Source: Desulfofundulus kuznetsovii DSM 6115 (lineage in GTDB: Bacteria > Bacillota > Desulfotomaculia > Desulfotomaculales > Desulfovirgulaceae). Taken from it: a stretch of 64,000 nucleotides of DNA. Where the stretch lies: assembly GCF_000214705.1 (NCBI RefSeq), contig NC_015573.1, positions 446,501-510,500 of the forward strand, in the 5' to 3' direction. A model generated the notes under the pieces. It made no database searches and was not told where the DNA came from. It saw only the letters and a list, made by a program, of their open reading frames with translations. The translations under genes and the position numbers were made by a program. Of this stretch, positions 1-64,000 are shown piece after piece (position 1 is the stretch's first letter; every line of letters begins with the position of its first letter).

Positions 1-365
1 CCAATTTACAGGTGGAAGTAGACTACGACATTCAATGCAATCTGGGCGATTGTTCCGTTCCCGGGGCACAGGTGGGTACAGCCCTGGAAACAGCTTTTTC
101 CCTTGCTTTGTCCACCCTCTCATCGCCCGGGGTTGCCCACCCCCGCCTGGAGATCAGCCTGCAGGAGTCAAAAGGGTGTTACACATGCCGTCTGGTTTTT
201 CCGGCGGTGGCCCCCTTAGAAGCGCTAAAAGAGAAAATATGCGCCATAGATAGGATTCTCGCCGGTCATGGTGGCCGGGCAGAAGTGGTTGCGGTTCAGC
301 AGAACGGCGAAAGTTTCTATGAAATTTTACTTGTTTTTCCCGCCGGGAGTCGTGAACCGTTTTAA
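1..365 (+). CDS. Spo0B-like sporulation phosphotransferase, C-terminal part
   Basis: The frame is open at the left edge of the window, so the true start lies outside and only about 120 C-terminal residues are seen. A GTG at 12 is an internal in-frame codon and need not be the start. The visible part begins with VEVDYDIQCNLGD and then runs through a segment that could form the ATPase-like domain of Spo0B/SpoOB-type histidine kinases. It contains no catalytic motif strong enough for a firm call. The main support is position: in this clade a Spo0B-domain gene commonly sits between the L21/L27 ribosomal protein genes and obg, and obg starts 32 bases downstream. In that role it would pass phosphate through the sporulation phosphorelay. 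It could also be an unrelated small conserved protein. Confidence 0.5.
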   Translation, partial: NLQVEVDYDIQCNLGDCSVPGAQVGTALETAFSLALSTLSSPGVAHPRLEISLQESKGCYTCRLVFPAVAPLEALKEKICAIDRILAGHGGRAEVVAVQQNGESFYEILLVFPAGSREPF

Positions 366-396
366 TGGGGTACATAATAAGCAAAGGTGAAAGAGT

Positions 397-1662
397 ATGT
401 TTTTTGATACCGCAAAAATTTATGTCAGGGGAGGAGACGGCGGAAACGGGTGCGTTGCTTTTCGCCGGGAAAAATACGTCCCCGAAGGCGGGCCGGCGGG
501 GGGTGACGGCGGCCGGGGAGGGAACGTGATCCTGAAAGTGGATCCGGGCCTGCGCACCCTGGTGGATTTCCGCTACCAGCGTCATTACAAGGCCGGGCGG
601 GGCCAGCACGGCATGGGCAAGAACATGCATGGCAGGCAGGGGGAGGACCTGATCCTCAGGGTCCCCCCGGGTACGCTGGTGCGGGATGCCGCTACCGGGG
701 AAGTGATTGCCGACCTGGTATACCCGGGGCAGGAAGTGGTGGTGGCCCGGGGAGGACGGGGAGGACGGGGTAATGCCCGTTTTGTCAGTGCGGTGAACAG
801 GGCTCCCCGTATGGCCGAAAAAGGCGAGCCGGGAGAGGAACGCTGGCTGGAGCTTGAACTCAAGCTGCTGGCCGATGTGGGTCTGGTGGGCTTTCCCAAC
901 GCCGGCAAGTCCACCTTGATTGCCCGGGTATCGGCCGCCCGCCCCAAAATTGCCGACTACCCCTTCACCACCCTGGTGCCCAATCTGGGCGTCGTGCGGG
1001 TGGACGAGGGGCGCAGTTTTGTCATGGCCGACATACCCGGCCTCATTGAAGGGGCCCACGCCGGTGCCGGGTTGGGCCACCAGTTTCTGCGCCACACGGA
1101 ACGCACGCGCCTTTTAGTGCACGTCCTGGATATTGCCGGGAGCGAGGGGCGGGATCCCCTGCAGGATTTTGAAATCATCAACCGGGAGCTGGCCCTCTAT
1201 GACCCGGCCCTGGCGACGCGTCCCATGGTGGTAGCCGCAAATAAAATGGATTTGCCCGGGGCCAAGGAAAATCTGGGCCGTTTGGGCATAGCCCTGGGTG
1301 ATAGGTACGAAATTTTCCCCATCAGTGCCTTGAACGGGGAAGGGATAGCTCCCTTGATCTACCGCCTGGCCGAGCTGCTGGACCAGCTCCCGGCCCCCGA
1401 GCCATTGGCTGAGCAAAAGGTGCGCGTAACCAGGGTGGAGGGACCCCGGTTTACCGTATCCCGCCAGGATGGAGTGTTTTTAGTGGAAGGGCGGGAGATC
1501 GAGCGCCACGTGGCCATGACCGACCTGGAGAACGAAGAGGCGGTGGAAAGGCTGCAGCGGATCATTTCCCGGATGGGGCTGGAGGACGCCTTGAGGGAAG
1601 CTGGTATCCGGGAAGGGGACACGGTGCGCATCGGGAAATTTGAGTTTACTTATATGGAGTGA
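397..1662 (+). CDS. obg: GTPase Obg (ribosome assembly / stress GTPase)
   Basis: Obg is a cytoplasmic P-loop GTPase that binds the 50S subunit and is tied to ribosome assembly and, in Bacillus, to sporulation and the stress response. The protein has 421 residues, normal for the long Gram-positive form. The N-terminal glycine-rich Obg fold covers about residues 1-158 and contains the repeated GGDGG-type turns. The G domain follows, with G1 motif GFPNAGKST at 165-173 and a [11 protein letters not shown]3 motif. A C-terminal OCT domain runs from about 345 to 421 and ends GKFEFTYME. The ATG at 397 follows an AAGGTGAAAG ribosome binding site. The gene is probably co-transcribed with the Spo0B-like gene upstream and ends at a clear hairpin terminator. 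Confidence 0.97.
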
Positions 1663-1665
1663 AGT

Positions 1666-1700
1666 AAAGGCCTTCCCCACTTTAAGGGAAAGGCCTTTTA
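1666..1700 (+). terminator. Rho-independent terminator after obg
   Basis: AAAGGCCTTCCC pairs with GGGAAAGGCCTTT across a short loop and runs into T residues, four bases after the obg stop codon. Confidence 0.85.
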
Positions 1701-1731
1701 AAAAGGTGTGAACCCCCCCGGGACAGGCCCT

Positions 1732-3438
1732 CTAAAAAGGTATAAAAATCAGGTTGATGGGCAGGTAGGACGCTGCCGGGGGCATAAAACGCAGGGTCTT
1801 TTGCTGCCCGGCTTCGATGATGCCCACCAGGGCTCCCTGGCCGGGTGGGTTCAGCACGCCCCGGTTGGGCAGGTAGAAGGGCTGGCCGTCCCAGGTGGCC
1901 GCGCCGGCAAAGGGCCCGCCCCGGGGTGAGAAAAACACGCCCATGCGGTGCTTCGACTCAATGGTTATTTCGTAAGACACGCCGTAATTGCCCTTGTTGT
2001 ACCCCAGCAGGTTGGTGGCCCCGTCCCTGCCGTAAAGGAAGGAATCACCCCCGCCGTCGGCAATAATCAGCCGGGCCGGTTTGTTTTCATACAGGTGTAC
2101 CGACAGGAACCGGTTGGCCTGGGGAAAAGTGCCCCGGATGTGCTTGCCGTCCGGTGGAAGCGTGGACAGATTACTGTATGCGGTTATGGGATCCCCGTTT
2201 TCCATGGCTACCACGGAAAAGAGTACTTCCCGGTCGGTATGCAGGTCAAGGATGCCGTGTACGCATAGTCCCGGGGCAATGGGCTTTTTTTCTTCATTTA
2301 AAACTCGCGTTTCCCCCGGTTTAATGTATATGGTCCGGGCCTGTTCCGTTCCTGCTGCCAGGTAGCGGTAGGTGGCCGCCCGGCCTGCAGCCATGGGATC
2401 CCCGGGGCCGGCAAAAGCCTGTTTTTTGATGGTAACCGTGGCCGTGTCCAGGCCCTGGTTGGTGGCCAGGAGATAAACGTGCTGGTTGACGGTGCTACCG
2501 TTGATGTGGTGGTAATAAAGCCGGGCCGTTCCCCACAGGGTATCGGCATAAAGGATGCCTTCCCGGGTAAATACCTCCGGGCTGTTGCTGACCATCAACA
2601 TTTCCCGGCTCATGGTGGTGGCGGGATCTACCGCGGGCAGTTTCAGCACCTCAACCGCCGATAAGTCCAGGGGTTCTCCCGGGATGGGGTGGTGCAGGTT
2701 GTAGGTTATCTCGTCCATGACCACTTCTTCGGTGACGGTAATGGTTTTGCTGGCTGTTTCGCTCCACGCGCCGCGGCTGTCCTTCACCTGCAGGGTGACG
2801 GTATATTCCCCTGGTTTGAAAAAGGCCCGCTGTTTGCCCGTCCATTTCACTTCCACCAGCCCGTCCCCATCGGGGTCATAACTCTCATCCCGGTAGATGA
2901 CTGTCTCCCCCTGGGCCACGGTGGTCTTTTCAATCTCGAAGCGGGCCACTGGGGGCCGGTTTGGCGGGGGCGGTGGCGGGGGCTGGGCCACCCTGATTTC
3001 CCTGGTGGAAGCATCATAGGAAACCTGATATTTTAAGGTTTCGGCCACGAAACGCAGGGGTACCAGGGTGGTGCCGCCGCTGATGGTGGGTGCGCAGTGC
3101 AGTTGCCGGATTTGACCTTCAACCACTGCCTCTTTGCTTTCCGGTTTAAGTTGTATCTGGCCCTCCTGTCCTTTAATAGTTATCTCCCGGGACCGGCTGT
3201 TCCAGTGTACTTCCATGCCCAGCGTTTCCACCAGAAAGCGCAAAGGCACAAGCGTAACGCCGTCTTTAATTACCGGTGCCGCCGGGAGAGGGTAAACCGT
3301 TCCGTCAACCACCGCCTGGTTGGAGGACAGCTTCAAAATAATTGTGCTGGCCGATGCATACGCCGGGGTTTGTAAGGGAAAGGCAAACAGGCAGAGGACC
3401 GGTAGACTCATCAGGATCTTCTGGAAAATTGCTTTCAT
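1732..3438 (-). CDS. Exported protein with two stalk (copper amine oxidase N-like) domains and a PKD domain
   Basis: A 568-residue protein with a typical signal peptide: a charged start MKAIFQK, a hydrophobic core and a probable cut near residue 29. Two consecutive stalk repeats follow at about 35-150. Each has the pattern (I/V)xxGxTLVPLRFxxETLxxxVxxxxxxRE(I) of the copper-amine-oxidase N-terminal-like domain. A run of prolines near 160 then leads into a PKD domain (RPPVARFEI ... YDPDGDG ... GEYTVTLQVKDSRG). The C-terminal 330 residues form a beta-rich region I do not recognise. No oxidase active site is visible, so the name of the N-terminal domain should not be read as enzymatic. Likely role: cell-surface or spore-envelope structural protein. 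The gene is convergent with obg and has its own leader upstream of 3438. Confidence 0.8.
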   Translation of the reverse strand: MKAIFQKILMSLPVLCLFAFPLQTPAYASASTIILKLSSNQAVVDGTVYPLPAAPVIKDGVTLVPLRFLVETLGMEVHWNSRSREITIKGQEGQIQLKPESKEAVVEGQIRQLHCAPTISGGTTLVPLRFVAETLKYQVSYDASTREIRVAQPPPPPPPNRPPVARFEIEKTTVAQGETVIYRDESYDPDGDGLVEVKWTGKQRAFFKPGEYTVTLQVKDSRGAWSETASKTITVTEEVVMDEITYNLHHPIPGEPLDLSAVEVLKLPAVDPATTMSREMLMVSNSPEVFTREGILYADTLWGTARLYYHHINGSTVNQHVYLLATNQGLDTATVTIKKQAFAGPGDPMAAGRAATYRYLAAGTEQARTIYIKPGETRVLNEEKKPIAPGLCVHGILDLHTDREVLFSVVAMENGDPITAYSNLSTLPPDGKHIRGTFPQANRFLSVHLYENKPARLIIADGGGDSFLYGRDGATNLLGYNKGNYGVSYEITIESKHRMGVFFSPRGGPFAGAATWDGQPFYLPNRGVLNPPGQGALVGIIEAGQQKTLRFMPPAASYLPINLIFIPF

Positions 3439-3494
3439 GGGACAGCACCTCTAACTAAAAAGCTGCAACTCTAAAGCCTATAAGCATGGAAAAA

Positions 3495-3542
3495 TCATGC
3501 GATTGGCCGGTAGTTATGCGCACCCATGCCGGTGCTGACCAC
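3495..3542 (-). CDS. Possible 10-15 residue leader peptide
   Basis: Reading leftward there is a very strong GGAAGGAGGT ribosome binding site at about 3541-3550. It is followed by an open frame that encodes VVSTGMGAHNYRPIA and stops at 3495. The ATG of MGAHNYRPIA is at 3527, 13 bases from the Shine-Dalgarno core, which is somewhat far. A GTG at 3542 overlaps the core and is therefore a poor start. The frame sits in the leader of the stalk/PKD gene, just downstream of a TATAAT box. It could be a translated leader peptide or a small secreted or regulatory peptide, or a chance match. Confidence 0.3.
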   Translation of the reverse strand: MVSTGMGAHNYRPIA

Positions 3543-3572
3543 CTCCTTCCTGCACTTTTTAAACCATGGCCT

Positions 3573-3578
3573 ATTATA
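3573..3578 (-). promoter_or_regulatory. -10 element for the stalk/PKD leader
   Basis: On the minus strand the sequence reads TCTATATAATAGG, a perfect TATAAT about 135 bases upstream of the stalk/PKD start codon. I see no convincing -35 box at 17 bases, so the assignment is tentative. The rest of 3543-3777 contains no gene I can support. Confidence 0.4.
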
Positions 3579-3777
3579 TAGACGTTTCCAGGCGGATTTT
3601 GGTTTCATTAAGCCGATAAATTTTCCCTTATTGCCAACCCGGCACTCACTTAAAAAGCTATACCGCAAAGACCAGCATTCGCTAATTGTTACAGCGGGTT
3701 TTGGAAAGAGCATCATTTTTCAGTGAGTGCTGGGCTGTCGGGGCGGCTGCCGTCCGGCAGCCACGCAATAGTATCTT

Positions 3778-3807
3778 TTGGCACCGGTTCATGGTTTATG
3801 GTATACT
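3778..3807 (+). promoter_or_regulatory. Promoter of proB
   Basis: TTGGCA (3778-3783), an 18-base spacer and TATACT (3802-3807) form a good vegetative promoter. Transcription would begin near 3813, giving a very short leader before the proB ATG at 3827. Confidence 0.6.
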
Positions 3808-3826
3808 GTTGCCGGTGGTGATTTTC

Positions 3827-4951
3827 ATGGCCGGGGAAAGGGATTTCCGCCATATCAAACGGGTTGTGGTCAAGGTGGGTTCCAGTTCCATTATCTATCC
3901 CACCGGGCGGCCCAACCTTTCCCAGATGGAACAGCTGGCGCGTCAACTGGCGGATTTACATAACCAGGGCAAAGAAGTGCTCCTGGTCACTTCGGGAGCC
4001 ATTGGGGTGGGACAGCACCGGTTGGGCTACACCCGCCGTCCCAGGACCATTCCGGAAAAGCAGGCCGCCGCAGCGGTGGGCCAGGGTATGCTTATGCATA
4101 TGTACGATAAGTTCTTTGGCGAATACGGTGTTGCCGTGGGCCAAATCCTCCTGACCCGGGAGGATTTCAGCGACCGCAAGCGCTTTTTAAACGCCCGCAA
4201 CACCATGTATACCCTTTTGCGCCAGGGCGTGGTACCCGTGATTAATGAAAACGATACGGTGGCGGTGGAGGAAATAAAGCTGGGGGATAACGATAACCTG
4301 GCGGCCCTGGTGGCCACCCTGGTGGATGCCGAGTTGCTGATTCTTTTATCGGATATAGACGGCCTTTACGATGCCGATCCCCGCAAAAACAGCGGGGCCA
4401 GGCTAATTGCGGAAGTGCACGAAATCACGCCGGAACTGGAAGCACTTTCCGGAGGGGCGGGGACGCCGGTGGGTACCGGCGGCATTGTTACCAAACTCCA
4501 GGCGGCGCGCATTGCCATGCACTCGGGGATCGTTACCGTGCTGGCCAGTTCTTCCGAAAAGGATGTGGTCAGGCGGGTGGTGGCCGGCGAACCCCTGGGC
4601 ACGGTATTCTGGCCCTGCAGCCGGCTGGAGAAAAAAAAGTGCTGGATCGCCTATAGCTCCACCGTGCACGGCCGCATCTACGTGGATGAAGGAGCGGCGC
4701 GGGCGCTGCTGGAAAACGGCAAGAGCCTTTTGCCTTCGGGGATCATCCGGGTGGAAGGATCCTTTGAGATGGGCAACACCGTGAGTATCTGCGATCCTGC
4801 AGGTAAAGAAATTGCCCGGGGTATAGTGAACTACTCCTCCGCCGAAGTGGAACGCATCAAGGGTATACAGACCAGGGAAATTGCCAGGGTACTGGGGCAT
4901 AAGGACTACGACGAGGTGGTCCACCGCAACAACCTGGTGCTGGATATTTAA
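3827..4951 (+). CDS. proB: Glutamate 5-kinase
   Basis: Catalyses ATP-dependent phosphorylation of glutamate to gamma-glutamyl phosphate, the first step of proline synthesis in the cytoplasm. From the ATG at 3827 the protein has 374 residues, the usual length. It starts with the amino-acid-kinase motif VVVKVGSSSI, contains the substrate loop NENDTVAVEE and the nucleotide loop DIDGLYDADPR, and ends with a PUA domain (about 275-365). The frame stays open to 3686, but the extra N-terminus has no family similarity and lies upstream of the predicted promoter. The ribosome binding site (GGTGGTG) is weak. proA follows 36 bases later, so the two are very probably one operon. Confidence 0.95.
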   Translation: MAGERDFRHIKRVVVKVGSSSIIYPTGRPNLSQMEQLARQLADLHNQGKEVLLVTSGAIGVGQHRLGYTRRPRTIPEKQAAAAVGQGMLMHMYDKFFGEYGVAVGQILLTREDFSDRKRFLNARNTMYTLLRQGVVPVINENDTVAVEEIKLGDNDNLAALVATLVDAELLILLSDIDGLYDADPRKNSGARLIAEVHEITPELEALSGGAGTPVGTGGIVTKLQAARIAMHSGIVTVLASSSEKDVVRRVVAGEPLGTVFWPCSRLEKKKCWIAYSSTVHGRIYVDEGAARALLENGKSLLPSGIIRVEGSFEMGNTVSICDPAGKEIARGIVNYSSAEVERIKGIQTREIARVLGHKDYDEVVHRNNLVLDI

Positions 4952-4987
4952 ACATGCCGTGCCGGCAATTAATAGGGGGTAGGAAAG

Positions 4988-6250
4988 ATGATGGAACAAA
5001 TTGAGCAAGAGGTAAGGGAAAAAGCACAGAGGGCCAGGGAGGCAGCCCGGCATCTGGCCTACCTTTCTACGGAGGTAAAGAACCGGGCCCTTTTGACCAT
5101 GGCCGAAAGCCTGCTTAACAACCAGGAGCGCATTCTGGCGGCCAACAAAATTGACGTGCAGGCCGGGCGGGAGAAGGGTTTATCCCGGGCCCTAATCGAC
5201 CGCCTGCTGCTAACCCCCGGGCGCATCGAGGAGATGGCTGAAGGGTTGAGGGCTGTGGCTTCCCTGCCTGATCCGGTGGGGGAAGTCGAGTCCATGTGGC
5301 TGCGGCCCAACGGCCTGCAGGTGGGGCGGATGCGGGTTCCCCTGGGGGTAGTGGGGATGATTTACGAGGCCCGGCCCAATGTCACTGTGGATGCCGCGGG
5401 CTTGTGTTTGAAGGCGGGCAACGCCGTGGTGCTGCGGGGGGGATCCGAGGCCATCAATTCCAACCGCGCTATTGTGGCTGTCATTGCCGCAGCTGCCGAG
5501 GACGCAGGCACCCCCGCCGGTGCCATCCAGCTCATTGAGAATACCGACCGGGCGGCAGTGAATGTTATGCTCAAGTTAAACGGCCTTCTGGATGTACTCA
5601 TTCCCCGGGGCGGGGCGGGATTGATCAGGACGGTGGTCGAGAATGCTACCGTACCAGTGATTGAAACGGGTGTGGGCAACTGCCATGTTTATGTGGATGA
5701 TGGTGCCGACCTGGAAATGGCCCGTTCCATCGTGATCAACGCCAAATGCCAGCGTCCCGGAGTGTGCAATGCCATGGAAACGCTTCTGGTGCACCAGCAG
5801 GTGGCCCGGGAATTGCTGCCGGGACTTCTGGAGGATTTAAGGGCGGCCGGGGTAGAGGTGCGGGGATGCGAGAAGACCCGTGAGCTGGTGCCCTGGGTAG
5901 TGCCGGCCACAGAGGAGGATTGGGCCACGGAGTACCTGGACCTGATCCTGGCCGTGAAGGTGGTGGAATCCATGGAGGAGGCCATGGAGCATATCTACCG
6001 CTACGGCACCAGGCATTCCGAGGCCATCGTCACCCGGGATTATGCCCGGGCCAGGCGGTTTTTGCGGGAGGTGGATGCGGCAGCAGTATACGTGAACGCC
6101 TCCACCCGCTTTACCGACGGTTACCAGTACGGTTTGGGTGCCGAGATCGGCATTTCCACCCAGAAGCTCCATGCCCGGGGACCCATGGGGTTGAAGGAAC
6201 TGACCACTTACAAGTATATTGTTTTCGGCGAGGGTCAAATCCGGAGTTGA
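4988..6250 (+). CDS. proA: Gamma-glutamyl phosphate reductase
   Basis: Reduces gamma-glutamyl phosphate with NADPH to glutamate semialdehyde, the second proline-pathway step. It probably channels the unstable intermediate from ProB. The 420-residue protein is full length. The aldehyde-dehydrogenase-fold signature around the catalytic cysteine reads NAKCQRPGVCNAMETLL, with Cys254 the likely nucleophile, and the nucleotide-binding and C-terminal FTDGYQYGLGAEIGISTQK segments are intact. A TAGGAAAG site precedes ATGATG at 4988; either ATG could be used. proC is not in the window. Confidence 0.96.
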   Translation: MMEQIEQEVREKAQRAREAARHLAYLSTEVKNRALLTMAESLLNNQERILAANKIDVQAGREKGLSRALIDRLLLTPGRIEEMAEGLRAVASLPDPVGEVESMWLRPNGLQVGRMRVPLGVVGMIYEARPNVTVDAAGLCLKAGNAVVLRGGSEAINSNRAIVAVIAAAAEDAGTPAGAIQLIENTDRAAVNVMLKLNGLLDVLIPRGGAGLIRTVVENATVPVIETGVGNCHVYVDDGADLEMARSIVINAKCQRPGVCNAMETLLVHQQVARELLPGLLEDLRAAGVEVRGCEKTRELVPWVVPATEEDWATEYLDLILAVKVVESMEEAMEHIYRYGTRHSEAIVTRDYARARRFLREVDAAAVYVNASTRFTDGYQYGLGAEIGISTQKLHARGPMGLKELTTYKYIVFGEGQIRS

Positions 6251-6273
6251 TGCCTTATTGTGGGTTTAAAAGC

Positions 6274-6310
6274 AAAGGACAGGCTCTGGGTAAAAGGCCT
6301 GTCCTTTTTT
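6274..6310 (+). terminator. Rho-independent terminator after proBA
   Basis: AAAGGACAGGC pairs with GCCTGTCCTTT, followed by a run of T residues. The stem also has A residues on its left side, so it may serve the convergent LysR gene too. Confidence 0.85.
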
Positions 6311-6326
6311 CGCAATTACTTTGCGT

Positions 6327-7235
6327 TTAAGCCCTGGCCTGCAGGGCTGCTATTACCTCTTCGGAGGTGATAAACCGGGCGAATTCATCGCAGGCCCGGG
6401 ACTGGAACCTGGTGCGGTTGCGGATGATTTTGAACTCCCTGGTTATGTTTATGTCCTTCAGCCGAACCGGTTTAATGGTGCCCAGGGCCAGTTCCTTGCG
6501 GATGGTCAACTTGGAAAGGAAGGAGATGCCCAGCCCCGCTTCCACGGCCTGCTTAATAGCCTGGGTGCTGCCCATGACAATTATCCTGGCCGGCGTGACT
6601 TCCAGCTGGCGCAGGGCGTTTTCCGCAGCCACACGGGTGCCGGAGCCTTCCTCCCGCAGGATGAAGGTGCAGGATTCCAGGTCCTCCCCCGTAGCCTGGG
6701 ATTTGCCGGCCAGTGGATGTCCCGGGGAGACGATGAGCACCATTTCATCGGTGAGAAAAGGTTCCACCTGCAGGTGGGCATGTTCTACCGGCCCCTCCAC
6801 CAGGCCGATGTCAATGCTTCCTTCCAGGGTTTGTTCAAAGACCATGGCCGTGTTGCCGGTGGTCATGGCCAGCTCAACATCGGGGTACTTCTGGGCAAAG
6901 GCGCCCAGCAACCGGGGCAGCACGTACTCCCCGATGGTCATGCTGGCTCCCACCGCAATCTTGCCCGTAACCAGTTCGATGAGATCGGTTACCGCCCGTT
7001 CGGCCTCCTGGTGCAGGTTTAAGATTTTTTTGGCGTAGGAGTAAAGGATGGCGCCGGCCTGGGTCAGTTCCACCTTTTTGTTTGAACGGTCGAAGAGCCG
7101 TGCCCGGTAGTGTTCTTCCAGGGCGTGGATGTGCTGGCTGATGGCCGGCTGGGTGAGGTTGAGTACCTCGGCGGCCCGGGAAAAATTTTTCTTTTCCGCT
7201 ACAGTTACAAAAACCCGCAATTGGTGATCGAGCAC
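6327..7235 (-). CDS. LysR-family transcriptional regulator
   Basis: A DNA-binding regulator of about 302 residues. The N-terminal winged helix-turn-helix reads LDHQLRVFVTVAEKKNFSRAAEVLNLTQPAISQHI, beginning directly after the start codon. I therefore place the start at the GTG at 7235, behind a GGAGGG site, rather than at the far end of the open frame (7304). The rest is the two-lobed periplasmic-binding-protein-like effector domain (about 90-295). It belongs to the CysB/CbbR-like side of the family by general appearance, but its inducer cannot be read from sequence. Divergent nadD is a neighbour only; nothing ties it to this regulator. Confidence 0.9.
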   Translation of the reverse strand: MLDHQLRVFVTVAEKKNFSRAAEVLNLTQPAISQHIHALEEHYRARLFDRSNKKVELTQAGAILYSYAKKILNLHQEAERAVTDLIELVTGKIAVGASMTIGEYVLPRLLGAFAQKYPDVELAMTTGNTAMVFEQTLEGSIDIGLVEGPVEHAHLQVEPFLTDEMVLIVSPGHPLAGKSQATGEDLESCTFILREEGSGTRVAAENALRQLEVTPARIIVMGSTQAIKQAVEAGLGISFLSKLTIRKELALGTIKPVRLKDINITREFKIIRNRTRFQSRACDEFARFITSEEVIAALQARA

Positions 7236-7446
7236 TATCTTTTCTACCCTCCAGTTGCGTTTACTGGTGTGCAACCTTTCGGCTGGCATTTTCAAACGCG
7301 GCAAATGTTGGGTTAACTCCGTTGAAAAATGTGAATTATTATATACTTAATAACACTTTCTAATTCTATACGCACCCGCAAATCGTGTCAACAGGGGGTT
7401 GCTTTTTGTCACCGGGGCCATTAAAATGATGCTGAGGTTTTGGCTT

Positions 7447-8061
7447 ATGGCGCACACATGGAAAAGATTAGGCATTATGGGCGGCACCTTCGACCCCATC
7501 CACTACGGGCATCTAGTTGCTGCTGAGGGAGCCCGGCATGCCTTTCAACTGGAAAAGGTTATTTTCATCCCTGCCGGTCGCCCTCCCCACAAAACGGGCC
7601 GGAAGATTTCCGATCCCCACCACCGGTGGATTATGACCGAACTGGCCGTGGCCAGCAACCCCTACTTTGATACATCCACCATTGAAGTGGACCGGCCGGG
7701 GTACTCCTACACTATTGATACGGTGCGGGAGGTCCGGAGTCTTTATCCAGGGGCGGAAATTTTTTTTATTACCGGTGCGGATGCGGTACTGGAAATATTG
7801 AACTGGAAAAACGTAAATGAACTGCTGGAAATGTGCTGGTTCGTTGCCGCCACCCGTCCCGGCTACCCCCTGGGAAATTTAAAGCGCCGGCTGGCGGGGA
7901 TAGACCCGGAGCACGTGAAGCGCATTATCCCCATGGAGGTACCGGCCCTGGCCATTTCCTCCACGGAAATCAGGGCCCGCGTGCAGGAAGGGCGCCCCAT
8001 CAAGTATCTCCTGCCCGAGCCGGTGGAGGCGTATATCCTGAACCGGGGGCTGTACAAATGA
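7447..8061 (+). CDS. nadD: Nicotinate-mononucleotide adenylyltransferase
   Basis: Transfers AMP from ATP to nicotinate mononucleotide to give deamido-NAD, a late step of NAD synthesis. From ATG 7447 (TGAGG site nine bases upstream) the protein has 204 residues. Family motifs are clear: [15 protein letters not shown] (nucleotidyltransferase HxGH loop) near the start, [11 protein letters not shown] in the middle and [13 protein letters not shown] near the C-terminus. The open frame begins at 7399, but that extension is not family-like. In many Firmicutes nadD is followed by yqeK and rsfS; here rsfS lies 4 kb away, so the usual cluster has been opened by the frd genes. Confidence 0.94.
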
Positions 8062-8130
8062 AAAAAATGGCCCGCGCGGCAGGGGCGGCACCTGAGGAGG
8101 GATGCCGCAGTGCCGGCGGGCAATTCTTTT
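8062..8130. terminator. Convergent terminator region between nadD and frdB
   Basis: Nested pairings GCCCGC/GCGGGC (outer) and GCGGCA/TGCCGC (inner) are flanked by an A-run on the left and TTCTTTT on the right. This suggests a bidirectional terminator for the converging genes. Confidence 0.5.
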
Positions 8131-8139
8131 GTGTTCTAA

Positions 8140-8889
8140 CTAACAGGCCCTGGTTTGCGGCCTGGCGGCAAGACCGGCCGCGGCCATCCTGCGGCGCACG
8201 TAGGCGAGCTGCATCTGCAGGGGCAGCCCCATGGGGCAGTTATCTTCGCAGGCCATGAGGCCGACGCAGCCAAAGGTGCCCTCTTCCGTGCCCACCACTT
8301 CGAAGTATTCCTGCGGGCTGCGTTCATCCCGGGGGTCGACCATAAACCGGGCCACCCGGTTTATGCCCGCCGCTCCGATGAAATCTTCCCGGATGTTGGC
8401 CGTGGCGCAGCCGGCAATGCAGCACCCGCATTCAATGCACCGCTCCGCCTCGTAAATTTTCAGGGCCGTTTCGTTGTCCATGCGCTCTTCCCGGGCCTGG
8501 GGATCGAATTCTTTTGTTGTGTGGATCCAGGCCTCCGTTTTCAGGGACATGTGCCTGAACCAGGTGCCCGTGTCCACCGAGAGGTCCCCCACGAGCTTGA
8601 ATACCGGCAGGGGAAGGAGGGTAATCCTGGACGGCAGGTCTTTGGTGAGGGTTTTGCAGGCCAGGCGGGGTTTCCCGTTCACCAGCATGGCACAGGAGCC
8701 GCAGATGGCCGCCCGGCACACAAAGTCAAACATCAGGGAGGGGTCCTGTTCCTCCCGGATTTTATTTAAGGCCACAAACAGGGTCATGCCCGGCATTTCC
8801 TCGAGCTTGTACTCCTGCATGTAGGGCTTTATTTCCGGCGTGTTGGGGTTGTAGCGGAAGATGCTGAAAGTCAGCAGGCGTTCAGCCAT
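8140..8889 (-). CDS. frdB: Fumarate reductase / succinate dehydrogenase iron-sulfur subunit
   Basis: Carries electrons between the membrane cytochrome b and the flavoprotein. From ATG 8889 (GGAGGG site) the protein has 249 residues. An N-terminal 2Fe-2S ferredoxin domain contains CRAAICGSCAMLVNGKPRLAC. A C-terminal part has the 4Fe-4S pattern CIECGCCIAGC and a further cluster motif GCVGLMACEDNCPMG. Its start overlaps the end of frdA by eight bases, so translation is probably coupled. The open frame extends upstream to 8997 but there lies inside frdA. Confidence 0.93.
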   Translation of the reverse strand: MAERLLTFSIFRYNPNTPEIKPYMQEYKLEEMPGMTLFVALNKIREEQDPSLMFDFVCRAAICGSCAMLVNGKPRLACKTLTKDLPSRITLLPLPVFKLVGDLSVDTGTWFRHMSLKTEAWIHTTKEFDPQAREERMDNETALKIYEAERCIECGCCIAGCATANIREDFIGAAGINRVARFMVDPRDERSPQEYFEVVGTEEGTFGCVGLMACEDNCPMGLPLQMQLAYVRRRMAAAGLAARPQTRAC

Positions 8890-10738
8890 TGTTTCCCTCC
8901 TTGTCATGTGCGGTTTCCGTCCTGGCGGCATTTGCCGCCGACGATTCGCCGTAGCCCCGGTCTCCCGGCGGGAGTTCGGTGATTTTAACCGGCTCATATT
9001 TCAAGAGCGGCAGTTCGGCGCCCGGCGGCCAGTAGGCCAGGGTGCGCTTGAGCCAGTTCACGTCGTCCCGGTAGGGGTAGTCTTCCCGGGCGTGGCTGCC
9101 CCGGCTCTCGGTGCGGTTTAGAGCACCGTAGGCTATGCACAGGGCCAGGCGGATCATGCCGGGCAGCCTTAATGCGGAGGCCAGTTCCGGGCTGGCATAT
9201 TTCCCGCTGGACCGCAGACCCAGCCTTAAGGAGCGCCGGTAAAGCTCCTGGAGCTTGTCCACGGCCTTTTGCAAATCGGGGCCGTTGCGGAAGATGCCCA
9301 CGTATTCCATCAGGGTGTCTTCCATCTGCTTGCGGAGCTCGTAAACATTTTCTTTGCCCAGCCGGCCGGAAATGAGATCGTTTATCCTGTTTTCCTGGCG
9401 CTTGACGTGCTCATCCACCAGCTTAAGGGGGCAATCCAGAGCGGCTCCCAGGGTGTATTCGGCCACCTTCTTGCCCACCACCATGCCGGCCACAATGGTT
9501 TCAGCCAGGGAATTGCCCCCCAGGCGGTTGAAGCCGTGCAGGTCCCAGCAGGCGGCTTCCCCCACGGCAAACAGGCCCTTTAAACCGTAGGCATGGCCGT
9601 CGATGTTGGTTCTGACTCCCCCCATGCTGTAATGCTGGGTGGGACGTACGGGAATCAGGTCTTTGGCCGGGTCGATGCCGGCAAAGTTCTTACATATGTT
9701 GGCAATTTCCCGCAAGTTGGTATAAATATGTTTCCGTCCCAGGTGGCGGATATCCAGCCACAGGTGGGGGCCCCACTTGCTTTCCACGCCGTAACCTTTG
9801 CGGATATGCTGAATCATGCGCCTGGAGACCACGTCCCGGGAAGCCAGTTCCTTTTTCTTTGGCTCGTAGTCGGGCATGAAGCGGTGCAGGTTTTTGTCCA
9901 GCAAGTACCCGCCGTCACCCCGGGCACCTTCCGTGATCAGAATCCCCACCGGCACCATCCCCGTGGGGTGAAACTGGACCGCCTCCATATTGCCCAGGGG
10001 TACCACGCCCGTTTCCAGGGCCAGGAACATGCCGCTGCCTTCATTGATCACGGCGTTGGTGGAAACCCCGTACAGCCGGCCGTAGCCGCCCGTGGCAATG
10101 ACCGTGGAGCGAGCCAGGTAGGCATGGAGCTGGCCGGTGCGCAGGCAGCGGGCCACCGCCCCGTAGCAGTTTTCGCCGTCATGAATCAGGGCGATGGCCT
10201 CCATGCGGTCGTGGACGGTGATGCCCATTTTAATAACGATGCTGTCCATGGTGTACTGCAGAGTGTGTCCCGTGCCGTCGGAGGTGTAGCAGGTGCGCCA
10301 CTTGGCCGTACCCCCGAAATCCCGGGCCGTAATCAATCCTTCGTATTCCTTTAAGTCCTCTATTTCCCGGCCGTCGGGGAGGGTTTTCCTGCCCGCCACG
10401 ACCCGATTCCAGGGCACTCCCCAGTAGGCCATCTGCCGTACGGCTATGGGGGCGGTGTTGGCAAAGAGGCGGGCCACATCCTGATCACAGCCCCAGTCGG
10501 AGCCCTTTACCGTATCTTCAAAGTGAATGTCCGGGTTGTCCCCGTAACCCATGGCGCAGTTTCCCAAAGAAGCCTGCATTCCCCCCTGGGCTGCAGTACT
10601 GTGGGAGCGCCGGGGAGGAACCAGGCTTAAGATAATCACATCCAGCCCGTGGGTTGCCGCTTCAATGGCCGTGCGTTCTCCGGCCAGGCCGGCACCGATG
10701 ACTAACACATCCGTGGTGTGGGTTTGGTAGACGCTCAT
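8882..10738 (-). CDS. frdA: Fumarate reductase / succinate dehydrogenase flavoprotein subunit
   Basis: The catalytic subunit interconverting fumarate and succinate on covalent FAD. The 618-residue protein starts at ATG 10738 behind AGGAGGT. It shows the FAD-binding Rossmann start VLVIGAGLAGERTAIEAA and the flavin-attachment segment PRRSHSTAAQGGMQASLGN. Substrate-binding regions include HPTGMVPVGILITEGARGDGG and, later, RPTQHYSMGGVRTN. Whether the complex runs as reductase or dehydrogenase cannot be decided from sequence. In sulfate reducers and syntrophs it can work in both directions with menaquinone. The order is frdC-frdA-frdB with overlapping ends. Confidence 0.94.
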   Translation of the reverse strand: MSVYQTHTTDVLVIGAGLAGERTAIEAATHGLDVIILSLVPPRRSHSTAAQGGMQASLGNCAMGYGDNPDIHFEDTVKGSDWGCDQDVARLFANTAPIAVRQMAYWGVPWNRVVAGRKTLPDGREIEDLKEYEGLITARDFGGTAKWRTCYTSDGTGHTLQYTMDSIVIKMGITVHDRMEAIALIHDGENCYGAVARCLRTGQLHAYLARSTVIATGGYGRLYGVSTNAVINEGSGMFLALETGVVPLGNMEAVQFHPTGMVPVGILITEGARGDGGYLLDKNLHRFMPDYEPKKKELASRDVVSRRMIQHIRKGYGVESKWGPHLWLDIRHLGRKHIYTNLREIANICKNFAGIDPAKDLIPVRPTQHYSMGGVRTNIDGHAYGLKGLFAVGEAACWDLHGFNRLGGNSLAETIVAGMVVGKKVAEYTLGAALDCPLKLVDEHVKRQENRINDLISGRLGKENVYELRKQMEDTLMEYVGIFRNGPDLQKAVDKLQELYRRSLRLGLRSSGKYASPELASALRLPGMIRLALCIAYGALNRTESRGSHAREDYPYRDDVNWLKRTLAYWPPGAELPLLKYEPVKITELPPGDRGYGESSAANAARTETAHDKEGNNG

Positions 10739-11373
10739 TGTGCACCTCCTAGCCGCATGAAGGCCCAAAGGGTGACAGCTCCCAGGGCCACGATGATTAC
10801 CGTGATGGTTTTCAGTACCACTCCAATGGTATGCCTGTTAATCCAGCCCCATTTCACAAACTGGCGGTAAAGTCCAAAACCGGCGTGGTATTCGCCCACC
10901 AGGAGCAGGACGATATAAAACCAGAGAAAGGATTGTATCCGCTCGGCACTGGTAACAGCCCGGATGGGCCAGCCGGCCAGGACCATCCAGACGTGAATGC
11001 CGGCCAGAACCAGAATGGCCATGCCGGTGATGGTTTGGAAAACCCATATCCAGGTGTCGGTGTGGCCCAGCATTTTGCTGTGGCGCAGGATAATGCGCTG
11101 CTCATGCCATTTGTTGGGGATTCGTCTGCCGGCTGTCAAGATATGCACCAGGGCCACCACGATAATAAAAGGAATGCCGATGTAAGAGAGGTAATACTCG
11201 TCCAAAAAGATTGACAACCGGTCAAAGGTCCTGCCGCCGAGCAATATGGCGGCCACAAATAGCATGTGGGTCCACAGGAACCCAACCAGTAAAAGACCGC
11301 TGACCAGTTCGGCCAGATCCACCAGGAGATCGGCCCGGGGATTGCGGGTGAGCAGCTTTTCTTGCGTGGTCAT
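10735..11373 (-). CDS. frdC: Fumarate reductase / succinate dehydrogenase cytochrome b subunit
   Basis: A 212-residue membrane anchor with about five hydrophobic helices and several membrane-embedded histidines (for example in FLWTHMLF, ALVHILTAG, GIHVWMVLAG and GEYHAGFG) suited to binding two b hemes. This is the single-subunit, diheme (type B) arrangement also known from Wolinella and Bacillus. It would exchange electrons with menaquinone and could use the proton-motive force when oxidising succinate. The start is ATG 11373 behind AAAGGAGAG, and its stop overlaps the frdA start by four bases. First gene of the frdCAB operon. Confidence 0.9.
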   Translation of the reverse strand: MTTQEKLLTRNPRADLLVDLAELVSGLLLVGFLWTHMLFVAAILLGGRTFDRLSIFLDEYYLSYIGIPFIIVVALVHILTAGRRIPNKWHEQRIILRHSKMLGHTDTWIWVFQTITGMAILVLAGIHVWMVLAGWPIRAVTSAERIQSFLWFYIVLLLVGEYHAGFGLYRQFVKWGWINRHTIGVVLKTITVIIVALGAVTLWAFMRLGGAQ

Positions 11374-11764
11374 GGGACTCTCCTTTCTTTGGTGGTATAG
11401 GATCGTTTAACTTTTTGCCGCGGCAACGGAATATTTTTCGCAATTTTCGTGCCAAATTTTTAGCCCGTTATCTTTTGGGGCTAAAGGAGGCTTATGCGAA
11501 CAAGACGTGGAAAAACTTGACCTTTCAGGTATAATTGGTGCTTATAATTTTTATAAGCAGTGATAGCTTCTAAAAATTATAATTTTAGTCTTTAGAAAAA
11601 CCATTCTTTTTGCGAACGTATCCTAAACAATTTTCCTAACAAGAAAGAGCCATTGAGTAAGAAAATGGCATAGCTTTCGGGTTTATGCGCAGTATGAGGG
11701 GAAGATCTTTAGCAAATAATAAGCGCACACAGCTTAGACATGCCGCAGGAAAGAGGTGAAACAG
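11374..11764. promoter_or_regulatory. Divergent control region between frdC and the RRM gene
   Basis: A 390-base AT-rich gap. It contains a 12-base palindrome TTGCCGCGGCAA (11415-11426) close to frdC and a TTTAGCCC/GGGCTAAA hairpin at about 11459-11486. Next comes AAAGGAGG followed by an eight-codon frame starting ATG at 11494. Then TTGACC (11517-11522) precedes two TATAAT boxes (11530 and 11543), the second inside a perfect TTATAA-TTT-TTATAA inverted repeat. The spacing from TTGACC to either box (7 or 20 bases) is not ideal. If transcription starts near 11555, the RRM messenger has an unusually long, about 200-base leader. Confidence 0.4.
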
Positions 11765-12022
11765 GTGGTTCGCACCCTTTATGTGGGTAATTTGCCCTGG
11801 GCTACCAGGGCTGAGGATTTAGAAGAGGCTTTCTCCCGTTATGGAGAAATCATCAGCGCCCGGGTGATAACCGACCGCCAGACCGGGCGGTCGAGGGGAT
11901 TTGGCTTTGTTGAGGTGGCCGATAAAGATGCCGATGCCATTATTGCCGCCTTGAACGGGACCGAATTCAACGGCCGGGTAATCACGGTTAATGAAGCCAG
12001 GCCCAGGGAAGAGCGTGCTTAA
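11765..12022 (+). CDS. Small RNA-binding protein with one RRM domain
   Basis: An 85-residue protein made almost entirely of one RNA recognition motif. RNP2 is LYVGNLPW near the start and RNP1 is RGFGFVEV in the middle. Such proteins in bacteria bind single-stranded RNA and in cyanobacteria are cold-induced; the target here is unknown. I prefer the GTG at 11765 because AGAGGTG lies six bases upstream and the family normally begins a few residues before RNP2; GTG 11756 is the alternative. A strong terminator follows. Confidence 0.9.
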   Translation: MVRTLYVGNLPWATRAEDLEEAFSRYGEIISARVITDRQTGRSRGFGFVEVADKDADAIIAALNGTEFNGRVITVNEARPREERA

Positions 12023-12028
12023 AAGGAA

Positions 12029-12066
12029 AAAACCTCCAGATCCTCCGGACCGGGAGGTTTTCTTTT
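12029..12066 (+). terminator. Terminator after the RRM gene
   Basis: AAACCTCC pairs with GGGAGGTTT and leads into TTCTTTTT. Placed directly after the stop codon. Confidence 0.8.
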
Positions 12067-12134
12067 TACCGGCAGGAACTTTCCTCTCGAGGGCGAATAT
12101 AATATACCCTAAAACTGTTAAGGAGGCATGCCTT

Positions 12135-12491
12135 TTGACCATTGATCCGCAGGCGCTGGTTAAGGTTGTCGTTGAGGCGGCGGAAGATAAAAAGGCCTAT
12201 GATATCACCGTACTGGATATCAGCAGGATATCCATCATCGCCGATTATTTTGTGATCTTGAGCGGCCGCTCAACCACCCATGTCCGGGCCGTTGCCGAGG
12301 AAATTATCAAAGTGGTGGATGAAAAGGCCGGACTCGTTCCCCGGCAGGAAGGGATGCGGGAGGGGCGCTGGGTGCTGCTGGACTACGGCGACGTGGTGGT
12401 TCACGTCTTCCAGGAGTCTGAACGGCAATTTTATAACCTGGAACGTCTGTGGGGAGATGCCCGGGTGGTGGGTATGCCCGTAAACCTATAA
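12135..12491 (+). CDS. rsfS: Ribosomal silencing factor RsfS
   Basis: RsfS binds ribosomal protein L14 and blocks joining of the subunits when nutrients are short. The protein has 118 residues from a TTG start at 12135, eight bases after AGGAGG; the frame itself is open from 11991. Family features are AYDITVLDIS at the start of the conserved region, DYFVILSGRSTTHVRAVAEEI, and the C-terminal WVLLDYGDVVVHVF ... FYNLERLWGDA. Its usual partner nadD is 4 kb upstream. Confidence 0.93.
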   Translation: MTIDPQALVKVVVEAAEDKKAYDITVLDISRISIIADYFVILSGRSTTHVRAVAEEIIKVVDEKAGLVPRQEGMREGRWVLLDYGDVVVHVFQESERQFYNLERLWGDARVVGMPVNL

Positions 12492-12510
12492 AATTTTTGC
12501 AACCAGGCTG

Positions 12511-12539
12511 TTGACAAACGGGCGGGTATGTCGTACAAT
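12511..12539 (+). promoter_or_regulatory. Promoter of the T-box leader
   Basis: TTGACA (12511-12516), exactly 17 bases, then TACAAT (12534-12539). This near-consensus vegetative promoter would start transcription at about 12546, directly at the T-box RNA. Confidence 0.85.
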
Positions 12540-12545
12540 TGTAGG

Positions 12546-12870
12546 TGTCCGTTAATAAGGACAAATGACGGTGATGGGGAGCAGTAAGCAGCAGCGGTAT
12601 CTGCAGAGAGCCGCCGGCAGGTGCGAGGCGGTGAACCGGGTTGCTGAACTCGCCCCGGAGTTGCCCGGGGGAAAGCTGAAGTACTCCGGGCCGGCGTGTG
12701 GCCGTTAAAGCACATCGAGAGGGTAAGTATGGGGCTGTGGCGCAGAGGGAGCGCGCTTCCTTGGCATGGAAGAGGCCGCGGGTTCGATTCCCGCCAGCTC
12801 CACCATTTACCAAGTAGGGTGGTACCGCGGGATTAACCTCCCGTCCCTAGAGGGGCGGGAGGTTTTCGTT
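12546..12870 (+). promoter_or_regulatory. Leucine-type T-box leader interrupted by a tRNA gene
   Basis: A T-box senses uncharged tRNA and allows read-through when charging is low. Stem I is recognisable: AGCAGTAAGC (loop-E side of the specifier loop), AGAGAG, the distal GGTGCGA loop closed by GCCGCC/GGCGGT, and GAACTC. Folding places GGGG (12576-12579) against CCCC (12653-12656) and CAGC against GCTG. The codon in the specifier loop is then CUC (12649-12651, Leu), followed by the expected purine. The CCGTTA element is at about 12702. The antiterminator AGGGTGGTACCGCGG starts near 12816. The terminator CCTCCCGTCCC/GGGGCGGGAGG with a T-tract ends near 12866. Uniquely, a complete tRNA-Ala gene (12731-12805) lies between the sensor and expression domains. 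Controlled gene: the acyl-CoA ligase at 12975. Confidence 0.9.
12731..12805 (+). tRNA. tRNA-Ala (anticodon GGC) inside the T-box leader
   Basis: Full cloverleaf of 75 bases. The acceptor stem GGGGCTG/CAGCTCC includes the G3-U70 pair, the main alanine identity element. The D arm is GCGC/GCGC and the anticodon stem CTTCC/GGAAG has loop TTGGCAT (anticodon GGC). The variable loop has five bases, the T arm is GCGGG-TTCGATT-CCCGC, the discriminator is A, and CCA is encoded. All stems pair without mismatch, so it looks functional rather than relic. It has no promoter of its own between the T-box promoter and its 5' end. It must therefore be cut from the leader by RNase P and a 3' nuclease, or remain as part of the leader. 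Confidence 0.93.
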
Positions 12871-12974
12871 TTATATGCTCCCCGGGAAGTCGGTGGGGGA
12901 GTGCTATGAGTATATTCTTGTCTCTTTGCTATATTAACGTTTTAAAGTTTTAATATATCAAGGAGGTCGGTGGG

Positions 12975-14639
12975 ATGGACCGGTTTGACCAGATCACTAT
13001 TGGTGACCTGCTCGACAGGACGGCTGCCCTGTATCCAGATAACGAGGCCCTGGTTTATACCGACCGTGGTTTGCGCTATACATACCACCAATTTCGGGAA
13101 CTGTGTAACCTGGCGGCCAGGGGATTGATGGCCCTGGGCATAAAACGGGGTGAGCACATTGCCCTGTGGGCCACCAACGTACCCCAGTGGGTCGTCCTCC
13201 AGTTCGCGTCGGCCAAGATCGGCGCCGTGTTGGTTACGGTAAACACCAATTATAAAGTGCGCGAACTGGAGTACCTGTTGCGGCAGTCCGATGCCACCAC
13301 CCTCTTACTCATCAACGGAACAAAGGAATCCAATTACGTAGAAATGCTCCACGAGCTCTGCCCGGAACTTAACCACTGCCTGCCCGGGCGGCTGAATGCC
13401 AAAAAATTCCCTATGCTGCGCAGTGTGGTTTTTATCGGCGACGAGGAGCACCCGGGGATGTACACCTGGGAACAGGTGCTGGGGATGGCTGAGGCCATTT
13501 CCGAACAGGAGCTGGCAGCCCGCCAGGCCTCCCTTGATCCCGATGACGTGATTAACATGCAGTATACCTCCGGGACCACCGGCTTCCCCAAGGGGGTCAT
13601 GCTGACCCATAGAAATTTAGTCATGAACGCAAAAAGTGTAGCCGAGTGCCTGAATTTCGGCCCCCGGGACCGCCTGTGCATCCCGGTGCCCTTCTTCCAC
13701 TGTTTTGGCTGTGTGCTGGGGACTTTAACCTGTGTGGTCTCGGGAGCCACCATGGTGCCCCTGGAGTCCTTCAATCCGGTGCGGGTTCTGGAAACAGTGG
13801 AGAAGGAAAGGTGCACCGCCCTGCACGGCGTGCCCACCATGTTCATCACCGAGCTGGAGGTGCTGGAAAAACAACCCTTTGACACGTCTTCCCTGCGCAC
13901 CGGCATCATGGCCGGGGCTCCCTGCCCCATTGAAGTGATGAAAGCGGTGGTAGACCGCATGGGGATGAAGGAAATAGTCATTACCTACGGCCAGACCGAA
14001 GCCTCCCCGGGAATTACCATGACCAGGACCGACGACCCCCTGGAGATCAGGGTATCCACCGTGGGCCGGGCCTTGCCGGGCGTGGAGGTGAAGGTGGTGG
14101 ACCCGGCCACCGGGGAAGAAGTACCCCGGGGGTACCAGGGCGAGATTTGCGCCCGGGGATACAACGTCATGAAGGGTTACTATAAAATGCCGGAGGCTAC
14201 GGCCAGCACCATCGACCGGGAAGGCTGGCTGCACACCGGCGACCTGGGGATTATGGATGAACAGGGCTACGTCCGTATTACGGGACGGATCAAGGATATG
14301 ATCATTCGGGGCGGTGAGAACATCTACCCCCGGGAGATTGAGGAATTCCTGCATACCCACCCCAAGATCAAGGATGTGCAGGTGGTGGGGGTGCCCAGCA
14401 GCAAGTACGGCGAAGAGGTAATGGCCTTCATACAATTGAAGGAAGGCTGTACGGCCACGGCTGAGGAAATCAGGGAGTTTTGTAACGGCAAGATTGCCCG
14501 GTATAAAATACCGCAATATATCCAGTTTGTATCGAGCTACCCCACCACGGCCAACGGCAAGGTGCAAAAGTTCAAGCTGCGCGAGCAGGCCATCCGTGAG
14601 TTGAATTTGTTCCAGGCGGCCCGGGTAGAAACAGCCTGA
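12975..14639 (+). CDS. AMP-forming acyl-CoA synthetase (fatty-acid CoA ligase family)
   Basis: Activates a carboxylic acid with ATP and CoA via an acyl-adenylate. The protein has 554 residues from ATG 12975, eight bases after AGGAGG. Adenylation motifs are intact: the P-loop [16 protein letters not shown] (about residues 196-211), [10 protein letters not shown], the GWLHTGDLG motif, and [21 protein letters not shown] with the hinge. The catalytic lysine lies in [10 protein letters not shown] near the C-terminus. The sequence resembles medium- or branched-chain acyl-CoA ligases; the exact acid is unknown. It is the first gene behind the leucine T-box, which suggests a tie to leucine or branched-chain acid metabolism, but this is inference. 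A strong terminator separates it from leuS. Confidence 0.93.
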
Positions 14640-14655
14640 AGTTGCCTGTTGCCCC

Positions 14656-14698
14656 CGGGGTGGTGAAGACATCTGTTTGTCCACCACCCCGTTTTCTC
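14656..14698 (+). terminator. Terminator between the acyl-CoA ligase and leuS
   Basis: CGGGGTGGTG pairs with CACCACCCCG, followed by TTTTCTCTTTT. The stem is long and GC-rich, so most T-box transcripts should stop here. Confidence 0.85.
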
Positions 14699-14720
14699 TT
14701 TTCCCCGCGGTTGCCGGTTC

Positions 14721-14750
14721 TTGTCTTAAGTGCAATATTTATGATAAAAT
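14721..14750 (+). promoter_or_regulatory. Possible leuS promoter
   Basis: TTGTCT (14721-14726), 18 bases, then TAAAAT (14745-14750), about 70 bases before the leuS GTG. It would make leuS independent of the upstream T-box. Confidence 0.4.
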
Positions 14751-14820
14751 GACACTTATGATGAAATGCCGTCGAAACAAGGGACAGCAGTTTACGGTAT
14801 ACGGCAAGGGGGATGCTTTG

Positions 14821-17304
14821 GTGAACGAACGCTACGACTTCAAGGAAATTGAAGCGAAGTGGCAGGCCCGCTGGGCCGCAGAAAATTTATATAAGACCCC
14901 GGATTTCTCAGACCGTCCAAAATACTATTGCCTGGAGATGTTTCCCTACCCTTCGGGCAAGCTGCACATGGGCCACGTAAGGAACTACTCCATTGGCGAT
15001 GTGGTGGCCCGCTTTAAAACCATGCAGGGTTACCACGTCCTGCACCCCATGGGGTGGGACGCCTTCGGCCTGCCGGCGGAAAACGCGGCCATCAAGCACG
15101 GCAACATCCATCCCGCCGACTGGACCATGGATAACATCAGGACCATGCGTGCCCAGCTCAAGCAGCTGGGTATCAGCTACGACTGGGACCGGGAAGTGGC
15201 CACCTGCCATCCCGGCTACTACAAGTGGACCCAGTGGCTGTTCCTGCAGCTCTACCACAAAGGGCTGGCCTATAAGAAAAAGGCGGCGGTCAACTGGTGC
15301 CCCTCCTGCGCCACGGTGCTGGCCAACGAGCAGGTCAAGGAGGGTGCCTGCGAGCGCTGCAAGACTCCCGTGGAAAAACGGGAACTGGAACAGTGGTTCT
15401 TTAAAATTACCGCCTACGCCGAGCGCCTGCTCAAGGATCTGGAGTTGCTGAAGGGCTGGCCGGAGAAGGTTAAAATCATGCAGGAAAACTGGATCGGCCG
15501 CAGCGAGGGGGCGGAAATCCGCTTTAAAGTGGCCGGTATGGATGAGGAGATTGTGGTCTTTACCACCCGCCCCGACACGGTGTTCGGGGTGACCTACATG
15601 GTGCTGGCTCCGGAACATCCCCTGGTGGAGAAGCTCGTTGAAGGCAAACCCCAGGCCGGAGCGGTGCGGGACTTCGTGCGGCGGGTGCGCAATTTAAACG
15701 AGATTGCCCGCACGGCCACCGACGTGGAAAAGGAAGGGCTGTTCACCGGGGCCTACTGCATCAACCCCTTGAACGGTGAACGGGTGCCCATACTGGTGGC
15801 CAATTACGTCCTGCTGGAGTATGGTACCGGGGCGGTCATGGGCGTACCGGCCCACGACCAGCGGGACTTTGAATTTGCCCGCAAGTACAACCTGCCCATC
15901 CGGGTGGTCATCCAGCCGCCCGGGGAGGAACTGGACCCACAGACCATGACGGAAGCTTATGCCGGCGACGGGGTGATGGTAAACTCCGGCCAGTTCAACG
16001 GCCTGCCCAAAGACGAGGGGATCCGGGCGGTAATCGCCTACCTGGAGGAAAAGGGCCTGGGCCGGGGCCAGGTGAACTACCGCCTGCGGGACTGGCTGAT
16101 ATCCCGGCAGCGTTACTGGGGCGCCCCCATTCCGATTATATATTGCGATAAGTGCGGCATCGTCCCAGTGCCGGAGAAGGACCTGCCGGTGCTCTTACCC
16201 CGGGACGTGGAGTTTAAACCCACCGGGCAGTCGCCCCTGGCCGACTGTCCGGAGTTCGTCAACACCACCTGCCCCCGGTGCGGCGGGCCGGCCCGGCGGG
16301 AAACGGATACCATGGACACCTTCATGTGTTCCTCCTGGTACTACTACCGCTACACCAGTCCCCGGGACGACAGGCAGCCCTGGGACCGGGCCAGGGTGGA
16401 TTACTGGCTGCCCGTGGACCAGTACATTGGCGGCGTGGAACACGCCATTTTGCACCTGCTGTATTCCCGCTTCTTCACCAAGGTGCTCTACGACCTGGGG
16501 CTGGTGGGCATCCAGGAACCCTTCACCAACTTGTTAACCCAGGGCATGGTGCTGAAAGACGGCGCCAAGATGTCCAAGTCCAGGGGGAACGTGGTCAGCC
16601 CGGAGGAGATTGTGGCCAAATACGGGGCCGATACCGCCCGGCTTTTCATCCTCTTTGCCGCACCCCCCGAGCGGGATCTGGAATGGAGCGACCAGGGGGT
16701 GGAGGGCTGCTACCGGTTCCTCAACCGGGTCTGGCGCCTGGTCGCCTCCGTGGCCGGCAGGCTGCTGGAAGCACCGCCAAAACCGGCAGGCAAGCTGGTG
16801 GGGGTCAACCGGCAAATGCACCGCCTGACCCACCTGACCATTAAAAAGGTGACCGAGGATATCGGCAACCGGTTTAACTTCAACACCGCCGTCAGCGCCA
16901 TCATGGAGCTGGTGAACGCCCTGTACCAGTACAAAGAGGTGCCGGAAACCGACCGGGACCCGGCGGTTTTGCGGGAAGGGATCGAGCACCTGCTCATTCT
17001 GCTGGCTCCCTTTGCCCCTCATATAACCGAGGAGCTGTGGGAGGCCACCGGCCACCGGGAGAGCATCCACAGGCAGCCCTGGCCCGCCTATGACCCCGAG
17101 GCCATTGTGGAAGACGAGATTACCATTGTGGTGCAGATCAACGGCCGGGTGCGGGAGCGGGTGCTGGTGCCGGCGGACATCACCCCGGAACAAATGAAAG
17201 AGGTGGTCCTGGCCCAGCCCCGGGTGCAGAAACTGGTGGAGGGAAAGCAAATAGTGAAGGTCATCCCCGTACCGGGGAAACTGGTGAACATCGTGGTGAA
17301 GTAA
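14821..17304 (+). CDS. leuS: Leucyl-tRNA synthetase
   Basis: Class I synthetase that charges tRNA-Leu. From GTG 14821 (AAGGGGG site) the protein has 827 residues, normal for bacteria. The ATP-binding HMGH is at 49-52 within [17 protein letters not shown], and KMSKS is at 583-587. A zinc-knuckle-like CPSCATVL ... CERC segment lies in the first third, and the CP1 editing domain contains [19 protein letters not shown] and [10 protein letters not shown]. Anticodon-binding and C-terminal domains complete it. The frame extends upstream to 14677, but that part overlaps the terminator and is not family-like. No T-box lies directly before it; the leucine T-box is one gene upstream. Confidence 0.97.
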
Positions 17305-17306
17305 CT

Positions 17307-17346
17307 AAAGAGGGCCGCTGGCATTTCGCCGGCGGTCTTTCTTGCT
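17307..17346 (+). terminator. Terminator after leuS
   Basis: AAAGAGGGCCGCTGGC pairs with GCCGGCGGTCTTT, followed by CTTGCTTTT. Confidence 0.75.
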
Positions 17347-17563
17347 TTTATGGTGGAAAGTGCCAGGTTATGCAAATTGATGGGGTATTTTTCATTTTTC
17401 TGGCAGGACTGTACGGGCATATGTCGAATAACAGGGATAAATCCTGGAAACATAAACCAGGTATGAAGGTGGGTATGGTAAAAGATTACCATTTAAATTA
17501 GTAGGCTGCAGCTCTGGTTGTACCGGCCGTTTCGGAGTAGGGTGGAAGATAGAACCATGCATT

Positions 17564-17616
17564 CAACACCCAGGTTAAGTTAACACTCAGAAAACTGAGT
17601 GTTACGATGGGTGTTG
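17564..17616. promoter_or_regulatory. Nested inverted repeat upstream of the CARF-HTH gene
   Basis: An outer perfect repeat CAACACCCA (17564-17572) / TGGGTGTTG (17608-17616) encloses an inner perfect repeat TAACACTCAG (17581-17590) / CTGAGTGTTA (17595-17604) with a four-base AAAA loop. The inner hairpin lacks a T-tract, so it is a weak terminator candidate. Its location 80 bases before a predicted DNA-binding CARF protein makes a regulator operator plausible. The remainder of 17347-17697 holds no gene I can support. Confidence 0.45.
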
Positions 17617-17697
17617 GGTGCTGGGGGCGGGTCCCCGGAATTCTATGAATACCCGTAACGGCCGGGAAACGGATTTTTAGAGCGGGAAGGTGGTTAT

Positions 17698-18594
17698 ATG
17701 AGCCCTCCCTCCGGTCCTCCGGGTAAGAGCAACCACCGTGCCGGTATATTGATCGCCACTCTGGGTGTGGAACCCCAGGTAGTGACCATAACGCTGGACC
17801 ATCTGTTATCCGGTGGTGAAGCAATCAGTGAGGTGGTGGTAATCTACACGGAAACCCCCAGGGTGCGGGAAGCCTTGAGAATCATAGAGGGGGAGTTTCA
17901 GGGGGCGGTCTACCCGGGTATTCAACTGCGGGCCGTTCCCGTTACTTCTACGGATGGACCAGTGCTGGATTTCTGTACCGATAGGGACCTGCGGGCTCTC
18001 CTGCGCACCCTGTATGTGGAAATTCGCTGTGCCCGCCAGGCGGGAGGCATGGTGCATCTTTGCATATCCGGCGGCCGCAAGGTCATGGGGATACTGGGCA
18101 TGGTGGTTGCCCAGCTCCTTTTCGGGCCGGAGGATCGTGTCTGGCACCTGATTACGGAAGGCTGGCAACCCGGTGCCGACCGGCGGCTGCACCTTCCTCC
18201 CGGGGAAAAGGTCTGGCTGGTACCTGTGCCCGTCCTGCGCTGGAGCGAAGCCGGTACCCTGGTGAGGACCGTTGCGGAATTGGAGGACCCGGCTGAAGTG
18301 GTGGCGTGGCATGAAAAACTCAGCCGTGCTACCCGGATAAAGCGACAGTGGGAGTTCATAGAACGCTGGTTGACCCGCGCCGAAAGGGAGGTGGTCCGCC
18401 TGGCCTGCCGGGGGCTGGATAACGCTGCCATTGCTGCTGCCCTTTTCAAGCAGGAGCAGACGGTGGCCAACCAGCTCCGGGGGGTTTACGAGAAACTGCG
18501 GGACTGGCTGGGTTACCCTGACGGTAACGTGGACCGCAGCAAACTGATCGCCGAGTTTGCTCCATACTTTGCCCTGGTGGAGGCGGAGGGGTGA
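17698..18594 (+). CDS. CARF-domain (NE0113-type) protein fused to a LuxR-type helix-turn-helix
   Basis: A 298-residue protein. The first about 200 residues match the Cas_NE0113 type of CARF fold. A beta-strand start is RAGILIATLGVEPQVVTITLDHL, and the nucleotide-binding loop CISGGRKVMGILGMVVAQLLFG has the glycine pair at 125-126 and R127-K128. Residues about 225-272 (LTRAEREVVRLACRGLDNAA ... QTVANQLRGVYEKLRDWLG) look like a GerE/LuxR winged helix. CARF folds bind cyclic oligoadenylate made by Cas10, so this should be a second-messenger-controlled transcription factor, or a ring nuclease with an added HTH. It is first in the type III-B gene run; the nested palindrome upstream is a candidate site. 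The start ATG follows GGGAAGGTGG. Confidence 0.8.
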   Translation: MSPPSGPPGKSNHRAGILIATLGVEPQVVTITLDHLLSGGEAISEVVVIYTETPRVREALRIIEGEFQGAVYPGIQLRAVPVTSTDGPVLDFCTDRDLRALLRTLYVEIRCARQAGGMVHLCISGGRKVMGILGMVVAQLLFGPEDRVWHLITEGWQPGADRRLHLPPGEKVWLVPVPVLRWSEAGTLVRTVAELEDPAEVVAWHEKLSRATRIKRQWEFIERWLTRAEREVVRLACRGLDNAAIAAALFKQEQTVANQLRGVYEKLRDWLGYPDGNVDRSKLIAEFAPYFALVEAEG

Positions 18595-18653
18595 GTAGCA
18601 AATAGTCAACCGATGGCGAAAAATGCTAGAAACTCGAGGAGGAAATAGATACT

Positions 18654-19550
18654 ATGAATGGGGCAATAATGATCTCTTTGGTTGGGGAGCAGCCGATACC
18701 GAATTTGCTGGCTGTGCTTTCCGCACAGCCCCGGCATGTGGTTTGGGTTTGCACTGAGCTTACTAAGACGGTGAGTCACCGTCTACGTTCGATTCTCAAA
18801 GGCCGCCATATTTCGGTTGAGGATGAGCCTATAAATGTTGATCCCTACGATATGGTCGATATTGAGAGCAAGTTTAAAACGCGCATCAGGGAAAAAGGAT
18901 GGTCTCCGGATAAAATAATTTTTAACCTTACAGGCGGTACTAAGCCTATGGCTCTAGCGACCTACCGCCTGGCGGAGCAACTTTCTGGTCCTTTTCTTTA
19001 TGTACAGAGCGAGGGAAAGAAAAGCGTAGTATATCGTTATCGGTTTTCAGAGCGCGGCCCGGAACTCGAAAGGGCCGAGGAGGTCCCACCGGTGCTTGAC
19101 ATCGACATTTACCTAAAAGCACATTTAGAGGGCTACACGGAAACTGCCGAATTTAAGAACGAGTTTGAAGAAATGGTGTTTGCGGTATTGCAACCGGAAC
19201 TTGACGAGGTAAAGAATTCGGTTAAGCCAGTGCCCCAACTCGGTGGGCTAGAAATAGATCTTGTTCTTCGCTGCGGCAACCGCGTAGGCATTGCTGAAGT
19301 GAAAACCGGCAAGAAGGCTAGAAGTAAGGAGGGTATAGAGCAGATCATAACCGCCGCCGAACAGCGTTTCCTGGGGACCTACACCGAAAAGTTTCTCATC
19401 TTAGACCGGGACTACGAACCGAACAACCGGCAGCTTGCCAATGCTCACCGGATCAGGGTAATTGAGCTTCCCTCGGCGCAAAGCGGAAAGTTGTCGGAAG
19501 AAGATAGAAGAAAACTGGTTGATACGGTGAAGAAGGCACTAGGAGGTTAG
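18654..19550 (+). CDS. Card1/Can2-like CARF nuclease
   Basis: A 298-residue effector, shorter than typical Card1 (about 370). The N-terminal CARF half begins ISLVGEQPIPNLLAVLSAQP and has the ligand loop LTGGTKPMALATYRLAEQL at 92-110. The C-terminal half carries a PD-(D/E)xK nuclease core: D202 in GLEIDLVL, and E215 and K217 in GIAEVKTGK, preceded by an acidic helix (FKNEFEEMVFAVL). Members of this DUF1887 group are switched on by cyclic tetra-adenylate and cut single-stranded DNA and/or RNA. Here it would cause collateral damage or dormancy when the type III complex detects foreign RNA. The gene is visibly more AT-rich than its neighbours, suggesting separate acquisition. csx15 starts six bases after its stop. 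Confidence 0.82.
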   Translation: MNGAIMISLVGEQPIPNLLAVLSAQPRHVVWVCTELTKTVSHRLRSILKGRHISVEDEPINVDPYDMVDIESKFKTRIREKGWSPDKIIFNLTGGTKPMALATYRLAEQLSGPFLYVQSEGKKSVVYRYRFSERGPELERAEEVPPVLDIDIYLKAHLEGYTETAEFKNEFEEMVFAVLQPELDEVKNSVKPVPQLGGLEIDLVLRCGNRVGIAEVKTGKKARSKEGIEQIITAAEQRFLGTYTEKFLILDRDYEPNNRQLANAHRIRVIELPSAQSGKLSEEDRRKLVDTVKKALGG

Positions 19551-19556
19551 AAGTCA

Positions 19557-19940
19557 TTGGTTCTTCTCAATTTTTCCCATCCCTTTACCGCGGAGCAGTT
19601 GCAGCAACTGGAGGAGCTTACCCAAAAAAGGATAGACCGGGTCATCGAAATCGACGCCCAGATCGACCCCCAGCAGCCCATAGTTCCTCAGGTAGCGGCC
19701 ATGGTTGGCCGGGCCGGGCTCACGCCGCAAGAGTGGCAAACGCTACCCATCGTTATTAACCCGCCGTCGCTGAACTTCAGCGCGGTGACGCTCCTGGCCG
19801 AGCTGCACGGGCGCTGCGGCTATTTCCCGGCGGTGGTTCGCCTGCGGCCCGTACCCGGCTCCGTGCCGCCCCGCTTCGAGGTGGCGGAAATAGTGAACCT
19901 CCAGGCGGTTCGCGAAGAGGCGAGAAAAGGGCGGTGGTAA
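19557..19940 (+). CDS. csx15: Csx15 family protein (ring-nuclease candidate)
   Basis: A 127-residue protein beginning LLNFSHPFTAEQLQQLEEL with the conserved block LPIVINPPSLNFSAVTLLAELHGRCGYFPAVVRLRPV, which I recognise as Csx15. This family is found only with type III CRISPR systems. It has been proposed, and in recent work supported, as a ring nuclease that degrades cyclic oligoadenylate and so ends the alarm. The TTG start at 19557 lies nine bases from AGGAGGT, which overlaps the end of the Card1-like gene, so expression is likely coupled. Its place between effector and Cas10 fits a role as an off-switch. Confidence 0.8.
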   Translation: MVLLNFSHPFTAEQLQQLEELTQKRIDRVIEIDAQIDPQQPIVPQVAAMVGRAGLTPQEWQTLPIVINPPSLNFSAVTLLAELHGRCGYFPAVVRLRPVPGSVPPRFEVAEIVNLQAVREEARKGRW

Positions 19941-20003
19941 AGAGCGGGATTACTAACTAAGGAAAAAGCAAGGTTTTAAAGAAAGGAGGAGGGGTGCGGG
20001 CTT

Positions 20004-21812
20004 ATGGATGAGATGTACCTTGTCGTTTTTCACATTGGACCCGTCCAGGATTTCATCGCTACCGCGCGGCGCAGTCGCGACCTATGGTTTGGCTCATGGC
20101 TGTTAAGCGAGCTGGCAAAAGCGGCTGCGCTGGAAATCGTTCGACAGAACGGGAACGATACTTCCTGCCTTGTGTTTCCAGCCCCCGATGAGGACGAGTT
20201 GGAGCAGTTAAGGTCTCTCGATTTCAACGCTCCTAACAAAGTCATGGCCCAGGTAAGGTGCAATCCGGCGGAATTGAGTGAGGCCGTCAAGGAAGCCATA
20301 TTTAGGCGCCTGGGCGAGATTTGTGCCGATGCCTATGCGAAGGTCAGGGGTGAGTTTAATTGCGAGGTCGCCTGGCAGCAGGTGGAGGACTTTCTTGAAT
20401 TCTTCTGGGCTTCCTACCCCTTGAACGGTAGCTATAAACAGGCGCGTGACTTTGCTGAAACCATCCTCAATGCCCGGAAGACAACCCGAAATTTTGCGCC
20501 TGTTATGTGGGGAAGCACTGCTCCCAAATGCTCTCTCGACGGGTCCCGGGAGTCGGTCATTCCCGCGAGTGTACACCGCCAGATGAACGAAAACGAGTTC
20601 CGCGAAGATTACGGGATACGGCGTGGCGAGCACCTGTGCGGGGTGTGTTTGCTGAAGCGGCACGGCAAGCGGGGAAAGGAAGAGCATTTCTTTAGCACCT
20701 CCCACATCGCCGCCCTCCCTTTGCTGGAAAGGCTCACCGACCGGCACCGGCCTCTTGTGGACGAATATATCGGAAAATTGAAGGAACTTGGCATCCCATC
20801 GGACGCTCTGGGTACGGTGCGGACACCCCATCCTGTATTTGGTCGCCACGACGGCCAGTTGCTATTTGAGGAGCGCCTGGGTGAATTCTTTGAGATGGAG
20901 GAGAAGCTAAGACAGGCCAAAAGAGCGCTGCGCAGCTTTCTGAAAGAAGCCTTTGACGGCAAAAAGCCGCTGCCTTATTACGCGCTTCTCCTCGCCGACG
21001 GTGATCACATGGGTAAAGTTATTGATGCCCAGGAAACTCCTGAAAAGCACCAAGAACTTTCCCGTTCTCAGAGCCGCTTTGCCCAAGAGGCCCGAGATAT
21101 AGTACAGCGCCACCAGGGTTCGCTTTTATATTCCGGTGGTGATGATGTACTGGCTCTTGTGCCCCTGCACACGGTGCTGGCGTGCGCCCGCCGCCTGACC
21201 GAGACATTCCGCCAGCGGCTCGCTGACTTTAAGGTGAAGGACGGGGAGGAAGAAATTTCCCCCACGCTTTCTGTCGGCATTGCTGTCGCTCACCATCTTG
21301 CTCCCCTCTCTGATGTTCTTGAACTGACGCGTGCGGCGGAAAAAGCCGCGAAATCCATAAAGGGCAAGAACGCGCTGGCGGTTGCGCTCAGCAAGCGAAG
21401 TGGGGTAGAGCGGACGGTTAAAGGCACCTGGGGCACGTTGGACCGGCGACTCGAATGGTTTACTGGCCTGTACCAGACCGAAGCCATCCCCGACGGAGCC
21501 GCCTACGAACTGCGTGATCTGGTCAGCCAGCTTGAGACATCAAACGACGAGCTAAAGGACACCCTTCAAAAAGCAGCGCGCGAGGAGACCAGGCGTATTT
21601 TGCGCCGCAAGAAGGCCCGGCGTGGTACTGAGCCGATAGCGGACAACGTATTAAGGGCGTTAGAGACTTTCCTCCACGAGGGCGAGTTTTCCTTTGAAAA
21701 ACTTAAGCAGCTGGCTGACGAACTAATCATTGCCCGAGAGTTCGCCGCTGCCATGGATCTGGCTAACATGCCTGCATCTACACCAACACCCGGGGAGGTG
21801 GCAGAAAAATGA
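20004..21812 (+). CDS. cmr2: Cas10 / Cmr2, type III-B
   Basis: Large subunit of the type III-B complex, 602 residues. It opens with the Cmr2 signature IGPVQDFIATARRSRDLWFGSWLLSELAKA. A zinc-knuckle candidate CGVCLLKRHG lies near residue 213. The second Palm domain holds LLADGDHMGKVID and the cyclase motif GGDD at 378-381 (LLYSGGDDVLALVP). An intact GGDD predicts synthesis of cyclic oligoadenylate once target RNA is bound. No HD nuclease domain precedes the Palm region, so DNA cleavage by this subunit is not expected. The start ATG at 20004 follows AAAGGAGGAGG at some distance. Its stop overlaps cmr3 (ATGA). Confidence 0.93.
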   Translation: MDEMYLVVFHIGPVQDFIATARRSRDLWFGSWLLSELAKAAALEIVRQNGNDTSCLVFPAPDEDELEQLRSLDFNAPNKVMAQVRCNPAELSEAVKEAIFRRLGEICADAYAKVRGEFNCEVAWQQVEDFLEFFWASYPLNGSYKQARDFAETILNARKTTRNFAPVMWGSTAPKCSLDGSRESVIPASVHRQMNENEFREDYGIRRGEHLCGVCLLKRHGKRGKEEHFFSTSHIAALPLLERLTDRHRPLVDEYIGKLKELGIPSDALGTVRTPHPVFGRHDGQLLFEERLGEFFEMEEKLRQAKRALRSFLKEAFDGKKPLPYYALLLADGDHMGKVIDAQETPEKHQELSRSQSRFAQEARDIVQRHQGSLLYSGGDDVLALVPLHTVLACARRLTETFRQRLADFKVKDGEEEISPTLSVGIAVAHHLAPLSDVLELTRAAEKAAKSIKGKNALAVALSKRSGVERTVKGTWGTLDRRLEWFTGLYQTEAIPDGAAYELRDLVSQLETSNDELKDTLQKAAREETRRILRRKKARRGTEPIADNVLRALETFLHEGEFSFEKLKQLADELIIAREFAAAMDLANMPASTPTPGEVAEK

Positions 21813-22981
21813 CCGTCTGGATCATCGAACCCCGCGATCCCCTGATTGTCCGTGATGGCCGCCCCTTCGGGCCGGTGCCCGGTGCGCGGGCGGTATCGCT
21901 GGCGTTTCCGTTCCCTTCGACAACTACAGGGGCCGTCCGCACACGTGACGGGCTCGATGCGGTAAGCCGCTTCCAGCCCAGCGAGATTCCCCGGGTGAAG
22001 CAGATTTATGTCCGGGGACCGCTACTGGTGGAATTGGATGCTGGCACGGGGGATGTTACCCGCTGGCTGGTTCCGGCACCTGCTGACGCGCTCCTACTTG
22101 ACCTTGAGCCAGCCGATACCACCAGGGCGATACTCAAGCGGCTCGTCCCATTACAGTTGCCGCCGGGAGCAGGCACAAACCTTCCAGAGGCTATGGCACT
22201 GGTAGGGATGGCCAGACGAGATCCGCGTAAGCCGTGCGGCAAAGCACCACGTTATTGGGACTGGGGCTTCTTCGAGCAGTGGCTGTTAGACCCTCACGAC
22301 CGAGAGGTCCCTCTTGCCGACCTGGGACACAACGGACCGGTTCGGGATGCGCGGATCCATGTAAGCATAAGACCGGAGACGCAAACAGCTGACGAAGAAC
22401 GGGGCGCCCTTTTTCAAACCCGGGGTCTGGAGTTCACGCACTTGCCGGAGGGACGTGCGCTATCTGGCGCGCGGCGGCTGGGACTGGCGGTGGCCACGGA
22501 CGGCCCCAACCTGAAACCGGGGATTGCTCCTCTGGGCGGCGAGCGGCGCCTGGTCTTCTGGCGGCAAAGTGGTAAAATGCTTCCATCCCTTCCCGACGCT
22601 CTGAAGGAGAAAATCGCTGCCCTCCACCACTGCCGCCTCATCCTGCTGACGCCGGCACACTTCACGGCGGGATGGAAACCAGCGTGGCTCCTTGAAGGCC
22701 GGGAGGGCGTGGTGCCTTCCTTACGGGCGGTGGCGCTCAGGGGGTGTCAGACTGTCTCCGGCTGGGATTTCGAGAAGGGCAAGCCTAAGCCCACCCGTCG
22801 CCTGGCACCTGCAGGCACGGTGTACTTTCTGAAACTTGATGGTGACAGCGCGGCGATTAAAAGGTGGGTAGACACCATTTGGATGCACTGCGTCAGCGAC
22901 GGGGGGCAGGACCGCCGCGACGGGTTCGGTCTTGCCGTTCTTGGTGTGTGGGACGGGACATTTCACCGGATGGAGGTGTAA
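21809..22981 (+). CDS. cmr3: Cmr3, type III-B (Cas5-like)
   Basis: A RAMP-fold subunit that with Cmr2 forms the foot of the complex and holds the 5' repeat tag of the crRNA. The 390 residues start with the diagnostic IIEPRDPLIVRDGRPFGPVPGARAVSLAFPFPSTT and include a glycine-rich loop near residue 220 (LSGARRLGLAVATDGP). It overlaps cmr2 by four bases and is followed within two bases by cmr1, so the genes form one translation-coupled run. Confidence 0.92.
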   Translation: MTVWIIEPRDPLIVRDGRPFGPVPGARAVSLAFPFPSTTTGAVRTRDGLDAVSRFQPSEIPRVKQIYVRGPLLVELDAGTGDVTRWLVPAPADALLLDLEPADTTRAILKRLVPLQLPPGAGTNLPEAMALVGMARRDPRKPCGKAPRYWDWGFFEQWLLDPHDREVPLADLGHNGPVRDARIHVSIRPETQTADEERGALFQTRGLEFTHLPEGRALSGARRLGLAVATDGPNLKPGIAPLGGERRLVFWRQSGKMLPSLPDALKEKIAALHHCRLILLTPAHFTAGWKPAWLLEGREGVVPSLRAVALRGCQTVSGWDFEKGKPKPTRRLAPAGTVYFLKLDGDSAAIKRWVDTIWMHCVSDGGQDRRDGFGLAVLGVWDGTFHRMEV

Positions 22982-22983
22982 GT

Positions 22984-24294
22984 GTGGTCATGAGAAAACT
23001 GCCTAGAGGTGAGGGCGGTGGGGAACTTCTGCCACCTCCTGTCCAGCCTCAACTCAACCGGCGGGTAATAGGTGGTAAGGTGGTGCCACTGGTGACCCAA
23101 GTTCGCAGTTACGAATTGATTACCCCCTTGTTTGGTGGCGGTGTAGAGCCGGGAGAGACCGATCCGGTAACGATCATCCGGGGCCCGGCAATTCGGGGGC
23201 AGCTGCGTTTCTGGTGGCGCGCCTGCCGGGGCGGGCGCTTCAACGGTGATCTGGCGGCGATGAAAGATGCGGAGGATAAGCTCTGGGGGGCAGCCAGCAC
23301 AGAGAGAAAATCAATGCCGTCTCAGGTGCAGATTACAGTGGAAGTTACCAACCGCGGCTGGGAGGAGCAACCCTTTGAAAGGCGGGCCCGGCCTTCCTCG
23401 GGCTGGAGGGATTTAGCTTACGCTGCTTTTCCTTTGCAGGGAAAAGATGAAGAAGCCCCCGGCAAAGTGAGGGTAGGAGTCACCTTCACGCTTCTCCTCA
23501 CTTACCCCAAATCGCAGCAGGAAGAAATACAGGCAGAAATAGAAGCCGCGCTCTGGGCCTGGGAGACTTTTGGCGGCATTGGTGCCCGCACGCGGCGTGG
23601 CTTCGGGGCGTTGAAGCTGGTAAGTGTCGATGGGAGGCCCGTAACTCCACCCGGGGTCGATGAGGTTGAAGCCAAAATTCACGAAGGCCTGCAAAAGCAC
23701 GTGGTCAGCGGGACCTGGCCCGCCGGCGTGCCGCATCTTTGCTTGAATCCGCGTATGAAAGTTACGGGTAGATATTCGGATCCCAAAGCCGCTTGGGAGT
23801 ATCTGGTTAAATGCATCCGTGACTTCCGCCAGAGCCGCCCAGGGGCCTCTCCAAGGCAGCCGGGGCGCAGCCGGTGGCCTGAGCCGGATGAAATCAGAAG
23901 ACTCACAGACTGTCGATGCGACAGGCACGCCAAGCCCCTGTCAACGGTTAGGAAGTTCCCGCGGGCGGCCTTCGGGTTGCCGATTGTATTTCATTTCAAG
24001 GATGAGAAGATTGGTGACCCATACGATACTATACTGCAGGGTCGAGATTACGAGCGCCTGGCCAGCCCCCTTATCCTGCGGCCGTTAGCCTGCGCGGATG
24101 GTGCTGTTGGCCTGGCAGTGATTCTAGAAGGAACGGGCGTGGCGGTGCTTCCAGATGGCCTGATTCTCAGAAAAAAGGAAGAAGCCGATATAAGCTGGCC
24201 GGTGGAGGCAACGATCGAGGCCCATGAGGCTCAAAAAATCCCACCGCTCGATGGGATCCCAGATGTCTTACAGGCTTTTTTAAAGGAACTCTAA
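22984..24294 (+). CDS. cmr1: Cmr1, type III-B (Cas7-like)
   Basis: A RAMP subunit placed near the 3' end of the crRNA in the complex, where it helps target loading. Typical features are VRSYELITPLFGGGVEPGETDPVTIIRGPAIRGQLRFWWRACRGG near residues 40-85 and GGIGARTRRGFGAL near 215, the latter a glycine-rich RAMP loop. I choose GTG 22984, five bases after GGAGGTG, giving 436 residues; ATG 22990 is also possible. The frame is open further upstream but there lies inside cmr3. Confidence 0.92.
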   Translation: MVMRKLPRGEGGGELLPPPVQPQLNRRVIGGKVVPLVTQVRSYELITPLFGGGVEPGETDPVTIIRGPAIRGQLRFWWRACRGGRFNGDLAAMKDAEDKLWGAASTERKSMPSQVQITVEVTNRGWEEQPFERRARPSSGWRDLAYAAFPLQGKDEEAPGKVRVGVTFTLLLTYPKSQQEEIQAEIEAALWAWETFGGIGARTRRGFGALKLVSVDGRPVTPPGVDEVEAKIHEGLQKHVVSGTWPAGVPHLCLNPRMKVTGRYSDPKAAWEYLVKCIRDFRQSRPGASPRQPGRSRWPEPDEIRRLTDCRCDRHAKPLSTVRKFPRAAFGLPIVFHFKDEKIGDPYDTILQGRDYERLASPLILRPLACADGAVGLAVILEGTGVAVLPDGLILRKKEEADISWPVEATIEAHEAQKIPPLDGIPDVLQAFLKEL

Positions 24295-24304
24295 TGAGGA
24301 GGTT

Positions 24305-25171
24305 ATGACGGTGGAGGCACGCTTGCTCTTCGTGCACGCGCTTTCTCCCCTGCACGCGGGGACGGGGCAGGGCGTGGGGGTGATCGATCTCCCGGTGGCC
24401 CGCGAAAAGGCTACGGGTCTGCCTTACCTTCCTGGCTCTTCCCTTAAAGGGGTACTGCGCGATGCCTGTAGGGACAATGAAATGCGGAAAAAGGTTTTCG
24501 GTCCCGACACCGATAGCGCCCACGAGCATGCCGGCTCGGTCCAGATCTCGGACCAGCGGCTGCTCTTGTTGCCCGTGCGTAGCCTTAAGGGAACGTTTGC
24601 GTGGGTTACCTCACCTTACATTTTGCGCCGCTTTCTTCGGGATGCAGAAAACGTAGGGGTTTCTGGTATACCTTCGGGTGTCCCTGTACCCACCCTGGAA
24701 ACTTCCTGCCTTGTATCCAATGACGGCTCTGCGATTATGCTGAACAACCAGGTCATCCTGGAGGATCTGGACCTGACCGCCGAAACCAATAGCGATGCGC
24801 GCGAGTGGGCAGAGTGGATTGGCAGACAGGTTTTCCCGGATGACACCAGCGGGCAGGAGATGCTAAACGCGCGTTTTTGCGTTGTGCATGACGACGTGAT
24901 GAGCTTCCTGCTTGATACTGCGACGGAAGTCTTCGCCCGCGTCAGGCTGCGCGAAGACGCAAAAACGGTGGAAACAGGCGGGCTCTGGTACGAAGAGGCC
25001 CTGCCGGCAGAGACGGTTCTTGCGGGGCTGATACTCGCGACCCCGGTTAAGGCGGAACCAGATGAGGTGTTTAAAACCCTTAACGGGTTAATGGAAAAGC
25101 CGCTGCAGATAGGCGGCAAGGCGACAGTCGGTCGCGGCCTGTGTCGCCTGCGGATGATAGGGGGGAATTAG
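24305..25171 (+). CDS. cmr4: Cmr4, type III-B backbone RNase (Cas7-like)
   Basis: Backbone subunit repeated along the crRNA; it cuts target RNA at six-base intervals. The 288 residues begin LLFVHALSPLHAGTGQGVGVIDLPVAREKATGLPYLPGSSLKGVLRDACRD, the standard Cmr4 opening; an aspartate in this loop region supplies the cleavage. The C-terminal GGKATVGRGLCRL is the glycine-rich RAMP motif. ATG 24305 lies in TGAGGAGGTT context, ten bases after cmr1. Confidence 0.93.
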   Translation: MTVEARLLFVHALSPLHAGTGQGVGVIDLPVAREKATGLPYLPGSSLKGVLRDACRDNEMRKKVFGPDTDSAHEHAGSVQISDQRLLLLPVRSLKGTFAWVTSPYILRRFLRDAENVGVSGIPSGVPVPTLETSCLVSNDGSAIMLNNQVILEDLDLTAETNSDAREWAEWIGRQVFPDDTSGQEMLNARFCVVHDDVMSFLLDTATEVFARVRLREDAKTVETGGLWYEEALPAETVLAGLILATPVKAEPDEVFKTLNGLMEKPLQIGGKATVGRGLCRLRMIGGN

Positions 25172-25173
25172 CC

Positions 25174-25560
25174 GTGCAGACACGCAACCAGGAGTATGCC
25201 GCCAAGATTTTTGAGCAGGTGATGCAGGTACGAGATGAGCTGGGAAAAGATGAGAGTAACAGGTATGGCTCCCTGGCTCACAGGCTGCCGGTGCTTGTCC
25301 GCACGGCGGGATTGGCGCAGGCGCTGGCGTTCGTCGAGGCCCGATGCGGTGCCGCCGGGAGGAAATTGCTCAGGGATATTGCTGCTGTCGTCAACGAAGT
25401 CAACGAAGAAGAACTGCTTGCTCGCAGCCGCACAGCAGAACTTCCTGAATATATGCTTCTCACGCGCAACGTGCTAGCAGCACTGGCCTGGTACAAGCGA
25501 TTCGCCCAGTCAGTGCTGGGTGTGGAGGCAGGCGCGGACAGGGAGGGGGTGGACGAATGA
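25174..25560 (+). CDS. cmr5: Cmr5, type III-B small subunit
   Basis: A small, largely alpha-helical protein that lines the complex next to Cmr4. 128 residues from GTG 25174, seven bases after GGGGGGA. The start TRNQEYAAKIFEQVMQVRDEL and the late LLTRNVLAALAWYKRFAQSVLG are typical. The open frame begins upstream at 25141, inside cmr4. Its stop overlaps cmr6 (ATGA). Confidence 0.9.
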   Translation: MQTRNQEYAAKIFEQVMQVRDELGKDESNRYGSLAHRLPVLVRTAGLAQALAFVEARCGAAGRKLLRDIAAVVNEVNEEELLARSRTAELPEYMLLTRNVLAALAWYKRFAQSVLGVEAGADREGVDE

Positions 25561-26528
25561 GCACGAGGCGGGCTTGCCTTGCCAGCGCGCGAAAAACGCC
25601 GACGACGAACGCCGGGCTTTGGCTGGACAAATTCATCCGCAATCAGGCTAGAGAGGATAAGGATAGCCGCCATGATCTGGTGCGAGAGGTATCTGATATA
25701 CCGGTGCCGGAGGAGTACTCACGCTGGTTTGAGCGTTGGCAGCGGGTATTACAAGATTTTGGAGCCGCATGCAGGGTGGCCGAGGTTTTAGGGCGCATGG
25801 CCGTGGGCTTGGGCGAAGAGAGCGTCCTGGAAACATCGGTTGCCTTGCACCATACCTATGGCGTGCCCTACATCCCCGGTAGTGCCCTCAAAGGACTGGC
25901 CGCCAGCTTTGCCCGTCAGTATTTAGGGGATGATTGGCAGGCGGACACCCGGGCATATAAGGCAGTTTTTGGTGATACCGACACCGCAGGCTACGTCATT
26001 TTTTTCGATGCGCTGCCCCTGCCGGGTTCCAGGCTTTTATACCCCGATGTGATTACTGTCCATCATGAAGGGTACTACCAAAAAGGGGACATGCCTCCGG
26101 CGGATTGGGACAGTCCGAACCCGGTCCCGTTCCTGTCGGCCACGGGCAAATATCTGGTGGCGTTAGCAGGGCCAGGTGCCTGGGTAAAGGCGGCGTTCGA
26201 GATTTTACAGTACGCCCTCCTTAATCTGGGCGTAGGAGCGAAAACCTCCAGCGGCTACGGACGATTGAGGTTGGAGTCAGTTCCTCCCATTACCGGCGTA
26301 GAGGACAGAAAGGTTGATCAGTTAATTAACCAGATCCGGGCGTTGAGGACTTCGGAAGTTGCAGGACGCATTCAGGCCTTTTACGAGCAGTGGCGGAAGC
26401 TGGAGGTTGGCCCGGAGCATAAACGCCGTATAGCAGAGGCCATAGTAGCCAAAGTGAAAGAGGTCGGTCGTGAGAAGCAGTCACGGGACAAAGACTGGTA
26501 CAAAGAGTTGCTGGAGAGCCTTTGCTGA
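25557..26528 (+). CDS. cmr6: Cmr6, type III-B (Cas7-like)
   Basis: RAMP subunit near the head of the complex. 323 residues. An N-terminal tail (NAGLWLDKFIRNQ) precedes the RAMP core with VALHHTYGVPYIPGSALKGLAASFARQYLGD, the VFGDTDTAGYVIFFDALPLPG segment and the loop GVGAKTSSGYGRLRL. The C-terminal 60 residues are helical and charged. Translation is probably coupled to cmr5. Last type III-B structural gene; cas6 starts 43 bases later. Confidence 0.92.
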   Translation: MSTRRACLASARKTPTTNAGLWLDKFIRNQAREDKDSRHDLVREVSDIPVPEEYSRWFERWQRVLQDFGAACRVAEVLGRMAVGLGEESVLETSVALHHTYGVPYIPGSALKGLAASFARQYLGDDWQADTRAYKAVFGDTDTAGYVIFFDALPLPGSRLLYPDVITVHHEGYYQKGDMPPADWDSPNPVPFLSATGKYLVALAGPGAWVKAAFEILQYALLNLGVGAKTSSGYGRLRLESVPPITGVEDRKVDQLINQIRALRTSEVAGRIQAFYEQWRKLEVGPEHKRRIAEAIVAKVKEVGREKQSRDKDWYKELLESLC

Positions 26529-26571
26529 CGGACGTCGGGGTTATCTACATGTGAAACGGGAGGAATTACCC

Positions 26572-27315
26572 ATGCAGCTCACCATCTTTTTCTCCGCCCC
26601 CGGGCCGGTGGCCATACCCGTCCAGTACGGGCACCTGCTCCAGGGGCTGATCTACCGCCAGATGGATAATCCGGTGCTCAGGAGCTACCTGCACGAACAC
26701 GGCTTTGCTTTGGAAAAGCGGCGGTTCAAGCTTTTCACCTTTTCCCGTTTAATGGGCAGGGCGGCGCGCTTCGACCGGTCCGGCGGGTCCATAGTGCTTG
26801 ATCCCCCCCTGCGCCTGGTCATTTGTTCGCCCATTCCCTTCATCCTGCAGGAACTGGGTACCGGTTTCCTGCGCCAGGGCAGGGTGCGCCTGGGGGATGT
26901 TTTTCTGGAAGTGAAGGAGATGGCCACCGCAGCCCCCCGTGTTAAAGGGCGGACCATCCGCGTGCGGATGCTCTCCCCCGTGGTGGTTTACAGCACTTTT
27001 CCCGGCGACGGGCGGAAATATACCTATTATTACTCGCCCTTCGAACCGCGCTTCGTCGAGCTGGCGGCAAATAACCTGGCCAAAAAACACCTTCTGGTCC
27101 ACGGCCGCCGGGCTTCAACGGATGGATTTGCCATCCGGCCGGTGCGGGTGGGGGACCGGGACCTGAAGGTTACTTACTACAAGGATATTGTCATCAAAGG
27201 TTGGATGGGGGAGTACGAACTTTCCGGCGACCCGGAGCTTTTGCAGCTGGCCCTGGACGCAGGTCTGGGGTCGAAAAATTCCCAGGGCTATGGGTGTTGC
27301 TCGGTAATCATGTAG
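26572..27315 (+). CDS. cas6: Cas6 CRISPR RNA endoribonuclease
   Basis: Cuts the precursor transcript within each repeat to make crRNAs. 247 residues from ATG 26572 behind CGGGAGGAA. It begins with a ferredoxin-like strand (QLTIFFSAPGPVAIPVQYGHLLQGLIYR, where His21 is a catalytic candidate) and ends with the glycine-rich Cas6 loop DAGLGSKNSQGYGCCSVI. It is the only cas6 in the window, so it must supply both the type III-B and the type I-B machinery. Codon use resembles the type I-B genes more than the cmr genes. Confidence 0.92.
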   Translation: MQLTIFFSAPGPVAIPVQYGHLLQGLIYRQMDNPVLRSYLHEHGFALEKRRFKLFTFSRLMGRAARFDRSGGSIVLDPPLRLVICSPIPFILQELGTGFLRQGRVRLGDVFLEVKEMATAAPRVKGRTIRVRMLSPVVVYSTFPGDGRKYTYYYSPFEPRFVELAANNLAKKHLLVHGRRASTDGFAIRPVRVGDRDLKVTYYKDIVIKGWMGEYELSGDPELLQLALDAGLGSKNSQGYGCCSVIM

Positions 27316-27463
27316 TAATCGGCTACCACTTAAAATGTTAGGCAGTGCTCTCGCCGGGCGCCACGATAATCGGATAAGCTTTAACAGGCGAACGACAAAA
27401 ATTGGTCAGCCCGTCATGGTATGCTGAAAAGGAGGAAAATGAAAATCCTGAATCAGGAGGTGA

Positions 27464-29458
27464 TTGGTCCTGTTAGAAGCTGTTGCTCTGGTGGGAAAAA
27501 CCCTGGCCCGGGACGGCGACCCCATAGAGGATCTGGTCCTGCCCCTCCCCAAACCGCCCAGGGTGGACAAGCAATATCTCGTGAGGCTGAACTTTCTAAC
27601 GGCCGGGACAAAGCCGGAACTGTCGGCGGATTTGGTGGAAATTGATCCCGCCGTGCTCTCCCGGTACCGGTGGGTGGGGAATAACGTCGGCAATCGGCCG
27701 CAGTTCTTCCTGACCACGGATAAGCTTGAATACCTGGTGGGACAGGCCCTGCCCAACCTGCAGGCTGCCCTGCAGGGAATGGGCCGGCAGGAAACCGGCT
27801 TTTACCAGAAGATAGCCCTCCTGGTGGAGACTTATTTCAGCACCCTTCCAGACGGCAGTCCCGTACTGGACCCGGAAAAGATCGGCCTGGCCGGGAAGGA
27901 CTTTCTACAAAACACGTGGGATGGCGCTTCCGGCAAGCCGCGGGAAAGGGCTAAGAAAGTCATCCAGGCGGTGGCCGGCGAACTGAAACGCCATTTACTG
28001 GCTGAGCTGGACTTAAAGGCTCCGCAGGTAGGCTTATGGTCGGTCCTCCTGGACGGTGAGGTCCTGGCTGCAGATCCTTCCTATGCTGAAGTGGTGGTAC
28101 AGAGCAAGGAAGGGGCGGCGGCGGAAGGTAGCAAAAAAAGTGTGCCGGGTGTTTGTTCCGTCTGCGGGCTGGAGAAAAGTTCTGTCACTTTCGACCTTTC
28201 AGGGCTGGATTTTTTAAAATACTACATTACGGATAAGATAGGCTTTGCTTCCGGAGTCAGCGAAGAAGGATTTACACGTACCTTTCTGATCTGTCCCGGT
28301 TGCCTGCGGGCACTGTTGCTGGCTGAAAAGTATGCCCGCCAGCACCTGGGCCTGCGGGCCGGCCCGGTTAACTTTCTGGTGCTGCCTTCCTTTCTCATCG
28401 AGCCGGAGATCAGCCGGGCGGATCTGGAGGCCTGGGCGGCAAAATTGCGGGCGCGGGTAGGTGCCCTGAGCAGCCTGGCCGGGTGGCTGGAAAGTCTTGG
28501 CGGGCGGGGCGGCCTGGAAAATGAACTGGAGGACTTCCTGGAAGAACTGCCCTACGATAACCTGGCGCTGTTGAATTTTCTTTTTTACCAGAAAAGCCAG
28601 AGCGAATTCCGGGTACTGGCCCTGGTGAAAGACGTGGCCCCCAGCCGGATAGCGCATCTTTTGCGCCACAGTTACCGGGTGGCAACAAAAGGGGAGGCCC
28701 TCCTGGGTGCCGACCGGGCCTGGTGGCTGGATCTGACCCGCATCTACCGGCTCATACCCATCAGCGAGGGCAGGCGGGGGGCGGAACATAAAAAGCTGCT
28801 TTACATTTATGAAGCCCTGCTTGGCCAGCGGCCGGTAAGCTACCATTTCCTGGTGGAACAGTTTGTGGCCCTGGCCGCCATTTACCATACCGGTGGTTTT
28901 GCGGGCACCAATATTCACCCTCCGGCGCCGGGGTACGAGGAACTGGAGATGGGGCACCGCATGCTCCAGGCCAACTTGCTCTTGATGTTCCTGAGGGAAG
29001 AGCAACTTTTAGAAGGAGGGATGTCCTTGAACGGGTCGCCGGAACTGGAAGGTCTCAACAAAGCCGTGCAGGATTACCTGCGGGAAATGAAATACGGGGA
29101 GCCGGCCACGGCACTGTTCCTGCTCGGTTATCTGATGAACCAGATCGGGCGGAAGCAGGCGGAGGCGGGTTACAAACAAAAGCCTGTTCTGGAAAAGATT
29201 AATTACGCCGGGATGCTCTGGGGCAAGGTGGTGCAGTTGTCCAATATTGTTTTCAACCAGCTGAGGCAGTACGATATCCTGCGCTACAATGAAGGACTTT
29301 TCGCCATTATGAAGAGATTGCTGGACGCCCACCGGAGGGATTGGCCCCTTTCTCCCCAGGAGAATGTTTTCTATATTCTCTCCGGTTATGCCTATGCCAC
29401 CCGGGCGGCCATCAGGGCAAAGGAAGAAAGTGAAAACAGTGAAATCGCCAGTGAATGA
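27464..29458 (+). CDS. cas8b: Cas8b (TM1802/Csh1 type), type I-B large subunit
   Basis: Large subunit of the type I-B Cascade, responsible for PAM recognition and, through Cas3 recruitment, for target destruction. About 664 residues. The protein shows the TM1802 pattern: an N-terminal half with YFSTLPDGSPVLDP, a four-cysteine zinc finger (CSVCGLEKSSV ... CPGCLRALLLAEKY) between about 227 and 285, and a helical C-terminus (LFLLGYLMNQIGRKQAEAGYK ... NVFYILSGYAYATR) that may take the small-subunit role. The start is uncertain: TTG 27464 lies very close to AGGAGGTGA, while CTG 27470 would be better spaced. A 148-base gap separates it from cas6. Confidence 0.88.
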   Translation: MVLLEAVALVGKTLARDGDPIEDLVLPLPKPPRVDKQYLVRLNFLTAGTKPELSADLVEIDPAVLSRYRWVGNNVGNRPQFFLTTDKLEYLVGQALPNLQAALQGMGRQETGFYQKIALLVETYFSTLPDGSPVLDPEKIGLAGKDFLQNTWDGASGKPRERAKKVIQAVAGELKRHLLAELDLKAPQVGLWSVLLDGEVLAADPSYAEVVVQSKEGAAAEGSKKSVPGVCSVCGLEKSSVTFDLSGLDFLKYYITDKIGFASGVSEEGFTRTFLICPGCLRALLLAEKYARQHLGLRAGPVNFLVLPSFLIEPEISRADLEAWAAKLRARVGALSSLAGWLESLGGRGGLENELEDFLEELPYDNLALLNFLFYQKSQSEFRVLALVKDVAPSRIAHLLRHSYRVATKGEALLGADRAWWLDLTRIYRLIPISEGRRGAEHKKLLYIYEALLGQRPVSYHFLVEQFVALAAIYHTGGFAGTNIHPPAPGYEELEMGHRMLQANLLLMFLREEQLLEGGMSLNGSPELEGLNKAVQDYLREMKYGEPATALFLLGYLMNQIGRKQAEAGYKQKPVLEKINYAGMLWGKVVQLSNIVFNQLRQYDILRYNEGLFAIMKRLLDAHRRDWPLSPQENVFYILSGYAYATRAAIRAKEESENSEIASE

Positions 29459-29473
29459 AGGAGGAGCTGAAGA

Positions 29474-30445
29474 ATGGGCGGAGTGATTAAGCAAAACGGA
29501 GAAATCCTGTTCCTGTATGATGCCAAAATGTGTAATCCCAACGGCGACCCGGATGATGAAAATCGACCGCGCATGGACACCGACCGGGAGCGCTGCCTGG
29601 TTTCGGATGTGCGGCTGAAGCGGTATATTAGGGACTACCTGCAGGAGATGGGCCACACCATCTATGTTACCAAAGCTGAAGGTCTGGTGGAAGCAACCGA
29701 ACGCTTGAAACAGTTGCTGGGCCGGGATGACCCGACCGGTGCCGATCTGCCCGTTTTACTGAAAAAATTAATTGATGTCCGGCTTTTTGGAGCGACCATG
29801 CCCATTAAGGGAGACCGGCGGGGCGGGGGTGAAGCGGTGAACCTGACCGGCCCGGTGCAGTTTACCTGGGGTTATTCCTTGAACAGGGTGCAGCTGGTGG
29901 ATTCGGTGACCATTTCCTCCCAGTTTGCCACCCGTGAAGGGGCGCGGCAGGGTACCTTCGGGAAGGACTACCGGCTGTATTACGCGCTGATAGGCTTCCA
30001 CGGCGTCGTCAGTGCCAGGCGTGCCGCGGCAGTGCTGGCCAGGGCCGGAGGGGATGAGGATGCGGCTACCAGTGAAGCCGATCTGGCCCTCCTGGACGAA
30101 GCAATGCTCAAAGCCATTCCACTGCTGGCCACCCGCTCCAAAATCGGCCAGTATCCCCGGCTGTACGCCCGTTTTGTCTTTACCGATAACGAAACCTTTA
30201 TAGGGGACCTGCGTGAGGATTTGAGCCTGGCACCGGAGAGCGGCCTGCGTGCTGTGAAGGATTTCACCCTGGAAATAGGAGGTCTTGCCGGTCGCCTGGA
30301 GCGGATGCGGGGGCGCATCGAACGGGTATATATCTGGCAGGATGCGGACCTGCGTACCGCTGTGGATGGGGAGGAGGTTTCCATGGCCGCATGGATGGGC
30401 GATCTTCTGGGTCCCGGCAGGATAGAGACTATTGAGGGGATCTGA
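29474..30445 (+). CDS. cas7: Cas7, type I-B (Csh2)
   Basis: Backbone subunit that coats the crRNA spacer in Cascade. 323 residues with the family opening ILFLYDAKMCNPNGDPDDENRPRMD, the DVRLKRYIRDYLQ helix, FGATMPIKG, and the central block TGPVQFTWGYSLNRVQLVDSVTIS. ATG 29474 follows GAAGGAGGAG. The order cas8b-cas7-cas5-cas3 is the classic type I-B arrangement. Confidence 0.94.
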   Translation: MGGVIKQNGEILFLYDAKMCNPNGDPDDENRPRMDTDRERCLVSDVRLKRYIRDYLQEMGHTIYVTKAEGLVEATERLKQLLGRDDPTGADLPVLLKKLIDVRLFGATMPIKGDRRGGGEAVNLTGPVQFTWGYSLNRVQLVDSVTISSQFATREGARQGTFGKDYRLYYALIGFHGVVSARRAAAVLARAGGDEDAATSEADLALLDEAMLKAIPLLATRSKIGQYPRLYARFVFTDNETFIGDLREDLSLAPESGLRAVKDFTLEIGGLAGRLERMRGRIERVYIWQDADLRTAVDGEEVSMAAWMGDLLGPGRIETIEGI

Positions 30446-30449
30446 TATC

Positions 30450-31217
30450 TTGAAACGGGTACTCATTTTTGACCTTACCGGTCCGATGGCCCACTTTCGC
30501 AAGTATTACACCAACTCCTCATCCCTGACCTACGGCTTCCCGCCGCGCACCGTGCTGATGGGCGTGGTGGCGGCCGTCGTGGGATATGAACGGGACTCGT
30601 ATTATGAGTTGCTAGACCGGGGACGTTTTGCAGTGGCTGTAAAGGTGCCCGGGCGGCGGCTGGTTCAGACCGTAAATTATGTGCGGACGAAAAGGGAAGA
30701 CCTCACCGAGTTAAGGCGCCTGGGCCGGGCGCGGGGCACCCAGACGCCGGTGGAGTTTCTTTTGCCGGAGGGCGACTACCGCAGGTTGCGCTTCCGCATC
30801 TTCTTTTCCCACCCGGATGCCGGGCTGGTGGAGGAGGCGGCCGCCCGCCTGCGGGAAAACAGGACATATTATCCCCTGTACCTGGGGCTGACCGAGTGTA
30901 TTGCCGCCGGGGAGTATGTGGCCCTGGCCGGCCCGGATGACTATGATGTTCTCCCGGCGGGAACGGCGCTCACCCTTACTTCGGTCCTTAACGCCGCCCT
31001 GCTGCAGGAAATCCTGCTTTCCGGGGAAACGCCGTCCCGTCGCCTGGTCCGGGAGCGGGCGCCCCACAGTTTCGGACCGGGACGCATCTTACGTCCGCCG
31101 GTATCGGTTATCTACGAAGCCCGGGCACAATCCCTGAACGTCCGCCTGGCTGTTCCTGCCTGCCGTTTCTTAGTGGGTGATAACGCGGTGGAAACGGTGG
31201 CTTTTCTGGAGGGGTAG
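30450..31217 (+). CDS. cas5: Cas5, type I-B
   Basis: Caps the 5' handle of the crRNA in Cascade. 255 residues from TTG 30450, ten bases after GAGGGG. The start KRVLIFDLTGPMAHFRKYYTNSSSLTYGFPPRTVLMGVVAAVVGYERDSYY is typical of the Cas5 N-terminal RAMP fold. The N-terminal gly-rich region and EEAAARLRENRTYYPLYLGLTECIA are conserved features. The frame opens slightly upstream (TTG 30432) inside cas7. Confidence 0.92.
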   Translation: MKRVLIFDLTGPMAHFRKYYTNSSSLTYGFPPRTVLMGVVAAVVGYERDSYYELLDRGRFAVAVKVPGRRLVQTVNYVRTKREDLTELRRLGRARGTQTPVEFLLPEGDYRRLRFRIFFSHPDAGLVEEAAARLRENRTYYPLYLGLTECIAAGEYVALAGPDDYDVLPAGTALTLTSVLNAALLQEILLSGETPSRRLVRERAPHSFGPGRILRPPVSVIYEARAQSLNVRLAVPACRFLVGDNAVETVAFLEG

Positions 31218-31219
31218 AA

Positions 31220-33709
31220 GTGCTTTACTACGCCCATAAGGATGGACAGCGGTATCATCTTTTAAGTATTCACCTGGCCCGGGTGGCGGCAGGGGCCGCC
31301 GCCCGGCTGCGGTCCCTGCCGGGCCGCCGGGAACTTATCCCGGCAGCAGTGCTGGCCGGCCTGGCCCATGATTTCGGCAAGTACACCAGTTACTTTCAGC
31401 GCTACCTGCGGCAGGGCCGGGGTGGTCCGGCCAAACAGCACGCCTTCATTTCGGGCCTCTGGGCGGCCCACCTGGCCGCCCGGCTTGATCTTCCCGTTTC
31501 GCTGCGGCTGGCGGTTTTCCTGGCCGTGATCCGGCACCACCAGGGACTGGCCACCCCGGATGAGTTCCTGGTACCTGCGCGGGATCTATCCCTGCCGTCC
31601 TGGGATACTCTCGACCCGGCGGTTAGCGGGCGGTTGCGCGTGGTAAAAGACCAGGTGGCCGACCTGCGCAATCAGGCCGGTACGGTGGCCAGATCCCTCT
31701 CCTGGGCCGCCAGGCGTACCGCGCTGTTCCTGGACGGGCAGGACCTGGCAGTACCGGACTGGCTGGGGCTGAACTGGTCCCGGATTCTGCAGGAGTTTCT
31801 GGACCGGTGGACGGCCGCCTATGGAGAACTGTACGGTCAATGGCGAAGGCTGAAGCGCCGGGCCGAAAAGGACCTGAAAAACTATTTCGATCTATTAAGT
31901 CTCTTTTCCGCCCTTATCGATGCTGATAAAATCCATGCTGCGGGTGTGGAAGAAGGAAAGCGGGTCGTCTTTCCCGCAGAAGGAGAACTGGTGGAACGGT
32001 ACCGTGCCGTCCGGTTCAGTACGCCCCGGACTTCCATGGAAATGCTGCGGGAAAATCTCTACCGGAATGTCACTGCCCGGATAAAGGAAGCCCCACCGGG
32101 GCAGAGAATTTTTACCATCACTGCCCCTACCGGCTCCGGAAAGACACTGGCCGGAATGCAGGCCGCCCTTTACCTGCGCGGCCGGTTAACCGCCGCCAGT
32201 GGCCTGCCGCCCCGCATTATTTACGCCCTTCCCTTTACCAGTATCATTGATCAGACATTTGGCGTGGTGGAGGAGGTATTGCGGGCGGCCCTTGTCTCTC
32301 CCGGTGCCTGCGTTCCAACCTCCTGGCTTTTAAAACACCACCACCTGGCAGAAATTCGCTACCAGGAAAGGGGTGACGACGACGGGAGGTCCCTTGATGA
32401 GGCGCTCATGCTTATCGAAAGCTGGCAGAGCGAGATGGTGATTACCACCTTCGTTCAGCTTTTTCATACTTTAATTGGTTACGAAAACAGGATGCTGAAG
32501 AAGTTTTGCCGGCTGGGGGGCGCCATCCTCATCCTGGACGAGGTGCAGAACATTCCGGTGGAATACTGGCCCCTGGTGGAAGAAACCCTGCGCCGGGCAT
32601 GCAGGCAGCTGGACCTGCGGGTCATTCTCATGACTGCCACCCGCCCGGAATGGTTCGGTGAGCATGAGATCCTGGAACTGGCCGGGGATCCGGATGCCGC
32701 TCGGCAGCAGTTCCAGGCGGTGAACCGGGTCATTGTTTCCACGGATATTACCCCGCTGACGGTGGACTTAGCGGCGGCGGATTTCCTGCGCTGCTACCGT
32801 CCCGGCCGCTCTTACCTGGTGGTATTGAACACCATCAAAAGCTCCGTAGCCTTTTACGCGGCGCTGCGGGAGGAATGGGGCGGGAAAGGGCCTCCCCTTT
32901 ACTACCTTTCCACGAATATCGTTCCAGCCGAGCGGGAGCGGCGCCTGAAGGAAATACGCGCCCGGCTGGAACGGGGGGAGAAGCCGGTCCTGGTGTCCAC
33001 CCAGGTGGTGGAGGCCGGTGTGGACCTGGATTTTGACGAAGTATGGCGGGACCTGGGACCGGTAGATTCAGTGGTTCAGGTGGCCGGGCGCTGCAACCGT
33101 CACTTTCAGCGGCCGCAGGGGAATGTCCGCCTGCTGCACCTGGTTGATCAGGCAGGTGAGGGGGGCCGGTCCCTGGCTTCCTTTGTTTACGGCAAAATCC
33201 ATACCCTGGCCGCCCGCCGGCTCTTTGCGGCCCGGCCGTACCTTGAGGAACCGGACTTTTTTGATGCCGTGGACGATTACTTCCGCACCGTGCGCCAGGG
33301 CAAATCCATGGCCGAAAGCGAGGGGCTGCTAGAGGCCATGGCAAAGTTGCGCTTTACCAGGGGAGCAGGGGGCGAGGAGGGCCCGGCTGTACAGGACTTC
33401 GCCTTGATCCGGGACCTGCCGTATTATAAACAGGTTTTCGTCTGTACGGACGCTGCTGCGGAAGACGTATGGAACCGCTATCAGGCCACCGTGGCCGGGG
33501 AGCGGGACCTGAAGCGCCGGAAGGAGGCCTTTCTCATCCTCAAACGGGATTTCCTGCGCTACCTGGTTTCCGTGCCGGCAGACCTCCTGCTGCACAGGAT
33601 TGGCAGCGAATCACGACCACCGGTGATACCTCCCCACCTGCTCGAGGAGTTCTACGATGCGCAGACCGGTTTCAAGCGGGTTAAAGATGAGGGTGCGCTG
33701 ATCTATTGA
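31220..33709 (+). CDS. cas3: Cas3 nuclease-helicase, type I-B
   Basis: Unwinds and degrades target DNA once recruited by Cascade. 829 residues from GTG 31220 (GGAGGGG site). The HD nuclease is N-terminal: H50-D51 in AHDFGK, then KQHAFISGLWAAHLA and AVIRHHQG. The superfamily 2 helicase follows: Walker A APTGSGKT at 302-309, a DEAD-box-like ILDEVQNIPVEYW, motif III MTATRP, and motifs STQVVEAGVDLDFDEVWRD and QVAGRCNRH. All key residues are present, so the interference enzyme looks intact. Confidence 0.95.
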   Translation: MLYYAHKDGQRYHLLSIHLARVAAGAAARLRSLPGRRELIPAAVLAGLAHDFGKYTSYFQRYLRQGRGGPAKQHAFISGLWAAHLAARLDLPVSLRLAVFLAVIRHHQGLATPDEFLVPARDLSLPSWDTLDPAVSGRLRVVKDQVADLRNQAGTVARSLSWAARRTALFLDGQDLAVPDWLGLNWSRILQEFLDRWTAAYGELYGQWRRLKRRAEKDLKNYFDLLSLFSALIDADKIHAAGVEEGKRVVFPAEGELVERYRAVRFSTPRTSMEMLRENLYRNVTARIKEAPPGQRIFTITAPTGSGKTLAGMQAALYLRGRLTAASGLPPRIIYALPFTSIIDQTFGVVEEVLRAALVSPGACVPTSWLLKHHHLAEIRYQERGDDDGRSLDEALMLIESWQSEMVITTFVQLFHTLIGYENRMLKKFCRLGGAILILDEVQNIPVEYWPLVEETLRRACRQLDLRVILMTATRPEWFGEHEILELAGDPDAARQQFQAVNRVIVSTDITPLTVDLAAADFLRCYRPGRSYLVVLNTIKSSVAFYAALREEWGGKGPPLYYLSTNIVPAERERRLKEIRARLERGEKPVLVSTQVVEAGVDLDFDEVWRDLGPVDSVVQVAGRCNRHFQRPQGNVRLLHLVDQAGEGGRSLASFVYGKIHTLAARRLFAARPYLEEPDFFDAVDDYFRTVRQGKSMAESEGLLEAMAKLRFTRGAGGEEGPAVQDFALIRDLPYYKQVFVCTDAAAEDVWNRYQATVAGERDLKRRKEAFLILKRDFLRYLVSVPADLLLHRIGSESRPPVIPPHLLEEFYDAQTGFKRVKDEGALIY

Positions 33710-33778
33710 GCCGGGAGTGGTGGAATGTCCGGCAGAGGCCGGCAGTTCCGGTGCCGTTCAACAGGTGGTGAGAAGGCT

Positions 33779-34282
33779 GTGGCAACGGATATCCGGGTGA
33801 TCGGAAGTTTCGTTCAGGCCATGATGATCTGCCCGCGGCAGGTCTGGCTTATGTCGCGGCAGATCTGCCCCGATGAGGACAACGTGTTCCTGGAACTGGG
33901 GCGCCTGATAGGATCTCACGCCTATGGACGCGAGCGCAAGGAGATACACCTGGGGCACCTGTGCCTGGACCTGGTGCGCCGCGGTGGGCGTGAATTTGTG
34001 GTGGGTGAGGTCAAGAAGTCCTCCCGGGCCCGGGAAGCGGCCCGGATGCAGCTGGCCTTTTATCTTTACGAACTGCGGGAAATGGGAATTGAGGCCGAAG
34101 GGGAACTGCTGTTTCCCGAGGAGCGCCGGCGGGAGCGGGTGGTGCTGGACGCGGGGTTGGTGCAGCAGGTGGAAGAGTTGAAAAGGCGCATTATTGCCGT
34201 TATTTACCGGGATAAACCCCCGCCGCCACAGAAAATACCATTTTGCTCCAAATGTGCTTACGCCGAGTTGTGCTGGGCATAG
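33779..34282 (+). CDS. cas4: Cas4 adaptation exonuclease
   Basis: RecB-like nuclease that trims prespacers and selects PAM-proper ends for Cas1-Cas2. 167 residues from GTG 33779; ATG 33725 would add a basic tail that does not look like the family. Four cysteines expected to hold a 4Fe-4S cluster are present: one in MICPRQVWL near the N-terminus and three in CSKCAYAELC at the C-terminus. The central DLVRRGGREFVVGEVKKSSRA contains the nuclease D...E-x-K core, and QLAFYLYELREMG follows. Placed just upstream of cas1 as usual. Confidence 0.9.
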   Translation: MATDIRVIGSFVQAMMICPRQVWLMSRQICPDEDNVFLELGRLIGSHAYGRERKEIHLGHLCLDLVRRGGREFVVGEVKKSSRAREAARMQLAFYLYELREMGIEAEGELLFPEERRRERVVLDAGLVQQVEELKRRIIAVIYRDKPPPPQKIPFCSKCAYAELCWA

Positions 34283-34379
34283 AAGCGCCCGCCCGCACAT
34301 TTTTCGCCTTTTCCTGGTGAAATAATCGCCTTCCAGGGTTGTACCGCTGAACTGGTACTGGTGCATAAGAGGTGGTTCC

Positions 34380-35375
34380 ATGCAGAAAACCCTGTATCTA
34401 TTTGCCAGCGGCCGGCTTAAGCGCAAGGATAATACCATCTGCGTGGAAAGCGAGGAGGGGACGAAATATTTCCCTGTAACCAGCCTGCGGGACATTGTCG
34501 TTTTTGGCGAGGTGGATCTGAACAAGAAGCTGCTGGAGTTCATGCAGGAGAATGAAGTTGTGTTGCACTTTTTCGGCCACTATGGGAATTATGTGGGGAG
34601 CTTTTATCCCCGGGAACATTATAATTCCGGGTATGTGATCCTCCGCCAGGCCGAACACTACCTGGATCCCGGCCGCCGTCTCAACCTGGCGCGGAAGTTC
34701 GTGGAGGGTGCGCTGGCCAATATCCTGCAGGTGCTGCGCTACTACCAGAACAGGGGGAAGGATCTGGCTCCTTACATCGAACCCATTGCCTGCCTGGCCG
34801 GGGACAGATTGCCCCTCTGCGGCAATATTGAAGAGCTTATGGCCATTGAAGGCAACGCCCGGGCCTATTATTACGACAGTTTTAACATTATTCTGGAAGG
34901 GGCTCCGTTTGTCATCAAAGGGCGCAGCAAACGGCCCCCTGCAGATCCCCTCAATGCGCTTATCAGTTTCGGCAATTCGCTGATTTATACCAAGGTTCTC
35001 ACCGAAATATACAAGACTCACCTGGACCCGCGCATCGGCTATCTGCACGCCACGAACTTCCGCCGTTTTACCTTGAACCTGGATGTGGCGGAAATCTTCA
35101 AGCCCATTTTTGCCGACCGCGTGCTTTTTACCCTGGTGGGCAAAAAGATGATCGGACCGGGTGATTTTGAACGCCACGGTGCGGCTGTCCTGCTCAAGGA
35201 GTCGGGCCGCCGCCTTTACGTGAAAGAACTGGAGGATAAGCTTCAGACCACCTTCTATCACCGGCGCCTCAAGCGCAATGTCAGTTACCAGACCCTGATA
35301 CGGCTGGAATTGTACAAGCTGGAGAAACACCTGATCGGGGAGGAAACCTATGAGCCCTTTGTAAGCCGCTGGTAA
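34380..35375 (+). CDS. cas1: Cas1 integrase, type I-B
   Basis: Metal-dependent integrase that with Cas2 inserts spacers next to the leader. 331 residues with the expected catalytic residues: E157 in AIEGNARAYYYDSF, H223 in GYLHATNFRRFTLNLDVAEIFKP and the acidic residues after it. ATG 34380 follows AAGAGGTGG. The gene is intact, but its normal neighbour cas2 is 2.3 kb away because of the inserted IS607-family element. Confidence 0.95.
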   Translation: MQKTLYLFASGRLKRKDNTICVESEEGTKYFPVTSLRDIVVFGEVDLNKKLLEFMQENEVVLHFFGHYGNYVGSFYPREHYNSGYVILRQAEHYLDPGRRLNLARKFVEGALANILQVLRYYQNRGKDLAPYIEPIACLAGDRLPLCGNIEELMAIEGNARAYYYDSFNIILEGAPFVIKGRSKRPPADPLNALISFGNSLIYTKVLTEIYKTHLDPRIGYLHATNFRRFTLNLDVAEIFKPIFADRVLFTLVGKKMIGPGDFERHGAAVLLKESGRRLYVKELEDKLQTTFYHRRLKRNVSYQTLIRLELYKLEKHLIGEETYEPFVSRW

Positions 35376-35505
35376 TGAGGTGTTCTTCTTCATATCACCG
35401 GGGAGTTGCTATCTCCTTGGTAGGCCCTGGTCCGGGAAGTAAGCAGCAGCTACGAAAAAGAATACTGTAGTTGACTGTTTCTAACTAATTTGCTAACGTA
35501 AAAAC

Positions 35506-35817
35506 ATGGAACTTTTATCCATTGGAGAAGCGGCGAAGAGGTTAGGCGTACACCCGAACCGCCTCCGGGTATGGGAAAAGCAGGGTTTGAAAAGACCTGT
35601 GCGTCTACCCAGCGGCCAGCGGAGGTACCCGCTGGACGAGATACACCGCATTCTGGGGACAGGGGGGATAAAAGCAGAGCCAGAGGCGGTTGCCCTTTAC
35701 GCCCGGGTATCTACAAAGAAGCAGGCTGATGCCGGAAATTTGGCGCGCCAACTGGAAAGGTTGCGGGTATATGCGCAGGGGAAAGGCTACCGTATAGGCG
35801 GAGGAAAAGGGAGTTGC
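35506..35817 (+). pseudogene. tnpA: Truncated IS607 TnpA serine recombinase
   Basis: The first about 100 codons are family-like. A MerR-type helix-turn-helix is LLSIGEAAKRLGVHPNRLRVWEKQGL, followed by PSGQRRYPLDEI. The beginning of the resolvase domain is ALYARVSTKKQADAGNLARQLERLRVYAQGKGY, including the nucleophile serine region (YARVS). After about 35800 the frame jumps into tnpB sequence and the remaining two thirds of the recombinase are missing. An internal deletion must have fused the two genes. Confidence 0.85.
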
Positions 35818-37379
35818 CCCGGAAGTTATCGAAAAACTCTGCCTGGCGGTCAGGGGCCGGAGCAACCGGGTTGGTTCCCTGGAAAAGGAGCTGGGAGAAC
35901 TCAGAACCCACCAGGAGAACGGCACCATACCGAAAGTGGTCTTCGGTGGCCGGAAGCTCTGGAAAAAGGTGTGCAGGGGTCGGGCCATGCGGGAGGAGTG
36001 GCGGGCCGCCCGCAGAAACCGTCTCTACTCCCGGGGAGACGAAACTAAAGGCGGCAACCCCAACATCAAGGTATCTTTTGACGGGCAAGACTTCCGCTTG
36101 ACGGTCTCCATATCCCACCTTTCCGAACAGACAGGCATGGATAAACTTGGCCGCCCGAAGATGGGGCGCGCCCCGAGGGTAGAGGGCAGGTTGTGGCTGC
36201 CAGAAAAGCACCGGGACCTGGTGCGGATATGGCTGGCTATGAAGTTGCCCTACACAGTAGAGCTGATCCGCACCCTGGAGGGCCGCTACTTGGTGCACCT
36301 GACGTTCGATCTTGGCAGGGTACGGGAGCCCGACTTTGCTAAGGGCTGCCTCGCATTAGACACGAACCCCGATGGCGTGGCCCTGTGCAATGTAAACGCT
36401 TTGGGCCAACCGGAGCTGTGGTCTGAGTTATCCCCACTTTCCAACTACCCTGTTTTGGCTCCCGCTCGCTCCGGTGAGCCTCGCGGGCCAAACTAGTGCT
36501 CGGCTCAAAGCTCCGGCAGGCTTCCCGGCAAATTCGGCATCCTGCCTCAGTTGCCGGCCTCGGGCATCCATGCCCTCGGGCCTGCCTTCGCTTTTCGCCT
36601 CGCTAAGTTTGGCTGGCCGCTCGGCTCAAGTCGCTCGCTAACGAGCCAAAACAGGGGCTTTAAAAAACTGGGGATACTTCAGTGAGCCGTGGCCGGCAGG
36701 TTTTAATATCCCTTACCCCAGCAACCTGGGCAAGTATGAGGGAGAGTTTCAGGTCATCACTTACCCCAACGGTTTTCTTTACATCAGGATACCCGACCTG
36801 GCTTACGCTTCCGGCTTCCGGCGGGACTACCTGATAGGCGTCCTGGCCAGGGTAGTAGTGGACATAGCCTTCTTTTTGGGCAAGCCAATTGTCCTGGAGG
36901 ATCTCGATTTCGGCAAAGACAGGCTGGACACTAATAAGAAGTTTAACCGCATGGCTTCCAACTTTCCCTTCGCGAAAATGGTGGGGGCGGTGTGCCGGAG
37001 GGTTGCCAAGGAAGGGATGCCCTTCAAGGCAGTGCCTGCCCGGCACACGTCCACCATTGGCTACTGGAAGTACATGAAGCGTTATGCTGTTCCGGTGCAC
37101 TGTGTGGCGGCATTGAGCATAGGCCGCCGGGCAATGGGCTTTAAGGAACGGGTAACGAAAGAGCTTGAGCAACTGGTAGCCCGAATCAAGCGAAACCTGA
37201 CCCGTGAGGTCAATCCTGATACACCGGGGGAAGGAAAAGGGATGACCCGTGGGGTCAGGGCCTGCTTGAGGCGGCTGGACAGGAAGCTCCCTGTGTACAA
37301 TGGGCTCGCCCCGTGGCAGCAGGAAGCCTATTGCTCCGTCTGGCACGATCTCAAACAGTTGGCCCTGTCCGTACGGTGA
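35812..37379 (+). pseudogene. tnpB: Broken TnpB (IS605 OrfB-type) nuclease gene
   Basis: RuvC-like RNA-guided nuclease remnant. In the second frame it reads LCLAVRGRSNRVGSLEKELG ... KVVFGGRKLWKKVCRG, then the first RuvC aspartate in CLALDTNPDGVALC. A 255-base element then interrupts the gene (36428-36682). Reading resumes with PWPAGFNIPYPSNLGKYEGEF, the second RuvC glutamate in PIVLEDLDF, and the late ARHTSTIGYWKYMKRY block. The N-terminus is lost by deletion. Removing the inserted element plus one TGAG copy restores a continuous frame, so the insertion came into a coding copy. Confidence 0.85.
36428..36682. mobile_element. 255-bp MITE-like element inside tnpB
   Basis: Bounded by composite terminal inverted repeats. 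TATCCCCA at 36429-36436 matches TGGGGATA at 36669-36676, and a perfect 14-mer CCCTGTTTTGGCTC at 36448-36461 matches GAGCCAAAACAGGG at 36643-36656. Spacing between the two blocks is 11 and 12 bases. TGAG flanks both sides (36424-36427 and 36683-36686), which looks like a target duplication. There is no open frame of its own, and the interior is strongly self-complementary (for example GCCAAACTAG/CTAAGTTTGGC). Confidence 0.7.
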
Positions 37380-37640
37380 CCCCGTTTAGCCGGTGTCGGA
37401 CAAACCGGTAGGCGTCCTAACAGGATGTGGGAGGCGGGGTTAACTCCCCACCGATAGGTCATCACAATTTTGGTGGAAGCCTGAGCTTCCTCGCGCAAGC
37501 GGTCCGTGCCAGTTGTGCCCTATCGGTGCAGCACTCCCGTCCGGGTGGGACTCCCGGGCCGAGGTCCCCTGTCGCCCGCCCTTCAGGGGCAAAATCAAGT
37601 ATCCGGAAAGGAGGCGAATGCCTGGTCTGGGGGCCGGCTT
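37380..37640 (+). ncRNA. Possible omega (guide) RNA region after tnpB
   Basis: TnpB proteins use an RNA made from the 3' end of tnpB and the right end of the element. The segment here is non-coding and GC-rich, with several hairpins (for example GAAGCCTGAGCTTC, and CCCGTCCGGGTGGGACTCCCGGGCC). It fills the 305-base space between tnpB and cas2. The exact right end and guide cannot be fixed by eye. Confidence 0.3.
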
Positions 37641-37684
37641 GGCTAGAAATAAAAACAGTCAAGTTTTTTGAACCAGGTGTCGGA

Positions 37685-37948
37685 ATGTACGTCATCCTTG
37701 TATACGATGTAAATGTTGCCCGTGTGGGTAAGGTGCTGAAAATTGCGCGGAAGTACCTGAACTGGGTTCAGAACTCGGTCCTGGAGGGTGAGCTGACCGA
37801 AGCAACCTTCCGTGCGTTGAAGGCCGACATGGAGCGAATTATCGATCCGGAAGAGGATTCGCTCCTCTTTTATGTCCTGGGAAACCAGAAATATGCTAAA
37901 AGAGAACTGATGGGGATAAAGAAAGGTGGGGAGGAGTGGATCTTTTAG
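37685..37948 (+). CDS. cas2: Cas2, adaptation subunit
   Basis: Small ferredoxin-fold dimer that bridges two Cas1 dimers during spacer integration. 87 residues from ATG 37685, five bases after AGGTG. Typical start YVILVYDVNVARVGKVLKIARKYLNWVQNSVLEGELTEA with the conserved aspartate of the YDV motif. The ORF is open far upstream, but that part lies in the transposon end. It lies directly before the CRISPR leader. Confidence 0.93.
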   Translation: MYVILVYDVNVARVGKVLKIARKYLNWVQNSVLEGELTEATFRALKADMERIIDPEEDSLLFYVLGNQKYAKRELMGIKKGGEEWIF

Positions 37949-38144
37949 CAGGATTTTTGTCGTCGATGTCCAATAATGCAAAAAGTGCCGGGGAACGACG
38001 ACAAGCAGGTAAAACTTCGGGGGGATTGATAAGCCGCGCTGGTCGAGGTTCCGGGCCGTTTTGCACCTGGTAAGCAGATTGCCGTATTTACGTTTGTGAA
38101 ACCGGTCGTAAAAAGTGAGCCTTTATACAATGCGGCCCAAACGG
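37949..38144 (+). promoter_or_regulatory. CRISPR leader
   Basis: The 196 bases between cas2 and the first repeat. Repeats read toward ATTGAAAC, so transcription runs left to right and this side is the leader. Near its end TTTACG ... TATACAAT (about 38126-38132) may be the array promoter. Spacers next to it (from 38175) should be the most recent. Confidence 0.7.
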
Positions 38145-40181
38145 GTTTCCAGCCTACCTATGAGGGATTGAAACGCCTGCCGGACAACGTTGTACCGTAC
38201 GAAGTCCAACGTTTCCAGCCTACCTATGAGGGATTGAAACTGCCGTAGGGGGGGTTGGTAGTGGTGGTGTCTTCCTTGGTTTCCAGCCTACCTATGAGGG
38301 ATTGAAACACCAGGCCAGGGGCTACTGCACCGCCAAGGGCAAGGGCGTTTCCAGCCTACCTATGAGGGATTGAAACAAGGTCAAACGGGGGAGTTTTTCT
38401 CTGGCCCTCGCTGGTTTCCAGCCTACCTATGAGGGATTGAAACACTGCACCGGCTGGGAAGCCGGGATTGTGGTGGAGAGTTTCCAGCCTACCTATGAGG
38501 GATTGAAACCTGGGTGGTACTACGGTAGTGAAAGGGTTCCGGACAGTTTCCAGCCTACCTATGAGGGATTGAAACTGAGGATGGAACCGATCTCCTTGGT
38601 GTGGCCGACGGTTTCCAGCCTACCTATGAGGGATTGAAACAAGCATCGGCTGTAAGAAGCACGATAACCCTTACAAAGGTTTCCAGCCTACCTATGAGGG
38701 ATTGAAACTCGATAACCATGCGCCCTATGCCGTGTTCCCGGAGTTTGTTTCCAGCCTACCTATGAGGGATTGAAACAGCGTGAAATTATGGAGATAACCG
38801 GTAAGTTAGTTGTTTCCAGCCTACCTATGAGGGATTGAAACTAAAACACGCCGCTATCTCCGATACCCGGAAACTCAAGTTTCCAGCCTACCTATGAGGG
38901 ATTGAAACCCAAACCGCCGGCCACGAATAACGGGTCCAGGGCCGGTTTCCAGCCTACCTATGAGGGATTGAAACTTCCAGCTCGGCAACTTGTCCAGTAG
39001 GTTCATTCTTCCCGTTTCCAGCCTACCTATGAGGGATTGAAACTATGCTGAAGTAGTGGTTCCGTCACCAAGTTCACCATATAGGTTTCCAGCCTACCTA
39101 TGAGGGATTGAAACAAGTAGGCCGCCCACCGACGTTTCTTCCTCATCTCAGGTTTCCAGCCTACCTATGAGGGATTGAAACCCAGCTCCAGCGACCGCCA
39201 GATTCCGGTCGTGGCTTCGTTTCCAGCCTACCTATGAGGGATTGAAACCGACGCAAAATGTCTGGAGGAATGTAAACATCCTCCGTTTCCAGCCTACCTA
39301 TGAGGGATTGAAACATGGCTTTCGGCCCCTGCAGTTCGGGCAGCCACTCTTCGGTTTCCAGCCTACCTATGAGGGATTGAAACCCCTGAGCCCAGTGGCC
39401 TATGATGTCCTTGAACATGGGTTTCCAGCCTACCTATGAGGGATTGAAACCCGATGCCATCAGGGACAGCTTGAAAGCCCTGGGTGAGGTTTCCAGCCTA
39501 CCTATGAGGGATTGAAACACGGTGGCCGGTTTAAGGCCGCGCATCGCCAGCATGGTTTCCAGCCTACCTATGAGGGATTGAAACTCACCACGTCCAGGGT
39601 AGGACTAACTCCCGCTACCGCCGGTTTCCAGCCTACCTATGAGGGATTGAAACTCAGTTTGGCATCGTCCTCCTTGGCCAGGTAAAACACGGTTTCCAGC
39701 CTACCTATGAGGGATTGAAACCACCGTAGCAACACCCCCCGGGCACTGTTACGCAAGGTTTCCAGCCTACCTATGAGGGATTGAAACGACGCCCGTGTTT
39801 TCAAGTCCGGCAGGGGCACAATTGGTTTCCAGCCTACCTATGAGGGATTGAAACCCGTCAAAACAGTTACATTTTACACATTGGAAAAAAGTTTCCAGCC
39901 TACCTATGAGGGATTGAAACATGCCAGCTGCGCCCCCTGCTTACCCTGGGCTTTCGGTTTCCAGCCTACCTATGAGGGATTGAAACTAATAAATGATGTA
40001 ATCCAGCTCCTGCCACGTAAGTTTCCAGCCTACCTATGAGGGATTGAAACGCTTGACCCTTTCTTTTTCATCCATGTGATAAAACGTTTCCAGCCTACCT
40101 ATGAGGGATTGAAACATTGATTTGCTGCGTTTCTGGGGCATACCGCCGGCAGTTTCCAGCCTACCTATGAGGGATTGAAAC
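38145..40181 (+). CRISPR. CRISPR array, leader-proximal block: 31 repeats, 30 spacers
   Basis: Thirty-one 30-base repeats beginning GTTTCCAGCC and ending GAGGGATTGAAAC, first at 38145-38174, last at 40152-40181. By my reading all copies are identical. Spacers are 34-41 bases, mostly 36-38, and all differ. The repeat end ATTGAAAC is the form used by type I-B and many type III systems; cutting by Cas6 would leave an eight-base 5' handle. Open frames seen across this block (repeated FQPTYEGLK) are artefacts of the repeat. Confidence 0.99.
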
Positions 40182-42223
40182 GATATAATGATAACATCAA
40201 CAAAAGAACCCTCTCGGAAAATAAATACAGGAGTTGGTAATTATAGGTTAAAGAGGTTATGAAGTAACAAACAGGGACTGCCGCCAAAACAAATCGTCAA
40301 AATAGGCGTCCTGGCAAATAATGCCATCTAAAAAAGAGTATAGTGAACCAGCCCTTAACCAAAGGGTTTTTAAGAAAAGTTTCAGTTAAACCAGCAGCCG
40401 AAGAATGTTCAAGCGGCCACTTTTTCGGAGCCAAAAATCAAGGCCAAAACATCCGGTTTTTCTTTGGCTACCCAGGCGTCCAAGTGCTGGTTCATGGCGA
40501 TTAAGTGCGCCCGCCAGTACCATTGCAGGCGGCTTCTTACTCGGCAGTCCTCCAGGCGGTAGTCAATTTTCTTGCGTTTGTTTGAGCGTTCCGAAGAAGT
40601 CCGGGTGTTGAAAACCTCCTTCCAGGCCCGGGTTCCCCGCGGAATCCGGGTAAAAAGGCGCAAGTCCCACTCCGGCTTGGTGTAAACTACCCGGCCGTAA
40701 GAAGAAGGAGAACACGGCTGCTCGCAAACCACTTTCTCCCGGTGTTTGCGCTTCCCGGCCATCTTCGGACAGCGCCACTTAAGCCGACAGCGTTCCTTGT
40801 TAAATCCATAATAGGCCATGGGGTAGCCCTTCGGGCAGATGGGGATGCCAAACTCATTGACCTTGATTGGCGGTTCATAATTAAAGTTACCGCTGGCTCT
40901 ACCGTTTAAGGCAATAAAGGCAGCCAGTTCCCATTCGTTCAGCAGGCGGTAAAAGTCGTAGGCATCGTGGGCCGAATCTCCCACAAAACCACCGAAACGT
41001 AAGTTTGGGAAGAGTTTTCTTGCCTCGGCCAAAGCCACCACCCCCGTCACGCTGTCGTGCCGGGAGGCATTTACTAAGCGCAAGTAAATGGGCAAATCAT
41101 TTTGACTGGTACAGGCGTTTAGCTCGTAAAGAGTATGGCCGAAGAAATACTCTTCCCGGTGGCTGTCCCAACCCCAGGTGGCGTCAGGATCGGAGTAACG
41201 CCGTGGACAATCACAGCGGTAGATCCCTTTTTCCCGGCATTTACAAACCTTGACTCCGGAAGAACTGGCGCCCGTGCGCACGGACGTGCCGTCTCCGGAG
41301 ACCAAAAGGTTTTCGGGAATGAGGCCCTTTTCTACCGATTGGTCCACAAAACCGCGGGCAAACAACTCCTGGATGAGCCTTTCCGGTCTTCTTTCAAAAG
41401 TCCGGCCGGCTAAAGCCCGATCCACCAATCTCTTGATGACACCTGGGTGTTTGGGAGCCATCTTTTCCCCTGCTTTAAGTTTCTTGCGGGGCTTTTTCAA
41501 AGGAGCACGGAGCTGCATCCGGCGGCGTTTTAACTCCGCCTGATCAGTCAACCAGGCGCGCTTTAAAAAGTCGTAAAAAGTGCCTACTCCGGGTACCTGG
41601 TGAGGAGGGACTTTTCCGTCCGGCAAAACTTCCTCTTCAGCTGGCTTAAACCCGCAGATAACCGTGAGAATTCGGTTTCTCTTTAAATCCAGGGCCCACT
41701 GCGTAATCCCGGTAACTTTACACTCTATCATCACTACCAAAGAACGCAGCATATCGGTGGGGTCAGTGGCCGGTCTTCCTTGATCAGAAGCATACATGCC
41801 GGTCAAATAATCGCGAAGGGGGTCCAAGTTGAGTAAATAAGCCTTGTTAATCACTTTCTCATAAAGTTTTAGCTGACAGGGATCTTCCTTTTTCAGGTGG
41901 GTAAGCAAAAACTCCTGGTACTCGGCATGGGAACGGCACTCTTTAACCAATAAAAACACCCCCAGGAATTAATAATGGTAATTAATACCATCCAATTCCA
42001 TTTTTGGGGGGTTGCGAAAAAGTCAAGGGCGATATTACTTATTGAGGCACAACCACATTAACTTATCCTTGTGTTAATTGCATTTACTTCTCTAATCACA
42101 AACTTACATGGCATTTCGTCCCTCCAAAAATTTGGGGGTGAAAAAAAATAACGGGGCGCTGAGCCCCGTGGATGGCGAGTAGTTGGAGTTTCCGAGAGAC
42201 TATTCAAAAATAAAAGGGGGTGG
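40182..42223 (-). mobile_element. DDE-transposase insertion within the CRISPR array
   Basis: About 2 kb of non-array sequence separates two blocks of the same repeat family. It consists of one transposase gene (40409-41959, minus strand) with 227 bases on one side and 264 on the other. I could not identify convincing terminal inverted repeats or a target duplication, so the limits are simply the flanking repeats and may include parts of spacers. A GGGGCGCTGAGCCCC hairpin lies near 42152. No other gene is visible in the flanks. Confidence 0.7.
40409..41959 (-). CDS. DDE transposase (IS4/IS1182-like)
   Basis: 516 residues, apparently full length and unbroken. The N-terminal region DPTDMLRSLVVMIECKVTGITQWALDL resembles the DUF772-like part of IS1182/IS4 transposases. 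Acidic residues that could make the DDE triad are VSGDGTSVRTG (first D), GFVGDSAHDAYDFY (second D) and TSSERSNKRKK (E). A cysteine cluster (VCKCREKGIYRCDCPRRYSDP) and a second one (CPKGYPMAYYGFNKERCRLKWRCP) suggest metal binding. The family assignment is by motif only. The gene's intact frame suggests the insertion is younger than the degenerate elements nearby. Confidence 0.8.
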   Translation of the reverse strand: MFLLVKECRSHAEYQEFLLTHLKKEDPCQLKLYEKVINKAYLLNLDPLRDYLTGMYASDQGRPATDPTDMLRSLVVMIECKVTGITQWALDLKRNRILTVICGFKPAEEEVLPDGKVPPHQVPGVGTFYDFLKRAWLTDQAELKRRRMQLRAPLKKPRKKLKAGEKMAPKHPGVIKRLVDRALAGRTFERRPERLIQELFARGFVDQSVEKGLIPENLLVSGDGTSVRTGASSSGVKVCKCREKGIYRCDCPRRYSDPDATWGWDSHREEYFFGHTLYELNACTSQNDLPIYLRLVNASRHDSVTGVVALAEARKLFPNLRFGGFVGDSAHDAYDFYRLLNEWELAAFIALNGRASGNFNYEPPIKVNEFGIPICPKGYPMAYYGFNKERCRLKWRCPKMAGKRKHREKVVCEQPCSPSSYGRVVYTKPEWDLRLFTRIPRGTRAWKEVFNTRTSSERSNKRKKIDYRLEDCRVRSRLQWYWRAHLIAMNQHLDAWVAKEKPDVLALIFGSEKVAA

Positions 42224-42503
42224 GTTTCCAGCCTACCTATGAGGGATTGAACCCCCCCCAGCTCGCCGGCACGCACGAAGATAATCACGGCGTTTCCAGC
42301 CTACCTATGAGGGATTGAAACTTTACGGCCTCGGCAAAGATCCGCAACTCGATCTCGTATCCGTTTCCAGCCTACCTATGAGGGATTGAAACCCGCCAGG
42401 AAACCCTCCTGCAATGGCTCTTCCCTGGTTTCCAGCCTACCTATGAGGGATTGAAACACTGGCTATGCGTTGCTTATATGTTTGTCGTTATCCGTTTCCA
42501 GCC
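42224..42503 (+). CRISPR. CRISPR array, distal block: four repeats plus a split one
   Basis: Repeats at 42224-42253 (one change near its 3' end: GAACC for GAAAC), 42292-42321, 42363-42392 and 42428-42457. A further copy is cut after ten bases at 42494-42503. Spacers are 38, 41, 35 and 36 bases. Same sequence and orientation as the main block, so this is the old end of one array. It was separated by the transposase insertion, and its last repeat was broken by the IS21-like element. Confidence 0.95.
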
Positions 42504-42670
42504 TTGTATTTGCTACTATAAAAACTGATCCATTTTTAGCCCCTGTGATATTGTCAAACTGGTCCACCCTGGAAGCCGTGGTAGACAAAATGATACTGTG
42601 AAACTGATCCACTTTGGCGAAATTGATATTCTAAAACTGATCCACTTCCTTCAATAATCCCCTATACTGG

Positions 42671-43053
42671 ATGTACATTCATCCGGGTCTGGGGGGAGAA
42701 GGGAAGTTTATTGAAATTAATCTTTACGAACAAATCAGGTACCTTTATGCCGTGGAAAAACTTTCTAAAAGAGAAGTTGCAAGAAGACTGGGCGAACACC
42801 TGCTGGCCCGGGCTCAAAGCTACGAACTGACCCAGGTGCTGGCCTGGTTATGGAATACGGAGTTGAAGCGGTGGAAGAAGCCATTGTTCAGGCCCTGGCA
42901 GCAAGCCAGTACAGTTTCCGGGCTGTACACTACTATCTGACCAGCAGGAAAAAACCGGTGACCTGCCAGCTCGAACCGGAACCAGGCTTGCCCCAGGTAA
43001 AACCAGTGGACCTGCACATCTACGACCAGCTCCTGGGAGGTGCGGCCCGGTGA
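42671..43053 (+). pseudogene. istA: IstA transposase remnant
   Basis: The N-terminal helix-turn-helix (EQIRYLYAVEKLSKREVARRLG) is joined directly to the C-terminal part. The latter continues in another frame as AVEEAIVQALAASQYSFRAVHYYLTSRKK ... VDLHIYDQLLGG, ending at 43053. The whole catalytic core is absent. Confidence 0.75.
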
Positions 43054-43208
43054 GCACCCCCCAGAGCATAGCACTGTTAGCCAGGGAATTGAAACTTTCC
43101 ACGTTTGCTGATTACCAGCAGGTGCTGCGTTTGGCTGCCGAAAAAGGCCTCGGCTTAGAACCAATCGTGCCGGAGGTAGTTGCCAGTTCACTGGTATTAA
43201 CCCGGTAA
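43050..43208 (+). pseudogene. istB: IstB helper ATPase remnant
   Basis: Starts GTG at 43050 overlapping istA and reads STPQSIALLARELKLSTFADYQ, the normal IstB opening, but stops after about 52 codons. A short out-of-frame tail resembling the end of IstB follows, so most of the ATPase is deleted. Confidence 0.6.
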
Positions 43209-43494
43209 GACGGTTCCGGCTAAAGGGACTGGATAAGCTGGGGCTGCCGGCAATTGCATATCGCTTTGCTTTGAATTGGGGTAGCTTCTTCCCTGCCCGA
43301 GCTACACCAATTCGACTCTTGCCTGGCAGATCAATTAATGGGCTAATGGCTATGGCATGGCGTTTTGTTACGCTCTACAAAATAACCATCATGTTAGATA
43401 TTGGTAAAACGGTGGAAGTGGATCACTTTTACTTTATCATTGGTGGATCACTTTCACATTATCAGGTGGATCAATTTTATATTGACAAACGCAA

Positions 43495-43509
43495 TATGAG
43501 GGATTGAAA
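43495..43509 (+). repeat. Detached 3' half of a CRISPR repeat
   Basis: TATGAGGGATTGAAA, the right half of the repeat split by the IS21-like element. The final C is replaced by A, as is common for the terminal repeat of an array. Confidence 0.85.
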
Positions 43510-43628
43510 AAGGTCAATCCCAAATGGTGGAGTCCTCCCTGTTTTTTACTGTTTTCCGAAAAGTGTTGCAATCACTCTCTTAACCGGTTATATTATGATT
43601 ATTAAAAATACACTTGGGAGTGACTGCA

Positions 43629-43931
43629 ATGTATATAGTAAATGTAACAGATCTGCGGAGGAACATTCGCGAGGTTCTGGCGGAAGTAATTCGCTCAAAA
43701 GAACCGGCGGTAATCCTTCAGCGGTCAAAGCCGGTTGCTTACCTGGTCGACGCTGAAACGTTCGAGAGATCGCGAAAGTTCGATGAAATGGACGTGTTGA
43801 CACAAACCAGGAAAAAAAGCCTGGAGAGGATGCTTCAGTTAAGGGCCAAGGTGGCGAAGAGGACAGGTATAAAGAGTGATTCTACAAAACTGATCCGTGA
43901 AATCCGGGAAGGATTGAGCCGTCATGAGTAA
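43629..43931 (+). CDS. Phd/YefM-type antitoxin
   Basis: 100 residues; ATG 43629 behind GGGAGTG. The first 50 residues have the Phd/YefM pattern: MYIVNVTDLRRNIREVLAEVIRSKEPAVILQRSKPVAYLVDAETFE. This region dimerises and binds DNA. The C-terminal helix-rich tail would wrap the toxin. The gene overlaps the PIN-domain gene by eight bases, the usual coupled toxin-antitoxin arrangement, and probably represses its own promoter. Confidence 0.85.
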   Translation: MYIVNVTDLRRNIREVLAEVIRSKEPAVILQRSKPVAYLVDAETFERSRKFDEMDVLTQTRKKSLERMLQLRAKVAKRTGIKSDSTKLIREIREGLSRHE

Positions 43932-44379
43932 TTATATCTGCCTGGACACTTCGGTTTTGATCAAGGTGCTCATGGAGGAGGAAGATAGTGACAAAGCAAC
44001 GGCGCTTCTGCAAAGGATTATAGACCACCGGCAGCTCATTGTGCTTCCCGCATTCGCGTGGGCTGAAGTGGGTACTGTTCTGAGAAAGAAGCGTAGAAGA
44101 GAGGAATTAGCCGTTCAGGAAGCAGATGATCTATGGTTGGAGTTCCGGCAATTTCCCGGGATAGAGTACCTTAATGATGACTCGATAATGGACCTGGCCT
44201 GGAAAATCAGCCGCCACTTTGATATGCCTACGCTTTACGATGCGGCTTTCCTGGCGGTTACCGAGGTGATGGAGGAGAGAACCGGGGAAGGATGTGAATT
44301 CTGGACTGCGGATGAAAAGCTGGTTAACCTTTTAAACGGACGAAGGAAGTATGTAAGATTGTTGAAAGAATTGGAGTAA
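43924..44379 (+). CDS. VapC-like PIN-domain toxin
   Basis: 151-residue PIN ribonuclease. Acidic metal-binding residues are visible: Asp8 in ICLDTSVLIKVLMEEE, a glutamate in AFAWAEVGTVLR, and an aspartate in PTLYDAAFLAV with a further one in FWTADEKLVN. VapC toxins cut tRNA or rRNA and stall growth. The pair sits next to the broken end of the CRISPR array, a common place for such stabilising modules. Both genes look intact. Confidence 0.87.
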   Translation: MSNYICLDTSVLIKVLMEEEDSDKATALLQRIIDHRQLIVLPAFAWAEVGTVLRKKRRREELAVQEADDLWLEFRQFPGIEYLNDDSIMDLAWKISRHFDMPTLYDAAFLAVTEVMEERTGEGCEFWTADEKLVNLLNGRRKYVRLLKELE

Positions 44380-44405
44380 GGGGAGGTTGAGCGATGTAGC
44401 GTGTT

Positions 44406-44830
44406 ATGATCGCACTGGCCAGCGAGCAACGTATGCAGAACGTCATTCCGGTATTCCAGAAGGGGCTGGGGTTCGAAAAGGTGTACCTGATCCGTTCAAT
44501 CGATGCGGACCAACCGGGGTCGCACTTTGCCCGGGCTGTGTCGGACGTTAAGGAGCCGCGACAGGTGGGATGTGGACGTTGTACGGGAACACCTGGGCAT
44601 TACGGCGGAAGGGCATAAGTGCTACTCATACACCGGCAATCAGTGGCGGCTCAAAGTGACTCGCGCCATTGATGTGGCTACGGTGGAAAAAATTCTGTTT
44701 GCGCCACGGTTGGGCATCCAGGAAAGCTTCGAACAGGCCGTACCCTTGCGGCCCCTTGGACGACCATGGCTTCGTGAGGACCTGGGTGGAACTGCACTCC
44801 TCGGCAGATGTGGCCCGATAACCCGGCTTT
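44406..44830 (+). pseudogene. Frameshifted CARF-like (DUF1887-type) gene fragment
   Basis: The first frame reads IALASEQRMQNVIPVFQKGLGFEKVYLIRSIDADQPGSHFARAVSDV, the opening of CARF proteins of the Card1/DUF1887 kind. A shift near 44555 moves the continuation to another frame (RWDVDVVREHLGITAEG), and the rest is only partly recognisable (LKVTRAIDVATVEKILFAPRLGIQESFEQ). No nuclease part remains. It is a likely relic of another cyclic-oligoadenylate effector linked to the type III system. Assignment rests on the N-terminal pattern alone. Confidence 0.5.
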
Positions 44831-44883
44831 TTTTGTTTTTCGCTATTTTTCAACAAAGAAGACATTTTTTAACAAGGAGATTG

Positions 44884-45037
44884 TGAGTTTGATATCCTGT
44901 TCCAGTGGACACTCGAAAATGAACCTCTTGATGGGGAAAAATTGGCCGCACTCCGACATGAACTGGCCGACATGGTCATTTACTGCCTGTCGATGGCTAA
45001 TGTAACGAAAATTGACTTGTCGGAGGCGATGCAGTAA
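44884..45037 (+). pseudogene. MazG-like pyrophosphohydrolase fragment
   Basis: Reads EFDILFQWTLENEPLDGEKLAALRHELADMVIYCLSMANVTKIDLSEAMQ and then stops. The ELADMVIYCLSMAN segment with the acidic pair matches the second half of small MazG/dCTP-pyrophosphatase proteins. The N-terminal helix with the EExxE motif is missing, so this is a remnant. Confidence 0.5.
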
Positions 45038-45503
45038 AAGATGGAAAGCAGGGGAAGTGAAAAGAAACTACTCGGCCGTGTAAAATTTAAGTAAGTATGT
45101 ACCAGAAGGAGAACGACCCCCAAAAAAAGAAAAAAAGAAATGAAACCTCCTTTGACTGGAACTCTATTACTTGAATATGTTATTCTGTAAGTTGAGAAAG
45201 CTTGTTGTCTTCGTGCTCTTGCTTGGTGGCCTGGAATTCCAATGCTCCGGCGAGTTCAGTATATGCGTCACGTCTGCTACCTAAAAGTAAGGCCGGAGAT
45301 CTGCGGATTACCCGGGGTTCTATTTACCGACGAAAATGCGACCAAGCAATACGCATAGTAGGAAGGAGGTAAACAATGGGGCTTCTCTGAGAAAATAAGG
45401 CCCGGTAGTTATTCAGATGAAGGGAAATATTCGCTGATGCAGGTTGGATTGCCGGTAATCTGCGAGGAATGCTGCGTGTGCTGTTTGTTTATTACAAGAT
45501 GAT
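45038..45503. other. Gene-free degenerate stretch
   Basis: About 466 bases without a supportable gene. A good ribosome binding site (AAGGAGG) before ATG at 45376 leads only to a five-codon frame. Composition is mixed and AT-richer than the flanks, in keeping with decayed insertions. Confidence 0.5.
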
Positions 45504-46550
45504 TTGCAGGGGGCGATTTTTATTAAGTCTTTTAATCTTTTCAATGGCATTGCCCGTGAGGACCATTTGGTAGCGGCGGGAATTTACTTACCAGAAGATT
45601 ATACAGCAATGTTTGCTCAAGGGATAGAGGATTACAAAGACTACCTCCTCCGGCGCTACAACTTCTTGCAAGAACTAACGGAAAAAGAGGCGGTCAGGAT
45701 TGTCCAGGTTCCCTTCGACAGGGAGTGGTATGTGAAATGGCTCCGGAATAACCCCCACTGGGAGGACGGAGCAGAAGCCAGGAGCGCCTGGGCGCTGGAG
45801 ATGGCGAAAAATCCGGCGGCTCTCGAAAAAGTTCTGTCTTTACATCCTGTTCTGCCTGCGCCGCCCCTGGACGAAGAGCTTACCGTGCTGGTGTTTTACG
45901 GCATCATCCCCGTAGTGCTGGAAGATCTTAGAGAAGTCGGCGCTGTTTCCGGGAGGTTGCCGCACGAAGATATCGAGCGGATTGCGCTTGAAGCGCGACA
46001 GTTTTTCGCAGACGTTCCAGAATTCAATATGCTTTCCCCTTTAAGGTGCAGGGGTATGCGTATTTTCGTAGGCGATCGGCTTGTTGCGCCTCCGAAGGCC
46101 AGGGCATTTGAAGATCACGTAAAAGATGCGGCCTGGGAGTTGCTAAATACTGGAGAAATCGTGATACCCGTTTCCTCTGCCTGCCGGGTGAGACGGTCGG
46201 ATCTGGAAGACGACCTGGCGGGGGAGGGGCCGTTATTGTTGCTACCCCTTTTCCCGGTGATACTGGTCGGGGCGGCATCTGAGATCAATTTCTGCGAAGA
46301 CCTGGTCGAGGAAAGCCAGGGAAACATTGGGCCGGTAGCGGACTGGCTGAGGGAAATACTCGGTGACAGGCTGAGTTATGACAGGGTCGGCGATGCGGCG
46401 TTTGTGCCGGAATACGCTCTGGGGATATTCCTGAAGCATATTGAAGAAAGCATGGGAGAAATCGACATGGAACTGGAAATGGAAATGGATCTGAGGGAGA
46501 GAGTCGGGAAAGGGAAAAAGAACAGGAGCGGATTGAAGAGGATAAAATGA
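45504..46550 (+). CDS. Unrecognised 348-codon gene
   Basis: I do not recognise this protein. It appears soluble and acidic, with no signal peptide and no clear membrane segment apart from one hydrophobic stretch (GPLLLLPLFPVILVGAASE). The C-terminus is odd: alternating acidic/Met residues (MGEIDMELEMEMDLRE) followed by a basic tail (RVGKGKKNRSGLKRIK). The start is doubtful; TTG 45504 lacks a clear ribosome binding site. The codon pattern over the whole length looks like real coding sequence. Position next to the CRISPR island and toxin-antitoxin genes suggests an accessory or defence role, but that is only context. Confidence 0.6.
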   Translation: MQGAIFIKSFNLFNGIAREDHLVAAGIYLPEDYTAMFAQGIEDYKDYLLRRYNFLQELTEKEAVRIVQVPFDREWYVKWLRNNPHWEDGAEARSAWALEMAKNPAALEKVLSLHPVLPAPPLDEELTVLVFYGIIPVVLEDLREVGAVSGRLPHEDIERIALEARQFFADVPEFNMLSPLRCRGMRIFVGDRLVAPPKARAFEDHVKDAAWELLNTGEIVIPVSSACRVRRSDLEDDLAGEGPLLLLPLFPVILVGAASEINFCEDLVEESQGNIGPVADWLREILGDRLSYDRVGDAAFVPEYALGIFLKHIEESMGEIDMELEMEMDLRERVGKGKKNRSGLKRIK

Positions 46551-46587
46551 GTTTAAAAGTAAATGTTTTCTGCTGCCGTATAAGGAC

Positions 46588-47040
46588 TCACTCCTCCCCG
46601 GAATCATCCAGGCCCCATCTCCGGAGAAGGCGGTTCAATTTCAGGGTAAGGTACCCCAGCACTGCCGCCACCAGGCTGGGGACGTACAGGCCGGCGCCGA
46701 TGCCCGTGCCCAGGCCAGCGGTAAGCCAGATGCTGGCGGCGGTGGTCAGGCCGCGGATGTGGTCCTGGTCCTTGAAGATAATGCCGCCGCCGATAAATCC
46801 TACACCGGTGACAATTTGGGCGGCAATGCGTGTCGGGTCCCCCGGCTGGTAGGGGGTTGTTCCCAACAGGGACATGAACCCGTAGCTGCTGATTAAAGTG
46901 AACAGGGCGGACCCCAGGCAGACCAGGGTATGGGTGCGCACTCCAGCGGGCTTGTGGCGTATTTCCCTCTCCAGGCCGATGAAAAATCCCACTAAAAAGG
47001 CCAGCAGCAGCCTGGCAATCATTTCTTGCAGACTGAGCAC
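46588..47040 (-). CDS. MgtC/SapB family membrane protein
   Basis: 150 residues with four to five hydrophobic helices: LLLAFLVGFFIGLEREI (which carries the family's acidic residue), a helix after RTHTLVCLGSALFTLIS, the block RIAAQIVTGVGFIGGGIIFKD and GLTTAASIWLTAGLGTGIGAG. These match the MgtC N-terminal membrane domain. MgtC proteins are linked to growth at low magnesium and to control of ATP synthase in Salmonella; the role here is unknown. The C-terminal cytoplasmic domain of classic MgtC is absent, as in the short SapB/YhiD forms. Confidence 0.9.
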   Translation of the reverse strand: MLSLQEMIARLLLAFLVGFFIGLEREIRHKPAGVRTHTLVCLGSALFTLISSYGFMSLLGTTPYQPGDPTRIAAQIVTGVGFIGGGIIFKDQDHIRGLTTAASIWLTAGLGTGIGAGLYVPSLVAAVLGYLTLKLNRLLRRWGLDDSGEE

Positions 47041-47142
47041 CGGGATTCACCCTTTAGATAAGTGTTTAACTGTATTATGATCGGCCCTGCCCGCCGGTTA
47101 TGCGTGGATGCCTTCTTTAATCCGGGGCCGGGTTGAAAAAAC

Positions 47143-47178
47143 AATGAAGCCTCCGGAATTTTCCCCGGAGGCTTCATT
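47143..47178. terminator. Bidirectional-looking terminator
   Basis: Perfect stem AATGAAGCCTCCGG / CCGGAGGCTTCATT with an eight-base loop. It lies just past the stop of the minus-strand coiled-coil gene. Confidence 0.7.
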
Positions 47179-47191
47179 AGAACAAGGCCGA

Positions 47192-47812
47192 TCACTGCCA
47201 GATTTTGATGGCTACACTGATGCTAACAGCCAGAGCGGCCAGCGCAATGCCGACGGTAGCCCAGAAAAACCCTTTTATTTCTTGCCTTAGCGAGTTTATC
47301 TCCTGCCTTAAACTTGATTCAAAAGTTATCATTTCTTTTCTAAGGCTTTCTTCAACGGTTTTGATTTCTTTTCTGAGGCCTTCTTCAACGGTTTTGATTT
47401 CTTTTCTCAGGCCTTCTTCGACGGCTTTAATTTCTTTTCTCAGACCTTCTTCAACGGCTTTAATTTCTTTTCTGAGGCCTTCTTCGACGGCTTTGATTTC
47501 TTTTCTCAGGCCTTCTTCAACAGCTTTGATTTCTTTTCTGAGGTCTTCTTCGACGGCTTTAATTTCTTTTCTGAGGCCTTCTTCAACGGCTTTGATTTCC
47601 TTCCTCAGGCTTTCTTCAACGGCTTTGATTTCCTGCCTTAACCCATCTTCTGTTGAGGATAATTCCTTGCGCAATTCCCGCATTTCGGCCCGCAGGTCCC
47701 GTATCTCACCCTGAACCCAGCTTCCCAGAAAGAACATTTGTCCGGCCTGGCGGTATTCCTGTTCATCGGAAGTGGCTGCTATTTCCCTTTTGACCTCTTC
47801 CACGGCTGCCAC
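47192..47812 (-). CDS. Coiled-coil protein with 11-residue repeats and a C-terminal membrane anchor
   Basis: 206 residues. After an N-terminal part (QAGQMFFLGSWVQGEIRDLRAEMRELRKEL) comes a run of about ten 11-residue units of the type LRKEIKAVEEG, then LRQEINSLRQEIKGFF. A single membrane helix (WATVGIALAALAVSISVAIKI) ends the protein. Eleven-residue (hendecad) repeats form a long coiled coil, so the likely picture is a membrane-tethered rod. Function unknown; the layout recalls DUF1640-like and Borrelia Bdr proteins but no homology is claimed. The GTG start at 47812 or 47803 is uncertain. Confidence 0.7.
   Translation of the reverse strand: MAAVEEVKREIAATSDEQEYRQAGQMFFLGSWVQGEIRDLRAEMRELRKELSSTEDGLRQEIKAVEESLRKEIKAVEEGLRKEIKAVEEDLRKEIKAVEEGLRKEIKAVEEGLRKEIKAVEEGLRKEIKAVEEGLRKEIKTVEEGLRKEIKTVEESLRKEMITFESSLRQEINSLRQEIKGFFWATVGIALAALAVSISVAIKIWQ
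47325..47650. repeat. Tandem 33-bp repeats coding for the 11-residue units
   Basis: About ten near-identical 33-base units, read on the plus strand around TTTGATTTCTTTTCTGAGGC. Third-position differences between units show they are not all recent copies. Such a tract can gain or lose units in frame. Confidence 0.85.
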
Positions 47813-47874
47813 CTGCCTTTCACTTCCAGCATAGCAGGTAAGGGCGTTTCAGGCAAGGAAAAAGTAGGGCAGTA

Positions 47875-49680
47875 TCACACCGTTTCCTCAATCACCAGGT
47901 CCACAAAACGGAAGTTCACCGTGTCCACCAGGCCGCGGTTGGTCACCCGCAGCTCCGGTATGACCGGCAGGGAGAGCAAGGCCATGGTCATGAAGGGGGA
48001 GACCAGGGGGCAGCCCAGCTCCCTCCAGGCCCCTTCCAGGGCGGCCACCATTTCCCGTACCTCTTCCACCGGCCGGTCGGACATCAACCCGGCTATGGGC
48101 AGGGGCAGGAGGGCCAGCACCCGGCCGTTCAGCACGGCCGCCATGCCGCCACCGCATTCGGCCAGGGTGTTGGCGGCCAGGGCCATGTCGGCGTCGTCCA
48201 TCCCCACCACCAGCAGGTTATGGCTGTCGTGGGCCACGGTGGAGGCCACCGCGCCTCCTTTAAGATGAAAGCCCCTGACCAGGCCCAGGCCCATGTTTCC
48301 CGGCCCGCCGTGCCGTTCAATGCAGGCCACCTTGGCCACATCCAGTTCCACGGAAGACTTGATTTCCCCGTTTTCCACGGGTACTTCCACCTGCCGGTGC
48401 AGGGTGCCCACCCTGGCTTCGATTACTTCCATTACCCGCACCAGGGCTTTTTTGCCGTGATGGGCGGCAATGGTGAAATCACCGGCGGCAAGGGACCTGC
48501 GCAGGTGCACCGAGTTACGGGCCTTTTCAGGGTAATCGAAGGGCGCCAGGTCAAATAACATCCGTCCTTTTTCGGCCACCATCATGCCGTCCACCATGAC
48601 CCGTTCCACCTTCATGTCCGCAAGATCGGGGATAAACAAAATATCGGCACAGCGCCCGGGGGCGATGCTGCCCAGATCCCGGGTTACCCCGAAGCACTGG
48701 GCGGGATTGATGGTGGCCATCTGGATGGCCCGCACCGGGTCGACCCCTTCCTGGATGGCCCGGCGCACCACGTGGTTCAGGTGGCCCAGGGTAAGCAGGG
48801 TTTCCGGGTGGGTGTCGTCGGAAACCAGGATGGCGTAGCGGGAGTCTACGCGGGTTTCGGTGATGCTCTTAATGGTGGCCTTGACATCCTGCCAGGCCGA
48901 ACCCTCCCGCATCTTGGCATACATGCCCAGGCGCATGCGGGCCAGGGCGTCTTCCATGCGCGTGGATTCGTGGCAGGAGGCGATGCCTGCGGCAATATAC
49001 GCCGCCAAACCCACTTCCGTTTCCGGAATGGAGTAATGCCCCGTGACCACCTTGTTTGCTTTCAGGGTGGCCTGTATTTCCCCGTGTACCAGGGGATCTC
49101 CCGCCAGCACGCCGGGGAAGTTCATCATTTCGCCCAGGCCGATGATCCCCGGCCAGGTCATGGCTTCACGAACTTCCGCCGGCCCGATGCTTGCCCCGGC
49201 ATCCTCAAAGCCGGGGGCGGCGGGGACGCAGGAGGGCATGGTGGTAAAAACCTTTAAAGGCAGCCTTTCCCCTTCTTCCATCATCAGGCGGATGCCCTCC
49301 ATACCCAGGACATTGGCGATTTCATGGGGATCCATGAAAATGGTGGTGGTGCCGCAGGGGATTACCGCCCGGGCAAACTGGGTGACGGTAACCATGCTGC
49401 TTTCCACGTGAATATGTCCGTCCAAAAAGCCCGGTACAAGGTAACAGCCCCCGGCATCGATCACCAGGGTATCCTTGTCAATGGTATGGTCGGCCCGGCC
49501 CACCAGCACCACCCGGCCGTGTTTGATAGCCACATCCAGGCTGGGCTGGACTTCGGCGGTATGTACGTTGACCACCCGGCCGTTTTTGATCACAACGTCG
49601 GCCGGTATTTTCCCCTGGGCGGCCAGGGCCAGATCGGCGGTAACTTCCCACAGGGGACGCCGGTTGGGTTGATATGCCAT
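47875..49680 (-). CDS. ade: Adenine deaminase
   Basis: Converts adenine to hypoxanthine and ammonia in purine salvage. 601 residues from ATG 49680; the frame extends upstream to 49767 but that part is not family-like. The amidohydrolase metal site is seen in VPGFLDGHIHVESSM, with MDPHEIANVLG and GHYSIPETE further on. The C-terminal Ade domain includes VASTVAHDSHNLLVVGMDD and AECGGGMAAVLNG. No purine riboswitch is visible upstream. Monocistronic by spacing. Confidence 0.95.
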   Translation of the reverse strand: MAYQPNRRPLWEVTADLALAAQGKIPADVVIKNGRVVNVHTAEVQPSLDVAIKHGRVVLVGRADHTIDKDTLVIDAGGCYLVPGFLDGHIHVESSMVTVTQFARAVIPCGTTTIFMDPHEIANVLGMEGIRLMMEEGERLPLKVFTTMPSCVPAAPGFEDAGASIGPAEVREAMTWPGIIGLGEMMNFPGVLAGDPLVHGEIQATLKANKVVTGHYSIPETEVGLAAYIAAGIASCHESTRMEDALARMRLGMYAKMREGSAWQDVKATIKSITETRVDSRYAILVSDDTHPETLLTLGHLNHVVRRAIQEGVDPVRAIQMATINPAQCFGVTRDLGSIAPGRCADILFIPDLADMKVERVMVDGMMVAEKGRMLFDLAPFDYPEKARNSVHLRRSLAAGDFTIAAHHGKKALVRVMEVIEARVGTLHRQVEVPVENGEIKSSVELDVAKVACIERHGGPGNMGLGLVRGFHLKGGAVASTVAHDSHNLLVVGMDDADMALAANTLAECGGGMAAVLNGRVLALLPLPIAGLMSDRPVEEVREMVAALEGAWRELGCPLVSPFMTMALLSLPVIPELRVTNRGLVDTVNFRFVDLVIEETV

Positions 49681-49864
49681 TTTTTCACCCCGCAAGATAA
49701 TGGTTTTCCCACTATATTTACCGTGTAAAAGGGAATAATACCTGCAGGTAAGGGGGGAAAACTGCACTTAATTTTTAGCTGGGTCAGTTTTCCCTTTAAA
49801 GGGTCTGGTGGTATTGAAGGGCCCTGCATGAACTTTATTTTTACTGGCGCAAGGAGGGGTTGTC

Positions 49865-50392
49865 TTGCCGGCAGAACGGGACGAGATTTTAACACAAAAG
49901 GTGCAGGCCGTCCTGGACAGCGACGTGCGTACCAGGGAATACGGATTGAAGGCCGATGTGGTGGACGGCAAGGCCCGCATTACCGGTATCGTGGATACCC
50001 TGGCCGAGAGGGAACAGGTGCGCCGGATTGTTTCGGCCATCGAAGGCATCCGGGCGGTGGAAAACGGTGTGGCCATAAGTACCGACGGGGCCATCACCGA
50101 CGATGATGTGGCCTTTGAAGTAGGTGAAGAGCTGGAGGCGGCGGGTGTCAACCGCCATCATGTGGGGGTAAAAAGCGTTAAGGGAGTGGTTTTCCTCCAG
50201 GGGCGGGTGGACAGCCAGGAAGAGATTGAAATAGCCAAAGCTGCGGCCGCCAGGGCCCGGGGGGTAAAGGAAGTGATCAGCCAGCTTAAACTGCGCCCCC
50301 CGGGTGGTTACGATGATGAAAGCCTGGAGGCCATCTTCCACCACCAGGTGAACAACGACTGGGAGGACGAAGGGGAGGCCCGGATATTTTAA
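49865..50392 (+). CDS. Protein with two BON domains
   Basis: 175 residues, TTG start at 49865 behind AAGGAGGGG. Two successive BON-type units are visible (about 8-75: LTQKVQAVLDSD ... VVDGKARITGIVDTLAEREQVRRIVSAIEGIRAVENGV; and about 78-145: VGVKSVKGVVFLQGRVDSQEEIEIAKAAAARARGVKEVISQL). BON domains bind membranes or phospholipids, but no signal peptide is present here, so this one is probably cytoplasmic. The acidic tail is not part of the fold. It converges with the amidase gene, overlapping by four bases. Confidence 0.85.
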   Translation: MPAERDEILTQKVQAVLDSDVRTREYGLKADVVDGKARITGIVDTLAEREQVRRIVSAIEGIRAVENGVAISTDGAITDDDVAFEVGEELEAAGVNRHHVGVKSVKGVVFLQGRVDSQEEIEIAKAAAARARGVKEVISQLKLRPPGGYDDESLEAIFHHQVNNDWEDEGEARIF

Positions 50393-51594
50393 GGGGGATA
50401 AGTCCGGCAGCTTACCCCCCGTTTTTCTTCCCGGGCCCTGGATATCTGTTGAGAGCCGTCGTTGATCCGGAAGAGATGAAAAACTGTCTTCTTATCCCAC
50501 CCCATATCCCAGGGACAGTGGTAGCGGTCTACGGTATGGGCGTCCACCACCGGGTAACCCCGGGAGTCCGTCCCAACCACAATGGCAAAATGCTCGATGC
50601 GCCCCTTTTCCTCGTAGCCAATCACATCCCCTTTTTGCAGTTCCCGTACGGCTCCCCGGGGAAATTTAGCGCCGGGTTGGTTCAATTCCGGGAAGGTGCC
50701 CCGGGCTATCCGCCGGGCATGGCCGCTGTACAAAAGCCAGCTGGCAAAGGCCTCGGTTTGCACCCAGGCCCGGCTGCCCGAACCGCCATTGCGGTCGTAG
50801 CGGTAGTACCAGGTGCCGTCCATGGGGAGCCTGCCCCCTTCCTGGTCCCCCAGGCACTGGGACACAAAATTGGTGCAGTCCCCGCCGTTGCCGTTGAGGT
50901 CGCGGTAACGGGGGTTGTATTTGTGGTTGTTGCCGGCCCCCCAGGCCAGGCCGGCGTATTTATCCGCGTACCGGGCCGCCCCCTCCCGGTCGAAAACCCC
51001 CTTTGTGTAGTTTTGAATGGAATCAGATTTTACAACCGTTCCTATGTAAGCAGGGCCATCAGCAGGAGTGGGTTTAGGTACCAGGGTGTCGTCACCCAGC
51101 CCGTCGGTATAAAAGTCCTTCCGGATAAGCCACTTTCCGCCCCTTTTTACCAGCTCCATCCAATGCCGGGTGCCGATTCCAAAGCGGTTAACGGCAGGAT
51201 CGTTGGGGTAAACGTACCCCAGCTGAAGGGTCTGGTGAACAATAAATTCGGCGGTATCTCCACGAACACGGAACCAGGTGATGTGTATTGATGGTTTCGC
51301 TTCAATAAACCGCACCCCTCGCTTTTTAGCCCACTGCTGTACAAAATTCAACTTGTGTTCCTCATGGGCAAGGGCCCAGCGGCCCAGCTTGGCCCCGGTG
51401 TCGTAGCAGGCCAGGGCCGGGGCGGGAGCGGCTCCGGTGATAATGGCCCGGGCACGGGTGTCAAATATTTCCTTAACCGTGGTTTCCAGTTCCTTTTTTG
51501 AGACGGGCGACTCGGTAGCTGTGCAATTTGAAGCCCCAAGAATGCCGGCCATACTGACAATTATTAGTGATAGAATAATTTTTTGCAACAACAT
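50389..51594 (-). CDS. Exported protein with a C-terminal amidase-like (Amidase_6 type) domain
   Basis: 401 residues. An N-terminal hydrophobic segment ending near residue 25 (MLLQKIILSLIIVSMAGILGA) suggests export, with a possible lipobox-like GASNC cysteine. A middle domain of about 150 residues resembles calmodulin-regulated or NTF2-like folds only loosely. From about 205 the amidase domain begins with FDREGAARYADKYAGLAW, then the cysteine motif NGNGGDCTNFVSQCLGDQEGG and a late histidine in GRIEHFAIVVG, a Cys-His pair as in NlpC-like folds. Likely acts on the cell wall. Start ATG 51594. Confidence 0.8.
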   Translation of the reverse strand: MLLQKIILSLIIVSMAGILGASNCTATESPVSKKELETTVKEIFDTRARAIITGAAPAPALACYDTGAKLGRWALAHEEHKLNFVQQWAKKRGVRFIEAKPSIHITWFRVRGDTAEFIVHQTLQLGYVYPNDPAVNRFGIGTRHWMELVKRGGKWLIRKDFYTDGLGDDTLVPKPTPADGPAYIGTVVKSDSIQNYTKGVFDREGAARYADKYAGLAWGAGNNHKYNPRYRDLNGNGGDCTNFVSQCLGDQEGGRLPMDGTWYYRYDRNGGSGSRAWVQTEAFASWLLYSGHARRIARGTFPELNQPGAKFPRGAVRELQKGDVIGYEEKGRIEHFAIVVGTDSRGYPVVDAHTVDRYHCPWDMGWDKKTVFHLFRINDGSQQISRAREEKRGVSCRTYPP

Positions 51595-51713
51595 AATGCT
51601 CCTCCCTTTTAGCTTTTCTGCCGTTAATATATTTTCCTGCGGTTATAAAGTGTTTCGTTTAATAATGGTAACTCTGTCTGAATGAAAAAGCCGCTCGTCC
51701 GAGCGGTCACGTT

Positions 51714-52478
51714 TTAAGTGCAGGTGACTTCCCGCAACACCCGGTTCCAGGCATCCGGGGCTACCTCGCGGTATTTGGCGGGGCCGACAAAATAATCCCG
51801 CCCGGGGAGGGCCTGCTTGCGCAGGATTTCCGGGCCGTTCCCCTGCAGGGCCTGGTAAAGGGTCAGGATATGGCCCATGCCCAGGTTTGTTTCCACCCCG
51901 CTGGTAAAAATCCACAAAAGGCGCGGCAGTTTGATCAGTACGGCCGGCTCAATCAACCTTGCCGCCAGGGCCCGGATTTCTGTTTGCAGGTCCATGCGCT
52001 GGCTGGTATAAGTTCCCTCAAATACCTCCAGCAGTGAAGTTTGTTTGCCCGCCATCTCCACCGGTCCCAGCGCCTCGCTGGTGCGGGTCAGGGTGGCCTG
52101 GCTGATATCCACGTAATGGTTGATGGGTATGCCGAAGCGTTTTTCCAGGTATGCCGTCGTCCCTTCCCGTCCCGTTTTGTGGTAGAGTTCCTCCAGCGTT
52201 TCCACGCCCCTGATCTCGTGGATGCGGGTGTTTATGGGGATGGAGACAATGCCCACCGGTTTCTTGCGCGGGGTGATGGCCATCAGGGTGATGGCCTTCA
52301 ATTTGGGGCCGTCGGTCCAAAAAATAAGAACGTTTTCCGTAGCCGTAGTCAGATTTTGTTTATTTTCTAATTTATCGGGTTGCTGTTGTTCCGCACAGGC
52401 TTTAGGCGCCGCGTTTAAAAAAATAAATAGGGTGAACACTGCAAGAAGGGTGTACCAAAACAACTTCCGGGAACTCAA
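51714..52478 (-). CDS. LytR/CpsA/Psr-like (LCP) protein
   Basis: 254 residues. A signal or anchor segment (FWYTLLAVFTLFIFLNAAPKACA) is followed by a domain with LIFWTDGPKLKAITLMAITPRKKPVGIVSIPINTRI, where the basic residues and the IPINTR loop match LCP proteins that attach teichoic-acid-type polymers to peptidoglycan. PINHYVDISQATLTRTSEALG is the second typical block. It is short for the family, and some conserved arginines of the pyrophosphate site are not obvious. It may be a divergent member. Confidence 0.7.
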   Translation of the reverse strand: MSSRKLFWYTLLAVFTLFIFLNAAPKACAEQQQPDKLENKQNLTTATENVLIFWTDGPKLKAITLMAITPRKKPVGIVSIPINTRIHEIRGVETLEELYHKTGREGTTAYLEKRFGIPINHYVDISQATLTRTSEALGPVEMAGKQTSLLEVFEGTYTSQRMDLQTEIRALAARLIEPAVLIKLPRLLWIFTSGVETNLGMGHILTLYQALQGNGPEILRKQALPGRDYFVGPAKYREVAPDAWNRVLREVTCT

Positions 52479-52547
52479 TACCCGTAACCTCCTTTGCCGT
52501 GCCGGATTTATTCTGGCACCGGGTTTTCCTTTTTATGCAACTACCTA

Positions 52548-52576
52548 TTGACATGGGAGGGGGACTGATCTATACT
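52548..52576 (+). promoter_or_regulatory. Promoter of hisG
   Basis: TTGACA (52548-52553), exactly 17 bases, then TATACT (52571-52576), 68 bases before the hisG start codon. Confidence 0.8.
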
Positions 52577-52643
52577 GGATGATAGTTTTACTAAGTAGTA
52601 TTTTATCATGTTAAAGCAAAGAAGGATCGTGGGGGTGTTTTAT

Positions 52644-53513
52644 TTGAAGTTGCGTTTGGGCTTGCCAAAGGGGAGCCTGCAGGAAGCCACTTTTCAGTTA
52701 TTCAAGCGGGCCGGCTTTAGTATAGCGGTCAAGAGCCGTTCTTACTTTCCCAGCGTTGACGATCCGGAGCTGGAAATAGTGTTAATGCGTGCGCAGGAAA
52801 TCCCCCGGTATGTGCATGAGGGTGTGCTGGATGCGGGCATCAGCGGCCTGGACTGGATCATGGAAAATGAGGCCGACGTGGTGGAGGTGGCCGAGCTTGT
52901 TTATTCGAAACAAACCACCAACCCCATCCGTCTGGTGCTGGCCGTGGCCAATGATAGCGATATCCGGACGGTGGCCGATTTGCAAAACAAGCGCATTGCC
53001 ACCGAGCTGGTCCGGGTGACCAAAAAGTTTCTTGCCAGCCACGGCGTAGAGGCTTATGTGGAGTATTCCTACGGTGCCACCGAGGTGAAGGTGCCTCATC
53101 TGGTGGATGCTATAGCCGATCTTACGGAAACCGGCAGCTCGCTAAAAGCCAACAATTTAAGGGTGATTGCCACCATTTTGGAATCAACCCCCCGCCTCCA
53201 TGCCAGCAAAAAGACCTGGGAGGATCCCTGGAAACGGGAGAAGCTGGAAAACCTGGCCGTGCTGCTGCAGGGGGCGCTCCGGGCCGACGCCAAGGTAGGC
53301 TTAAAGATGAACGTGCCCAGGGAGAAGCTGGATGATGTGCTGGCGTTGTTGCCGGCCATGAAACACCCCACCATTTCCCAGCTGGTAAATAGTGACTGGT
53401 GTGCGGTGGAGGTAATTATGGATGAGAAAAAAGTACGGGATTTGATCCCGGCCTTAAAAAGGAACGGTGCCCATGACATCATTGAGTACCCGTTGACCAA
53501 GGTTATTCCCTGA
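52644..53513 (+). CDS. hisG: ATP phosphoribosyltransferase, long form
   Basis: First enzyme of histidine synthesis. The start LRLGLPKGSLQEATFQLFKRAGF, the PRPP loop in YSYGATEVKVPHLVDAIADLTETGSSLKANNL, and the C-terminal regulatory ACT-like part (VGLKMNVPREKLDDVLALLPAMKHPTISQL) show the hexameric long form that is inhibited by histidine and does not need HisZ. 289 residues from TTG 52644; the frame is open from 52608. No other his gene is near, so the gene stands alone. Confidence 0.9.
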   Translation: MKLRLGLPKGSLQEATFQLFKRAGFSIAVKSRSYFPSVDDPELEIVLMRAQEIPRYVHEGVLDAGISGLDWIMENEADVVEVAELVYSKQTTNPIRLVLAVANDSDIRTVADLQNKRIATELVRVTKKFLASHGVEAYVEYSYGATEVKVPHLVDAIADLTETGSSLKANNLRVIATILESTPRLHASKKTWEDPWKREKLENLAVLLQGALRADAKVGLKMNVPREKLDDVLALLPAMKHPTISQLVNSDWCAVEVIMDEKKVRDLIPALKRNGAHDIIEYPLTKVIP

Positions 53514-53563
53514 AGGCGGGCATGCACGTTACCCTGAGCTGACTTCCGGAGTTCGCCAGTTCT

Positions 53564-53595
53564 AAACTTCCCCGGGCCGGGGAAGTTTTTATTTT
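53564..53595 (+). terminator. Terminator after hisG
   Basis: AAACTTCCCC pairs with GGGGAAGTTT around a four-base GC-rich loop and is followed by TTTATTTT. Confidence 0.85.
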
Positions 53596-53670
53596 GCTGG
53601 CCGGCAGGTTTATCAGAAAGTTTTTAGAATTTAACCGTAAGGGGATCATTCTTGTGGGGAGGGATCGCGA

Positions 53671-55065
53671 TTGCCCGGCAATAAACTGGAGGTGCTGGAC
53701 AGTATTTTTTACCCCCGCAGTGTGGCTGTAATAGGGGTCACCGAGTCGAGCGACCGGGTAGGTTACAACCTTTTACAAAGTCTTATCTACTCGGGGTTTC
53801 AGGGCAAGATTTATCCAATACATCCCCGCCTGGAGAGCTTGCAGGGCCTGCCGGTATACCGTTCCCTGGAAGAAGTGCCCGGACCGGTGGATGTGGCGGT
53901 AATTGGGGTAAATCAGTTTGCTACCGTGGAAGTGGTGGAGCAGTGCGGTAAAAAAGGAGTGAAAGGAGTCATCTGCGTAGCAGGCGGTTTTCGAGAAATG
54001 GGGCCGGCAGGGAAGGCCCTGGAGGAACGCCTGATTGCCGTAGCCCGGCAATATAACATGGAAGTGGTTGGCCCGAACACCCTGGGGCTGATTAATACCC
54101 GGGCCAATCTGAACGCCACTTTTTACCCCCTGCGGTTACCCTCGGGCAAAGTTTCATTTGTCAGCCAGAGTGGTGGCGTGGGGCTTACCATACTTCACAA
54201 AGCCATGGATGAGGGTCTGGGCGTTAACAAGTGGGTGGGGGTGGGCAACCGCAGCACCCTGGAGTTGAGCGATTACCTGGAATACCTGGCCCGGGACGAC
54301 AGCACGGCGGTCATTGGTGTTTTTGTGGAAGGCACCGATGATGCCCGGCGCCTGGTACAGGTGGCCGGGGAGGTGGCCCGGCGTAAGCCGGTGGTATTTT
54401 ATAAGGTAGGGCGTTCAGATACGGTGAACCTTGCCGCTGTTACCCATACCGGCAGCATGGCCGGCAGCTATCAAATGTACAGGCAGATACTGCAACAATT
54501 CGGTCTCTTGGTAGTGGAGAATGCTTTGGAAATGATGGCTGCCTGTAAAGCCCTGGCCATGGCTCCCATTCCCCGGGGAAACGGGGTGGGGGTGGTGACC
54601 CATACGGCGGGTCCCAGTATCGTACTGCTGGATGAAGTAAACCTGCGGGGCGGGGTATTCCCTCCCTTTGCTGAGAGTACTATGGACAGAATCAAAGAGG
54701 TACTGGGACAAAACCCCCCGGTGGTGCTCAAAAACCCCCTGGATGCGGCGGGACAGGGCATGCAGGCGGCTGCCATTGGCCGGCTGGTGGAAGCGGTGCT
54801 GGATGATCCTCGAATCGATCTCCTGGTGGCCATCTACTGCCTTCACCTGAACTGGCGCTGTCCTACTCCGGAACTCCTGGCCGCACAAAAGCGGAGCGGC
54901 AAGCCGGTGGTGGCCCTGTACATTTCGACCCAGGAACAAGTAAGGGAAGAGAGGGAAGTGTTGCACTCCCGAGACATCCCCGTCTACATTACCCCCGAGG
55001 AGGCGGCCTGGGGAGTGTCGGCCCTTTTACATTACGCCCTGCAACGAGGAGGGATCAGCCGGTGA
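53671..55065 (+). CDS. ADP-forming acyl-CoA synthetase, alpha (CoA-binding/ligase) subunit
   Basis: Interconverts acyl-CoA, ADP and phosphate with acid, ATP and CoA; in fermenting anaerobes it recovers ATP from acyl-CoA. 464 residues. The CoA-binding Rossmann domain begins FYPRSVAVIGVTESSDRVGYNLLQSL, and the ligase-CoA domains follow with VGPNTLGLINTRANLNATF and VSQSGGVGLTILHKAMDEG. The phospho-acceptor histidine is in VTHTGSMAGSYQ. A TTG near 53671 is the start. The beta subunit overlaps by four bases. Substrate (acetate, or branched or aromatic acids) cannot be told from sequence. Confidence 0.9.
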   Translation: MPGNKLEVLDSIFYPRSVAVIGVTESSDRVGYNLLQSLIYSGFQGKIYPIHPRLESLQGLPVYRSLEEVPGPVDVAVIGVNQFATVEVVEQCGKKGVKGVICVAGGFREMGPAGKALEERLIAVARQYNMEVVGPNTLGLINTRANLNATFYPLRLPSGKVSFVSQSGGVGLTILHKAMDEGLGVNKWVGVGNRSTLELSDYLEYLARDDSTAVIGVFVEGTDDARRLVQVAGEVARRKPVVFYKVGRSDTVNLAAVTHTGSMAGSYQMYRQILQQFGLLVVENALEMMAACKALAMAPIPRGNGVGVVTHTAGPSIVLLDEVNLRGGVFPPFAESTMDRIKEVLGQNPPVVLKNPLDAAGQGMQAAAIGRLVEAVLDDPRIDLLVAIYCLHLNWRCPTPELLAAQKRSGKPVVALYISTQEQVREEREVLHSRDIPVYITPEEAAWGVSALLHYALQRGGISR

Positions 55066-55748
55066 ACGTTGCAGAATTCTTAGCTGAGGCCCGGGCTGCC
55101 GGGCGCCGGTATTTATGTGAGGATGAGGTGAAGGAAATCCTGGGTGGGGTGGGAATACCCGTACCCCCCTGCCTCCTGGCTCATAATGAGGAGGAAGCGG
55201 TGGAGCGGGCCGGGGAATTGGGTTATCCCGTGGTTTTGAAGGTGCGGTCCCCTTTAATCACCCACAAGTCGGATACAGGTGGGGTGGCCCTGAACCTGGT
55301 GGATAGCCGGCAGGTGCGCCTGGCCTACCGGGAGATCATGGCCCGGGCGAGGGCAACAGATCCCGCGGCTGCAGTAACGGTGCAGCCCATGGCAAGCCCG
55401 GGGAGGGAAATGATTATCGGGGTTACTACCGACCGGCAGTTCGGACCCGTGCTCATGTGCGGGCTCGGTGGGGTGTTTACAGAAATTCTGGGGGATGTCA
55501 GCTTTCGTCTAGTTCCCGTAAGCCCCGGTGTGGCCAGGAACATGATCCGGTCATTGCGGGGGTACCGTTTGCTGGCCGGGTACCGGGGTGCCCCGCCCGC
55601 AGACGAAGAAGCTCTCGTCAATATACTGGTTAAGATTTCCGATCTGGTGGCCAGCTATCCCCAAATCCAGGAGATGGATTTAAATCCGGTAGTTGTTTAT
55701 GACCGGGGCGCGCTGGTCCTGGATGCACGGATGGTGCTGGCAGGGTAG
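55062..55748 (+). CDS. ADP-forming acyl-CoA synthetase, beta (ATP-grasp) subunit
   Basis: 228 residues with the ATP-grasp fold: the opening LCEDEVKEILGGVGIPVPPC, VVLKVRSPLITHKSDTGGVALNL, and the late metal-binding DLNPVVVYDRGALVLDARM. The histidine in ITHKSD corresponds to the second phospho-histidine of this enzyme class. The start GTG 55062 overlaps the alpha subunit's stop (GTGA). A terminator follows directly. Confidence 0.9.
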   Translation: MNVAEFLAEARAAGRRYLCEDEVKEILGGVGIPVPPCLLAHNEEEAVERAGELGYPVVLKVRSPLITHKSDTGGVALNLVDSRQVRLAYREIMARARATDPAAAVTVQPMASPGREMIIGVTTDRQFGPVLMCGLGGVFTEILGDVSFRLVPVSPGVARNMIRSLRGYRLLAGYRGAPPADEEALVNILVKISDLVASYPQIQEMDLNPVVVYDRGALVLDARMVLAG

Positions 55749-55754
55749 GATTTT

Positions 55755-55786
55755 TGCCGGGCTATGAAAGCGGCCCGGCATTTTTT
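55755..55786 (+). terminator. Terminator after the acyl-CoA synthetase pair
   Basis: TGCCGGGC pairs with GCCCGGCA, followed by six T residues. Confidence 0.85.
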
Positions 55787-55924
55787 GTGGGTTACTGGTG
55801 CCAATAAAATCCTTGTCAGAAATGGCCGGAAAAGTATATCCTATATTGGAGGAATGGCCGCAGCCTGATGCCCTTTGCGTATGCTCAATTCCCGGCAAAA
55901 AAACAGGAGAAGAGGGTTGATTTA

Positions 55925-56620
55925 GTGATTCCTTTACGCGATAGCATCCGCCCGCGGCGCAGGCCCTTTGTGAACTGGCTCTTAATTTTGACCAACTTGT
56001 GGGTTTTCTTTTTTAAAGAACTGGGCCTTTCCCAGGCACAACTAAGCGAGCTTTTCTATAACCTGGGCGTTATTCCCGTCCAGGTAACCCATGCCCTCCA
56101 AACCGGGGCGCCGCTGGAACCCCTATTGCTGCCTTTTATTACAGCTATGTTCTTGCATGGCGGGTGGGTACACCTCGGAGGCAACATGCTGTATCTTTGG
56201 ATCTTCGGGGACAACGTGGAGGACCGGCTGGGCCACTTTCGTTTTCTGCTCTTTTATTTGCTCTGCGGCATGGTGGGAAGCCTGGCCCATATACTGGCCA
56301 ACCCAACTTCACCCGTACCGGTTATCGGTGCCAGCGGGGCAATTGCCGGGGTTCTGGGCGGGTACTTTGTTACCTTTCGCCATTCAAGGATCCTGGCCCT
56401 GGTGCCGGTGTTCTTTTTCCTCACCCTGATGGAAGTGCCGGCGGTGATTTTCCTGGCCCTGTGGTTTGTCATCCAGCTCTTCAACGGGGCGGCTTCCCTG
56501 GGTGGGGTGGTAAACCCCGTGGCCTGGTGGGCCCATGTGGGAGGTTTTGTAGCCGGAATGATCTTAATAAAGCTTTTGGCCCCCCGGAGCCGGATACGTA
56601 ACGAATATCCCTGGTGGTAA
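55925..56620 (+). CDS. Rhomboid-family intramembrane serine protease
   Basis: 231 residues from GTG 55925, eight bases after AGAGGG. About six membrane helices are visible. The family loop HGGWVHLGGNMLYLWIFGDNVEDRLG, the nucleophile Ser137 in PVIGASGAIAGVLGGYF and the histidine His204 in WWAHVGGFVAG make the catalytic dyad complete. Substrates are unknown. Convergent with the phosphate transporter gene. Confidence 0.92.
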   Translation: MIPLRDSIRPRRRPFVNWLLILTNLWVFFFKELGLSQAQLSELFYNLGVIPVQVTHALQTGAPLEPLLLPFITAMFLHGGWVHLGGNMLYLWIFGDNVEDRLGHFRFLLFYLLCGMVGSLAHILANPTSPVPVIGASGAIAGVLGGYFVTFRHSRILALVPVFFFLTLMEVPAVIFLALWFVIQLFNGAASLGGVVNPVAWWAHVGGFVAGMILIKLLAPRSRIRNEYPWW

Positions 56621-56639
56621 TGGTGTACGTATTATATTA

Positions 56640-57614
56640 TCAAAGGAAGTAAAACAGCGCCCCCAGGGCGGTGGTGGCCGGCAGGGTGAAAACCCACGCT
56701 AAAAGAATTCTGGCCACTGTGGGCCAGGATACGGCCTTTGTTCCCCGGGTTAGGCCAACTCCAGTGATGGAAGAAGAAATGACATGGGTGGTGCTGACGG
56801 GTAATCCCAAAAGGGTGGCCGTGAAAATCACCAGGGCCGAGCCCATATCCGCGGCAAAGCCTGCGGGCGGGTCAAGATGAGTGATGCCCCTGCCCACCGT
56901 ACGGATGATCCGCCAGCCGCCGCAGGAGGTTCCCAGCGCCAGGGCCAGGGCCGAAAGGACTTTGACCCACAGGGGGACCACAAAACTCTCCTGGTATCCG
57001 GTCAGGACCAGGGCCAGGGTAATTACCCCCATGGTTTTTTGCGCGTCGTTGGTGCCGTGGGAAAAGGCCTGGAGGGCGGCGGCCAGCCGTTGCCAGTGTT
57101 TGAACCGGCGGCTTAGACGGGGACCGGTCCGGCCCCTGGTCAGGGAAAAGACGATGGACATGACTGTGAAACCGGCAGTTACGGCTAGAGGTGGGGACAG
57201 GACCAGGGCTTGAAAAATAGTGGTCAGTCCGGCAAGGTTAACCCCCATCAGGCCTGTTGCGGCCAGGGTGGCGCCGGTTAAGGCGCCTACCAGGGCATGG
57301 GAAGAACTGCTGGGTAGCCCGCCAAACCAGGTAAAGAGGTTCCAAACAATGGCCGCCAGCAGGGCGGCCAAAATAGTTTTGGGATTGTTGAAAAGGACGG
57401 CGGTATCAACAATGCCTTCGGCAATGGTCAAAGCCACCCCGGTAAATGTGAGCGCCCCCAGAAAGTTCATGGCGGTGGCCAGAAGGATGGCCAAGCGGTT
57501 TGTCAGGGCGCCGGTGGCCAGGGAGGTGGCCACGGCGTTGGCGGTGTCATGGAAACCGTTAATAAAGTCAAAGGCCAGGGCCAGGCAAATAATCAGTATA
57601 AGGACTTCACACAC
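56640..57614 (-). CDS. pit: PiT-family inorganic phosphate transporter
   Basis: 324 residues with ten or so membrane helices and the two PiT signatures: DFINGFHDTANAVATSLATGAL near the start, and LQAFSHGTNDAQKTMGVITLAL in the second half. GLPSSSSHALVGALTG and LGLPVSTTHVISSSITG are the paired serine-rich loops that carry the substrate path. It moves phosphate (probably as a metal complex) with protons or sodium. No PhoU-like DUF47 gene, the frequent partner, is adjacent. Confidence 0.93.
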   Translation of the reverse strand: MCEVLILIICLALAFDFINGFHDTANAVATSLATGALTNRLAILLATAMNFLGALTFTGVALTIAEGIVDTAVLFNNPKTILAALLAAIVWNLFTWFGGLPSSSSHALVGALTGATLAATGLMGVNLAGLTTIFQALVLSPPLAVTAGFTVMSIVFSLTRGRTGPRLSRRFKHWQRLAAALQAFSHGTNDAQKTMGVITLALVLTGYQESFVVPLWVKVLSALALALGTSCGGWRIIRTVGRGITHLDPPAGFAADMGSALVIFTATLLGLPVSTTHVISSSITGVGLTRGTKAVSWPTVARILLAWVFTLPATTALGALFYFL

Positions 57615-57784
57615 TGGACTAGCCCCTTTGCTTTTTTAGAAAAAGTTTTTAGTAAAAGCATATTATCCAGGCTTTGGAGTAATTACCTCATTCTGCTTGC
57701 TTGCTGAAATAAAAACTGCCAGCAGGGTAAATACTAGAATAGGTCCTCACGTTCAGGGAAAGAAAGTCAGAGGGGATGGTGGTA

Positions 57785-58042
57785 ATGCAAAAGGATATTT
57801 GTGTGGTGGGGATTTTAGTGGATGGGCGGGCAGACAGGGCGCCCGAGGTGCAGCAGGTGCTTACCAGGCACGGTTCCAGGATTTTAAGCCGGTCGGGGAT
57901 TCCGGATCCCAGCCGCAGGCGGGGGATTATCACCCTGACCGTGGAGGCCGATGAAAGCGAGCGCAAGACGCTGGAGCGGGATTTGCAGCAAATCGAAGGA
58001 GTGGTGGTAAAGTCGGTTGCCCTGGGGCCGGCGTTAATGTAA
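57785..58042 (+). CDS. TM1266-like small regulator (iron-only hydrogenase system regulator family)
   Basis: 85 residues from ATG 57785 (AGAGGGG nine bases upstream). The sequence CVVGILVDGRADRAPEVQQVLTRHGSRILSRSGIPDPSRRRGIITLTVEADESERKTLERDLQQIEGVVVKSVAL fits the ACT-like fold of the TM1266 family. Members occur near [FeFe]-hydrogenase maturation genes and are thought to be regulators, but no hydrogenase or hyd gene is in this window. Ligand unknown. Confidence 0.8.
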   Translation: MQKDICVVGILVDGRADRAPEVQQVLTRHGSRILSRSGIPDPSRRRGIITLTVEADESERKTLERDLQQIEGVVVKSVALGPALM

Positions 58043-58057
58043 ATTAAGTTTTTAAAT

Positions 58058-58091
58058 AAAAAATCCCGGTTAAGCATGGCCGGGACTTTTT
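58058..58091. terminator. Bidirectional terminator
   Basis: AAAAATCCCGG pairs with CCGGGACTTTTT around a ten-base loop, between the convergent TM1266-like gene and the minus-strand gene at 58070. The stem overlaps the last codons of the latter. Confidence 0.75.
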
Positions 58092-58837
58092 ACTACAGGT
58101 TCCCAAGCCCCTGCTTTGAGCATGTTTTGCCGCACCTGTTCTTCTGCGTACTTGAAAAATTCCTCCAGGTCTGCTTCCACGATGTGCCGGGCCGTGGCAA
58201 TAAGCCGGGCTGTCCGCTCGATGTCGATGCGGATGCGGTGTTTGTAAAACATCTGCACATCGTACTTGGCCGCCAGGGTGCGGGGGGTAAGCCGGGCTAT
58301 TTCAATGTAATAGGGAAAGTTATGGATGCGCTGGTAAAGCCGGCGGGGCTCCACGCCGTATAGCGGGGCCACCCGCCGGCTGATTTTATCGATCAGGACG
58401 GCATTGCTAAAGGCGGCGGCCAGGGCCCGGCCGTAAAAGCTACCCTCGCCGGTGATGAGTTCAATACCCATCTCCACGATGTTATGGCTTTTCCACCAGC
58501 CCATGGCTGGAGGCAGATTGCATGCCCGGATGGTTTCCTCCACTATAGGGCGGCCCTTTTCAAAGCAGTAACCCCGTTCGTAGTGAAGGTATTTTTCATC
58601 CCCATAGTAATCCAGGCCCTCCGGGGTAACCCCGTGGGTCAGTACCCCCCGGGCAAAATCCCGCAGCTGGGGATCGTCCCCCAGGGCGGCCAGCAGCTCT
58701 TTCCCCCGTCCATGACTTTCTTCGCGGCCGGGGGCCAGGGCGGCAATCATATCGGGGAAAATGCTGCCTAAAACCAGGGCATCGGAAAGTTCCCCGCAAA
58801 CTCTCTCGGCGAAGTAAACGTGGGTTTGAGGATACAA
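58070..58837 (-). CDS. Conserved hypothetical protein, possibly phospholipase C/D-like fold
   Basis: 255 residues, apparently soluble. The opening MYPQTHVYFAERVCGELSDALVLGSIFPDMIAALAP, with an early histidine and the SIFPD aspartate, and later GVLTHGVTPEGLDYY and SHNIVEMGIELI, resembles the zinc-dependent phospholipase C-like metal-binding pattern (histidines and aspartates spread over helices). That is a weak structural guess. The start is a TTG at 58837. It is downstream, same strand, of the coiled-coil and dynamin genes. Confidence 0.6.
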   Translation of the reverse strand: MYPQTHVYFAERVCGELSDALVLGSIFPDMIAALAPGREESHGRGKELLAALGDDPQLRDFARGVLTHGVTPEGLDYYGDEKYLHYERGYCFEKGRPIVEETIRACNLPPAMGWWKSHNIVEMGIELITGEGSFYGRALAAAFSNAVLIDKISRRVAPLYGVEPRRLYQRIHNFPYYIEIARLTPRTLAAKYDVQMFYKHRIRIDIERTARLIATARHIVEADLEEFFKYAEEQVRQNMLKAGAWEPVVKSPGHA

Positions 58838-58924
58838 CTTGAATACCCCCGCCGGGCAGATTGGATTGCTGGATATTCTTCTACCTCTCTATTTCGTTTT
58901 CCTACCGGAAAGGCAAATTTTCGT

Positions 58925-59224
58925 CTACCACCCTCTGAGGAGCAAAAAACTGGCTCCGGCCAGGAGCAGGGCAAGGGCAAAGGCGAGTCCCCGGATTTGC
59001 TTTTCTGCCTGGGAAAGCTCCTGTTCCAGGCGGGTGACGCGTTTTTCCAGTTCCTCCATGGCCGAGCGCCACTCCTGGTATCTATCGTGCAGGGCGGCGT
59101 TCAAACTGGTTACCTGCCCGTCCAGCTGTTTAAACCGCCTTTCAGCGGGGGTGACGATCCGCTGGCGGATGGTTTGGGCCAGGGAATCCACCACCTCTTT
59201 TTCCTTGCCCTGTGCGGTAGCCAT
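58925..59224 (-). CDS. Small coiled-coil protein with C-terminal membrane helix
   Basis: 99 residues from ATG 59224, behind GGAGGG. A predicted coiled coil (LNAALHDRYQEWRSAMEELEKRVTRLEQELSQAEKQIRG) leads into one membrane helix (LAFALALLLAGASFLLL) at the very end, the plan of a tail-anchored protein. No known family recognised. It is the last of four closely spaced genes headed by a double dynamin-like GTPase. Confidence 0.7.
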   Translation of the reverse strand: MATAQGKEKEVVDSLAQTIRQRIVTPAERRFKQLDGQVTSLNAALHDRYQEWRSAMEELEKRVTRLEQELSQAEKQIRGLAFALALLLAGASFLLLRGW

Positions 59225-59228
59225 GGCG

Positions 59229-59495
59229 TTAACCCTCCTTTGCCTGCTGAATGGCATTCCGCAGGGCAGTGAGTGTAACCAGGGGGGTTTCCGTCACGCG
59301 GTTTTCCAGCTGGTTGATTAATTCCCGGGTTTCCCGGTAAAAAGCAGTTTGCTGTTCCTGCAGTTCACCTATGGCGCGGGCCAGCTGGTTTATCTCCTGA
59401 ACGAAAGGTTGCAGCAATTTTTCACGCAGGGTCACCAGGATTTCCTTCATCAACGCCTGAATTGCTTCATCCTGGGCCGTTTGCCTGACGGACAT
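59229..59495 (-). CDS. Small helical coiled-coil protein
   Basis: 88 residues, with nearly all predicted to be helix (IQALMKEILVTLREKLLQPFVQEINQLARAIGELQEQQTAFYRETRELINQLENRV). No membrane segment. It lies four bases from the next gene and 12 from the previous one, so co-translation is likely. Function unknown; probably a partner in the membrane-remodelling cluster. Confidence 0.7.
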   Translation of the reverse strand: MSVRQTAQDEAIQALMKEILVTLREKLLQPFVQEINQLARAIGELQEQQTAFYRETRELINQLENRVTETPLVTLTALRNAIQQAKEG

Positions 59496-59507
59496 GAAAA
59501 TCCCTCC

Positions 59508-59702
59508 CTAAATTTGATGAATGGCCCCTTTGAGCAAGGTTAGGAAGCGGGTTACTTCCTGCTGGGAATTTTGACGGACGATAGCTGTTACTTCTTTTTC
59601 CAAATCCACCAACAAGTCTTGTTTAATTTCATTTCCAATCTGATTGCTTACCTCCCGGATAATGCGCTTTAACCTTTCCTCAAGGATGCGGGCATTTTCC
59701 AT
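59508..59702 (-). CDS. Small helical protein overlapping the dynamin-like gene
   Basis: 64 residues from ATG 59702, inside the last codons of the dynamin-like gene (34-base overlap). Sequence NARILEERLKRIIREVSNQIGNEIKQDLLVDLEKEVTAIVRQNSQQEVTRFLTLLKGAIHQI is amphipathic helix throughout. It resembles neither neighbour by eye. The open frame begins earlier (59759) but there runs within the GTPase gene. Confidence 0.6.
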   Translation of the reverse strand: MENARILEERLKRIIREVSNQIGNEIKQDLLVDLEKEVTAIVRQNSQQEVTRFLTLLKGAIHQI

Positions 59703-61963
59703 AAGCGATAACCTCCCGGTTGCTTGAGTATCAGCCGGATCTCTTCCAGCTCCCGGCAATATTTTTCCAGCACCCGCCCGGTTGGAGATGATTCGTAGCC
59801 CTCCATGGTTAGCAGCTCCTTCATTTGCTCGATGCGGCGCAGAAGTACTTTCTCGCCCCGTTGGGTGAGGACAAACCGCTCCAGGCGGCGCAGAAACTGG
59901 TTAAAAGCAAAGTTGTTTTTATCCTTGAGGGCATCCAGGGCGGAAATGAAATGGATTTCCGGGGGCGCTGACGGGGCCAGTTCCCGGCGCAGGAACGCCG
60001 CCACCCGCTCTTTTTCATTGCGGTTTAAGGTATCAGCAAAGTTAATCACGCAAAAACAGTTCTCCCGAAGTTTTTCCGGGAAGGCCGTGTGCCGGAGGAG
60101 ATCCCGGTGGGTGGGGGAAAGCATATGCCGGCCGTTAAAAAAGATTAGGTGTACGTCACTTTTACTCAGCCATCCTGCTACGGTTTTTGCGTAGCGGGTG
60201 TGCACCGAATCTGTTCCCGGAGTATCTACAAAGGTGGCCAGTTTGAACATTTCAGCCGGATGGTAGATGTCGATTCCATCTACAAGCAGGGCTTCTTCAG
60301 GGGTGACCATCAAATGTCTAAATTCCGCCAGTTCACCAGGATCCGCCAGACGGAAGGTTTTCTCCCGGGTATTATAAAAGGAGAGGCGTACTGCCGTTAC
60401 CGCCCGGATGGCCCGTTTTGCCGGTATGGAACGGGTAATGGCCGGAACGTGGCTGTTAATGCCCGCCGGGGAGGCCCGCGGGCGGAAAAGGTTTTGGGTT
60501 TGGACCAGGAGTGTTGATAACTCTGCTATGTTTACCCGCGTAAATTTACCGCCGGTGCACACCTCAATTCCCCTGAGGGTTTTCAGGAATGGGGGTTTTT
60601 TAAGCCAGCCGTTCAGGACAGCCAGTTCCTCCCGGCATAAGAAAACTTCCCCGTCCCTTTCGTCCAGAAGGGAGAGGGTGACTTGCAGCGGGTAGTGGGC
60701 CACCGCCAGTTTTTCCGGCCCATGGTGCAGCCGGATAATGGAGGAAGTGGTGGATTTATCCTGGGCCGGCAGCAGGGCCTCCTCCATCAGGGCATTAAGA
60801 AAAGTGCTTTTCCCCGAGGAAAAGGGCCCCCAGAGGGTGATAAAAAAGCGGTCATTGGCCATGCTTTTGGCCAGCTCCCTCAGGTGTTCCCTCGTGGCAA
60901 GCGACTGTAGAGCCGGGTCCTTTAGTAAACGCCGTAATAAATTGAGCAGGCGCTCCTTAATTAATGTAAAATTGACGGTTTGCCACGCCTCCCGTTCAGC
61001 GGCTGGGGATACCGGTGCGGGGAGGACTTTCCGGTTATACGCGGCCAGTCTTTCCCGGATCCCGGAGCGCATTTGCTGCAACATTACAAATTGCTGCCCG
61101 GTTTCCAGTGCGGTGCGGGCGCGCTCGTAAATATCCCAGAACGTGCTTAGAAACAGCCCGTCTTCCTTGATGGAAAGCGTCCTGGCCAGCTGGCGGGGAA
61201 TATGCTTGTCTTCTTCTTTGAACAACTTTTCAAGTTCCTTTAAGGCCAAAGAGGCCAGCTCTGTCTCTATAAACAGCCGCAGGTTTTCGACGCTTTCCTT
61301 ATTTTTGGTGTCCAGATAGTTGACCGGGACCTCCCGGCCAAAAATTTCTCCTAAAGCAGTCCGGGTAGCCACAAGGGCGCTGCCGTCGGGGTGACCGCAG
61401 TTGCTGTTGATCCAGAAGGAAATCCGGTTAAAGCTGGGGAGGAACGGGCTCCCCTTTAAACGATACAGGAAATAGCGATCCTGTTCATCAAGGCCCCGCT
61501 GATGGAACAGGTAGAGGATAAAATCCGCCGCGGGAACGATTTTTTCAAGCAACTGGTTCTGGTTGGCGGCATCCAGCCCCGGGGTATCAATTAAGCTGCA
61601 CTTTTTTAGCCAGGGGTTGGGCAGGGTGATTTCAACCCGGCTTACGCGGATGTTTTTTTGCCGCAGCAGGGAGACCAGCCTTTGCCGGGATTGGCTGGGT
61701 TTAAGTCTACTGTCTGCATGTATGGAAAAGATTTCGCCGTAGGAAAATAAGATGGGACAGGGGGTAGCCGGCAGGACGTCCACTGGTGAAATTTCTTCCT
61801 GCAGGAGAGCATTGATCAGAGTGGATTTTCCCGTGTTGTACGCTCCAACGATGGCGAGAGAAGGTCCAGGGCGTTGTAAAAGGTACTTTTCCCGTAATTC
61901 ATGGATACGGTCTAAAAGGAGGGGCATTTGCCGCCGGGTTTCCGTAAAAAAAATCCTGCTCAC
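59669..61963 (-). CDS. Dynamin-like GTPase with two G domains
   Basis: 764 residues. Two separate P-loops are present: GAYNTGKSTLINALLQEE near residue 40 and WGPFSSGKSTFLNALMEE near 380. Each is followed by switch and G3-type motifs (SLIDTPGLDAAN; ATFVDTPGTDSVHTRYAK). This tandem plan is that of Bacillus DynA, a membrane-fusing bacterial dynamin linked to membrane repair and phage resistance. The stalk regions lie between and after the G domains; no clear membrane helix is seen. GTG 61963 is the likely start, with GGGGAG upstream. A CCGGCCAG/CTGGCCGG hairpin lies in its leader (about 61988-62013). Confidence 0.85.
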   Translation of the reverse strand: MSRIFFTETRRQMPLLLDRIHELREKYLLQRPGPSLAIVGAYNTGKSTLINALLQEEISPVDVLPATPCPILFSYGEIFSIHADSRLKPSQSRQRLVSLLRQKNIRVSRVEITLPNPWLKKCSLIDTPGLDAANQNQLLEKIVPAADFILYLFHQRGLDEQDRYFLYRLKGSPFLPSFNRISFWINSNCGHPDGSALVATRTALGEIFGREVPVNYLDTKNKESVENLRLFIETELASLALKELEKLFKEEDKHIPRQLARTLSIKEDGLFLSTFWDIYERARTALETGQQFVMLQQMRSGIRERLAAYNRKVLPAPVSPAAEREAWQTVNFTLIKERLLNLLRRLLKDPALQSLATREHLRELAKSMANDRFFITLWGPFSSGKSTFLNALMEEALLPAQDKSTTSSIIRLHHGPEKLAVAHYPLQVTLSLLDERDGEVFLCREELAVLNGWLKKPPFLKTLRGIEVCTGGKFTRVNIAELSTLLVQTQNLFRPRASPAGINSHVPAITRSIPAKRAIRAVTAVRLSFYNTREKTFRLADPGELAEFRHLMVTPEEALLVDGIDIYHPAEMFKLATFVDTPGTDSVHTRYAKTVAGWLSKSDVHLIFFNGRHMLSPTHRDLLRHTAFPEKLRENCFCVINFADTLNRNEKERVAAFLRRELAPSAPPEIHFISALDALKDKNNFAFNQFLRRLERFVLTQRGEKVLLRRIEQMKELLTMEGYESSPTGRVLEKYCRELEEIRLILKQPGGYRLWKMPASLRKG

Positions 61964-62100
61964 TTTAAGACACGCTCCCCGAAAGGTCCGGCCAGTTTTT
62001 GTCTGGCCGGGAAATACCGTCCACCTGCCTATCTGCTATATATTAGCATTGGGGGACAAATATGACATTCGGGAAGGCGCGGATAATTAATTAACATTAA

Positions 62101-62442
62101 TTAACCAGCACTGGAATTACCGGTTTGTGAATTGCCGGAGTCCATTTTATGCAAAACCTCGAGGACATGTTTTGCCCGGCGGTCATGCTGTTGTATCCTG
62201 GTAAAGAACTCGATTAAAAAGCGCCGCACCTTTTCGTCCCTGGCTACGGGGGGGCGACGCAGGTGCCGGATGAGCAGGATCATTGACTTTAAATGCTCCA
62301 CCAGAGCCCGGTCGGGATCGCCGGTTAGCTCCATGCGGCGGATTTTCTGCGCGCAGGCCTGGCTTATTTCTGGCACCGTTTTTTCTTGCAGGTTTTGTAA
62401 AAAAGCGAGCAAATTGTGGACGTCCGGGCTCATCTCGTTCAT
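62101..62442 (-). CDS. Small helical protein of unknown function
   Basis: 113 residues from ATG 62442, eight bases after AAGGGG. Predominantly helical (VHNLLAFLQNLQEKTVPEISQACAQKIRRM ... KVRRFLIEFFTRIQQHDRRAKHVLEVLHKMDSG). No family recognised. Lies on the same strand, 137 bases upstream of the dynamin-like gene, and may belong to the same functional group. Confidence 0.6.
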   Translation of the reverse strand: MNEMSPDVHNLLAFLQNLQEKTVPEISQACAQKIRRMELTGDPDRALVEHLKSMILLIRHLRRPPVARDEKVRRFLIEFFTRIQQHDRRAKHVLEVLHKMDSGNSQTGNSSAG

Positions 62443-62534
62443 CAATAACACCCCTTTAGGACATTTCTTTTGTTTTTAAGCTGGAATTCAGGTAAATTTC
62501 TTTTCGGTAAAAAAATTACAGGTTCCATATGCAG

Positions 62535-63617
62535 CTAGTGGATAAGGGAAGGGAGGGTAAGAAAGATTTCCAGCAGAAAGAGTAGCACGATGGCCAGTTC
62601 CAGCAGAACGGACTGCTGGTTTACCAGCCGGTTGCTGAGCATGGTATAATTTTGCATTATAACCGAGAGTTTGCGCTGGATACTTTCCACCCAGGCCCTG
62701 GTACGGAAAACGGATAAAGCGGCCCCGTATACCCGGGCATAGAAAACGTCTTCCGTTACTTTAAGGGAGTTTTGAATCCTTTCCAGGATTTCATTTATGT
62801 CGACAACCAGTTCCATTAAACGGTTCATAATGTGCCGGTAGTGCCCCAGGCGCCGCAACTGGGTAACCCGTTCGGCTTCTTCAATGTCATCGTACATTTT
62901 GCCCATTTCTTCACTGAGCAGGTTGTCATAATAGCGGAGTTCCAGCAGTTGTGTCAGGGCAAACTCCAGCAAGTCGGGGATGTCATGGCTGCCGGCCGCG
63001 TCGTATACCAGGGCTGAGGCCCAGGTAATAATGGTAAGATCATCCGGGCCATAAGAAAAGGAGTGCTGCAAGGTTTCCCTGCGCACCTGGGGGCTCACCG
63101 GTTCCGGTTCGGCCAGTAACAGGGGTACGGGATCCCACTCCTGGTTCCATTCCTGGAAGAAAAACAAAATATAATCTTCCTCGGCTCCCTTTAGTCCCGG
63201 GTGAATCATGGCTTTACCCAGGCCTTTTATTACTTCTTCTAGCTTGTTCTGGAAAATCCCTTCTGTTATCCCTTCCATTTCCTCGTTTTCGCATAAATAC
63301 AGGGCCAGATCCCTGATCTCCTGATAACTGAATGCCGTAGGGAGCAAAATGTGCATGATCAGGCTGATTACGCCCAGGTCATAAATCTTGCCGGTGAAAC
63401 GAACGCGGAAATCCCGCTGGCCCAGCTTCATCCATTCTTCTCCCAGTTCTACGGTTACGGGAGGATTGGGGATTTGTATGGATTTCAGCCGCGCCCGGGA
63501 AAGGCGCAACCTGGAAGTGGGTTTGGTATGGGCCAGCGTTTGTTCCACTATGTCCAGCTTGATCTCCTCTGCCACGTCGTACAAACGATAAAGCCATATA
63601 GAATTGGGCATCCTCAT
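62535..63617 (-). CDS. Putative RMD1/DUF155-like membrane protein
   Basis: About 360 residues from ATG 63617 (or 63611). The open frame runs on to 63815, but that part lies across the tRNA-Leu gene. The C-terminal third is helical and ends with SIQRKLSVIMQNYTMLSNRLVNQQSVLLELAIVLLFLLEIFLTLP, very like the end of RMD1/YagE (DUF155) proteins, in which a coiled helix precedes a final membrane helix. The middle part contains DIPDLLEFALTQLLELRYYDN. RMD1-type proteins are tied to membrane or mitochondrial organisation in eukaryotes; bacterial role unknown. Confidence 0.55.
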   Translation of the reverse strand: MRMPNSIWLYRLYDVAEEIKLDIVEQTLAHTKPTSRLRLSRARLKSIQIPNPPVTVELGEEWMKLGQRDFRVRFTGKIYDLGVISLIMHILLPTAFSYQEIRDLALYLCENEEMEGITEGIFQNKLEEVIKGLGKAMIHPGLKGAEEDYILFFFQEWNQEWDPVPLLLAEPEPVSPQVRRETLQHSFSYGPDDLTIITWASALVYDAAGSHDIPDLLEFALTQLLELRYYDNLLSEEMGKMYDDIEEAERVTQLRRLGHYRHIMNRLMELVVDINEILERIQNSLKVTEDVFYARVYGAALSVFRTRAWVESIQRKLSVIMQNYTMLSNRLVNQQSVLLELAIVLLFLLEIFLTLPSLIH

Positions 63618-63729
63618 TCGATCCTTTCCGGTAAGATTCCGGGTAGGCTTTAACGCCGCGGTAGCCGTCTGTAAAAATATTATACCCTTGACAGAAGGGA
63701 TTTGTAAGACGTATAATAAAAAGTGCGAT

Positions 63730-63812
63730 GTCGGAGTGGCGGAACTGGCAGACGCGCACGTTTGAGGGGCGTGTGGGAAACCGTGCGGGTTCGAGTCCCG
63801 CCTCCGACACCA
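63730..63812 (+). tRNA. tRNA-Leu (anticodon GAG)
   Basis: 83 bases. Acceptor stem GTCGGAG/CTCCGAC, D arm with GG in the loop, anticodon stem CACGT/GCGTG with loop TTGAGGG (anticodon GAG), a long variable arm as in class II tRNAs, T arm GCGGG-TTCGAGT-CCCGC, discriminator A and an encoded CCA. It reads CUC and CUU. Its anticodon is complementary to the specifier CUC of the T-box at 12546, so it is a candidate effector of that switch. Confidence 0.93.
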
Positions 63813-64000
63813 CAAGTTTGCCGGGAAGCGGGCTTCTGTGAGGATCGCTGCACAGGGGCCTTTTGTTTTGCAGGTGTGTCGTGGGCAATTAAGTCCACGA
63901 TTTCTTTTCTACATAATATTGCCCCGGGCCGTGCGCATTTTAAGGGTGGTGGCCGGGGTTTGTGAACAGTTCGCCTAAGTATTTGGTAGATTTCTAAGGT
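63813..64000. other. Right edge of the window, no gene supported
   Basis: 188 bases after the tRNA. A short frame from 63723 crosses the tRNA and is not a gene. No promoter or start codon with a good ribosome binding site is evident before the edge. Confidence 0.4.

Follow-up and report, generated by a model that had tools for sequence, protein, structure and literature searches.

A tRNA-Ala(GGC) gene in the Stem III loop of a leucine T-box leader of Desulfofundulus kuznetsovii

In a stretch of 64,000 nucleotides of the Desulfofundulus kuznetsovii DSM 6115 genome (referred to here as the window), a complete tRNA-Ala(GGC) gene was found to form the apical loop of Stem III in the T-box leader of leuS. 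By ARAGORN and an antiterminator pattern applied to all fetched loci, at least 156 distinct nests of a tRNA in a T-box were identified, all of them with tRNA-Ala(GGC). Judged from its sequence, the leader is likely to be a dual-use RNA, serving both as a leucine T-box for acs-leuS and as the obligatory precursor of tRNA-Ala(GGC).

Anatomy of the leader and its nested tRNA

The T-box motifs reported in the earlier note were read directly (12583-12707), at or very near the places it had named. The antiterminator and terminator hairpin, the intact tRNA-Ala(GGC) with G3:U70 and CCA, and the single near-consensus promoter with one predicted transcript were likewise recovered. The features are given below by their coordinates in the window.

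12511-12539, + strand: sigma-70 type promoter, TTGACA-17-TACAAT, 11/12 consensus matches (shuffle mean 0.3)
12562-12660, + strand: T-box Stem I (motif reading and Rfam)
12583-12587, + strand: loop E of Stem I, AGTAA (read directly)
12605-12610, + strand: AGAGAG of Stem I (read directly)
12620-12626, + strand: GGTGCGA of Stem I (read directly)
12646-12651, + strand: specifier loop GAA-CTC (read directly), specifier CTC (Leu) at 12649-12651
12661-12707, + strand: Stem II and Stem IIA/B, S-turn AGTA at 12680-12683 (motif reading and Rfam)
12702-12707, + strand: F-box CCGTTA in Stem IIA/B (read directly)
12717-12721, + strand: purine string GAGAG (RRRxG) of Stem III (motif reading, flank pairing, folding)
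12722-12727, + strand: 5' strand of Stem III, GGTAAG, pairing with 12806-12811
12731-12805, + strand: complete tRNA-Ala(GGC) inside the Stem III loop (ARAGORN, RF00005)
12806-12811, + strand: 3' strand of Stem III, TTTACC, followed by the conserved AA at 12812-12813
12816-12830, + strand: T-box antiterminator AGGGTGGTACCGCGG (motif reading and Rfam)
12820-12823, + strand: tRNA-NCCA binding bulge TGGT in the antiterminator
12835-12864, + strand: intrinsic terminator hairpin with T-rich tail (terminator scan)
12975-14639, + strand: acs, AMP-dependent acyl-CoA synthetase-like, first gene after the T-box (name inferred from sequence)
14677-17304, + strand: leuS, leucyl-tRNA synthetase, as open reading frame; the start is more likely near 14821

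All sequence features tested identify the leader as a T-box. The covariance-model search, proposed earlier as a check, returned a T-box around the tRNA: the RF00230 match at 12562-12851 reached 123.4 bits (gathering score 93) and covered the whole model (positions 1-219), with the tRNA aligned as a 76-nt insert at the Stem III position. The promoter at 12511-12539 was the only one detected on the forward strand in the promoter scan of the leader. No promoter or terminator was found between sensor and antiterminator in the leader scan, the sole terminator being that at 12835-12864, and the approximately 23 nt from the F-box to the tRNA consist mostly of RRRxG and a Stem III strand, so that no space is left for a second promoter. 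Among the T-boxes of the D. kuznetsovii genome that were scanned, a tRNA occurred inside the leuS leader only. Another of its T-boxes adjoins a Guanidine-I riboswitch (L006, 1312-1425).

The specifier CUC agrees with the regulated gene leuS, and CTC occurred in all 130 nests whose specifier region fits the search pattern. GAA directly abuts CTC in 117 nests and is separated from it as GAA-N-CTC in 13, the Rfam consensus having one base between. The cognate tRNA-Leu(GAG) is encoded at 63730-63812 of the same window, which also holds two CRISPR arrays with a DR2-type repeat (38145-40181 and 42292-42457). Wherever enough sequence was available, nests were followed by leuS or sometimes acs-leuS; the exceptions were stretches reaching only acs or ending early. 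The T-box is followed by acs in many members of families f1, f4, f7, f9, f16, and f18 and directly by leuS in others. An acyl-CoA ligase may thus be under leucine T-box control.

The earlier note placed the tRNA between sensor and antiterminator. This holds with one refinement, as the tRNA lies within Stem III. The T-box discriminator motif has the form RRRxG-Stem III-AA (PMC7583486), and the order in the window is GAGAG-GGUAAG-UAU-[tRNA]-UUUACC-AA. The tRNA is the apical loop of Stem III in the discriminator rather than a free linker. Stem III is tight around it, with 3 nt on the 5' side and 0 nt past the CCA; the median nest has 6 free nt per side. In 107 representative nests, true Stem III flanks formed on average 5.9 contiguous pairs versus 3.7 for swapped flanks (z of 18.3, 1000 permutations), in a test that is conservative because the swapped controls are related sequences. 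Every Stem III position showed several standard pair types across nests, RRRxG preceded the stem in 74 of 90, and AA followed it in 99 of 107. In the minimum free energy fold of the window leader the cloverleaf formed with an extended Stem III beneath it and the acceptor stem stayed paired, while this single-sequence folding recovered the T-box core only partly.

Distribution and conservation of the nest

The scan of 84,980 species genomes yielded at least 120 stretches, with tRNA-Ala(GGC) in approximately 107; among the matches listed, none of the T-boxes enclosed a tRNA of another isotype. The 157th match of the ARAGORN and antiterminator search, a tRNA-Asp at L189, was considered as a second kind of nest and rejected as it has no T-box around it. 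Matches of nested tRNAs to the tmRNA model RF00023 were put down to the relaxed thresholds used, which let Ala-type acceptor arms through. A stricter anticodon pattern lost many nested genes.

Intact nests were present in 47 of 113 genomes of the order, and the nest pattern occurred in 67 of 398 genomes of the phylum sample, of which two (G000 and G239) each have one extra match unrelated to tRNA. The reversed pattern, used as a control, gave 0 matches in the same 398 genomes, which excludes a chance origin of the pattern. In the Chloroflexota-side sample the nest pattern occurred in 16 of 301 genomes. Some Chloroflexota records (L139, L178, L179, and L188) carry a tRNA-Ala(CGC) approximately 190-240 nt upstream of the nested tRNA.

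The nest records were labelled Bacillota, Chloroflexota, Armatimonadota, Actinomycetota, Coprothermobacterota, and Caldisericota. The Rfam T-box match spans the tRNA in records of Caldisericota, Coprothermobacterota, Armatimonadota, Actinomycetota, and Chloroflexota as well as in the cultured Orenia metallireducens. Two candidates for further phyla were rejected: the "Proteobacteria" record L130 groups with the phylum of the Chloroflexota genomes, and the "Desulfovibrio" MAG L206 has a LeuRS that falls among those of Bacillota. The tree built from the LeuRS of nest carriers has deep branches and clusters by phylum, with 11 label changes compared to a minimum of 7 and a shuffled mean of 32. An old arrangement fits this tree better than a recent spread would; some transfer and mislabelling of MAGs are possible.

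The nested tRNA has the sequence properties of a working gene. In the window, the RF00005 match (12731-12802, 68.2 bits) has zero broken pairs marked, G3:U70 is present, A73 is at 12802, and the CCA is encoded at 12803-12805. G3:U70, all seven acceptor pairs, and A73 were kept in 155 of the 156 nests listed; the deviation in the remaining one, L171, seems to stem from a predicted 5' end that is off by one base. Position -1 was U in 118 of 155 nests. The CCA was part of the gene in 127 of the 156 and missing from 29, mostly in Chloroflexota-type records, and its state agreed with that of neighbouring tRNAs in 11 of 14 cases. Across 20 nests of the order, the identity of the tRNA was 97.6% compared to 54-72% for the flanking parts.

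As searched with RF00005 and ARAGORN on fetched genome stretches, D. kuznetsovii has 42 tRNAs, among which the nested gene is the only GGC gene detected; Ala-TGC and Ile-GAT were also not seen among the 42 and may sit in missed stretches. The nested gene was likewise the only GGC gene detected in all 13 genomes checked outside the order, where the other Ala tRNAs were CGC or TGC. Taken together, the sequence data indicate that the nested tRNA-Ala(GGC) is a working gene, functional-looking and probably essential.

Probable dual use, separated modules and RNase P

From the anatomy, conservation, covariation, copy number, and decay states of the nest, we infer a course of transcription, tRNA processing, and evolutionary events as follows. 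One promoter would give a single RNA that serves as switch and as tRNA precursor. The specifier CUC would be read by tRNA-Leu(GAG), placing acs-leuS under transcriptional control. As in other T-boxes, uncharged tRNA-Leu would first engage Stems I and II, followed by the antiterminator through its UGGU bulge. Stem III, flanked by RRRxG and AA, would form all the same and be capped by the folded tRNA-Ala. The RNA would contain tRNA-Ala whether transcription terminates or reads through, and RNase P with 3' processing would free it from either product. Since the tRNA lies upstream of the terminator, its supply should be independent of leucine status. The arrangement appears to be old and held by the need for both parts, because leuS needs the T-box and the tRNA has no other GGC gene to replace it. 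Where a second tRNA-Ala(GGC) gene arose elsewhere, the nested copy could decay; where leuS lost its T-box, the tRNA would remain.

Eight T-boxes from two families hold degenerate tRNA remnants and score 106-129 bits. Their Stem III is mostly kept, with the strands GGTAAAGA/TCTTTACC in L263 and GGCAAAG/CTTTGCC in L276, and the nested tRNAs of L270 (G020) and L271 (G018) are cut down to the acceptor and D arm. By a tRNA-Ala(GGC) covariance model, intact unlinked tRNA-Ala(GGC) genes were found in five of the eight genomes (G086, G088, G096, G097, and G098). BLAST with the nested tRNA had found almost none of them because the replacement genes are of a different sequence type. The genome of G087 is only 74% complete. 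In the near-complete G018 and G020 no other tRNA-Ala(GGC) was found with the covariance model, which does not fit an order in which replacement comes first, unless sequence is missing from the assemblies or GCC is decoded in another way. With both an intact nest and an unlinked copy, G094 is a plausible intermediate. In family f9, ordinary short Stem III loops occur together with an unlinked GGC gene. Families f2, f8, f11, f14, and f15 have lost their T-box and still carry tRNA-Ala(GGC) ahead of leuS, with a promoter-like sequence directly upstream and a terminator-like hairpin; in several cases this hairpin resembles the T-box terminator arm (CCTCTCGTCC) and may be a relic of the T-box.

The coupling of tRNA and switch put forward in the earlier note is not obligatory in view of these states: the T-box persists around a decayed tRNA in eight genomes, the tRNA persists with no T-box in other families, and the two thus separate in evolution. 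The proposal that each RNA serves either as a tRNA source or as a switch is not supported in this form, as terminated and read-through RNAs would both hold the tRNA upstream of the terminator, and the switch would be decided within approximately 65 nt of the completion of the tRNA. Such a choice is possible, but it is not needed to explain the conservation, since each module is kept without the other. Separation of the halves by tRNA maturation holds in principle, as the cut would fall between them; Stem III could keep them paired, in which case cleavage need not affect the switch.

A kinetic connection is conceivable, in which RNase P cleavage competes with the T-box decision, tRNA maturation or the RNase P level sets leuS expression, and Stem III acts as a clamp that delays the cut or holds the cut halves. 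We regard it as possible, with a tentative leaning against it. The predicted cut between sensor and antiterminator, the tight Stem III of the window, and the covariation of this helix are consistent with it, and pairing of a leader with the 3'RCCA is known to inhibit a step of RNase P action (PMC9433436). However, every T-box needs Stem III, so its covariation says nothing of a clamp function, and the 6 free nt per side in the median nest and the persistence of each module alone argue against it. A further point against it is that only approximately 65 nt separate the end of the tRNA from that of the terminator; were RNase P fast compared to the transcription of this stretch, its cut could influence the switch. 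A timed device, in which the Stem III clamp delays RNase P until tRNA-Leu has been read and excision of the tRNA leaves a base-paired nicked riboswitch, appears doubtful. If it existed, RNase P activity and tRNA-Ala maturation would tune the expression of leucyl-tRNA synthetase.

It is improbable that the ACCA end of the nested tRNA-Ala biases the switch in cis by pairing with the UGGU bulge. The two are approximately 15 nt apart, but CCA is not encoded in 29 of the 156 nests listed, the acceptor stem remains formed in the predicted fold, and the anticodon GGC is unmatched to the specifier CUC. Very improbable is the alternative raised in the earlier note, that the tRNA is retained for its fold, as a spacer or scaffold in the T-box, and not as a tRNA. 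The insert does lie in the discriminator helix and single-strand folding puts the tRNA on Stem III, yet its 97.6% identity beside diverged flanks, the retained G3:U70 and other identity elements, and its status as sole detected GGC gene speak against this reading, and T-boxes with decayed or missing inserts still score high. An assembly join or a recent accidental insertion in one strain, suspected should close relatives lack the tRNA, can be practically dismissed, as the source genome is a single contig of 3.60 Mb and the nest is carried by 47 of 113 genomes of the order and approximately 100 other loci, isolates included.

Comparison with known systems

A tRNA-sensing riboswitch can thus house a functional-looking tRNA gene in its own helix, conserved over several phyla, which poses the question of how a single RNA can be a substrate of RNase P and also make the decision of a T-box. 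The states of decay, with the tRNA lost, the T-box lost, or both kept beside a second gene, provide a natural experiment on the separation of overlapping RNA functions. For annotation the nest is a warning, as T-box and tRNA pipelines each capture half of the element. To our knowledge, no riboswitch has been described that holds a functional tRNA gene in one of its helices; no earlier description of the nested tRNA was found in the literature searched, the coverage of which is partial, so that a prior mention is possible.

The leader resembles a leuS-class transcriptional T-box (RF00230) in all its domains, the Leu specifier, RRRxG-Stem III-AA, antiterminator, and terminator. It differs in the loop of Stem III, which ordinarily comprises a few nucleotides and here a complete tRNA gene. 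Dicistronic tRNA-mRNA transcripts such as metY-nusA and tRNA-tufB, from which RNase P cuts out the tRNA, share the co-transcription of tRNA and mRNA, but there the tRNA lies beside rather than within a folded regulator. The thrS T-box leader of Bacillus subtilis also has a cleavage site inside the leader, as predicted here, but is cut by general RNases with no tRNA released. Translational T-boxes carry lineage-specific insertions of unknown function in Stem III and helix A2 (PMC7583486). As in these, the discriminator accommodates extra sequence, whereas the insert described here looks like a functional tRNA gene, one that serves a different amino acid.
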